A stretch of DNA of 46,039 nt from Bhargavaea cecembensis. GTDB taxonomy: Bacteria > Bacillota > Bacilli > Bacillales_A > Planococcaceae. Positions 1 to 46,039 of this stretch are shown here, in pieces (position 1 is the stretch's first letter; every line of letters begins with the position of its first letter). The stretch spans positions 257,862 to 303,900 of the forward strand of contig NZ_LN651372.1 of assembly GCF_000826125.2 (NCBI RefSeq). The letters are read 5' to 3'. The position numbers and the translations under genes were made by a program. Under the pieces are notes generated by a model. It worked only from the letters and a program-made list of their open reading frames with translations. It did no database searches and was not told the DNA's origin.

Positions 1-312
1 GCCGTCCAGAAGTGCACGGCCGGAACCGAGCGCGAGCACCCAGCCGCTCTCCTCCGCCGCCTCGGCCAAGTGGCGGTTGATCCGCCCGGCAAGCGCCGTC
101 CCGCCCGTCATCGAGCTGATGAGGAACGGGGTCCGGCACGGGAAGCCGAGGAAGTCGGTTTCCAGGGAAATCTCTCCGAAATCGATCTCCGGCAACGCCT
201 GGTGGACAAATGAATACCGCTCGAACCCCGTGGTGATCCGGTCGCCGGTCACCTTTTCATTCAATGTGATATCAATATGCTCTGATTTCCGCCGCTCGAT
301 GGAGTCCGCCAA
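1..312 (-). CDS. fni: Type 2 isopentenyl-diphosphate delta-isomerase, N-terminal part (runs off window)
   Basis: The minus strand encodes 104 residues open to the window edge. It interconverts isopentenyl and dimethylallyl diphosphate with reduced FMN, supplying isoprenoid precursors in the cytosol. Diagnostic features of the type 2 (FMN) family are the early RRKSEHI segment, FVHQALPEID, FLISSMTGGT and the start of the LALGSGRAL segment, all in family order. I chose the TTG start at 312 because an AGCAGGTG Shine-Dalgarno-like stretch lies about 6 nt before it and an in-frame stop lies at 328-330. The MFS gene upstream ends at 339, only 26 nt away, so the two may be co-transcribed. A YisP-like prenyl enzyme lies 2 kb upstream. 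The C-terminal two thirds cannot be assessed. Confidence 0.9.
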   Translation of the reverse strand, partial: MADSIERRKSEHIDITLNEKVTGDRITTGFERYSFVHQALPEIDFGEISLETDFLGFPCRTPFLISSMTGGTALAGRINRHLAEAAEESGWVLALGSGRALLDG

Positions 313-338
313 GCCGCACACCTGCTTTCATTGTTGGT

Positions 339-1739
339 CTAAACTTGTTCCGGGCTTTTTTTCGGATCCCGGATGAAGAGAGTCAGCAGCAGCCCGGCCA
401 CCGCAATCCATCCCGCGACGATGAACGAGACATTCACTCCGCGGATGGCACCTGCCGGAGTCCCGTCCGGAATGGCGGCGGTCGCCATGACCGTGACGAG
501 GATGGCCGTTCCGACCGACCCGGACATTTGCCGGAATGTGTTGTTGACGGCGGTTCCGTGCGGGATGAGGGAATTCGGCAGCTGGTTGAGGCCGAGCGTG
601 GTCGACGGCATCATGACCATCGAGATGCCGAACATCCTCACGGCGTTCAGCACTGCCAGATAAGCGAAGCTCGTTTCGGCGGTCAGGTTCGTGAACATGA
701 AAGTCGTGACGGTCAGGATCGTGAAACCGGTGCGCAGCAGCCACTTCCCGCCATACTTGTCGAACAGGATGCCCGTCACCGGATTCATCAGCCCCATGAC
801 CGCGGCGCCCGGCAGCAGCATGAGGCCCGACTGGAAGGCAGTGAAGCCGTGCATCGTCTGCATGTAGATCGGCAGGATCACCGTCGCGGCGATCATCGAG
901 GAGAAGACGATCATGCCGAGGACCGTCGTTGTTGCAAAGATTTTATTCTGGAATACCCGCATCTCCAAAATCGGCTGCTCCAGCCGCAGCTGGCGGCGGA
1001 TGAACAAGAACAGCGTCACCGCGCCGACCAGCATGGCGATGCCGACCTGCGGCTGCAGCCATCCGCCGCTCCCCGCGATGCTGAAGCCGTAGAGCAGTCC
1101 GCCGAAGCCGAATGTCGACAGGATGATCGACGGGACGTCCACCTTCGGGAACGTCTGCTTTGTGACGTTCTTCAAGAGGAAGGCCGCTGCCGCGATGATC
1201 AGGAGGGCGACCGGAAGCACAACGTAGAAAATGCTGCGCCACGGGAACTGATCCACGAGATAACCGGACAGGCTCGGCCCGATCGCCGGCGCGAATGCGA
1301 TGACGAGCCCGTACATTCCCATCGCCTTTCCGCGTTGCTCGAGCGGAAACAGGAGGAACATGATCGTCTGGAGAAGAGGCATCATGATCCCGGCCCCCGC
1401 CCCCTGCAGGAGCCGGCCGGAGAGGAGCACCGGGAAATTCGGGGCCAGCGCAGCGGCCAGCGTGCCGGCGGCGAAAATCCCCATCGCGCTCAGGAACAGC
1501 CTGCGCGTCGTGTATGTCTGGATCAGGAACGCCGTGATCGGGATCATGATCCCGTTCACGAGCATGAAGCCCGACTGCAGCCACTGGACCGTGCTTTCGG
1601 CAATTCCGAAATCATGCATGATCGGCGGAAGCGCGGTCGCGACGAGTGTCTGGTTCAGGATCGTGATGAATGCACCCGACAAAAGCACGGCGAACAGCGG
1701 TATATTTTTTCTGAAATCGAACGTCTCGTTTTTGTTCAA
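339..1739 (-). CDS. DHA2 (EmrB/QacA) family MFS drug efflux permease
   Basis: A 466-residue multi-spanning membrane protein. The order of hydrophobic segments fits the 14-helix DHA2 subfamily of drug/proton antiporters. Visible motifs are LNQTLVATALPPI in helix 1, the loop QTYTTRRLF in the place of motif A, GRLLQGAGAGIMMPL (motif B region) and GLVIAFAPAIGPSLSG (antiporter motif C). Relatives include B. subtilis LmrB/Mdr, but the substrate cannot be read from sequence. The open frame extends to 1814, but the TTG at 1739, preceded by TAGGGGTG, is the better start since it begins NKNETFDF just before helix 1 and leaves room for the promoter at 1776-1784. Homology is certain at family level only. 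Confidence 0.88.
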   Translation of the reverse strand: MNKNETFDFRKNIPLFAVLLSGAFITILNQTLVATALPPIMHDFGIAESTVQWLQSGFMLVNGIMIPITAFLIQTYTTRRLFLSAMGIFAAGTLAAALAPNFPVLLSGRLLQGAGAGIMMPLLQTIMFLLFPLEQRGKAMGMYGLVIAFAPAIGPSLSGYLVDQFPWRSIFYVVLPVALLIIAAAAFLLKNVTKQTFPKVDVPSIILSTFGFGGLLYGFSIAGSGGWLQPQVGIAMLVGAVTLFLFIRRQLRLEQPILEMRVFQNKIFATTTVLGMIVFSSMIAATVILPIYMQTMHGFTAFQSGLMLLPGAAVMGLMNPVTGILFDKYGGKWLLRTGFTILTVTTFMFTNLTAETSFAYLAVLNAVRMFGISMVMMPSTTLGLNQLPNSLIPHGTAVNNTFRQMSGSVGTAILVTVMATAAIPDGTPAGAIRGVNVSFIVAGWIAVAGLLLTLFIRDPKKSPEQV

Positions 1740-1775
1740 AGCACCCCTACTTTCCCATCTGTCATTGTTGTCCCG

Positions 1776-1784
1776 ATTATAGCA
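1776..1784 (-). promoter_or_regulatory. Extended -10 promoter of the MFS gene
   Basis: On the minus strand the sequence reads TGCTATAAT, a perfect TATAAT with the TGn extension, 37 nt upstream of the TTG start. No good -35 hexamer is visible at 16-18 bp, as expected for an extended -10 promoter. Confidence 0.6.
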
Positions 1785-1886
1785 CAGGGGCAGAGGAGGG
1801 ACGGAAAGCAGCAACGTCCTCCTCCGGCAGGGAACGGCTCAACCGCCCCCGCCTGCAGCGGGTGGACTGCAGATCCGGACAGACAT

Positions 1887-1927
1887 AAAAATGCCCTCTT
1901 CCCTTTGGTACAGGAGAGGGCATTTTT
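1887..1927 (-). terminator. Intrinsic terminator after the YisP-like gene
   Basis: The arms AAAAATGCCCTCT and AGAGGGCATTTTT are perfectly complementary and followed by T residues in the minus direction. It lies 25 nt after the stop of the prenyl-synthase-like gene and upstream of the MFS promoter, separating the two units. It is symmetric enough to work both ways. Confidence 0.85.
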
Positions 1928-1951
1928 CTTGCGGCAACCAGTTTTCGCCGG

Positions 1952-2767
1952 TCAGTCCGCCTCCACTTCCGCGACCGTTTCCTCCACTTCCGCGCGCGTC
2001 ATCTTCTCGCGGCCTTCCTTCATGGCCTTCAGCGTCTTGTGGGCGAGGGCGAGCGGCAGCCGGCAGAACAGCAGGACGGTCTTCTTCCGCAGCAACTTCA
2101 TGTATTCATCGGCCTTCGCCAGGTTTTCCTCGGCATAGACGAACAGATCATCGCGCGTCCAGCCGTCCGGGACGAACGACACGCCGCGCTCTTCCATGTC
2201 TTCCTGTTCATTGCGCAGGATGTTGACGGCCTGCAGCCCGCGGCCGTAGCCGATGGCGAGTTCACGGTCGGTCTGCTCGCCGGCGTACAGCTCAAACAGA
2301 TCCGACAGCATGACGCCGACGAGGCCGGCCACGTAATATGTATAGTCATCCAGGTCTTCGCGCGTATGGACCTCCCAATTCCGGCGGGCCCATTCCGCCA
2401 TGCCTTCCGACATCTCACGCGCCGAGTCCGCGACAATCCCGCGGGAATCCGGCGGGCACGCCTGCAGCCACTCTTCAAGGCGGAGCGTCACTTCCGGCAT
2501 CCGGTCCTTCTTCTCGCCGAGGATCTCCATGTAACGCTCGTTGTCGAACGGCTCCACAAACAGTCCGGCCACTTGCGACAGCATCCGGTGTTTCGTCTCA
2601 TTGTCCAGCTCTTCATGGTCTTCGATTTCGTCGATCGCGCGGAAAACGAGATAAGCGGACGCGACGGAATGCTTTAACTGCTTCTGCAAGAATGTGATCG
2701 GTATATAAAAAGTGCGGCTCGTCTCTTTCAGGACGCGCATCGCTTCTTTCGGAAAAGCGCTCTCCAT
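1952..2767 (-). CDS. Squalene/phytoene synthase family protein, YisP-like
   Basis: 271 residues, the usual length of the trans-isoprenyl diphosphate head-to-head synthase fold. The first Asp-rich motif is DEIED (residues 46-50). The second, which in true synthases reads DxxED after NILR, is here NEQED (residues 186-190), so its first Asp is Asn. B. subtilis YisP, of similar length, belongs to the same family but is reported to release farnesol from farnesyl diphosphate, and a changed Asp motif fits such a role better than squalene synthesis. That is inference. The ATG at 2767 was chosen because GGAGGAGG lies 8 nt upstream; a longer frame to 2878 lacks such a site. No carotenoid desaturase lies nearby. 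Own promoter (2819-2847) and terminator (1887-1927). Confidence 0.87.
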   Translation of the reverse strand: MESAFPKEAMRVLKETSRTFYIPITFLQKQLKHSVASAYLVFRAIDEIEDHEELDNETKHRMLSQVAGLFVEPFDNERYMEILGEKKDRMPEVTLRLEEWLQACPPDSRGIVADSAREMSEGMAEWARRNWEVHTREDLDDYTYYVAGLVGVMLSDLFELYAGEQTDRELAIGYGRGLQAVNILRNEQEDMEERGVSFVPDGWTRDDLFVYAEENLAKADEYMKLLRKKTVLLFCRLPLALAHKTLKAMKEGREKMTRAEVEETVAEVEAD

Positions 2768-2818
2768 GTGAAATTCCTCCTCCATCCGAGACAGGTCCCG
2801 GCGGTCCTCATGGCTTCC

Positions 2819-2847
2819 ATTATATCGTTCTTCCATGCGGACTTGAA
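2819..2847 (-). promoter_or_regulatory. Sigma-A promoter of the YisP-like gene
   Basis: The minus strand has TATAAT at 2819-2824 and TTCAAG at 2842-2847 separated by exactly 17 bp. The -10 is perfect and the -35 matches 3 of 6 positions. Confidence 0.55.
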
Positions 2848-2912
2848 GCGAAGCACTGCAGGAGCGGGATGATGCCAATTAACAGTCATTTTTCTTCCTG
2901 TCCATTTTCCTG

Positions 2913-2940
2913 TATACTGTAAAAAACTGACGGACCGTCA
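2913..2940 (+). promoter_or_regulatory. -10 element and adjacent 13-bp palindrome upstream of the SET gene
   Basis: TATACT at 2913-2918 is a likely -10 box. Ten bases further on, TGACGGACCGTCA (2928-2940) is a perfect palindrome around one central base. It lies between the expected transcription start and the Shine-Dalgarno site, where a repressor operator would be placed. No regulator can be named. Confidence 0.4.
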
Positions 2941-2960
2941 AGAACGAGCAGGTGATTCAA

Positions 2961-3353
2961 TTGATCCAAATCGGAGCTTCCGAATTAAGCGGCGGTGAAT
3001 TCACCCGGGGCGTATTCGCCACGCAAGACATCAAAAAAGGCGAACTGATCCACGAAGCGCCGGTGATCGCTTATCCGAATGACCAGCATGAACATATCGA
3101 AAAGACACTGCTCGCCGACTATGCGTTTGAATACGGCATCAACCATACCGCCATGCTCCTCGGCTACGGGATGCTGTTCAATCATTCCTACCATCCGAAC
3201 GCCACGTATGAAATCAGCTTTGAGAAGCATACATTCGACTTCTACGCCTACACTGACATCGAAGCGGGCAAGGAAATCCTGATCAACTACAACGGCGATG
3301 AGGAAGACCAGGAAAAGCTGTGGTTTGACCGTGAAGACGAAGAAGGAGACTGA
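2961..3353 (+). CDS. SET domain-containing protein
   Basis: 130 residues that are nearly all SET domain. Family landmarks are TRGVFATQDIKKGELI (usual GRGVFA.. entry), the FNHSYHPNA segment that matches the cofactor-binding NHS/C motif, and AGKEILINYNG, the usual GEEL.. Y motif at the C-terminus. SET proteins methylate lysines with S-adenosylmethionine in eukaryotes; small bacterial versions are common in Firmicutes but their substrates are not known to me. The TTG at 2961 has AGGTG 6 nt upstream and starts MIQIGASE, which fits; GTG at 2952 overlaps that site and is less likely. One of only two plus-strand genes here, with its own promoter and a shared terminator. The C-terminus is acidic (GDEEDQ..DREDEEGD). 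Confidence 0.85.
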   Translation: MIQIGASELSGGEFTRGVFATQDIKKGELIHEAPVIAYPNDQHEHIEKTLLADYAFEYGINHTAMLLGYGMLFNHSYHPNATYEISFEKHTFDFYAYTDIEAGKEILINYNGDEEDQEKLWFDREDEEGD

Positions 3354-3373
3354 TGCGCTTCTCCTCAAATAAC

Positions 3374-3415
3374 AAGCCTGCGATCCGGATCAAACCGGCC
3401 CGCAGGCTTTTCTTG
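3374..3415. terminator. Bidirectional terminator between convergent SET and SDR genes
   Basis: AAGCCTGCG (3374-3382) pairs with CGCAGGCTT (3401-3409) and is followed by TTCTTGTTT on the plus strand. The SDR gene ends at 3417 on the other strand, so one hairpin probably serves both units. Confidence 0.8.
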
Positions 3416-3416
3416 T

Positions 3417-4187
3417 TTAATTCATAACGAGGCCACCGTCGACGATTAGGTTCTGCCCCGTGACCGAGCGGCTCCACGGTGAGGCGAAGAACAAGACGGC
3501 ATCGGCCAGCTCTGCAGGCGTCGTCACTTTTCCGAGCGGCGTGCCTTCCCGGATGATGTCAAACACCGCGTCCGGCGTCGCTGCGCTGGCGTCAGTCTTC
3601 TCCAACAGCCCGCCGGACACCATGTTCACATGAATGCCGTCGGGACCTAGCTCCTTCGCCATGTTGCGGGTCATCGATAGAAGCGCCGCCTTGCTTGTGT
3701 TGTAGTCATGGTACGGAACGACCGGATGCTGGAACAGATTGGTCCCGATGTTGATAATCCGCCCGAATTTCTGTTCTGCCATGTCTTTCCGGCCCGCCTG
3801 CAGCGTATTGAGGGTGGACTTGATGCTCCCTTCAAACTGCTCGGAGAAATCGGCCCATCCGATTTCATCAAGTTGCTTGCGCTCATCCCCGTTGAACGTA
3901 AAGTTGACGAGCGCATTGTTGACGATGGTCGTCACCGGACGGCCGAAATGTTCTTTCGCTTTCCGGAACATCTCTTTTACCGAATCGGGGTCACGGACGT
4001 CCGCCTGGATGGCGAAAGCATTTGCTCCGATTTCTTCCGCCGTCTCCTCCGCCTGCTCCTTGCTGGAAAAGTAATTGATGATCACTTTTGCCCCTTCGCG
4101 GCCGAATGCCCGGGCGATTTCGGCACCCAGCCCCCTGCCTGCTCCTGTCACGAGTACCACCTGTTTGTTCAATTCCACTTCAGCCAT
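3417..4187 (-). CDS. SDR family oxidoreductase (3-oxoacyl-ACP reductase-like), TPP riboswitch controlled
   Basis: 256 residues, classical short-chain dehydrogenase length. TGAGRGLG (residues 15-22) is the Rossmann dinucleotide motif; NNAL at 90-93 takes the NNAG place; YNTSK gives the catalytic Tyr162 and Lys166. The usual catalytic Ser, 13 residues before the Tyr, is Thr149. Family assignment is firm and FabG-like annotation is conventional, but the physiological substrate is unknown. A TPP riboswitch with terminator lies directly upstream, so the gene should be repressed when thiamine diphosphate is plentiful. From memory, comparative work on thiamine regulons described a riboswitch-linked oxoacyl-reductase-like gene called oarX; this looks like such a gene. 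The ATG at 4187 follows AAGGGGAG closely. Confidence 0.9.
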   Translation of the reverse strand: MAEVELNKQVVLVTGAGRGLGAEIARAFGREGAKVIINYFSSKEQAEETAEEIGANAFAIQADVRDPDSVKEMFRKAKEHFGRPVTTIVNNALVNFTFNGDERKQLDEIGWADFSEQFEGSIKSTLNTLQAGRKDMAEQKFGRIINIGTNLFQHPVVPYHDYNTSKAALLSMTRNMAKELGPDGIHVNMVSGGLLEKTDASAATPDAVFDIIREGTPLGKVTTPAELADAVLFFASPWSRSVTGQNLIVDGGLVMN

Positions 4188-4204
4188 CTCCCCTTTTTAT
4201 CCAT

Positions 4205-4232
4205 AAAAAAAGAGACCACCGGAAAGTGATCT
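4205..4232 (-). terminator. Riboswitch expression-platform terminator
   Basis: On the minus strand AGATCAC (4226-4232) pairs with GTGGTCT (4213-4219) with one G-T wobble, followed at once by C and seven T. It lies between the TPP aptamer and the SDR start, so ligand binding would favour termination. Confidence 0.85.
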
Positions 4233-4253
4233 GCGTCTGCACCAAAAGGGCTC

Positions 4254-4339
4254 CGCCACTTCCCTACGCCGGTATTGACCGGATCAGGTTCAAAGGGTCG
4301 GATTGCTCCTCTCAGCCGAAACGCGGCACCCCCAGTGAT
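4254..4339 (-). promoter_or_regulatory. TPP (thi-box) riboswitch aptamer
   Basis: Read on the minus strand, the block carries the conserved thi-box elements in order: GGGGGTGC, GGCTGAGA, ACCCTTTGAACCTGATC and CCGG..AATACCGGCGTAGGGA, closed by a CACT/AGTG stem. This is an essentially canonical thiamine diphosphate aptamer. It is followed by a T-tracted terminator and then the SDR gene, the only gene it can control before the convergent terminator at 3374-3415. Confidence 0.96.
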
Positions 4340-4365
4340 CTGTTTCTTTATTTTGCTCAGACTCA

Positions 4366-4374
4366 AGTATATCA
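4366..4374 (-). promoter_or_regulatory. Extended -10 promoter of the riboswitch transcript
   Basis: The minus strand reads TGATATACT, a TGn-extended TATACT, about 27 nt ahead of the aptamer. No convincing -35 box is seen in the GC-rich stretch upstream. Confidence 0.5.
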
Positions 4375-4407
4375 CACTTCCGGCGGCCGGCCCGGCTTCA
4401 TGCCAGC

Positions 4408-4715
4408 TCATCCCCTGCCGTATGTCCGGCTGTAGAAAGTGCCCGAGAGGACCATTTCCCGCACCGTCTCGAGCCACAATGCTTCATATTTCGCAGCGCC
4501 TCCGCACCCGCCCGGCCGCGCAGACCCTTGGCCGCACACTTTCCGAGGACGACCGCATCCGGAAGCGATTCATTGAATCCGCCGGCGGTGTTCGGTGCAG
4601 GAAACTTGGGGCCGATTTCTTCTGCGAGTTCGGCAAGCGCGTTGACGTCAACGGAACGGCTCTCTGGAAATAACGAAGTCCCTCTCCTGCGGACAGAAAA
4701 GGTAACAGACGGCAA
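4408..4715 (-). pseudogene. Decayed C-terminal fragment of an FAD-dependent monooxygenase
   Basis: The fragment matches the C-terminus of the intact monooxygenase at 6451-7557. GGFNESLPDAVVLGKCAAKGL parallels SGFNESLQDAVVLGKCAAKGL there. After the EALR segment the match continues in another frame (AKYEALWLETVREMV, then FYSRTYGRG and a stop at 4408-4410), so a frameshift is present. The upstream part runs ELAEEIGPKFP straight into APNTAGGF, omitting about 40 residues that include the GD flavin-binding motif of the intact copy. The FAD-binding N-terminus is absent. This is a relic of a paralogue with an internal deletion and a frameshift, squeezed between the DUF4256 gene and the riboswitch promoter. 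Confidence 0.85.
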
Positions 4716-4720
4716 TGGAC

Positions 4721-5287
4721 TCAGACGCGCAGCTTTCCGCGGAAACCGCGCGAGGCATAGTAAGAGGAAGCCCCGTTGTGGTAAACGAACACATGGCCGT
4801 AACGCCAGTCGCCAAACAGCGCACCCCCGAGCGCCCGGATATCCTCCGGGGTTCGGATCCAGCTCGACGTCTTCTTGTCCAGCGGCCCGAATTCCTGAAG
4901 TGCTCGGTATTCGTCTTCCGTCAGCAGATCGATTCCCATCGCCTCCGCCATTTCCTCCACGCTCGTCTCCGGCTTGTGCTTCGACCGCGACTCGAGCGCC
5001 TGCCGGTCATAGCAGGTGCTCCGGCGGCCTTTCGGGCTTTCCGGAGACAGGTCGCAGAACAGGAACTCGTCGTTCTCACGGTCGTAGGCGATCACGTCCG
5101 GTTCACCGCCGGTCCGTTCCATTTCGGCGAGTGACCAAAGTTTCTCCGGACGGGCCTCCAGCTTCTCCTGCACATCTGCCCACCGGAGACCTTCATGGCG
5201 GTCCTGATTCCCTTCGAACCGGGTTTTCAGCTCTTCCAGCAGCATTTCCCGTTCTTCCCCCGTCAATTCCCTGTTGCCTGTTGCCAC
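4721..5287 (-). CDS. DUF4256 domain-containing protein
   Basis: 188 residues filling the whole DUF4256 family length. Recognisable blocks are EGLRWADVQEKLEARPEKLW, EMERTGGEPDVIAYD, SPESPKGRRSTCYDRQALESR, KTSSWIRTPEDIRALGGALF and the C-terminal VFVYHNGASSYYASRGFRG. It is soluble, charged and has no signal peptide. I know of no established function. The start is GTG at 5287, preceded by GAGGAGG with 8 nt spacing. The pseudogene begins 6 nt after its stop. Confidence 0.88.
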   Translation of the reverse strand: MATGNRELTGEEREMLLEELKTRFEGNQDRHEGLRWADVQEKLEARPEKLWSLAEMERTGGEPDVIAYDRENDEFLFCDLSPESPKGRRSTCYDRQALESRSKHKPETSVEEMAEAMGIDLLTEDEYRALQEFGPLDKKTSSWIRTPEDIRALGGALFGDWRYGHVFVYHNGASSYYASRGFRGKLRV

Positions 5288-5376
5288 GTTCTGTCCCTCC
5301 TCGTTTGAGTGGTCCGCTTCCTTCTTCTCTTTTTACCATGAAGCTTGCCTTCGCACAATCACGGGTACACAAAATT

Positions 5377-5382
5377 TATAAT
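5377..5382 (+). promoter_or_regulatory. -10 element of the choloylglycine-hydrolase-family gene
   Basis: A perfect TATAAT in an AT-rich patch, 38 nt ahead of the ATG. No -35 hexamer of quality is visible at normal spacing, so this is tentative. Confidence 0.4.
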
Positions 5383-5419
5383 GAAACTGGACAACAACAG
5401 ATGAAACGGATGTGATCGG

Positions 5420-6388
5420 ATGTGCACGACAATCGGATTTCCACATGAAGAGGGCATCGTGTTCGGCCGGACGCTGGAAATGGGCGTGAAGCTGGAAAAT
5501 CAGGTTCTGTTTGTCCCCCGGAACAGCAAGGCTTTCGTGAGCGCTGCAGAACAAAATGATGATTCGATCTACGCGACGATCGGCACGGGTTTCATGAACA
5601 TGGCCGCTTTCGGGGACGGCATCAACGAAATGGGATTGATGGGCTCCAGCAACCTGCTTCCCGGCTACGCTTCCTATTCAAAAAAGCCGGTGGACGGAAA
5701 GATCAATCTGACCGTTGCAAACGCTTTTAATTACTTGCTCAGCCGGTGCAGGAATGTGGAAGAGGTACGGAAAGAGGCGGGAAAGTTATCCGTCCTGGAA
5801 CGGGGCAAGACAGATGACGATGTGTCCGGAGACATGCACTTCTTCTTCATGGATGCAGACGGAGACGGGCTTGTCCTGGAACCGGAAGACGGGCGGCTCC
5901 TCGCCTATGACAATCTATACGGCGTGCTGACGAATGCACCTGGATTCCCCTGGCATGCGACAAACCTGAAAAACTACCTGAATTTGCGGGCCGAAAACGT
6001 CGGTCAGAACGATTGGAACGGAACATTGCTATCCAAGTTCGGGGAAGGCAGCGGCCTGGTCGGGCTTCCCGGCGACTTCACTCCGCCATCCCGCTTTGTC
6101 CGGGCGGCATTCTTCGTTTCCGCCACACCGGAAGCCCTCGACCGCCTGGCAGCCATTTTGCAGGCTTTCCGCATTCTCTCCCAGTCGGATATCCCGACCG
6201 GCGCAGTGGTCGATCCGGATAACGGATATATGGATGAAACGTTGTATACGGCTGTCATGGACTCCGCAAAAAAAGCGTACTTCGTCAAAGGCCACGACAA
6301 TATCAATATCCAACCGTTCTATCTTGACGATTTTAAGGACGAGCGGGACATCCGGATCATTGTGCCGGAAAAGGAGATGAATCTCTGA
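5420..6388 (+). CDS. Choloylglycine hydrolase / penicillin V acylase family amidase
   Basis: 322 residues, the normal size of the family. These Ntn hydrolases cleave linear amides (conjugated bile salts, penicillin V, N-acyl homoserine lactones) with an N-terminal Cys exposed by Met removal. The protein starts Met-Cys2, fixing the start codon despite a weak ribosome-binding site. Arg17 in FGRTLE, the NLLPGYASY block near residue 78 and LTNAPGFPWH (Asn172) are at the expected family places. Residue 20 of the FGRTLE block is Glu where bile salt hydrolases have Asp. The relation is closest in type to B. subtilis YxeI. No signal peptide, so cytoplasmic. Substrate cannot be decided. Monocistronic, with its own terminator. 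Confidence 0.9.
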   Translation: MCTTIGFPHEEGIVFGRTLEMGVKLENQVLFVPRNSKAFVSAAEQNDDSIYATIGTGFMNMAAFGDGINEMGLMGSSNLLPGYASYSKKPVDGKINLTVANAFNYLLSRCRNVEEVRKEAGKLSVLERGKTDDDVSGDMHFFFMDADGDGLVLEPEDGRLLAYDNLYGVLTNAPGFPWHATNLKNYLNLRAENVGQNDWNGTLLSKFGEGSGLVGLPGDFTPPSRFVRAAFFVSATPEALDRLAAILQAFRILSQSDIPTGAVVDPDNGYMDETLYTAVMDSAKKAYFVKGHDNINIQPFYLDDFKDERDIRIIVPEKEMNL

Positions 6389-6391
6389 ACG

Positions 6392-6436
6392 AACCATGCC
6401 TGTGGCCGGACGTGCGGCGCACAGGCATGGTTTTTT
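6392..6436 (+). terminator. Strong intrinsic terminator
   Basis: AACCATGCCTGTG (6392-6404) pairs perfectly with CACAGGCATGGTT (6420-6432), followed by a run of six T on the plus strand. The convergent monooxygenase gene ends at 6451. Confidence 0.92.
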
Positions 6437-6450
6437 CAATGATTGCGGCT

Positions 6451-7557
6451 CTAGCGCCGTCCAAACGTCTGGCTGTAGAACTGGCCGGACCGGACCATCT
6501 CGCGCATGGTCCTCAGGCGCAGCGACTCATACTTCGCCAATACTTGGACAGCCGCTTCGCCATGCAGCCCCTTCGCTGCGCATTTCCCCAATACGACCGC
6601 GTCTTGCAGCGATTCATTGAACCCGCTGGCCGTGACGGGGGCCGGCACATGCGCGGCGTCTCCGACAAGCGCCATCCGGCCGGATGTCAGCTTGTCCGGC
6701 ACATATTCCTTGATCGGAATGCCGATCAGCGTGCGTGTTTCGATCGAATGAAGCGCCGCGGTCCGCCATGGCTCCGGGAAATCCCGGGAAGCCTGTTCCG
6801 CCAGCTCTTCCATTGTTTCCTCGGGGATGTCGGGACCGTTGATCGAATGGCGCACGACCGTTCCGTCCACACATCCGGTGCGGCGAAGCATCGCGCTCTG
6901 CGTGTTGTCGTACCAAGTGCATCCGATCCGCTGCCTGCCCGAACCGTCCCCTCTTTGGATCACCGAACCGAATTTGAAGCCGTTATGGCTGTCGAACATC
7001 TCCGCACCCGAACCGGCACGGCCGGGACGAAGAGAGGCGGGCAGCTCTTCCTCATCGATTGAGGCGATCCATCCCATATATCCCGCGTACACTGCGTGCG
7101 GGTTCTCGGGGTCCACTTCCCGCCTTACACGGCTGCCGTGGCCGTCCGCTCCGATCAGAACATCACCGCTGTACGTCTCTCCTTCATCGGTCACCGCCCA
7201 TGCCGAATGTTCATCCTGTCCGACGGAAGAGACTCGCGCATGATAATGAAGCGCAATCCCCGGATTCCGCTTGGCTTCTTCGCGCAGGCGGGATTCGATC
7301 GTCGTCCAAAGCTGTACGCCGGTCTTCCCGCCGGAAGCGAGGGTCTTAAGCAGTTTTTCGGTCCCGGATTCCCCGAACCTCGCTCCGTTCACGCGCAGTC
7401 CCGAGCCGCCGGGCCGGTCCTCCGCGACCTTATCCAGAATCGTTACCCGGATTCCTTCGCGAGCCAGAGAAATCCCGGTCATCAGCCCCGACAGCGAGGC
7501 GCCGACAACGACTGCCGTTCCGTTGTGTGCTCCTTTGCTCTCGTTCATTTTTTTCAC
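6451..7557 (-). CDS. FAD-dependent monooxygenase (group A flavoprotein hydroxylase family)
   Basis: 368 residues with the three classic FAD motifs: VVVGASLSGLMTGISLAREG near the N-terminus (GxGxxG region, here GASLSG), IGADGHGSRVRR in the middle (DG motif) and MALVGDAAHVPAPVTASGF near the C-terminus (GD motif). These enzymes hydroxylate or epoxidise small hydrophobic substrates using NAD(P)H and oxygen; the substrate here is unknown. The GTG start at 7557 has AAGGAGG 8 nt upstream. A decayed paralogue lies at 4408-4715, two genes downstream, which points to an old local duplication. It converges on the amidase gene. Confidence 0.88.
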   Translation of the reverse strand: MKKMNESKGAHNGTAVVVGASLSGLMTGISLAREGIRVTILDKVAEDRPGGSGLRVNGARFGESGTEKLLKTLASGGKTGVQLWTTIESRLREEAKRNPGIALHYHARVSSVGQDEHSAWAVTDEGETYSGDVLIGADGHGSRVRREVDPENPHAVYAGYMGWIASIDEEELPASLRPGRAGSGAEMFDSHNGFKFGSVIQRGDGSGRQRIGCTWYDNTQSAMLRRTGCVDGTVVRHSINGPDIPEETMEELAEQASRDFPEPWRTAALHSIETRTLIGIPIKEYVPDKLTSGRMALVGDAAHVPAPVTASGFNESLQDAVVLGKCAAKGLHGEAAVQVLAKYESLRLRTMREMVRSGQFYSQTFGRR

Positions 7558-7688
7558 GACTAGGACCTCCTTATACAGGTCCAGTATACTGCTATTGCGG
7601 TGAGGGGTGGAACTGGAATGCTGCCGTCATACCGGGGCGCGGAGTGGCTTCATTCCCGGAAGGCCGCCAGAGCTTTTGAATTTCTTCG

Positions 7689-8057
7689 TCATAGAATATC
7701 CATCCAGATTTTCACTGCGGTTGCGAGTATCAGCATCGCCAAAATGACCTGCAATGCTTTCGTATTGACCTTTTTGCCTGCCACCGCGCCTAAAGGCGAA
7801 GCGATGAGACTTGCCACGATCATGACGAATGCCGGATAATAATCCACTTGTCCGGTTGTGATTTTGCCGACTGTCGATCCGATGGAAGAAATAAAGGTGA
7901 TGGCCAGTGAAGAAGCAATTGTCATCCGTGTGGGAATCCTCAAAACGACCAACATGATCGGCACAAGTAAAAATGCGCCGGCTGCCCCGACGATCCCCGT
8001 TCCGGTTCCGACAATCAGCGCAAGCGATCCGGCAATCCACCGATTAAGGGATATCAT
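7689..8057 (-). CDS. TauE/SafE family sulfite exporter, C-terminal half (frameshifted)
   Basis: 122 residues with the second-half signature of TauE/SafE permeases: [37 protein letters not shown] and [10 protein letters not shown], then a last membrane segment. It overlaps the N-terminal half by 14 nt in another frame, and together the two give one normal-length, two-repeat transporter of about 250 residues. The shift is +1 relative to the first half. A run of six A followed by GGG lies just before the ATG at 8057; losing one A would restore one frame. GGGAT 3-7 nt before that ATG could also support reinitiation. Probably a broken gene or a sequencing error rather than a separate protein. Confidence 0.75.
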
Positions 8058-8448
8058 CGATCCCTTTTTTCGGGATGAACATCATCACCGCCGCAATCAA
8101 TGCAAGGATGCCGTAGGTGAAGTTGATCCCCTCCTCCGACATTAATTTGGAACCGTACCCCCCGATGAAGCTTCCAACCAAGATGCTCGTACCCATATAG
8201 ACGATCAATTTCTTATTTAAATATCCGCCTTTGCGATAGGCCCACACGCCGCCGATCGTCGCGAAGAATACCTGAATGGCACTGATTCCCGAGACCTCGT
8301 GGGTGCTGAATGCGGCCAATCCAAAAAGCGGAGGAATGTACAGCAACATCGGATACTTGATGATCGAACCGCCGATCCCCAACATCCCGGAGATAAATGA
8401 ACCGATGAAGCCGATTAGAAAAATCACAATAACGAACGCTGCATCCAT
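8044..8448 (-). CDS. TauE/SafE family sulfite exporter, N-terminal half (frameshifted)
   Basis: 134 residues forming the first inverted-topology repeat: [22 protein letters not shown] is the family hallmark, followed by [24 protein letters not shown] and two more membrane segments, ending [10 protein letters not shown] at a TAA. TauE/SafE proteins export sulfite and related sulfur anions. The ATG starts immediately after the stop of the persulfide-dioxygenase-like gene and its Shine-Dalgarno AGGAGATG lies inside that gene, so the two are translationally linked. Export of sulfite made by the dioxygenase is the inferred job. The rest of the permease is in the other frame at 7689-8057. Confidence 0.8.
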
Positions 8449-9231
8449 CTACACATCTCCTGTATAAATGTTCAACTTTTTCATCGTTGAAAAATATTTC
8501 GGAGGAGTGGATTGGCCTGATAACAACATTTTGACAAACCGGTCCTTGTCTTCTTCCAGCAAGGCCCAGTTGTTCAATTTCTCATAACCGACTGTGGACA
8601 TCGGCACCGCTCCGAGCGCTTTTCCGCAGGCGCTTCCTGCACCGTGCCCCGGCCAGACTTGCAGGTAATCAGGTAATTGTTTGAACCTCTGCAACGAATG
8701 GAACATCTGGTTTGCCCCGAGCTCCGCAGAGCCCACCATTCCGACAGCCTTCTCAAGCAGATCCGGCCTGCCTATATCGCCGACAAAGACGAAATCGCCG
8801 GTGAAGATGCCCATCGGCTCCGAGGAACCGCCTCCTTGGTCTTTCAAGACAAACGAAATGCTCTCCGGCGTATGACCGGGGGTGTGCATCACAGTGAATT
8901 CGATCCGGCCGACATGAAATGTGCAGCCGTCTTTCAGCAGTACGTAGTCAATGCCCTCCAGTTGGTGATACTTCCATTTCTCATCCCCCTCGTCCGACAC
9001 ATGCACGGACGCCCCGCAACGCTTCGCCATCTCCCGGGAACCCGGGATGAAATCAGCGCGGATATGAGTTTCGGCTGTTGCGATGATCTTCAGGCCTTCC
9101 TTCTTCGCCGTCTTGAAATACGGATCGATGCGACGGGCGGGGTCAATGACAATGGCTTCTCCTGTTTGCTGGCAGCCGACCAAATATGACATCTGGGCTA
9201 AATTCTCATCGAAAAAAGAACGAAAGAACAT
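8449..9231 (-). CDS. MBL-fold persulfide dioxygenase-like protein (CstB/ETHE1 type, no rhodanese domain)
   Basis: 260 residues. Relatives oxidise glutathione or CoA persulfide to sulfite with a mononuclear iron. The first iron ligand His56, then His116 in HTPGHT and Asp146 in TGDF, agree with the ligand set known for ETHE1 and CstB. The segment that is normally HxHxDH reads THIRADF, so the second His is Arg58 and the last is Phe. The conserved VWPGHGAGSACGK and VGYEK blocks are present. S. aureus CstB carries rhodanese domains after the MBL part; here the protein stops soon after the STPPKYF segment. The ATG at 9231 has GGAGG 8 nt upstream; the frame continues to 9408 through AT-rich DNA that looks like a leader. 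Confidence 0.9.
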   Translation of the reverse strand: MFFRSFFDENLAQMSYLVGCQQTGEAIVIDPARRIDPYFKTAKKEGLKIIATAETHIRADFIPGSREMAKRCGASVHVSDEGDEKWKYHQLEGIDYVLLKDGCTFHVGRIEFTVMHTPGHTPESISFVLKDQGGGSSEPMGIFTGDFVFVGDIGRPDLLEKAVGMVGSAELGANQMFHSLQRFKQLPDYLQVWPGHGAGSACGKALGAVPMSTVGYEKLNNWALLEEDKDRFVKMLLSGQSTPPKYFSTMKKLNIYTGDV

Positions 9232-9288
9232 GTTTAATCCCTCCAACCAAAATAGTTTCTGCAACCGCTTGCAACAGTTTTTTTGGAA

Positions 9289-9315
9289 GGGATACTTTTC
9301 TTGTTCAAGTATCCC
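9289..9315. promoter_or_regulatory. 9-bp perfect inverted repeat, candidate operator of the persulfide/sulfite operon
   Basis: GGGATACTT (9289-9297) and AAGTATCCC (9307-9315) are perfectly complementary with a 9-nt spacer. It lies 58-84 nt upstream of the MBL start, next to an AT-rich stretch (about 9320-9375) that could hold the promoter. No T-tract follows on either strand, so it is not a terminator. GGGAT/ATCCC half-sites faintly recall the C/G tracts of CsoR-family operators, but a regulator cannot be assigned. Confidence 0.5.
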
Positions 9316-9422
9316 GGTAGCTTGTGTTTCATCATATATTATTTTGAATGGTTTGAATAATTGATAATATTTATAGGGTATAAACGGCGAGGGACACCGT
9401 ACGTTCAATTCCTTTCCTGCAC

Positions 9423-9454
9423 GAAAAAACCTCTTCCCATTTTTCGAGAAGAGG
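9423..9454 (-). terminator. Intrinsic terminator of the sensor kinase gene
   Basis: CCTCTTC and GAAGAGG arms with a purine-rich loop are followed on the minus strand by six T (complement of 9424-9429). It sits 62 nt past the kinase stop and ahead of the sulfur operon's leader. Confidence 0.85.
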
Positions 9455-9515
9455 CTTGGCAGGTCGTGTATATCATTTCAAGCAGGATGTACACGACACC
9501 GGCGGATGCTGTTCA

Positions 9516-12500
9516 TTAACTATCTGGTCCTGCTTTGTCCAAAATAAATGAGATTTTCGTCCCTTTTCCCGGAGAACTCTCAATTTCTAATCCTTCTCCA
9601 TAATGTCGTTTCAGCCGGGAATTTGTGTTGATCAGACCGACGCCCTGGCCGCTCTCAGACCTGCTTTCTTTAATCCGTTGCAGGGTTTCTTCATTCATGC
9701 CGACTCCATCATCCTTCACGGAGACCAGGACGTGTGAGGTTTGATTGGAGATCCGGATGAGAATTCGGCCGCCTGAACTTCGTTTCATGACTCCGTGGTG
9801 AACTGCATTTTCAACCAATGGTTGGATGGTGAGGAACGGAATTCTCACACCTTCACAATCATTCATTTCCCATACGACATGCAGCTTGTCTCCATACCTC
9901 ACCTGCTCAATGTATAGGTAAGACTGAACAATGCTCAGCTCCTCTTCAATAGGGATCAGATCGTTCATGTGCTGGAACATGAACTTATACTGCAGGAAGT
10001 GACTTAACTCTTCCAACACATGACGCATTTTTTCCATATCGACCTCACTCAGAGCGATGACCGTATTTAAAGTGTTGAACAGGAAATGAGGCTGAATCTG
10101 TGCCTGCAGCCAGGCAGACTCCAACTGCAGCTGTTCCCTATAGATTTTCTTCAAGGTCGTCAGCCCCTCGATTCTTGATCGGAGCTCCAATGCTTCAACC
10201 GGTTTTGTGACATAGTCATTGGCGCCTGCCGCAAAGCCGGCTTGGATATCGGCCAGCCGGCTGCTGGCAGTAAGAAGCAGGACAGGCAGCTCGGTCATCG
10301 CAAACCGGCTACGGATTTCCCGGGTGAGCTCATAGCCGGACATGTAAGGCATCATGACATCCGAAATGACGAGATCCCATTCCTTCGCATCCAAAAGCTG
10401 CATAGCTTCCCTTCCGCCCGTGGCGACACTAATGTCATATTGATCTGCGGGCAATAACGCCTCAAGGACTTGAAGGTTGACCGGATCGTCATCAACAATC
10501 AGAATCGGCGAGCGGTCAACCGGCAGCTCTTCGGAGCCATTTTGCTCCGGCCCTTGCTGCTCGTCTGAAACCGCCATCTCCAATTTGTCATCGCATGACT
10601 GAGGATCTCCCGTTTCGAAAGAAGGACTCGCATTCACCTCAGCAGAAGATGCCAGCGGTAGAGTGAAAACGAAATCGGACCCCATGCCCGGCTGCGAAGA
10701 CACGTCCAATGAGCCTTCGTGAAGTTCGATCAGCTGCCTGCTGATGTTCAGTCCCAGTCCAAATCCGCCTTCCGCTCTCGTCTTTCCCGTAGTCGCCTGC
10801 TCATAGGGATTAAAAAGCCGGTTGAACATATCTGCATCCATACCGATTCCCGTATCAGAGATGGTGAATGATGCTTTTTCTCCCTCAATGGAAGCCCGGA
10901 TGGTGACCCGCCCTTCATCTGTAAACTTGAGGGCATTATGTATCAGGTTATAGAAAATCTGAGTCAACCTGTTCTCATCCGCCATAACCGGAGGAAAATC
11001 TTCGGCTACACAATTGACGATTTCCAGGCCTTTTGCATCTCCTATAAATCGCAGCATGTCCACGACTCCGTCAATGACCGGCCGGACTCGTACCGCTTTC
11101 TTATCCAGTTGAGGATTGCCGTCTTGGAGGCTCCTCACTTCCAGCAGGTCATTCAGCAATTGCGTCATCCGCCGGCCGACCGATAGGATTGTTCCCAGTT
11201 CCTTGACACTCCTTGGTTGCAACGAATCCCTCTCTCTTTCCAGAATGGACTGAGACATGCCCAGCATGCCATGGAGTGGATTTTTAAACTCGTGTGACGT
11301 GTTGGCGAGGAACTGATCTTTCTGTTCATTGATCCTCTTGAGCGTAATGGCGAGTTCTCTTGTCTCTGCATGGGTGTCAAAGTAATTTTTAAACCAGATC
11401 GCAGACAGGAAACTCGCGGCGATCAACAGATCGAATGGGTAGTGGACGACGCTCGTTCCGCTCTCCCGCCATATGACCGCCCATGCAAAATGGTGGATCA
11501 CCGCTACCAGTGCCAGCAGCAATAGGAGGTTCCCCCTCCTGCCCCGGCTAAACCGCTGTATGACCGCAACCGACGACACGATCGCCGAAATGCCGACCAA
11601 CAAATAGTATACCGGGAACAGGCCGATAATTTGCCGGGGTTCCAGAACCAAGGTGGCCGCCGCCACCATCAAAAGAATCGCAGAAAAGGCGGAAGAGACC
11701 CTGCCCCAATACGGCAGCTCCCGATGGGCCGTGCATACCAGCAGGGCGTAACAACCGAGTACAAGCACGGCATTCGCCAGTCGGAAATCCCACTCATATC
11801 CCATATAGATCAATTGATGAAAAATCTTCTCGTCAAAGCTCAGTAAATTCCCCAAAGCCACGCAGAAAGAGAGCAGTGAAAAGTACAGGAGCTGTTTGTC
11901 CCGGCTTCCGAGAAAGTATAAGATCACTGCGTACACGGCGAACGTCATAAAGAGCATAACAGCTAAGAGCTGGACGGATGAAGAGAACTTCACACGGTTG
12001 CCGACAGCTTCTTCCGTTCCGAATTTTACTGATCGGACGATTCCGCTGCCTCTGGCATCTTCAAAGTTTGCCGCCTGGATGACGAGGTCAATCATTCCCT
12101 GTTCGTCCGGCATGAATGTCGTGGTATACGGAAGGTTCTCTGCGACATACTGGTCTTGCGAAACTGCCACTTTGCCCGAACCGGCAAGACGGACTCCGTT
12201 TACATAGACTTCCGAGGCACTTCTTACGCTCGGCACGTATATGCTGTAATTCATTCTTTTTTCCGGATCGGTGCGGATTAACAGCCGGTAGGACCCGAAT
12301 CCGTAAGGAGACGGATCTTCCTGACCGCCTGCATTCTCCCACTTACCCGGAACTTCCACCGTCACCGGTCCTGCGTCAGCCGGCATCCCCTCATCAGCCA
12401 GCAGCCGATTCGGATAAAACGCCCATTCTCCGTCCAGTAGCAGAGTACCATATTCCTCAGCATTCCAATCCTGCAAATTCAGCTCCCCGTCACTGGGAGA

Positions 12501-12599
12501 GTGAACAAATTCACGGAAAGCTTCCATCCATAAAAGGCGGCAGCCCGTCAAAATGACAAGAAATATCCCGACAATCAACAAAGCAGTTCTTCTTTTCAT
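9516..12599 (-). CDS. Membrane hybrid sensor kinase: 7TMR-DISM, HisKA/HATPase, receiver and LytS-type kinase modules
   Basis: 1027 residues. A short N-terminal membrane segment (7-20, ending in a lipobox-like LTGC) is followed by an extracytoplasmic beta-rich domain (about 40-200) with a jelly-roll-like GEWAFYPNRLL and GKWENAGG. About seven membrane helices span 205-405. The first kinase has NTSHEFKNPLHGM with phospho-acceptor His436, the N box around Asn555 and glycine motifs DTGIGM and GGFGLGL. A receiver domain (698-812) has phospho-acceptor Asp747 and Lys799. A second kinase of the LytS/YehU kind follows, with QIQPHFLFNTLN (His838), an N box at Asn931 and its own DDGVGM. No output regulator gene is adjacent. 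The ligand is unknown; DISM domains are thought to bind carbohydrate-like molecules. The ATG has a poor Shine-Dalgarno but an in-frame stop lies just upstream. Confidence 0.92.
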   Translation of the reverse strand: MKRRTALLIVGIFLVILTGCRLLWMEAFREFVHSPSDGELNLQDWNAEEYGTLLLDGEWAFYPNRLLADEGMPADAGPVTVEVPGKWENAGGQEDPSPYGFGSYRLLIRTDPEKRMNYSIYVPSVRSASEVYVNGVRLAGSGKVAVSQDQYVAENLPYTTTFMPDEQGMIDLVIQAANFEDARGSGIVRSVKFGTEEAVGNRVKFSSSVQLLAVMLFMTFAVYAVILYFLGSRDKQLLYFSLLSFCVALGNLLSFDEKIFHQLIYMGYEWDFRLANAVLVLGCYALLVCTAHRELPYWGRVSSAFSAILLMVAAATLVLEPRQIIGLFPVYYLLVGISAIVSSVAVIQRFSRGRRGNLLLLLALVAVIHHFAWAVIWRESGTSVVHYPFDLLIAASFLSAIWFKNYFDTHAETRELAITLKRINEQKDQFLANTSHEFKNPLHGMLGMSQSILERERDSLQPRSVKELGTILSVGRRMTQLLNDLLEVRSLQDGNPQLDKKAVRVRPVIDGVVDMLRFIGDAKGLEIVNCVAEDFPPVMADENRLTQIFYNLIHNALKFTDEGRVTIRASIEGEKASFTISDTGIGMDADMFNRLFNPYEQATTGKTRAEGGFGLGLNISRQLIELHEGSLDVSSQPGMGSDFVFTLPLASSAEVNASPSFETGDPQSCDDKLEMAVSDEQQGPEQNGSEELPVDRSPILIVDDDPVNLQVLEALLPADQYDISVATGGREAMQLLDAKEWDLVISDVMMPYMSGYELTREIRSRFAMTELPVLLLTASSRLADIQAGFAAGANDYVTKPVEALELRSRIEGLTTLKKIYREQLQLESAWLQAQIQPHFLFNTLNTVIALSEVDMEKMRHVLEELSHFLQYKFMFQHMNDLIPIEEELSIVQSYLYIEQVRYGDKLHVVWEMNDCEGVRIPFLTIQPLVENAVHHGVMKRSSGGRILIRISNQTSHVLVSVKDDGVGMNEETLQRIKESRSESGQGVGLINTNSRLKRHYGEGLEIESSPGKGTKISFILDKAGPDS

Positions 12600-12677
12600 G
12601 TGGTGGCTGGCTATTCAGCCGTTATCCCCTTCCTTGGTCGTTCTTTTGCCTTCGTGGCAATGACTGGGATTCCAGCC

Positions 12678-12686
12678 ATTATACCA
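12678..12686 (-). promoter_or_regulatory. Extended -10 promoter of the sensor kinase gene
   Basis: The minus strand reads TGGTATAAT, a TGn-extended perfect -10, 78 nt upstream of the ATG. TTGCGT lies 15 bp further upstream as a possible -35. Confidence 0.6.
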
Positions 12687-12803
12687 TGCCGGTTCCTAAC
12701 GCAACCCACAATCCATTAAACCGCTTGTGATGGTGAACGGTTATAAGTTTTCCGGTTGTGGAACCGGTCGGGCCCTGACAGGAGTTCCATTCCGCTAAAA
12801 GAC

Positions 12804-12837
12804 GAAAAAAACCCCTCCCCGGATAACCGGGAAGAGG
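12804..12837 (-). terminator. Terminator of the rplM-rpsI operon
   Basis: On the minus strand CCTCTTCCCGG pairs with CCGGGGAGGGG (one wobble) around a TTAT loop, followed by seven T. It begins 15 nt after the rpsI stop. Confidence 0.92.
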
Positions 12838-12851
12838 CTTGGATGCTCGTA

Positions 12852-13244
12852 TTAGCGCTTCGAGAACTGAGGTGCACGACGGGCGCCTTTGAGGCCGTAT
12901 TTCTTCCGTTCCTTCATGCGTGCGTCACGCGTGAGGAGACCTGCGGATTTGAGCGCAGGACGGAATTCAGGGTCTACTTGAAGCAGGGCGCGTGCGACGC
13001 CGTGGCGGATTGCGCCGGCCTGGCCGGTGAAGCCGCCGCCGTTGACATTGACGAGAATGTCGTAGCTGCCGAGTGTTTCCGTTGCAACAAGCGGTTGCTT
13101 GATGACTTCACGGAGAGTTTCGAACGGGATGTAGTCTTCTGCGTCACGGCCGTTGATGGTGACTTTGCCTTCGCCGGGTACGAGGCGTACGCGGGCAACG
13201 GAAGTCTTGCGGCGGCCGGTGCCGATGTATTGAACTTGTGCCAA
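12852..13244 (-). CDS. rpsI: 30S ribosomal protein S9
   Basis: 130 residues, full family length. The C-terminal tail [14 protein letters not shown] ends in the lysine-arginine pair that reaches the P-site tRNA anticodon stem, and [17 protein letters not shown] is the conserved core. The start is TTG at 13244 with AGGAGG 8 nt upstream. It follows rplM by 18 nt in the standard order and closes the operon. Confidence 0.97.
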
Positions 13245-13262
13245 GTTGGTTCCTCCTCTGAA

Positions 13263-13700
13263 TTACCCGCGAAGTTCGTAAACTTCCGGTTGTTGTGCTG
13301 CGTGTGGATGCTCAGCGCCTGCATAGACATGCAGTTTGCGGAACATCTGACGGCCGAGCGGGCCTTTTGGAAGCATGCCTTTGATGGCAAGCTCGAGCAT
13401 GCGTGTCGGGAACTTGTCGCGCATTTCGCCTGCTGTACGCTGGCGGATGCCGCCCGGATGGCCGGTGTGACGGTAGTAGATCTTATCCTGAAGCTTGTTG
13501 CCTGTCAGTTCGATCTTTTCAGCGTTGATGATGATGACGTGGTCGCCTGTGTCCACGTTCGGTGTGTACGTCGGTTTGTGCTTGCCGCGCAGGATCGAAG
13601 CGACTTCAGATGCGAGACGGCCGAGCGTCTTGCCTTCTGCGTCGATGACGAGCCATTTGCGGTCAACATTTTGGGCATTCGCCATGAAAGTTGTACGCAT
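13263..13700 (-). CDS. rplM: 50S ribosomal protein L13
   Basis: 145 residues matching L13 throughout: [22 protein letters not shown], the [18 protein letters not shown] block and [22 protein letters not shown]13 is an early 50S assembly protein binding 23S rRNA. Its own sigma-A promoter and a leader of about 100 nt precede it, so rplM-rpsI can be transcribed apart from truA. Confidence 0.97.
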
Positions 13701-13802
13701 TGTGGTAATCCTCCTAGATTTGGTTCAATCAGTTCCGTTTCTATATCCCAAACACAAAGAAACCTTACCGGGGCATTCTTTAGTGGGGTTATCGAAATAC
13801 CG
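13701..13802 (-). promoter_or_regulatory. 5' leader of rplM-rpsI, candidate L13 autoregulatory leader
   Basis: The transcript from the promoter at 13809-13837 would have about 100 nt before the rplM ATG. In B. subtilis the corresponding leader folds into a conserved L13-leader structure thought to bind L13. The position is the same here; I have not been able to fold it reliably, so only the location supports the call. Confidence 0.45.
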
Positions 13803-13808
13803 CTTATC

Positions 13809-13837
13809 ATCATATCGCGGATTGATGGGGAAGTCAA
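13809..13837 (-). promoter_or_regulatory. Sigma-A promoter of rplM-rpsI
   Basis: The minus strand carries TTGACT (13832-13837), a 17-bp spacer and TATGAT (13809-13814), each one base from consensus. Confidence 0.85.
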
Positions 13838-13869
13838 CCATTTTCATGAAAACACCAGGAAAAGTTGTT

Positions 13870-14616
13870 TCATTCCCCGTAGCGGACTTTTTCAAGGTAC
13901 AACCCTTGAGGCGGCGCGGTTTTCCCGCCTTTCGTCCGGTCCCTGGCCACGAGGATTTCCGGGATGGCGGCCGGGTCGAGCCGGCCGGTGCCCGCCGCCC
14001 ACAAAGTGCCCGCGATGATCCGGACCATGTTATACAGGAAGCCGCTCCCCGTGATGATCATATGGAGCTCATCCCCGTGATTTTCGAACCGGATCTCCTC
14101 CACGGTGCGCACCTTGTCCTGGACGTCCGTCTTCGCCGAGCAGAAGCTCGTAAAGTCGTGCGTACCGGTGAGATGGGCGGCTCCGGCCTCCATTTTCTGC
14201 GTGTCGGGCACCAGGCCCCGGGACGGCGAGGCAAAGTGGCGCCGGAACGGGCTCGGCACGTCCGCGAGCTCCCATATATACCGGTATGTCTTCCCTGTCG
14301 CGGAGAAGCGGGCATGGAAGCTGTCCGGCACTTCCTCAGCCCGTAGGACACGGATATCCGCGGGGAGTCGGGTGTTGAGCGCCATGGGCCACCGATCGTC
14401 CGGGATGCCGAGCGGCGTATCGAAATGGACCACCTGGCCGGACGCATGCACCCCGGCGTCCGTGCGTCCGGAAGCGGACACGCGGACCGGGGTGCCTTTA
14501 TGGATGCCGGCAAGCGCCTCCTCGAGCTCCTGCTGAACAGTACGTCCCTCAGGCTGGACCTGGTAGCCCTCAAAGCCGCTCCCGTCATAGGAAATGATCA
14601 TTTTGATGCGCCGCAT
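13870..14616 (-). CDS. truA: tRNA pseudouridine(38-40) synthase TruA
   Basis: 248 residues, normal length. The catalytic block SASGRTDAGVHASGQ holds the nucleophile Asp53. Other TruA landmarks are YDGSGFEGYQ at the N-terminus, HARFSATGKTYRY and the SGFLYNMVRIIAGTL block. It isomerises uridines 38-40 of the anticodon arm. It keeps the Bacillus position between ecfT and rplM, but a 120-bp repeat array intervenes between ecfT and its start. Confidence 0.96.
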   Translation of the reverse strand: MRRIKMIISYDGSGFEGYQVQPEGRTVQQELEEALAGIHKGTPVRVSASGRTDAGVHASGQVVHFDTPLGIPDDRWPMALNTRLPADIRVLRAEEVPDSFHARFSATGKTYRYIWELADVPSPFRRHFASPSRGLVPDTQKMEAGAAHLTGTHDFTSFCSAKTDVQDKVRTVEEIRFENHGDELHMIITGSGFLYNMVRIIAGTLWAAGTGRLDPAAIPEILVARDRTKGGKTAPPQGLYLEKVRYGE

Positions 14617-14650
14617 GGCAATCGTCCTTTCCGGGCGGGTGGTGGGTGAT

Positions 14651-14770
14651 GCTCTAATTGCAAATCCACCGCTCTAATTGCAAATCTCCAACTCTAATTG
14701 CAATTCCACTGCTCTAATTGCAATTCCACCGTTCTAATTGCAATTCCACCGTTCTAATTGCAATTCCGCA
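14651..14770. repeat. Six-unit 20-bp tandem array, TAATTGCAA core
   Basis: Six units begin at 14651, 14671, 14691, 14711, 14731 and 14751 with exactly 20 bp between cores. Each reads like gctctaattgcaaatccacc with variation at the edges; TAATTGCAA is invariant. The core centres on the palindrome TTGCAA (AATTGCAATT in four units). It is the same family as the array at 32361-33180, in the same orientation. It fills most of the 185-nt gap between ecfT and truA, and would be transcribed if the two are co-transcribed. Confidence 0.95.
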
Positions 14771-14801
14771 CTCCCGATCACCAGTCCGCCCCACTGCCGG
14801 G

Positions 14802-15599
14802 TCAGCCTCTGAGCAGCCAGAGTCCGGCGATGAGGGCGAGGAGTACGAGGATGGCGGCCGTGTCGCGCCAGTCCCATTTGAGCTGGCGGTAGCGTGTCCG
14901 GCCTTCGCCGCCCCGGTAGCCGCGGACTTCCATGGCGATGGCGAGGTCTTCGGCGCGCTTGAAGGCGCTGACGAAGAGTGGCACGAGAAGCGGGACGACG
15001 GCTTTTACGCGTTCTTTCATCGTCCCCGACGAGATGTCGGAGCCGCGGGCGAGCTGGGCTTTCAGGATTTTGTCGGTCTCGTCCATGAGCGTCGGGATGA
15101 ACCGGAGCGAGATCGACATCATGAGGGCGAGCTCATGCACCGGGAACTTCACTTTCTTCAGCGGGCCGAGGAGCACTTCAAGGCCGTCCGTGATGGAAAT
15201 CGGCGACGTCGTCAGCGTGAGGAGCGACGTCATGAGGACGAGCACGAGGAAACGGGTCGAGATGAAGATCCCCTGCCGGAGCCCCTCTTCGTACACTTTA
15301 ATGAAGCCGAACTCGAACAGCAGATCCCCCTGCCGCGTGAAGAAGATGTGGAGCAGGAACGTGAAGACAATCAGGAAGATGACGGGCTTCAGGCCGCCGA
15401 TCAGGAAGCCGATCCGCACCTTCGACACGAGGATCGAGAGAAGTGTGAAGCCGAGAAGCAGCGCATAGGATGCGGTGTTGTTCGCAAGGAACACCGCCGC
15501 GATGAAGATGAAGACGAAGATCAGCTTGGTTCTCGGATCGAGCCGGTGGACGAACGAATCGCCCGGAATATAGCGGCCGAACACCATTTTCTCCATCAT
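14802..15599 (-). CDS. ecfT: Energy-coupling factor transporter transmembrane protein EcfT
   Basis: 265 residues, the usual EcfT length. The membrane scaffold joins the two ATPases to interchangeable vitamin-binding S components. It starts GRYIPGDSFVHRLDPRTKL, has several membrane helices, and carries the two coupling motifs LARG (in AQLARGSD) and EVRGYRGG near the C-terminus that dock into the ATPases. The ATG at 15599 overlaps the ecfA2 stop (ATGA). No S component gene lies in the window. Confidence 0.95.
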   Translation of the reverse strand: MMEKMVFGRYIPGDSFVHRLDPRTKLIFVFIFIAAVFLANNTASYALLLGFTLLSILVSKVRIGFLIGGLKPVIFLIVFTFLLHIFFTRQGDLLFEFGFIKVYEEGLRQGIFISTRFLVLVLMTSLLTLTTSPISITDGLEVLLGPLKKVKFPVHELALMMSISLRFIPTLMDETDKILKAQLARGSDISSGTMKERVKAVVPLLVPLFVSAFKRAEDLAIAMEVRGYRGGEGRTRYRQLKWDWRDTAAILVLLALIAGLWLLRG

Positions 15600-16468
15600 C
15601 GGCGCCCATCCCCTTCCCGTACGGCCGAGGCAAGATAAGCCGCGAGCCTTTCTTCCGTGAGGCACGGAGGAGCCGGGGGAAGTCCGGCGCCGCGTTCGAA
15701 CTCGCGCTGGAAGGCGACGGTCCTCGGCACGCCGAGCCGCCACTGTGCAAGCCGCTCCGCATCACTGAAGACTTCCCCGGGAGGCCCTTGCAGGACGTTC
15801 GTGCCGTCGTGCATGACGATGATGTGGTCGCCGTACTGCGCGGCATCTTCCATGCTGTGGGTGACGAGGATGGTCGTCATGGAGCGTTCTCTGTGCAGCC
15901 GGTGGAACAGATCCATGATCTCTTTCCGGCCTGCCGGGTCGAGGCCCGCGGTCGGCTCGTCGAGGACGAGGACATCCGGCTCCATCGCCAGGACGCCGGC
16001 GATCGCGACCCGCCGCATCTGGCCGCCGGACAGGTCAAACGGCGACTTCTCCGCCGTCCCTTCCGGAAGGCCGAGCAGTGCGAGCAGTTCCGTCGCGCGC
16101 GCCTTTGCCTCTTCTTCCGGCACGCCGAAGTTGAGCGGGCCGAACATGATGTCTTTCAGGACGGTCTCCTCGAACAGCTGGTGTTCAGGGAACTGGAAGA
16201 CGATGCCGACCTTGCGCCTCACCGGACGCAGGGCCTTGCCTTTGGTCGCCCGGGTGATCTCCGTGTCCCCTGCCCGCACAACACCCTCTGTCGGCTTCAG
16301 GAGGGCGTTCAGGTGCTGGAGGAGCGTCGACTTGCCGGATCCGGTGTGACCGATGATGGCCGTGTAGGAGCCGGACGGGATGCGGACGTCCACGTCATGG
16401 AGCGCCTGCTTCTGAAACGGCGTCCCGGCCGCGTATGTGTAGCCTACCCGTTCAAGCGTGATGTCCAT
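15596..16468 (-). CDS. ecfA2: Energy-coupling factor transporter ATPase EcfA2
   Basis: 290 residues, an ABC ATPase. Walker A GHTGSGKST is at residues 40-48, the Q-loop is in VFQFPEHQLFEET, the signature is LSGGQMRRVAIAG and Walker B is VLVLDEPTAGLDP. The FPEHQLF Q-loop is the EcfA2 type. It forms a heterodimer with EcfA1 to power uptake of vitamins such as riboflavin, folate and thiamine through EcfT. Its start overlaps ecfA1 by 25 nt. Confidence 0.95.
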   Translation of the reverse strand: MDITLERVGYTYAAGTPFQKQALHDVDVRIPSGSYTAIIGHTGSGKSTLLQHLNALLKPTEGVVRAGDTEITRATKGKALRPVRRKVGIVFQFPEHQLFEETVLKDIMFGPLNFGVPEEEAKARATELLALLGLPEGTAEKSPFDLSGGQMRRVAIAGVLAMEPDVLVLDEPTAGLDPAGRKEIMDLFHRLHRERSMTTILVTHSMEDAAQYGDHIIVMHDGTNVLQGPPGEVFSDAERLAQWRLGVPRTVAFQREFERGAGLPPAPPCLTEERLAAYLASAVREGDGRR

Positions 16469-17286
16469 AGACTTTCCACCAACTTCCGTTCCGACATGGT
16501 CTCGTTGATCGTGACGCCCTGCTCCCTCAAAAGAGAAGACAGGCGCAGTGCAAACGGCAGATCGAGGCCGAGCGCCGTCAGTTCGTTCCCGTTTGCGAAT
16601 ACTTCTCTTGGCGTGCCTTCGGCAAACTTCCTGCCCCGGTTCATGACGACGATCCGGTCGGCGAGGAGCGCCTCTTCCAGGTCGTGGGTGATCGAGATGA
16701 CGGAGAGACCCGTCTTTTCCCGGAGTTCCAGGATGACCCGGATCACTTCCTCGCGGCCCTGGGGATCGAGCATCGACGTCGCCTCATCGAGGATGAGCAG
16801 CCGCGGCCTGAGCGCCAGCGCGCCGGCAATCGCGACCCGCTGTTTTTGTCCGCCCGAGAGATGCTGGGGCTCATGGTCGAGGAACCCGTCCATCTTCACC
16901 TGTCCGAGCGCTTCCCGGACGCGGACGGTCATTTCCTCGAATGGGATGCCGTTGTTCTCCAGGGCGAATGCAACATCGTCCTGGACGGTCGCTCCGACAA
17001 ACTGGTTGTCGGGATTTTGAAACACCATGCCCATCTGCGACCGCTTATCCCACAGGTTCTCTTCGGTGAGCGTGTCTCCGAATAGCTCGACTTTCCCTTC
17101 CTGCGGAAATAAAAGGCCGATCATCAATCGGGCGAGCGTCGACTTGCCCGACCCGTTATGGCCGACGACGGCGATCCACTCGCCGGGCTGCATATCAAAT
17201 GAAACGCCGTCCACGGCCATTGGCTTGTCCGGCTCGTCCGGCGTATATGTAAAACGGATGTCGTCCAGGGACAGGATCCGCTGCAT
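16444..17286 (-). CDS. ecfA1: Energy-coupling factor transporter ATPase EcfA1
   Basis: 280 residues. Walker A GHNGSGKST is at 42-50, the Q-loop FQNPDNQFVGATV is the EcfA1 type, the signature is LSGGQKQRVAIAG and Walker B is LLILDEATSMLDP, followed by the His-switch THD. First gene of the ECF group. A 460-bp gap containing two terminator-like hairpins and a 21-bp repeat array separates it from rplQ, so expression may not simply be a continuation of the ribosomal transcript. Confidence 0.95.
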   Translation of the reverse strand: MQRILSLDDIRFTYTPDEPDKPMAVDGVSFDMQPGEWIAVVGHNGSGKSTLARLMIGLLFPQEGKVELFGDTLTEENLWDKRSQMGMVFQNPDNQFVGATVQDDVAFALENNGIPFEEMTVRVREALGQVKMDGFLDHEPQHLSGGQKQRVAIAGALALRPRLLILDEATSMLDPQGREEVIRVILELREKTGLSVISITHDLEEALLADRIVVMNRGRKFAEGTPREVFANGNELTALGLDLPFALRLSSLLREQGVTINETMSERKLVESLWTSRLNG

Positions 17287-17375
17287 TGCAATTCCTCCTC
17301 TGCTCCACTCTGCTGTCTATTCTAACTGAAACCGGGCGGGCTGTCGTCCGGATGCGGCGGCCCGGCGGACGGGGC

Positions 17376-17476
17376 ATTCCGCAACGTTCCCCCTGAGATA
17401 CACAACGTTTCATCTCAGATACGCAACGTCTCACCACAGATACACAACGTCTCACCCGAGTTCCGCAACGTTTCCG
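17376..17476. repeat. Five-unit 21-bp tandem array, CAACGT core
   Basis: CAACGT starts at 17382, 17403, 17424, 17445 and 17466, exactly 21 bp apart. Inner units read like gatacacaacgtctcacc; the outer two are more degenerate (attccgcaacgtt). In three units the core is the palindrome AACGTT. It lies 96 nt upstream of ecfA1. The core has no sequence likeness to the TTGCAA arrays, but the layout is the same. Confidence 0.9.
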
Positions 17477-17510
17477 CACTCTCCCCGGCCGCATCGGGCC
17501 ATTCTTATGT

Positions 17511-17549
17511 AAAAAAAAAGCGCGCACCCCAAACGGTGACTGCGCTTTT
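17511..17549 (-). terminator. Second terminator in the rplQ-ecfA1 gap
   Basis: On the minus strand AAGCGC and CACC pair with GGTG and GCGCTT around a small internal loop, followed by nine T (complement of 17511-17519). Together with the hairpin at 17690-17733 it bounds a 140-nt stretch. Confidence 0.7.
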
Positions 17550-17689
17550 GTCGTATGGGCATATCCGGCGGTTGCTCACACCGCCGGCACCGTGATGGGG
17601 TGCGTAGAGCTAGACGCGACGGCCGCAATGGCTCCGCCCATCATAACACTCTGCTTTTTCATTGACGTATAAATCAAATCAGATAGCGG
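17550..17689 (-). other. Short spacer between two terminators; possible 28-codon ORF
   Basis: The stretch contains a GGCGG/CCGCC hairpin near 17565-17585. On the minus strand an ATG at 17662 opens a 28-codon frame, starting MKKQSVMMGGAIAAVA and ending at 17576. There is no clear Shine-Dalgarno site, so coding is doubtful. It could equally be a small processed RNA between two terminators. Confidence 0.2.
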
Positions 17690-17733
17690 AAAAAGGGGTG
17701 CTGTCCATGCTCAATAAACGGCACGCCCTTTTC
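17690..17733 (-). terminator. Terminator of the alpha cluster after rplQ
   Basis: On the minus strand AAAAGGGCGTGC pairs with GCACCCCTTTTT with one bulged C, ending in a T-tract. It begins 16 nt after the rplQ stop. Confidence 0.8.
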
Positions 17734-17748
17734 CATGCAATCAGTTGA

Positions 17749-18129
17749 TCAGACGAGTTCGATGATGACGACCGGTGCTCCGTCGCCGCGGCGCGGGCCG
17801 ACTTTCATGATGCGTGTGTAGCCGCCCTGGCGGTCAGCGTAGCGTGGTGCCACATCGTCGAACAGTTTCTGGATCGCGTAGACCGTTGTTTCATTGCCTT
17901 CTTCGTCTGTTTTCGAGACGACTTCGCGGCGGATGAATTCTGCAGCCTGGCGGCGTGCGTGGAGGTCACCGCGTTTCCCCAAAGTAATCATTTTCTCGAC
18001 GACGGAACGGAGCTCTTTCGCGCGCGTTTCAGTCGTCTGCAGACGTTCGTTGATGATGAGGTCAGTCGCAAGGTCACGCAGCATCGCTTTGCGCTGGGAG
18101 CTTGTACGTCCGAGTTTTCTGTAGCTCAT
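17749..18129 (-). CDS. rplQ: 50S ribosomal protein L17
   Basis: 126 residues. It begins [24 protein letters not shown], the L17 signature, and ends [17 protein letters not shown]. It is last in the alpha cluster after rpoA, with 48 nt between them, and is followed by a terminator. Confidence 0.97.
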
Positions 18130-18177
18130 CGAGTTTCCCTCCTTCTTGTAGATATCGATCGGCCGCAGCCGTGGCGG

Positions 18178-19119
18178 TCAATCTTCCGTACGCAGGCCAA
18201 GCCCGAGGTCCTCAAGCTTCAGTTTCACTTCTTCAAGTGACTTGCGGCCGAGGTTGCGCACTTTCATCATCTCTTCTTCGGACTTGTTCGCGAGTTCGAG
18301 CACCGTATTGATGCCGGCACGCTTCAGGCAGTTGTAGGAGCGGACAGAGAGGTCAAGTTCCTCAATCGTCATCTCGAGGACTTTCTCTTTCTGGTCTTCT
18401 TCCTTCTCCACCATGATTTCGACGGATTGTGCTTCATCCGTCAGCCCGACGAAGATGTTCAGATGCTCGGTCAGGATCCTGGCCCCGAGCGAAATCGCCT
18501 CTTGCGGTCCGATGCTGCCATCGGTCCAGACATCGAGGGTCAATTTATCGTAATCGGACGATTGTCCGACCCGTGTGTTTTCCACCTGGAAATTGACGCG
18601 TGAGACTGGGGTATAAATGGAGTCGATCGGAATCACGCCGATTGGCAGATCTTCGCGTTTGTTCCGGTCGGCCGGGACATAGCCGCGCCCGCGCTGTGCA
18701 TACATGCGCATGCGGAGATGGCCGTTCTTGCCGACGGTCGCGATATGGAGATCCGGATTAAGGATTTCTACGTCGCTGTCGTGGGTGATGTCGGCGGCTG
18801 TGACCGCCTGGTCGCCTCTCACGTCGATCTCGATGACTTTCTCGTCATCCGAGTAGATTTTCAGGGCGAGCTTCTTGAGGTTCAGGATGATCGTCGCCAC
18901 GTCTTCGACGACGCCTTCGACTGTCGAGAACTCATGGAGGACCCCGTCAATCTGGATCGATGTGACTGCTGCACCCGGCAGCGAAGACAGGAGGATGCGG
19001 CGCAGGGAATTCCCCAGCGTGGTGCCGTATCCGCGCTCGAGCGGTTCAATGACGAACTTCCCGTAGCTCTTTTCTTCCGTCTTGATCGGTTCAATCCTCG
19101 GTTTTTCTATTTCGATCAT
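18178..19119 (-). CDS. rpoA: DNA-directed RNA polymerase subunit alpha
   Basis: 313 residues. The N-terminal dimerisation domain (to about 230) includes [25 protein letters not shown] and the beta/beta-prime contact region. After an acidic linker (EKEEDQKEK) the C-terminal domain has [19 protein letters not shown] and [15 protein letters not shown], the helix-hairpin-helix that binds UP elements and regulators. The order rpsM-rpsK-rpoA-rplQ is standard. Confidence 0.98.
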
Positions 19120-19252
19120 TCAATTCACCCTCCCTCAAAACGTCCATGCATGGCGGTACCTATTGGAAATCGAACTTACAAGACAACGATTGCAGTTTCA
19201 CAAACCAGTTTATCCGTAAATCTCGTTTCTCAATCAAATGGACGGACAGCCA

Positions 19253-19663
<411 letters not shown>

Positions 19664-19666
19664 TTA

Positions 19667-20032
19667 TTATTTCTTCTTGTTCGCGACGGTCTTACGAGGA
19701 CCTTTACGTGTACGTGCGTTGTTCTTCGTATGTTGCCCGCGTACAGGAAGGCCTCGGCGGTGGCGGATTCCGCGGTAGCTGCCGATCTCCATCAGGCGTT
19801 TGATGTTGAGGGAAGTTTCGCGGCGAAGGTCACCTTCGACTTTGAGTGCGTCGATCTTTTCACGGATCGTGTCGAGCTCGGCGTCTGTCAGGTCGCGGAC
19901 GCGAGTGTCTTCGGATACGCCTGCATCGGCGAGGACCTTCTGGGAAGTTGTTTTCCCGATACCGAAAATATAAGTCAGAGCGATGACTACGCGCTTGTCG
20001 CGCGGTACGTCTACACCAGCAATACGTGCCAT
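19667..20032 (-). CDS. rpsM: 30S ribosomal protein S13
   Basis: 121 residues starting [25 protein letters not shown] with the basic tail [14 protein letters not shown]. It sits at the head of the 30S, contacting L5 and the P-site tRNA. It precedes rpsK and follows rpmJ by 25 nt. Confidence 0.97.
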
Positions 20033-20057
20033 ATTCTATCGTGCACCTCCTTGGGGA

Positions 20058-20186
<129 letters not shown>

Positions 20187-20208
20187 TTATCGTCCGGAGT
20201 GCTTCAGA

Positions 20209-20427
20209 TCATTTATAACGGTATGTGATACGGCCACGGGTCAAATCGTACGGGGAAAGTTCGACAGTCACCCGGTCGCCGGGCAGAATGCGGATATAGT
20301 GCATCCGGATTTTCCCGGAAACGTGTGCCAGGATCGTATGGCCGTTTTCGAGTTCTACGTTGAACGTCGCGTTCGGCAGTGTCTCCACGACCTTGCCTTC
20401 CACTTCGATTACATCATCTTTCGCCAT
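20209..20427 (-). CDS. infA: Translation initiation factor IF-1
   Basis: 72 residues, the exact IF-1 length, one OB fold. [21 protein letters not shown] and [21 protein letters not shown] are diagnostic. It blocks the A site during initiation. Upstream there is a 355-nt gap to adk, with a promoter at 20657 and a structured leader, so infA-rpmJ-rpsM-rpsK-rpoA-rplQ may form a separate transcription unit. Confidence 0.97.
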
Positions 20428-20655
20428 CCATCATCATCCCTTCAGGTCAAAATTTAAGGTCTCTCTTCATCCCGCTATGCCTTGCCTTTCAACATATGAC
20501 CGGTCTGCATGAGAGATGTCCGAAAGACTACCAGCGGATCCCGCTTCACGGAACCCGCCCGGCGCTTTCCGGCAAACACCCCGAGCGGGATGAGCGCAGC
20601 CTGAAAGCCCGGCACTGCGGGTTCCCCGCCCTCTGGCGGACGGTTCCACGGTACC
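20428..20655 (-). promoter_or_regulatory. Structured untranslated leader upstream of infA
   Basis: After the TATAAT at 20657 the transcript would run about 220 nt before infA. GGAACCCGC (complement of 20617-20625) pairs with GCGGGTTCC (complement of 20550-20558), enclosing further GC-rich hairpins, with a CCGCC/GGCGG hairpin just upstream. In Bacillus this interval normally holds map and a KOW-protein gene; neither is encoded here. Function unknown; an autoregulatory leader is one option. Confidence 0.4.
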
Positions 20656-20656
20656 C

Positions 20657-20662
20657 ATTATA
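20657..20662 (-). promoter_or_regulatory. -10 element upstream of infA
   Basis: A perfect TATAAT on the minus strand (complement of 20657-20662) preceded by AAGG. The -35 region is weak (ATGCAA at 17 bp). Confidence 0.45.
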
Positions 20663-20782
20663 CCTTGTTCCGGCGGGCATTGCATGGCCCGTGTCCCGGT
20701 GTGCCGGCAGTTCTGCCGCTTCCCGGTCCGTCCGGACTTCACATGCCGCATTGCAGGATCGTCATGCCGCCCCGGCAAGGGC

Positions 20783-21478
<696 letters not shown>

Positions 21479-21484
21479 TCACTT

Positions 21485-22780
21485 TCACTTCATGAACCCT
21501 TTGTAATGGCGCTTGACGAGCTGGGATTCCAGCTGCTTCATCGTTTCCAGTGCGACCCCGACGACGATCAGAAGGCTGGTGCCCCCGATCTGGACGGACT
21601 GCGGCAGGCCTGCCAGGTTGATGAAGAAGATCGGCAGGACCGAAATGACCGCAAGGAAGATGGCTCCGACGAATGTCAGGCGGTACAGAACACGGGTCAG
21701 GTAGCTTTGTGTGTCATTCCCCGGACGGATGCCCGGAATGTAAGCCCCCTGCTTCTTCAGGTTATCCGCGACATTCTCAGGATTGACCTGGACGAATGCG
21801 TAGAAGTACGTGAAGGCGATGATGAGCGCTACATAAATGACCATCCCGAGCGGCTTCGTATAGTCGAAGATCTCGATGATGGCCGCCGTCCATTTGTTTT
21901 GACCAAAGAACGACGCGAGCGATTGCGGGGTTATGATGAACGCCACGGCGAAGATTACCGGGATAACCCCCGCAGCGTTTACTTTCAATGGCAGGTGGGT
22001 CTGCTGGCCGGCCTGCTGGCGGCCGCGGCCCGATACACGCTTCGCATACTGGATCGGAATCTTCCGGAGCGCCTGCTGGACGTACACAACGCCCACCGTG
22101 ATGGCGACAATCGCAAGAACGAGCAGTACGAGAACCAGGATGTTCAGGAACAGGCGGTCGCCTGCGTCCTGCACTTGCTGGGCGTAGATCTGGTTCGCCG
22201 CGTTTGGAATCGCAGCCACGATCCCGGCGAAGATGATGATCGAGATGCCGTTGCCGACCCCTCTCTCGGTGATCTGCTCACCGAGCCACAGGAGGAATGA
22301 CGTGCCCGCCGTCAGGACGACTGCAATCACGAGATAAGTCGTGAAGCCGTCATCTTTGATGAGCGTGCCGCCATACATCCGGTTGAAGCCGTAAGACATC
22401 GCGATCGACTGGATGAACGCCAGGACGACCGTGAAGTAACGCGTGAACTGGGCGAGTTTCCTGCGCCCGACTTCGCCCTGCTTCGCCCATTCGGCGAATT
22501 TCGGGACGACATCCATCTGGAGAAGCTGGACGATGATCGATGCCGTGATATACGGCATGATCCCCATCGCCAGAATGGAGAAGTTCGCGAGCGCACCGCC
22601 CCCGAACGTGTTCAGGAAGCCGATGAGACTGAAGTCGTCGGCCGCCTGGAGCGCTGATGCATCGACGTTCGGCACCGGGATGAATGTCCCGAGCCGGAAG
22701 ACGACGAGGAGCGCAAGGGTGAAGAAGATTTTACTCCGGATTTCCCGGACGCGCATAAAGTTTGAGAGGGTCTGGAACAT
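21485..22780 (-). CDS. secY: Preprotein translocase subunit SecY
   Basis: 431 residues with the ten membrane helices of the SecYEG channel. Landmarks are the N-terminal [23 protein letters not shown], the plug region after helix 1, [13 protein letters not shown], the [10 protein letters not shown] cytoplasmic loop that contacts SecA and ribosome, and [12 protein letters not shown]. Its ATG overlaps the rplO stop by one base, the usual coupling in the spc cluster. Confidence 0.98.
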
Positions 22781-23220
22781 CAGATCACCTCTGCGGAGCC
22801 GCCTGCGTTCTCGATCGCCTCTTTGGCGGAAGCAGAGAATTTGTGTGCCCGCACAGTGACCTTCTTCTCGATCCGGCCGTTGCCGAGGATCTTGATGCCC
22901 GATTTTTCTTTGCTGACCATGCCGGTTTCGAGAAGGAGTTCAGGAGTGATCTCCGTGCCTTCTTCGAAGCGGTTCAGCGTGTCAAGGTTCACGATGGCAT
23001 ATTCCTTGCGGTTGATGTTCGTGAAGCCACGCTTCGGCAGACGCTGGAACAGAGGGAGTTGCCCACCCTCAAAGCCAGGACGCACACCGCCGCCGGACCG
23101 GGAGTTCTGGCCGTTTGCACCGCGGCCGGATGTCTTGCCGTTGCCGGAGCCCGGCCCGCGGCCGACCCGGTTGCGTTCTTTGCGGGATCCCGTTGCAGGT
23201 TTCAGTTCATGCAGTTTCAT
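22780..23220 (-). CDS. rplO: 50S ribosomal protein L15
   Basis: 146 residues. The glycine-rich N-terminal extension ([19 protein letters not shown], then [13 protein letters not shown]) threads into 23S rRNA, and the C-terminal globular part follows. Spacing to rpmD upstream is 31 nt. Confidence 0.97.
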
Positions 23221-23251
23221 TTGACTGGCACCTCCTTATTATGGATTGGAA

Positions 23252-23431
23252 TTAGATTTCTTCTACTTTGACCAGGTGGCTGACCGTGTTGATCATGCCG
23301 CGGATGGCCGCGTTGTCTTCGTGCTCGACTGTCTGGTTCGTCTTGCGGAGGCCGAGCGCCTCGACTGTTTTGCGTTGAGCCGGTTTCGAACCGATCACGC
23401 TTTTATTCAGGGTGATTGCGAGTTTAGCCAT
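23252..23431 (-). CDS. rpmD: 50S ribosomal protein L30
   Basis: A 59-residue gene read from the minus strand: [20 protein letters not shown] at the start, [13 protein letters not shown] in the middle and SHLVKVEEI at the end, all typical of bacterial L30. GGGAAA and weaker purines precede the ATG. It lies between rpsE and rplO, as expected. Confidence 0.96.
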
Positions 23432-23444
23432 TAGTTTTCCCCCC

Positions 23445-23942
23445 TCAACCCAGCAGTTCTTCTACGGATTTGCCACGGAGTTTTGCGACATCCTCGGCAC
23501 GCTTCAGTTCTGTCAGGCCCTGGATTGTGGCGCGGACCATGTTGATCGGCGTGTTGGAGCCGAGGGATTTCGAAAGGATATCCGTGATTCCCGCGAGTTC
23601 GAGTACCGCACGGACAGGTCCGCCTGCGATAACACCGGTACCAGGTGCTGCCGGTTTGATGAAGACGGAACCTGCACCGAAACGTCCGATTACTTCGTGC
23701 GGTGTTGTGCCGTGGACCATCGGTACGTTGATGAGGTTTTTCTTCGCATCTTCAACAGCTTTGCGGATTGCATCCGGAACTTCCTGTGCCTTGCCTGTGC
23801 CGAAACCGACGCGGCCGTTCTTGTCGCCGACGACGACGAGTGCCGTGAAACGGAAGCGGCGGCCGCCCTTGACGACTTTCGCTACGCGGTTGATCGTTAC
23901 TACGCGTTCTTCGAACTCACTTTTCACTTCATTGCGACGCAT
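23445..23942 (-). CDS. rpsE: 30S ribosomal protein S5
   Basis: 165 residues. The double-stranded-RNA-binding-like N-terminal domain has [30 protein letters not shown], and the C-terminal domain has [23 protein letters not shown]. It lines the mRNA entry channel and affects decoding accuracy. Order rplR-rpsE-rpmD is standard. Confidence 0.98.
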
Positions 23943-23963
23943 TAAAGAGTCCCTCCTTCTTCA

Positions 23964-24326
23964 TTAAAATTCCAGGCCGTTTTCACGGGCTGCATCTGCC
24001 AGAGCTTTTACGCGGCCGTGGTAGAGATACCCTCCGCGGTCAAAGACGACAGATTTGATGTTCTTTTCGGAAGCGTTCTTCGCGAGGGCTTCGCCGACTT
24101 TCGCCGCAGCTTCTGCATTGGATGCGGAAGCCGTTTCGAGGCCTTTGTCCATAGTGGATGCACTTGCAAGTGTCACGCCGTTGGCATCGTCGATCAGCTG
24201 AGCATAGATATGCTTGTTCGAGCGGAAGACGTTCAGGCGCGGACGCTCGGCAGTGCCACTGATCTTCGAACGCACGCGTGCGTGGCGCTTTTTGCGGACC
24301 TCGTTCTTGTCCTTTTTCGTAATCAT
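23964..24326 (-). CDS. rplR: 50S ribosomal protein L18
   Basis: 120 residues from the ATG at 24326 ([19 protein letters not shown]). A GTG at 24335 is in frame but overlaps the AAAGGAGTG Shine-Dalgarno, so the ATG 6 nt after it is preferred. [20 protein letters not shown] and [23 protein letters not shown] are diagnostic. It binds 5S rRNA. Confidence 0.97.
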
Positions 24327-24357
24327 CGTGGTCACTCCTTTCGATGCCTATGCGGCA

Positions 24358-24897
24358 TTATTTCCCTGTCTTACCTTCTTTGCGGCGTACGTGTTCGCCT
24401 TCATAGCGGATCCCTTTGCCTTTGTAAGGCTCCGGCGGGCGTACCGCACGGATGTTGGATGCAAGTGCGCCTACGCGCTCCTTGTTGTATCCGCGGACGA
24501 TGATTTTCGTGTTGGAAGGAACTTCGACTTCAAGGCCGTCTTCCGGAACGAATTCAACCGGGTGGGAGTAGCCGACGTTCAGCACGAGCTTGCCGCCCTG
24601 CATCTGCGCACGGTAACCGACGCCGACGAGTTCGAGGGATTTCTCGAAGCCTTTCGATACGCCTTCGACCATGTTGTTCAGGAGTGAACGGGTCGTGCCG
24701 TGGATCGAACGGTGTTCCTTGTTGTCGGTCGGACGCGTCAGAGTGATGACGTTGCCTTCCTGGTTGATCGTGATGTCTTCGCTGAATGTACGAGTCAGTT
24801 CGCCTTTCGGGCCTTTTACCGTGACGGTGTTGTCATCGGCAACCGTGACTGTCACGCTTTCAGGCACTTCGATCAGCTTATTGCCAATACGGGACAT
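24358..24897 (-). CDS. rplF: 50S ribosomal protein L6
   Basis: 179 residues with two related domains. [16 protein letters not shown] at the start and [22 protein letters not shown]-type C-terminus (here [16 protein letters not shown]). It sits near the sarcin-ricin loop and the factor-binding site. Confidence 0.97.
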
Positions 24898-24927
24898 AGT
24901 GTTGCACCTCCATTCGTTTGTAACTGA

Positions 24928-25326
24928 TTACCAGACGTATGCGACGACTTCGCCGCCGACTTGTTTCGCGCGCGCTTCTTTGTCTGTCAGGAGACCCTGG
25001 GACGTGGAAACGAGTGCGATGCCGAGACCGTTGAGGACTCTAGGAACTTCGCTTGTCTTCGCGTAGACGCGGAGACCCGGCTTCGAGATCCGCTTGAGGC
25101 CTGTGATGACGCGTTCGTTGTCCTGGCCGTACTTGAGGAAGATCCGGATGACCCCCTGCTTGTCATCTTCGATGTATTCCACGTCACGGACGAATCCTTC
25201 ACGCTTCAGGATTTCGGCGATCTCTTTTTTCATGTTGGAAGCAGGAACTTCCAGTTTTTCATGGCGAACCATGTTGGCGTTGCGGATACGTGTGAGCATA
25301 TCTGCGATCGGATCACTCATAGTCAT
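24928..25326 (-). CDS. rpsH: 30S ribosomal protein S8
   Basis: 132 residues. [21 protein letters not shown] and the C-terminal [21 protein letters not shown] are family signatures. The first ATG (25326) has AAGGAGG 9 nt upstream, so the start includes the short MTM extension. It binds the central domain of 16S rRNA. Confidence 0.97.
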
Positions 25327-25356
25327 TGTGTTTAACCTCCTTCCCAGAATGGGGGA

Positions 25357-26101
<745 letters not shown>

Positions 26102-26128
26102 CAGGAGTCCCTCCTTCCTCTATGTGGC

Positions 26129-26455
26129 TTATTTCTTGAATGGATCGGCGATGACTTCGCCGGATTTCTTGGCGACGCGGACTTTCTTGCCGTCTGCGTC
26201 CACTTTATAGCCGACACGGGTCGGTTCGCCCGATTTCGGATCGAGAAGCATGACGTTCGATACGTGGATCGGCGCCTCTTTGCTCAGGATGCCGCCCTGC
26301 GGGTTCTCCTGGTTCGGCTTCGTGTGTTTTTTGATGACGTTAACGCCTTCTACGATCACACGGTCTTTCTTAGGGAATGCAGCAAGGATGACGCCGGTTT
26401 TCCCTTTGTCTTTTCCTGTGATCACCTGGACTTTATCACCTTTTTTAACGTGCAT
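26129..26455 (-). CDS. rplX: 50S ribosomal protein L24
   Basis: 108 residues beginning [21 protein letters not shown], the KOW motif that is hallmark of L24, followed by [19 protein letters not shown]. It is an assembly initiator for the 50S subunit. Confidence 0.97.
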
Positions 26456-26491
26456 TCTCTTGCACCTCCTTGGTTGGCACTACCCTATGGA

Positions 26492-26860
26492 TTACAGTAC
26501 TTCCGGAGCCAGTGAAATGATTTTCATGAAGTTCTCGTCACGCAGTTCACGTGCGACTGGTCCGAAGATCCGCGTACCGCGCGGGCTCTTGTCGTCGCGT
26601 ACGATGACACATGCGTTTTCGTCGAACTTGATATAGGAACCGTCTTTCCGGCGGACGCCGCTCTTCGTGCGGACGACAACAGCCTTGACTACGTCGCCTT
26701 TCTTGACAACGCCCCCTGGTGTTGCTTTCTTCACGGTGCAGACGACGATGTCGCCGATGTTCGCAGTCTTGCGGCCGGAACCACCGAGCACTTTGATCGT
26801 GAGGACTTCACGCGCGCCGGAGTTGTCCGCGACTTTCATACGACTCTCTTGTTGGATCAT
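26492..26860 (-). CDS. rplN: 50S ribosomal protein L14
   Basis: 122 residues, exact L14 length. [20 protein letters not shown] at the start and [16 protein letters not shown] at the end. It forms intersubunit bridges with 16S rRNA. Confidence 0.98.
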
Positions 26861-26893
26861 TGAGGGTACCTCCTCTCAGGGTTAAGTTCTCAA

Positions 26894-27157
26894 TCAGATG
26901 ATGACCGCTTTTTCGACAACCTCGAGCAGGCGGAAACGCTTTGTAGCGGACAGCGGGCGAGTTTCCATGATGCGGACGACGTCGCCGATCTTGGCTACAT
27001 TGTTTTCATCATGGGCTTTGTATTTCTTGGAGTATTTGACACGCTTGCCGAGTTTCGGGTGCTTTTTGTAGGTTTCAACGACAACAGTGACGGTTTTGTC
27101 CATCTTGTCGGAAACGACGCGGCCCGTATAAACTTTGCGGTGGTTACGCTCTTCCAT
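26894..27157 (-). CDS. rpsQ: 30S ribosomal protein S17
   Basis: 87 residues. [22 protein letters not shown] and [20 protein letters not shown] are conserved blocks of this OB-fold primary 16S-binding protein. Confidence 0.97.
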
Positions 27158-27174
27158 GCTTGCAGCCTCCTTTA

Positions 27175-27799
<625 letters not shown>

Positions 27800-27801
27800 G
27801 A

Positions 27802-28458
27802 TCAGTTGCCTCCTTCCTCGGTTTTCTTCTTCTCAGGAAGGACTTCGCCGCGGTAGATCCATACTTTTACGCCGAGCTTGCCGTATGTTGTGTCGGCTTC
27901 TGCGTGAGCGTAGCCGATGTCGGCACGGAGAGTATGGAGCGGGACTGTCCCTTCGCTGTAATGTTCGGCACGGGCGATGTCGGCACCGCCGAGACGGCCG
28001 GATACTTGAGTACGGATCCCTTTCGCGCCTGCGCGCATTGTACGCTGGATCGCTTGTTTCTGGGCACGGCGGAACGAAGCACGCTGTTCAAGCTGGCGGG
28101 CGATGTTTTCTGCGACGAGTTTCGCATCAAGATCTGCACGCTTCACTTCAACGATGTTGATGTGCACACGTTTGCCTGTGAGTGCGTTGAGCTGTTTGCG
28201 GAGCGCTTCGACTTCGGAGCCGCCCTTCCCGATCACCATGCCGGGCTTCGCTGTGTGGATCGTGATGTTCACGCGGTTGGCTGCACGCTCGATTTCCACT
28301 TGGGAAAGGGATGCGTCTTTCAGTCTTTCGTCGATGAACTCACGGATCTTCAAGTCTTCATGCAGCAGTGTTGCGTAGTCCTTCTCTGCGTACCACTTGG
28401 ACTCCCAGTCACGGATGACCCCGATACGCAAACCGTTTGGATGTACTTTTTGACCCAC
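27802..28458 (-). CDS. rpsC: 30S ribosomal protein S3
   Basis: 218 residues. [21 protein letters not shown] at the N-terminus, a KH domain with [15 protein letters not shown] in the middle and the C-terminal [25 protein letters not shown]. It lines the mRNA entry site. Only 2 nt separate it from rplP. Confidence 0.98.
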
Positions 28459-28461
28459 GAA

Positions 28462-28806
28462 TTATCCCTCCTTCTTCTCGGATACCACGACTGTGATGTG
28501 GCTGGTGCGTTTGTTGATCTTGCTCGCGCGGCCTTGTGCACGAGGGCGGAAACGCTTGAGCGTCGGGCCTTCGTCCACGAACACTTCGCTGACGACGAGG
28601 TTGTTGATGTCCATGTCGTAGTTGTGCTCGGCGTTTGCCACTGCGGATTTGAGTACTTTCTCAACAACCGGCGATGCGGCTTTTGGAGTCAGTCGCAGGA
28701 TAGCGACCGCTTCGCCCACTTGCTTGCCCCGGATCAGATCGACGACAAGGCGTACTTTGCGAGGAGCAATACGGACTGTGCGAGCGATGGATTTTGCTTG
28801 TTGCAT
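28462..28806 (-). CDS. rplV: 50S ribosomal protein L22
   Basis: 114 residues. [39 protein letters not shown] and [21 protein letters not shown]; the last region is the hairpin that reaches into the exit tunnel and in other bacteria is a site of macrolide resistance changes. Confidence 0.98.
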
Positions 28807-28825
28807 CAGGAGTACCTCCTCTCAA

Positions 28826-29104
28826 TTAGCGTTTCGTTTTCTTATCGTCGGCTCCGTGTCCGCGGTAAGCGCGTGTCGGTGCGAATTCACCGAGTTTGTG
28901 GCCGACCATGTCTTCCGTTACGTAAACCGGCACATGTTTGCGTCCATCATAGACTGCAATTGTGTTGCCGACGAAGTTCGGGAAGATCGTCGAACGGCGG
29001 GACCATGTTTTGATGACTTGCTTCTTGTCGTTGGCGTTTTGTGTTTCGACCTTCTTCATCAGGTGATCATCCACAAAAGGCCCTTTTTTCAAGCTGCGAC
29101 CCAT
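28826..29104 (-). CDS. rpsS: 30S ribosomal protein S19
   Basis: 92 residues from the ATG at 29104: [19 protein letters not shown], then [23 protein letters not shown]. The frame is open to 29140, but GGAGGCAACAAC just before 29104 marks this start. It makes a complex with S13 in the head. Confidence 0.97.
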
Positions 29105-29164
29105 GTTGTTGCCTCCCTCCGTGATCGCCCCACGGCCCACCCCGTGAACCGTAGAGAAACCACA

Positions 29165-29995
29165 TTATTTTTTGCGGCGACGAATGATAAGATCGTTCGA
29201 TTTTGCTTTTTTCTTGCGTGTCTTGAGGCCGAGTGCAGGCTTGCCCCAAGGCGTAACCGGCGCTTTGCGGCCGATTGGCGTACGGCCTTCACCACCGCCG
29301 TGCGGGTGATCGTTCGGGTTCATGACGGAACCGCGGACTGTCGGGCGTTTGCCCATCCAGCGCGAACGTCCTGCTTTACCGATGTGGATCAGTTCGTGCT
29401 GCTCGTTGCCGACCTGGCCGATTGTCGCGCGGCATGTGCCGAGGATCATGCGGACTTCGCCGGACTGGAGACGGACGATGACGTACTTGCCTTCCTTACC
29501 GAGAACCTGTGCCGATGTGCCTGCGGAACGGACGAGCTGGCCGCCTTTTCCTGGCTTGAGCTCGATGTTGTGGATCGTCGAACCCATCGGGATGTTTTCG
29601 AGTGGAAGAGCGTTCCCCACTTTGATGTCGGATTCAGGACCGGACATGATTTCCATGCCGACCTTGAGGCCTTTTGGCGCGAGGATGTAACGCTTTTCCC
29701 CGTCCACGTAGTTGATCAATGCGATGTTGGCAGAACGGTTCGGATCGTATTCGATCGTAGCAACGCGTCCTGGAATGCCGTCTTTCCGGCGTTGGAAGTC
29801 GATGACGCGGTACTGGCGCTTGTGGCCGCCGCCCTGGTGGCGGACTGTCGTACGGCCCTGGTTGTTCCGGCCGCCCTTGCGGTGTTTAGGCGCGAGGAGC
29901 GATTTTTCCGGCTTGTCCGTTGTGATCTCGGCAAAGTCGGAAGCCGTCATGTTACGCCGGCCGTTCGTCGTCGGTTTGTACTTTTTGATCGCCAT
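29165..29995 (-). CDS. rplB: 50S ribosomal protein L2
   Basis: 276 residues. [24 protein letters not shown] at the start, [21 protein letters not shown], and the C-terminal [22 protein letters not shown] with the histidine that lies near the peptidyl transferase centre. It is needed for subunit joining. Confidence 0.98.
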
Positions 29996-30034
29996 TGTTT
30001 TCCCTCCTCTTGTATTTTGGGTGTGTTGCGTCTA

Positions 30035-30319
30035 TTAAGCTTCGAACAGTTCGATTTCTTTGGAATCCGCCGTCAGTTTGACGATGGCTTTGCGGCGTTT
30101 GTTCGTGTATCCGCCGTAACGGCCCATACGCTTGAACTTGCCTTTGACGTTCATGATGTTGACTTTCTCGACTTTGACGCCGAAAACTTCTTCCACGGCC
30201 TGTTTGACTTGCGTCTTGTTGGCGCGGACGTCTACATCGAACGTGTATTTCTTGCTTTCCATTGCTTCAGCGGAACGCTCGGTAATGACCGGACGCTTCA
30301 ATACATCACGTGCATCCAT
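30035..30319 (-). CDS. rplW: 50S ribosomal protein L23
   Basis: 94 residues. [41 protein letters not shown]. It sits at the tunnel exit and docks trigger factor and SRP. Its start shares one base with the rplD stop. Confidence 0.97.
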
Positions 30320-30942
30320 TAACCAAGCACCTCCTCTACTTTTTCGACCGCGGACTTCGTCATGACGAGCTTGTCATGGCCGACGAGGTCGAGGACATTG
30401 ATGCCGTTTGCGGAGACGACTGTGACGCCCGGGATGTTGCGTGCGGACAGTGCCACGTTTTCGTCAGGCTCGGCTGTGACGAACAATGCTTTTTTGCCGA
30501 CGGACAGGTCGCCCATCACTTTCATGAAGTCTTTTGTCTTCGGCGCGTCGAATGCAAGGCCTTCCAGTACGATGAGGCTCTCTTCGCGGACTTTCGTGGA
30601 AAGTGCGGAGCGAAGTGCAAGACGACGGACTTTTTTAGGCATTTTGTAGCTGTAGCTGCGTGGTGTCGGACCGAATACGGTACCGCCTCCGCGCCATTGT
30701 GGCGAGCGGATGGAACCTTGGCGTGCACGGCCTGTGCCTTTTTGGCGCCATGGCTTGCGTCCGCCGCCGGCTACTTCGCCGCGGTGCTTGACTTTATGGT
30801 TACCCTGGCGCAGGGAAGCGCGCTGGGAGATGATTGCTTCGAACAGGACTGCTTCATTCGGCTCGATTCCGAATACGGATTCGTTCAGGTCGAGTTCGCC
30901 GACCGAAGCGCCTGATTGGTTCAGTACGGATACTTTTGGCAT
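30319..30942 (-). CDS. rplD: 50S ribosomal protein L4
   Basis: 207 residues. The central loop [33 protein letters not shown] reaches into the exit tunnel; [14 protein letters not shown] follows. It is ordered after rplC with 18 nt between. Confidence 0.98.
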
Positions 30943-30960
30943 TGTGTTGTCCTCCTTTCC

Positions 30961-31587
30961 TTACTTTTTGAGGGCTGCGCGTACTTTGACGAGCGATTTG
31001 CGTGCGCCTGGTACGTTGCCTTTGACGAGGAGCAGGTTGCGCTCTGCGTCGACTTTTACGATTTCGAGGTTTTGGATCGTCACTGTGTCTCCGCCCATGC
31101 GGCCAGGGGATTTCATCCCTTTGAAGACGCGTGCCGGGTCAACCGGTCCGAGCGAACCCGGTGCGCGGTGGAAGCGGGATCCGTGGCTCATCGGTCCGCG
31201 GGAGTGGCCGTGGCGCTTGATCGCACCCTGGAAGCCTTTCCCTTTCGTCGTTCCTGTGATGTCCACAAAATCGCCTGCTGCGAAAATTTCTACTTTGACT
31301 TCCTGACCAACTTCATAATCGGCCGTGTCTTCTCCGCGGAATTCGCGAACGAAGCGCTTAGGCGCAGTTTCTGCTTTGGCTGCGTGGCCTTTTTCCGGTT
31401 TGTTGGCGAGTTTTTCGCGCTTGTCGTCGAAGCCGAGCTGAACTGCTGCATAGCCGTCCGTTTCGTCTGTCTTCTTTTGAAGGACGACGTTCGGGGCCGC
31501 TTCGATGACTGTTACCGGGATCAGGTCGCCGTTTTCAGCGAACACTTGTGTCATGCCGATTTTTCTACCCAAGATTCCTTTGGTCAT
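30961..31587 (-). CDS. rplC: 50S ribosomal protein L3
   Basis: 208 residues. [26 protein letters not shown] at the start and the long loop [28 protein letters not shown] that approaches the peptidyl transferase centre. Spacing to rpsJ upstream is 41 nt. Confidence 0.98.
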
Positions 31588-31628
31588 TCGTCACACCTCC
31601 TGCATTGTGTAAGTTGTATTGGTTTAGA

Positions 31629-32099
<471 letters not shown>

Positions 32100-32103
32100 T
32101 CAA

Positions 32104-32360
32104 TGCGAAATTCTTTTGTGGACTTTCCTGGACTTACATAGTATAACGGGTGCCGCTTCCATGCGCAAGGGAGACGGGAGTTGTTTGAAAGTTAGGTTTG
32201 TGGAAGAGTGGGGCTGCAGGGTGTGAATGAGTAGGTTGATTGCGGGGAGGATATGGGGTCTGTAGGGGTAGCGGGTGTGCGGATTGATCATGGAGAGCGG
32301 TGGACTTGCGTGCGGAGGTTGGCGGGAGGGCGGCGGTTGGCTTGTGGCAGGTTGTCGCTC
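32104..32360. other. Non-coding G-rich stretch between the S10 promoter and the repeat array
   Basis: No gene is visible. From about 32170 to 32350 the plus strand is strikingly rich in G and T with many GGG and GGGG runs, then at about 32360 the composition flips to C and T as the tandem array begins. No periodicity like that of the array is evident. Confidence 0.6.
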
Positions 32361-33180
32361 ACTGTTGCGAAATCTGCCGTCCTTATTGTAAGTCTGTCTT
32401 TCTTATTGTAATTCTCCGCTCCTTATTTTAAATCTGTCTTCCTTATTGTAAATCTGACTCCCATATTGTGATTCTCCGCTCCTTATTGCAAATCTGTCTT
32501 CCTTATTGTAAATCCGACTCCCATATTGTAATTCTCCGTTCCTTATTTTAAATCTGTCTTCCTTATTGTAAATCTGACTCCCATATTGTAATTCTCCGTT
32601 CCTTATTTTAAATCTGTCTTCCTTATTGTAAATCTGACTCCCATATTGTAATGCGTCGTTCCTTATTTTAAATCTATCTCCCATATTGTAATTCTCCACT
32701 CCTTATTGCAAATCTCCCTCTCTAATTGCAAATTTCCTCCTCTAATTGCAAATCCACTCCCCTAATTGCAAATCCACTCTTCTAATTGCAATTCTCCCTC
32801 TCTAATTGCAAATCCGCTCTCCTAATTGCAATTCTCCCTCTCTAATTGCAAATCCGCTCTCCTAATTGCAATTCTCCTCCTCTAATTGCAAATTCCCCTC
32901 TCTAATTGCAAATCTCCTCTTCTAATTGCAAATCCACTCCCCTAATTGCAAATCCACTCTTCTAATTGCAATTCTCCTCCTCTAATTGCAAATTCCCCTC
33001 TCTAATTGCAAATCCCACTCTCTAATTGCAATTCTCCCTCTCTAATTGCAAATCCGCTCTCCTAATTGCAATTCTCCTCCTCTAATTGCAAATTCCCCTC
33101 TCTAATTGCAAATCCCACTCTCTAATTGCAATTCTCCCTCTCTAATTGCAATCCCCCTCCCTGATCGCCAATCCACTCCC
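32361..33180. repeat. 41-unit 20-bp tandem array, ATTGYAA core
   Basis: The stretch consists of 41 consecutive units with the core in exact 20-bp register and no indel over 820 bp; the first and last units are degenerate. The right half (32701-33160) has the core CTAATTGCAAA or CTAATTGCAAT with C/T-rich linkers, the same family as 14651-14770. The left half (to 32700) is a diverged subfamily (CTTATTGTAAA, CATATTGTAAT, CTTATTTTAAA) arranged as 60-bp triplets; 32521-32580 and 32581-32640 are identical. Nearby blocks in the right half also repeat at multiples of 20 bp (32741-32795 and 32921-32975; 32981-33050 and 33081-33150). Spacers are not unique, so it is not a CRISPR. Confidence 0.97.
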
Positions 33181-33224
33181 CTAATTCCACTCCAGCCCCC
33201 GGCAACGTCCTTTCTCCCATATAT

Positions 33225-33249
33225 AAAGCCCCGCAGGCTGCGGGGCTTT
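33225..33249. terminator. Hairpin terminator after the Na+/H+ antiporter gene
   Basis: AAAGCCCCGC (33225-33234) pairs perfectly with GCGGGGCTTT (33240-33249). It lies 15 nt past the permease stop. The T run is short (TTT) on both strands. Confidence 0.75.
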
Positions 33250-33263
33250 CTTGCGTTGTCCGG

Positions 33264-34586
33264 TCAGAGGATCATGGCGGCGATCCAGCCGAAGAGGATG
33301 AGCGGGATATTGTAGTGCAGGAATGTCGGGACGCATGTGTCCCAGATGTGGTTGTGTTGGCCGTCGGCATTAAGTCCGGCGGTCGGGCCGAGCGTGCTGT
33401 CGGATGCCGGGGACCCGGCGTCTCCGAGGGCGCCTGCCGTCCCGATCAGCGAGAGGATGGCGAGCGTGCTGAAGCCGAATTGGATGCTGAGCGGGACGAA
33501 GATGGCGGCGATGATCGGGATGGTGGCGAATGAGGAGCCGATCCCCATCGTGACGAGGAGGCCGACGAGCAGCATGATGAGCGCGGCGGCGCCTTTGTGG
33601 TCACCGAGCAGGCCGCTTGCGGCTTTGACGAGGGATTCGACGTGCCCGGTCGCCTGGATGACGGATGCAAAGCCGTTCGCCGCAATCATGACGAAGCCGA
33701 CGAATGCCATCATTTTCATTCCCTCATTCAACAGCTCGTCGGCTTCTTTCCAGCGGACCGAACCGGTCACATAAAGGACCGCGATGCCGGCAAGCGCACC
33801 CATGATCATCGAATCGGTGCTGATCTGGGCGGCGAGCGCCGCGGCAAGGGCGAGGACGGTGAACAGGATGTTGCGCGCGGGAACCGGCTTTGCTTCTGGT
33901 CCATCCGCCGTATCGGCCGCATCGTCTGCATAGTCGCGCGGCTTGCGGTAGGAAATGAAGATTGCGACGAGCAGGCCGACCGCCATTCCTCCGACAGGGA
34001 TCGCCATCGCGGCCGGGATGTCCGCCATGTCGATTGTCAGGCCGGCGAGCTGCATCTGATTGAAGAGGACTTCATGGAAGAGAAGGCCGAACCCGACCGG
34101 CAGCAGGATATACGGAGCCGTCAGTCCGAAGGCAAGAACGCATGCAATGAGGCGCCGGTCGATCTTCAGCATGTTCAGGACATGAAGGATCGGCGGAACG
34201 AGAAGCGGAATGAAGGCGATATGGATCGGGATCAGGTTCTGGGATGAAATGGCGATGAGCAGAAGGACGAGGATGACGAGCGCCTTGGCGAGTCCCCTGC
34301 GCTCTTTCTCTCCGCCTTCCCCGACCACTTTCAGGATGAGCCGGACGAGCACCTCCGGGATGCCTGTCTTCGAGATGGCGACGGCAAAGCCCCCGAGGAG
34401 TGCATAGCTGAGCGCGATGGTCGCCCCGCCTCCGAGGCCGTCGGTGAACGCGTCGATCGTTTCATTTATGGACAGGCCGCCCGTCAGTCCGCCGGCCAGT
34501 GCGCCGACTGCGAGCGCCAGGACGACGTTCACCCGGAGCAAACTGAGCACGAGCATGACCGCGACGGCAAGGATGACTGCATTCAT
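33264..34586 (-). CDS. Na+/H+ antiporter family protein (NhaC/CitMHS-like permease)
   Basis: 440 residues and about eleven to twelve membrane helices. The family features are ALLGGFAVAISKTGIPEVLV, SSQNLIPIHIAFIPLLVPP, MGIGSSFATIPIIAAIFVPL and GDAGSPASDSTLGPTAGLNADGQHNHIWDTCVPTFLH, the latter typical of B. subtilis YuiF-type putative Na+/H+ antiporters. Transport activity is inferred from family. The ATG at 34586 with GAGAGTGA upstream was chosen over 34631, since the extension is hydrophilic and lacks a ribosome-binding site. Single-gene unit between the leu cluster and the repeat array. Confidence 0.88.
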   Translation of the reverse strand: MNAVILAVAVMLVLSLLRVNVVLALAVGALAGGLTGGLSINETIDAFTDGLGGGATIALSYALLGGFAVAISKTGIPEVLVRLILKVVGEGGEKERRGLAKALVILVLLLIAISSQNLIPIHIAFIPLLVPPILHVLNMLKIDRRLIACVLAFGLTAPYILLPVGFGLLFHEVLFNQMQLAGLTIDMADIPAAMAIPVGGMAVGLLVAIFISYRKPRDYADDAADTADGPEAKPVPARNILFTVLALAAALAAQISTDSMIMGALAGIAVLYVTGSVRWKEADELLNEGMKMMAFVGFVMIAANGFASVIQATGHVESLVKAASGLLGDHKGAAALIMLLVGLLVTMGIGSSFATIPIIAAIFVPLSIQFGFSTLAILSLIGTAGALGDAGSPASDSTLGPTAGLNADGQHNHIWDTCVPTFLHYNIPLILFGWIAAMIL

Positions 34587-34783
34587 GGAATCACTCTCTT
34601 TTCGCTTTATCGCTTTAGTATGATGAATCAATGAAGTACAGAAATTAATTTATCAGATTCGCAGTCCCGTTGTCAACCGGCGGCGTTTGTTTCCTTCGGG
34701 TTGATCCGGAATTGCCGCATGCTTCCCTCAAGCCGACGGTTTTTGGGAAGGGGGGCCGGTCCCGACCCGCTCCCGTCAAAACA

Positions 34784-34825
34784 AAAACCCGGCAAGCCGC
34801 CTCTCCGGAGGGCTTGCCGGGTTTT
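34784..34825 (-). terminator. Terminator of the ilv-leu operon
   Basis: On the minus strand AACCCGGCAAGCC pairs with GGCTTGCCGGGTT, followed by TTTGTTTT. It starts 9 nt after the leuD stop. Confidence 0.92.
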
Positions 34826-34833
34826 CCCGGAGA

Positions 34834-35418
34834 TCAGGCGTGCTGTTGCTCATACGCCTGGATCTTGTCTTCGTATTTGAAGGTGAGTGCAATTTCGTCC
34901 CACCCGTTCAGGAGCATTTCCTTCCAGTACGGGTCGATGTCGAACCGGTGGACCGTGCCGTCCGATCCGGTCACGGTCTGTTCCCCGAGATTGACCGCGA
35001 TTTCCGCCGGCTCCTCCAGGCCTTTGGCGAGGAGGGAAACGACTTCCTCTTCCGGCAGGCGGATCGGGAGGATGCCGTTCTTCAGGCAATTGTTGTAGAA
35101 GATGTCGGCGTAGCTCGGCGCGATGACCACGCGGAATCCGTAGTCCAGGATGGCCCACGGGGCGTGCTCGCGCGAGGATCCGCAGCCGAAGTTTTCCCGG
35201 GCGACGAGGATCTCGGAGCCCTCAAAGCGCGGATCGTTCAGGATGAATCCGTCTTTCGGCTTGCCGTCGGCGTCAAAACGCCAGTGATAAAACAAATATT
35301 TTCCGAAGCCGGTCCGTTCGATGCGCTTCAGGAATTCTTTCGAGATGATCTGGTCGGTGTCGACGTTGCTCCGGTTGAGCGGCGTCATGATGCTGGTCAC
35401 TTCGTTGATCGGCTTCAT
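34834..35418 (-). CDS. leuD: 3-isopropylmalate dehydratase small subunit
   Basis: 194 residues from the ATG at 35418 (MKPINEVTSIMTPLNRSNVDTDQIISKEFLK), with AAAGGAG upstream. The swivel domain of the LeuCD isomerase: ARENFGCGSSREHAPWAILDYGF carries the loop that contacts substrate, and the NCLKNGILPI block follows. With LeuC it converts 2- to 3-isopropylmalate. Last gene of the operon. Confidence 0.97.
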   Translation of the reverse strand: MKPINEVTSIMTPLNRSNVDTDQIISKEFLKRIERTGFGKYLFYHWRFDADGKPKDGFILNDPRFEGSEILVARENFGCGSSREHAPWAILDYGFRVVIAPSYADIFYNNCLKNGILPIRLPEEEVVSLLAKGLEEPAEIAVNLGEQTVTGSDGTVHRFDIDPYWKEMLLNGWDEIALTFKYEDKIQAYEQQHA

Positions 35419-35440
35419 CGGGCGGTCTCCTTTCTGCTGT

Positions 35441-36850
35441 TCATGCGTGGACGGCGGAGCGGGTCCGGACATCCGTGAATCGGCCTTCGATGGCGGCGGC
35501 AGCGGCCATCGCGGGACTCATGAGATGAGTCCGGGATCCCATTCCCTGGCGCCCCTCAAAGTTCCGGTTGGACGTGGATGCACAGCGCTCGCCGGACGGA
35601 ACGATGTCATCGTTCATCGCAAGGCACATGCTGCATCCGGATTCCCGCCACTCGAATCCTGCATCCGTGAAGATCCGGTCGAGACCTTCGTCTTCGGCCT
35701 GCTTTTTCACGGTACGTGAACCCGGGACGACGATGGCGGTGACCGACGGATGGACTTGCCGGCCTTCCACGATTTCGGCCGCTGCGCGGAGGTCGCTCAG
35801 CCGCGCGTTCGTACAGGAGCCGATGAAGACGTGCTGGATGGGAATGTCGGTGAAACGCTGCCCCTCTTCCAGGCCCATGTACTCGATCGCCCGGAGGAAG
35901 CCGTCCCGGCCCATTTCATCCTCAAAGTCGGATGCGTACGGAACATGCCCGGAGATGCCGCCGCCCATCGACGGGTTCGTGCCCCATGTGAGGAACGGTT
36001 CGATCTCGTCGGCATGGATCCGGAGCGTCTTGTCATATTCCGCCCCTTCGTCCGATGCGAGGGCGAGCCAGGCGGCAGCCGCTTCGTCGAATGCTTCGCC
36101 TTCCGGGACGTAACGGCGTCCCTTCAAATATCCGATCGTTTCTTCGTCCGGACTGATGAGGCCTGCCCGGGCGCCCGCTTCGATCGACATGTTGCACACC
36201 GTCATCCGTTCTTCCATCGTCAGTTTGCGGATGGCGTCGCCCGTATATTCGACGACGTGGCCGGTGCCGACGTCCGTCCCGAACTTCGAGATGACGGCGA
36301 GGATGATGTCTTTTGCGGTCACGCCCCGGCCGATCTCCCCATCGATGCGGATCTGCATCGTCTTCGGGCGGGACTGCCAGAGCGTCTGGGTCGACAGCAC
36401 ATGCTCCACTTCGCTCGTGCCGATGCCGAAGGCGAGCGCCCCGAATGCCCCGTGCGTGGATGTGTGGGAATCCCCGCAGACGATTGTCTTGCCCGGCTGC
36501 GTGAGTCCGAGCTCCGGACCGATGACGTGCACGATCCCCTGATCCGGATGGTCGACGCCCGCGAGCGGGACGCCGAACTCCTCGCAGTTCTCCCCGAGCG
36601 TCCGGATCTGCTTGCGCGAGACCGGGTCCTTGATCTCCTCCCGGTTGCGGGTCGGCACGTTATGGTCGACCGTCGCGAAGCAGAGATCGGGACGGCGCAC
36701 TTTGCGGCCGTTCAGCCGGAGCCCCTCGAACGCCTGCGGAGAAGTGACCTCGTGGAGCAGGTGGAGGTCGATATAAAGCAGGTCGGGCTTGCCCGGTTCC
36801 CCGTGGACGATGTGCTGATCCCAGATTTTATCGATGATTGTCTTTGCCAT
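35441..36850 (-). CDS. leuC: 3-isopropylmalate dehydratase large subunit
   Basis: 469 residues, aconitase superfamily. The 4Fe-4S ligands come from [11 protein letters not shown] and the CxxC in [44 protein letters not shown]-like blocks are present. AGGAGG lies 9 nt before the ATG. It works with LeuD, whose gene follows 22 nt later. Confidence 0.98.
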
Positions 36851-36867
36851 GCGCTTCCGCCTCCTGA

Positions 36868-37968
36868 TTACATATACGCGAACATGATGTGGTCAGAGAC
36901 CGCTTCGCTGTCCAGCTGTTCGATGATCCGTTCCGTCCATTCTTCCGTCGTCAGGGCCCGCATGCCGTCTTCCGCGACATCCGCCGTGCGGAAGCCGTCG
37001 TCCAGGACCGTCTGCACCGCTTCCTCGATCGCCGAAGCTTCCGTGTCCATGCCGAACGAGTAGCGGAGCATCATCGCGGCAGACAGGATCGCCGCGGCCG
37101 GATTGGCGACCGACTGGCCCGCGATGTCCGGGCCGGAACCATGGACCGGCTCATAGAGGCCGAATCCGTCCGAGCGGATGCTGGCGGACGGCAGCATGCC
37201 GAGCGAACCGGTAATGACGGATGCCTCGTCGCTCAGGATGTCACCGAACATGTTCTCCGTGACGATGACGTCGAATGCGGACGGATCCGTGATGAGCTTC
37301 ATCGCGGCGGAGTCGACGAGCTGGTGCTCGACCCGGACGTCCGGGTAGGCCGCCTTCTTCTCTTCGACGACTTCCCTCCAGAGCCGGCTCGTCTCAAGGA
37401 TATTGGCTTTGTCGACGGACGTCACTTTCCCGTTTCGGACGCGCGCCAGCTCAAACGCCTTCTCGACGATGCGCCCGATCTCTTCCCGTGAATAGCTCAG
37501 CGTGTCGACCGCGCCGTCATGTGTTCGGCGTTTCGGTTCGCCAAAGTACAGGCCGCCCGTCAGTTCGCGGACGATCATCAGGTCGACGCCGGCCGCCTTT
37601 TCCTCTTTCAGCGGAGAAGCGCCGAGCAGGGCCGGAACCGCCTTCACCGGCCGGAGGTTTGCGAACAGGCCGAAATGTTTCCGGATGGCGAGGAGTCCGT
37701 TTTCCGGACGCTGCCCCGACGGGTTCCCGTCCCATTTCGGTCCCCCGACCGCTCCGAGCAGGACGGCGTCGCTCGCTTTGCAGGCTTCTGCCGTCTCTTC
37801 AGGGAACGGATTGCCGAGGGCGTCAATTGCCGCTCCGCCGATCAGTCCGTAAGTCAGCTTGAATGTATGGTTGTAACGCCGGGCAATGAGTTTCAGCACC
37901 TTGACCGCGGCTCTCGTCACTTCGGGGCCGATTCCGTCCCCGGGCAATACGGCAATTGTCTTTTCCAT
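36868..37968 (-). CDS. leuB: 3-isopropylmalate dehydrogenase
   Basis: 366 residues. Oxidative decarboxylation of 3-isopropylmalate with NAD. Seen: [17 protein letters not shown] at the N-terminus, [40 protein letters not shown] with the metal-binding aspartates, and [34 protein letters not shown] precedes the ATG. Located between leuA and leuC. Confidence 0.98.
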
Positions 37969-38046
37969 GTTCCATTCCTCCTTATATGATGGGTTCCGGC
38001 CGCCGTCGACCCGGCCGGCTGTTCGATCCGTTCATTCCATGCGATT

Positions 38047-41260
<3,214 letters not shown>

Positions 41261-41264
<4 letters not shown>

Positions 41265-42997
41265 CGTTCCATCACTCCGATCATTTCGCTCAATGTCTTG
41301 CCCGGCGCGACCATCGGGTAGACGTTCTCCGTCTGGAGCACCCGGCAGTCGATCAGCGCCGGTCCGTCCGAGCCGAGCGCTTCGCGGAACACCTTTTCCG
41401 CGTCGCTCATCGTCTCCACTTTGTAGCCCTTCACTTCATACGCCTCCGCCAGCTTTACGAAATCCGGCTGGACCGGGATGAGCGAGGAGGAATACCGCTC
41501 GCCGTGGAATGTTTCCTGCCACTGGCGGACCATGCCGAGGCAGGCGTTGTTCATGATGACGACCTTCACCGGAAGATTGAACTCCTGAAGCAGCGAGAGC
41601 TCCTGGAGGGTCATCTGGAATCCGGCGTCGCCGACGATCGAGACAACTTTCGCGTCCGGTCGGGCGAACTGGGCGCCGATCGCTGCCGGGAAGCCGAAGC
41701 CCATCGTGCCGAGCCCGCCGGAGGTCACCCAGTGGTGGGCGTTGTTCAGTCCGTAGTACTGGGCGGCGAACATCTGGTGCTGACCGACATCCGTCGTGAC
41801 GATCGCATCGCCCTCCGTGTATTTATGGACGAGGCGGACCGCATCCTGCGGCATGATTTGATCGTCCGGCGCGGCCGTGTAGCCGAGCGGCCGGCTTTCC
41901 TTCCAATCGTCGAGCCCGGCGAGCCATTCGGCCGTGTCCGGCTTTTCCGCTTCCTGCTTCAGCAGTTCGGCGAGGGCCAGGCGGGCATCTGCGACGATCG
42001 GGATGTCGGTCGGCACGTTCTTGCCGATCTCCGCCGGGTCAATGTCGATATGGATCACTTTGGCCTTCGGCGCAAACCCGTCGAGGTTGCCGGTGAGCCG
42101 GTCATCAAACCGGGCGCCGACATTGAGGAGCACGTCGCATTCCTGGATCGCCTGGTTTGCCGCATATGTTCCGTGCATTCCGGCCATCCCGAGGAACAGC
42201 TCATGGCTTCCCGGGACGGTCCCGAGGCCGAGCAGCGTATTCGTGACCGGGATGCGCCATTCCTCGATCAGCCGCCGAAGTTCATCGGTGCCCTTGGCGG
42301 CGAGCACCCCGGCACCCGCGAGGATAAGCGGCCGCTTCGCTTCAGATAGTGCCTGTGCAGCTTTCTGGATCTGGAAGAAGTTCGGCCGGTAAGTCGGCTG
42401 GTAACCCGGCAGGTCGACCGAATCGGGATGCGGGAGATCGGCGTCCAGCCCGGTGACCGATATGTTTTTCGGAATATCGACGACGACCGGTCCCGGACGC
42501 CCCGTGGAAGCGATGTGGAAGGCCTCCTTCACGATCCTCGGCAGATCCCGTGCATCCTTCACCTGGTAGTTGTGCTTCGTGATCGGCTGCGTGATTCCGA
42601 TGACGTCGGCCTCCTGGAAGGCGTCCGTCCCGATGACGCTTTGAGCGACCTGTCCGGTGAACACGACGAGTGGGAGGGAATCCAGCATCGCGTCCGCAAT
42701 TCCCGTCACGAGGTTCGTCGCCCCCGGCCCGGATGTCGCGATGACGACGCCCGGACGTCCCGTCACCCTGGCATAGCCTTCCGCTGCGTGGATGGCCCCC
42801 TGCTCATGCCTTGCCAGGATATGACGGATCGGGTTGCGGTACAGCGCATCGTAGATCGGAAGCACGGCGCCGCCCGGATAGCCGAAAATAATGTCCACGC
42901 CCTCATTTTTCAGTGACCGGATCAGCAGGTCGGCTCCGGTGCCGGCCGTCTGCTTTGCCACGGCCGTCTCTTCCCTCGTCTTGACGCTCGTTTCCAT
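41261..42997 (-). CDS. ilvB: Acetolactate synthase large (catalytic) subunit
   Basis: 578 residues from the ATG at 42997; AGGAGG lies 9 nt upstream, whereas the ATG at 43006 directly abuts that site. Thiamine-diphosphate enzyme: catalytic Glu65 in [16 protein letters not shown] and the ThDP/Mg motif [16 protein letters not shown].. NN. An FAD-binding middle domain is present ([12 protein letters not shown]). First committed step of valine, leucine and isoleucine synthesis. Preceded by a T-box leader. Confidence 0.98.
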
Positions 42998-43038
42998 CTG
43001 CGACATCCTCCTTTTGATTTTCGGATTTTATTGAAATG

Positions 43039-43320
43039 AAAAAGGCCCATTCATCCCCTTGCGGAAGAAAACGGAATTCCTCCTGCAAAAGGGATGAAAG
43101 AGCCTTTCATGGTACCACCCTTGTTTGCGGCAAACTTCGCCGCCTCGGCGGCCGGATTTGATTCCGGCCTTTTTGGTAACGGGGCGGCATGATGCCTGGC
43201 CCCGGGAACATCTACTCGGTTTCCCGTTCAATGTTCCACTCGGAGGGGATGTCGGGTCGGCTGCACTGCCGGGTTCCAGCGGTTCCGGCTCTCTGGTAAA
43301 GTGCAGGGGTCCTTCCCTTT
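43039..43320 (-). promoter_or_regulatory. T-box leader (leucine type) upstream of ilvB
   Basis: The minus strand carries AAGGGTGGTACC (complement of 43111-43122), the T-box sequence whose TGGTACC part pairs with the 3' end of uncharged tRNA, the U matching an A discriminator. Downstream, AAAGGCTCTTTCATCCCTT pairs with AAGGGGATGAATGGGCCTTT and ends in a T run (complement of 43039-43107), the competing terminator. Upstream, AGAGAGCCGG and a CCCTCCGAGTGG stretch fit stem I; CUC (leucine) is the likely specifier. It would allow transcription of ilvB to leuD when leucine is short. Confidence 0.9.
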
Positions 43321-43335
43321 AACCTCTTCATCGAT

Positions 43336-45003
43336 TTAGATTTTCATGACGCCGCCGGTGTTGGCGGACGTGACCAGCTTGGAATAGCGGGCGAGATAGC
43401 CCTTTTTGATCTTCGGCTCGAACGGCTTGAGGTGCTTGCGCCGTTCTTCCAGCACCTCATCCGGGACCCGGAGCTCGATCGTCCGGTTGATGAGGTCGAT
43501 CGTGATGATGTCCCCGTTCTCAACGAGGGCGATCGGCCCGCCTTCCGCCGCTTCCGGTGAAATATGGCCGATGGAGATTCCGCGGGATGCCCCCGAGAAC
43601 CGACCGTCGGTGATGAGGGCGACTTTCGTGCCGAGCCCCCGGCCGACGATGGCCGAAGTCGGAGCAAGCATTTCCGGCATCCCCGGGCCGCCTTTCGGCC
43701 CTTCGTAGCGGATGACCACGACATGGCCTTCCTGTACTGTCCCGTCATCGATGCCGCGCTGGGCATCATCCTGTGACTCAAAGACGATTGCATCGCCTTC
43801 GAAGACCTTGATCGACGGATCGACCGCCCCGACCTTGATGACACTGCCGTCCGGCGCGATATTGCCGTACAGGACGGATAGGCCGCCCACCTGACTATAC
43901 GGATTTTCTTTCGGCCTGATGACTTGTTCATTGACGATCGGGTGGTCTTTCACGTTTTCGTAAAGAGTTTTACCGGTGACCGTCATGCGGTCGCCGTGGA
44001 TGGCTCCGGGAATCTCGCACAGCTCCCGGATGATGGCGCTGACGCCGCCTGCCATGTGCACGTCATGCATCGTGTAATCCGACGCCGGGCTGATCTTCGC
44101 GAGATACGGGATGCGCTCGGCGACTTCATTCACCCGCTTGAGGTCGTAGTCGATCTCGGCTTCGTTGGCGATCGCAAGCGTATGGAGGACGGTGTTCGTC
44201 GATCCGCCCATCGCCATGTCGAGTGCAAATGCGTCGTCGATCGTATCGAGTGTGACCAGGTCGCGCGGCTTCACGTCTTCCTCGACCATCCGGATGAGCT
44301 GCTTCGCCGCCTCTCGGATGAGGTTATGCCGTTCGTCCGATGTGGCGACGATCGTCCCGTTGCCGGGAAGTGCGACGCCCATCATCTCCATGAGCGTGTT
44401 CATCGAGTTCGCGGTGAACATCCCGGAGCAGGAACCGCACGTCGGGCAGGCGCTCTGCTCGATGTCGAGAAGCTGTGTCTGCGTCATCGTCCCCTGTTTG
44501 TAGGAGCCGACTCCCTCGAACACCGACATGAGCGACAGCGGCTGGCCTTCGGCGGAAACACCGCCCTCCATCGGACCGCCCGATACGAAGATCGACGGAA
44601 CGTTCGTCCGGACCGCCGCCATCAGCATCCCCGGCGTGATCTTGTCACAGTTCGGGATGTAGAACACCCCGTCGAACCAGTGGGCATTGATGACCGTCTC
44701 CGCGGCATCTGCGATGATCTCCCGGCTCGGAAGCGAATACCGCATCCCGATGTGCCCCATGGCGATCCCGTCGTCGACGCCGATCGTATTAAACTCGAAC
44801 GGAATGCCGCCCGCTTCCCGGATCGCTTCCTTGACGACCTCGGCGAACTTATTCAAATGCATATGCCCCGGAATGATATCGACATACGAGTTGCACACGC
44901 CGATGAACGGCTTGCCCATATCCTTCGCCTTGACGCCGGTTGCGTACAAGAGGCTCCGGTGTGGCGCACGGTCGATTCCTTTTTTGATCATGTCACTTCT
45001 CAT
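43336..45003 (-). CDS. ilvD: Dihydroxy-acid dehydratase
   Basis: 555 residues from the ATG at 45003 ([19 protein letters not shown]), with GGGAGAG upstream; the frame is open to 45126 across the promoter. Iron-sulfur enzyme of valine, leucine and isoleucine synthesis. Cluster cysteines are in [23 protein letters not shown] and [17 protein letters not shown]; the C-terminal [12 protein letters not shown] block is conserved. First gene of the cluster, upstream of the T-box, so it escapes the leucine attenuator. Confidence 0.98.
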
Positions 45004-45072
45004 GGTGATCTCTCCCTGACTTCTGGAAGCTTGACGACTGCCTATGGCCGTCTCCAAAAATGAATTGGGAAC

Positions 45073-45101
45073 ATCATATCGCGGAACGAAATGGGCGTCA
45101 A
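45073..45101 (-). promoter_or_regulatory. Sigma-A promoter of ilvD
   Basis: Minus strand TTGACG (complement of 45096-45101), spacer 17 bp, TATGAT (complement of 45073-45078). Each is one base from consensus. The spacer ends CGCGA like that of the rplM promoter. Confidence 0.85.
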
Positions 45102-45147
45102 CCTCGTATTTTAAGTTTTTCGCCAATTTAGAATAGTGGTTTTAAAA

Positions 45148-45162
45148 TGTAATCGTTTACAA
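45148..45162. promoter_or_regulatory. cre-like CcpA site upstream of ilvD
   Basis: TTGTAAACGATTACA on the minus strand fits the cre consensus WTGNAANCGNWNNCW at every fixed position. It is centred about 90 bp upstream of the expected start of transcription, a distance at which CcpA activates ilvB in B. subtilis. Activation by CcpA here is an inference from that parallel. Confidence 0.65.
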
Positions 45163-45290
45163 CCTCGGCCTGTCGCGTTTCCGGTTTCAGGTGAAATATT
45201 TAAAATATTTTTTGGCGGAAGTCGGGGAAGCGGTTTCACATTGGGGAGACAGGGTAGTGTGGCTGCTTCTTTTGTGTGGGATTTTTGGAA

Positions 45291-46039
45291 GCGCGTGATG
45301 GAGATTCAAGGGCGTGTCAGTGGTTTTCAAAGGCGCGTTTTCCTTCCGAGGATTTTCAAAGGCGCGTGCCGCGGATTCGAAGGCGCGTGGGTACTTTTTA
45401 GAAGCGCGTTTTCCTTCCGAGGATTTTTAAAGGCGCGTCGACGGTTTTCGCGGTAGCGAGATGTGGCTGCCAATTTTTGAAGGCGCGTGCCGCGGATTCG
45501 AAGGCGCGTCGGCACTTTTCAGAAGCACGTTTTCCTTCCGCTAATTTTCAAAGGCGCGCGGAAGGTTTTCGCGGTAGCGATATACGGCCGGCGATTTTTG
45601 AAGGCGCGTGCCGCGGATCCGAAGGCGCGTCGGCACTTTTCAGAAGCACGTTTTCCTTCCGCGGATTTTTAAAGGCGCGTGGGAGGTTTTCGCGGTAGCG
45701 ATATATGGCCGGCGATTTTTGAAGGCGCGTGCCGCAGATTCGAAGGCACGTCGGCACTTTTCAGAAGCACGTTTTCCCTCCGAGGATTTTCAAAAGCGCG
45801 TTGACGGTTTTCGCGGTAGCGATGTGTGGCCGAGGATTTTTGAAGGCGCGTGCCGCGGATTCGAAGGCGCGTCGGTACTTTTCAAAGGCGCGTTTTCCTT
45901 CCGAGGATTTTCAAAGGCGCGTTGACGGTTTTCGCGGTAGCGAGATGCGGCCGGCGATTTTTGAAGGCGCGTGCCGCGGTTTCGAAGGCGCGTCGGCACT
46001 TTTCAGAAGCACGTTTTCCTTCCGCGGATTTTCAAAGGC
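45291..46039. repeat. 121-bp higher-order tandem repeat of 21-bp GGCGCGT steps (runs off window)
   Basis: A core AAGGCGCGT begins repeat units whose GCGCGT lies at 45362, 45483, 45604, 45725, 45846 and 45967: exactly 121 bp apart, five full copies and a part. In each, further cores (GCGCGT or GCACGT) occur at +21, +42 and +71, and the remaining 50 bp carry GGTTTTCGCGGTAGCGA and GGCCGGCGATTTTTGAA. A partial, more diverged run begins at about 45291. The array is still running at the window edge. No gene is apparent; open frames here repeat with the DNA. Confidence 0.95.

Follow-up and report, generated by a model that had tools for sequence, protein, structure and literature searches.

REP/BIME sequences are short extragenic elements that number in the hundreds per genome and are scarce in gaps between divergent genes. 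Plasmid iterons are direct repeats of about 20–21 bp, often four or five in number, spaced by about two helical turns. DNA uptake sequence dialects are words that change coherently, at many loci, from one species to another, and minisatellites (VNTRs) consist of head-to-tail units with higher-order blocks and copy-number differences of whole units. The arrays described here resemble each of these systems in the traits just named and differ from each of them in others. Unlike REP/BIME, they consist of tandem phased direct units and belong to many unrelated families. Direct repeats of 17–22 bp in phase, the criterion for iterons, are found in the arrays, which, unlike plasmid iterons, are chromosomal, occupy many intergenic gaps and fall into many sequence families. 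Unlike uptake sequences, their words are clustered in a fixed register, with few isolated copies and with many words per genome. Unlike in minisatellites, the step is common to unrelated families and loci, the core is kept while the linker is free, and the cores are coherent within a species. CRISPR arrays, with their near-identical repeats of about 23–50 bp, unique spacers and Cas genes, are unlike the arrays considered here, whose units total 20–21 bp with cores of 9–16 bp. Full-text searches of the open-access literature found no papers on such arrays.

The window, the whole stretch of 46,039 bp of the Bhargavaea cecembensis genome that was analyzed, contains a long array upstream of rpsJ (Table 1). 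The first-pass annotation had described it as 41 units in exact 20-bp register, and no insertion or deletion was found when it was stacked as 41 rows of 20 bp. A loose core pattern gave 38 matches, 20 bp apart in 36 of the 37 spacings and 40 bp apart in the remaining one; the rows at either end are degenerate, and there are about 40 units in all. The array consists of two parts with differing cores. The TAATTGCAA core is confined to the 23 units of the right part, and the (A)ATTGCAA-type core that had been ascribed to the whole array therefore holds for this part only, the left-part cores being ATTGTAA or ATTTTAA. The core reads TTGCAATTA on the minus strand, which also encodes both flanking genes. 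Linkers are pyrimidine-rich, as had been stated (purine fraction of 0.30 on the plus strand), which is a local trait: at some other TAATTGCAA loci of the genome the linkers are G-rich. The suggestion that all cores face one side of the helix is correct only approximately, because 20 bp is close to but not exactly two turns. With a helical repeat of 10.5 bp, successive units at a 20-bp step are rotated by about −34 degrees relative to each other; a step of 21 bp remains in phase.

Tandem Repeats Finder revealed further periods of 40, 60, 100 and 120 bp in the same array. As these higher-order periods indicate, block duplication helped to maintain the register within it. Thus, the block amplification that the annotation had offered as an alternative to selection on spacing did occur here (in 60-, 100- and 120-bp blocks), and the register kept inside this one array is weak evidence. 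Support for selection on spacing comes mainly from elsewhere: loci of the same family with unrelated linkers keep the 20- or 21-bp step, and some shared gaps in other species contain other cores at the same or the sister step. The array lies upstream of an S10 leader, and a weak terminator-like hairpin is located upstream of the array. Rfam matches in the window were limited to this leader and a TPP riboswitch, both outside the arrays. The place in the array set of the GCGCGT-type array at the end of the window is uncertain.

Table 1. Arrays and neighbouring features of the window
Feature	Positions	Strand	Description
Array, 41 rows of 20 bp	32361–33180	−	between the gene at 33264–34586 and rpsJ
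Left part, 16 units	32381–32700	−	plus-strand cores CCWTATTGTAA / CCTTATTTTAA; mainly 60-bp higher-order repeat
Right part, family A, 23 units	32701–33160	−	core TAATTGCAA on plus strand; 100-bp higher-order repeat
Second array of family A, 6 cores spaced by 20 bp	14651–14767	−	between truA and a CbiQ-like gene
Family B array, 5 units, 21-bp step	17377–17471	+	AGATACRCAACGTYTC-type core on plus strand
GCGCGT-type word array	45279–46039		rows at 21, 71 and 121 bp; runs past the window end
rpsJ	31629–31937	−	identified by NCBIfam
Gene labelled transporter	33264–34586	−	best NCBIfam match weak; no confident family
S10 leader	31953–32050		Rfam
TPP riboswitch	4244–4343	−	Rfam RF00059

The genome of the window (G000, 3.16 Mb) was compared with those of seven other species of the genus (G001–G007); the samples covered 846 kb of G000 and, for G003 and G007, 400 kb per genome. 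Exact TAATTGCAA-N11-TAATTGCAA pairs are present 110 times in G000 (61 and 49 by strand) and the reversed pattern is absent, so the pairs are not due to chance. In the same search, none of 60 other genomes, seven of them of the same genus, contained an exact pair. Among merged arrays with periods of 10–200 bp in the G000 sample, 84 have a base period of 21 bp and 12 of 20 bp, together 96 of 129 (identical array copies are included in this count and in the grouping, spacing, T/A-run, family B orientation and syntenic-gap counts below). A dinucleotide shuffle of the sample yielded 3 arrays of any period. The corresponding numbers are 18 and 7 (25 of 33 arrays) in G003 and 20 and 4 (24 of 38) in G007. 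Periods of 40 or 42 bp are seen in many other arrays. Extrapolation from the 846 kb gives about 340 intergenic arrays per genome.

The G000 sample contains 39 local repeat pairs of at least 250 bp, nearly all of 100% identity, often about 1 kb long and in many cases adjacent with one base between; none is listed for the G003 and G007 samples, and none lies within the window. Most of these pairs look like assembly errors. The contamination score of G000 is 6.7%. Exact repeats of about 1 kb were noted in L114, L115, L126, L197, L203, L204, L207 and other G000 samples, and a 183-bp unit in seven copies of 100% identity (L123, 18427–19707) is either a real satellite or an assembly error.

When the 105 G000 arrays with 20/21-bp periods or their multiples were grouped by shared 8-mers, ten groups (of 25, 21, 8, 7, 6, 5, 5, 4, 4 and 2 arrays) and 18 singletons were obtained. 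The step is the only trait shared by the nine larger families, each of which combines a conserved core of about 9–16 bp with linker bases that are almost free and with a period fixed at 20 or 21 bp. Their main words are TTGCAATTA (family A), AACGTT (B), ATGTTAAG (C), GAGTGAGCC (D), GAGTGT (E/F), ATAGATAG (G), GAATCTAAAG (U), CAATATGG (L) and GGAGTATGG (M). The step was measured over 4–16 loci per family. Family A spacings are 20 bp in 73 cases and 40 bp in 3, and those of family B are 21 bp in 71 cases, 42 bp in 3 and 39 or 40 bp in 5. A 21-bp spacing was found in 25 of 25 cases for family C, 30 of 30 for D, 53 of 60 for E/F, 22 of 22 for G and 16 of 16 for U; spacings of 20 bp account for 107 of 120 in family L and 45 of 45 in M. 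Across loci, the information at core positions is near 2 bits and in linkers mostly 0 to 1, the core conservation being inflated since the loci were found by their cores; the step and the free linkers are unaffected by this. Most exact core matches are clustered, those standing in isolation numbering 2 of 69 for family A, 4 of 63 for B, 2 of 25 for C, 1 of 28 for D, 3 of 39 for M and 0 of 24 for G, but 22 of 46 for family L, where an 8-bp core was tried. By eye, TTGCAA and AACGTT are palindromic, while most other cores are not.

Judging from these sequence patterns, we see an even chance that the intergenic phased arrays are recognized in trans by sequence-specific factors, most likely proteins, with a role as barrier or anchor that is guessed. 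Each family would be read by its own trans-acting factor, most likely a DNA-binding protein, which would bind neighbouring sites co-operatively at intervals of about two helical turns. Selection would act on the core and the spacing and would leave the linkers free. The bound stretch might separate transcription units as a barrier that prevents read-through or collision, a guess made from the placement of the arrays; alternatively, it might anchor nucleoid structure. The length of an array changes by whole units, and long 20-bp arrays such as that of the window also grow through block duplication. The protein-binding lattice proposed in the first-pass annotation is the likeliest reading in our analysis as well, though no binding factor was found: the 798 called proteins from the sample contained no large DNA-binding group, and the largest group, of 18 proteins, was ABC ATPase-like.

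The annotation had named as an adverse outcome that relatives have no array at the locus and the genome no others. Instead, G000 contains many arrays, and the homologous rpsJ gap of G003 carries a 20-bp array with another core, TTATGAATTA. On visual inspection, this gap of G002 and G006 contains short TTTCGTCATT repeats that run in both directions, and no array was seen in it in the other four of the seven species compared. In those four, G004, G005, G007 and G001 (L089, L091, L092 and L093), a GC-rich sequence of about 100–150 bp takes the place of the array; it recurs between species (GCGGAGGGTCCGAGACACCTGCGGG and the like, by eye) and is perhaps another dispersed repeat. The truA gap contains 20-bp-class arrays of TAATTGCAA in G000, of TAAGTCCG in G004 and G005, and of TAAGTACG plus GTTACTCCA in G007, where some spacings are 19 or 40 bp. 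In the gap at 17286–17749, 21-bp AACGTY arrays whose left halves differ were found in G000, G001, G004, G006 and G007. The gap at 34586–34834 has arrays in G005, G006 and G007 and none in G000. Between species, the number of units in one gap differs by whole units (3 to 5 units at 21 bp).

Arrays tend to be shared between syntenic gaps of more than 100 bp in G000 and G003: 8 gaps have an array in both genomes, 16 in G000 only, 3 in G003 only and 74 in neither (p = 3.6e-4, or 0.0011 without a Noc-like pair, with gap type and length uncontrolled). The Noc-like pair consists of two ATTTCCCGGGAAAT sites about 20 bp apart (L205, 12789–12827, and L140, 1824–1866, in G000 and G003), which resemble Noc-binding sites. 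Among the other seven shared gaps, one by eye retains family L and one retains ATGTTAAG with a new right half; the remaining five differ more, and in one of them the step class differs. Taken alone, the comparisons of G000 with G007 (2, 7, 2 and 47 gaps in the same order, p = 0.11) and of G003 with G007 (1, 2, 3 and 47, p = 0.21) are not significant.

The family B core was compared over 36 loci of G000 (83 of 95 pairs) and 20 loci of G007 (47 of 51 pairs). The base preceding CAACGT is A (68%) or G (32%) in G000 and T (82%) in G007. GATA is conserved at 89–100% per base in G000 and is loose in G007; CAACGTYTC is followed by A in 95% of the G007 cases and in 55% of those of G000; at position 11, G000 has C (79%) and G007 has T (74%). 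At linker positions 10 and 12, the bases are almost random in the two genomes. The G007 family contains sub-forms, and its coherence is incomplete. A species-wise distribution was also observed for the TAAGTCCGAA pairs of family A (up to 2 mismatches), with 23 in G001, 19 in G004, 10 in G005, 1 to 4 in G002, G006 and G007, and 0 in G000 and G003; G001, G004 and G005 are without an exact TAATTGCAA pair. Since copying of whole arrays would carry the linkers along and slippage acts on a single locus, a shared trans-acting determinant would be the simplest cause that we see for the coherent cores.

The same data bear on the view that the arrays are neutral, functionless minisatellites produced by slippage and unequal recombination, which inherit their step by block duplication and persist where they are least harmful. 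The higher-order blocks of the window array and the 40/42-bp periods of many others agree with this view, and tolerance would lead one to expect the avoidance of divergent gaps that is described below. It does not predict that unrelated families and loci have a 20- or 21-bp step in common, with free linkers and kept cores, nor that the family B core differs between species at tens of loci together. We consider neutral minisatellites unlikely.

To place the arrays relative to genes, gene limits were taken from hexamer-scored calls; earlier longest-ORF calls had placed many arrays inside ORFs taken for spurious. Identical copies were taken out before counting. Of 99 distinct G000 arrays, 5 are at sample edges and 92 are intergenic by our count; 55 are in tandem gaps, 26 in convergent and 6 in divergent ones. 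Coding repeats were rejected: just 7 of the 99 overlap called genes, a step of 20 bp is incompatible with coding in a single frame, and several 21-bp cores by eye contain stop codons. Among gaps of more than 100 bp, an array is present in 23 of the 50 convergent ones, in 48 of the 239 tandem ones and in 6 of the 88 divergent ones (p = 1.4e-4 for divergent gaps versus the rest and 2.5e-4 for convergent versus tandem), that is, in 77 of all 377 sampled gaps of this length, or about one in five. Per gene 3′ end, there are 0.23 arrays in convergent and 0.20 in tandem gaps. This placement is explained equally well by a role at 3′ ends and by simple avoidance of promoters. The extragenic placement on the 3′ side of genes is shared with the REP/RAYT system, though identity with it was rejected because the RAYT (Y1_Tnp) transposase was found in none of the eight species of the genus, while control searches were positive in 5 of 14 genomes.

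Terminators were not enriched near the arrays: they were found in 46 of 78 tandem array gaps of the three genomes, compared to 173 of 271 array-free tandem gaps of more than 150 bp. In the 78 gaps, the hairpin was before the array only in 32 cases, after it only in 11, on both sides in 3 and absent in 32. A T/A run was detected near 34 of 97 arrays and 162 of 438 control placements, which is no enrichment either.

Family B arrays have no orientation relative to the gene strand (6 same, 9 opposite), which fits double-stranded DNA as the substrate. For the 20-bp class in tandem gaps of the three genomes, the reference core is on the gene strand in 15 of 17 arrays (p = 0.0023), the reference strand of each family having been set only after inspection of the data. 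In these strand counts copies were removed by identical sequence only, and without one assembly duplicate the number is 14 of 16 (p = 0.004). In convergent and divergent gaps the class splits 5 to 3 relative to the local majority strand. The purine-rich strand is a weak guide to orientation (38 of 59 tandem cases). Since the 20-bp class follows the strand and family B does not, one mechanism may not serve both.

The strand preference in tandem gaps raises the question of whether arrays of the 20-bp class exert their effect within RNA or on RNA polymerase, through overlapping promoters, pausing or read-through control, with the 21-bp class being something else. Promoter-like sites with sigma-A-type −35/−10 hexamers in the window array may point the same way: 14 were found where 2.1 would be expected, and every one of them lies on the minus strand and in the left part. 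The match concerns TTTACAAT-type units, however, and by eye the TTGCAATTA, CGGAGTATGG and TAAGTCCGAA cores do not fit. Given also the choice of reference strands after the data had been seen, the 5 to 3 split in convergent and divergent gaps and the unoriented family B, we regard such transcription-level elements as improbable.

Of 261 genomes of the family, 11 contain three TTGCAA words at 20-bp intervals, namely seven of the eight species of the genus and four others. In 200 kb of Sporosarcina sp. E16_8, 3 of 9 arrays have a 21-bp and 2 a 20-bp period; in 200 kb of G213, which bears the same genus label, there are 3 and 3 of 12. By eye, the cores of both differ from those of the window's genus. 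A family control of 18 genomes, one per other genus label, and two further Sporosarcina (up to 20 kb each, 378 kb in total) contained 16 arrays; Sporosarcina sp. E16_8 accounts for the one with a 21-bp period and the one with a 41-bp period. This control is too small per genome to exclude sparse arrays. When 84,980 species were scanned with one genome per species, a set that may omit near relatives of the window, 55 stretches with the TAATTGCAA pair were found, most of them with a single pair. Stacking of 12 loci revealed multi-unit arrays in Sporosarcina sp. E16_8 and BP05, in Cytobacillus massiliigabonensis and at one locus of Membranihabitans marinus. The C. massiliigabonensis array (L067, 3386–3800, reverse strand) is a long TTGCAAA array with spacings of 19, 20 and 21 bp, and its register is looser than in the genus of the window. 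In a Desulfobacterales MAG, DeMMO2_10, pairs of GGTAATTGCAAAA are 20 bp apart at L031, L038, L053, L059, L074, L077, L079 and L081; several of them are followed by one similar repeat sequence near contig ends, as if the pairs belonged to the terminus of a dispersed element. In viral contigs, five stretches with four TTGCAA words at 20 bp were judged unrelated to the arrays or too few. Two of these stretches (L236, 447–512, and L237, 12328–12393), read on opposite strands, are apparently one stretch in related contigs.

That the arrays are decoys or remains of mobile DNA, either iteron-like sites that titrate plasmid initiators or sites of a transposon-end-like target immunity, is very improbable: arrays of often four or five direct 20–21-bp units recall iterons or Tn7 ends and a species-wise change of cores would suit an arms race, but three A or B stretches tried gave no match in 72,556 plasmids, families B and E/F were absent from viral contigs, where family C was found once in a coding-looking stretch, and the Mu/Tn7-type transposase domain is present in one of eight species, not that of the window. 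Tn7/Mu-type ends were rejected on the same domain (Mu_transpos_C, absent from G000 and detected in G006), for which 14 control genomes also gave none, leaving the sensitivity of the search unproven.

Returning to arrays as sites for trans-acting factors, we tentatively suggest, at less than even confidence, that the genus and at least some Sporosarcina possess an undescribed system of hundreds of arrays in ten or so dialects, each of them read by a fast-evolving sequence-specific factor of its own; the arrays would act as barriers or anchors at the ends of transcription units, with gaps swapping dialects on a kept 20/21-bp lattice. If this reading is true, the arrays would represent an overlooked layer of chromosome organization in a bacterial genus, in which about one in five gaps of more than 100 bp carries a lattice of sites with a species-specific code. 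They would then amount to a natural experiment in which DNA-binding specificity co-evolves at tens of loci simultaneously, and would allow a direct test of what sets the limits of bacterial transcription units.
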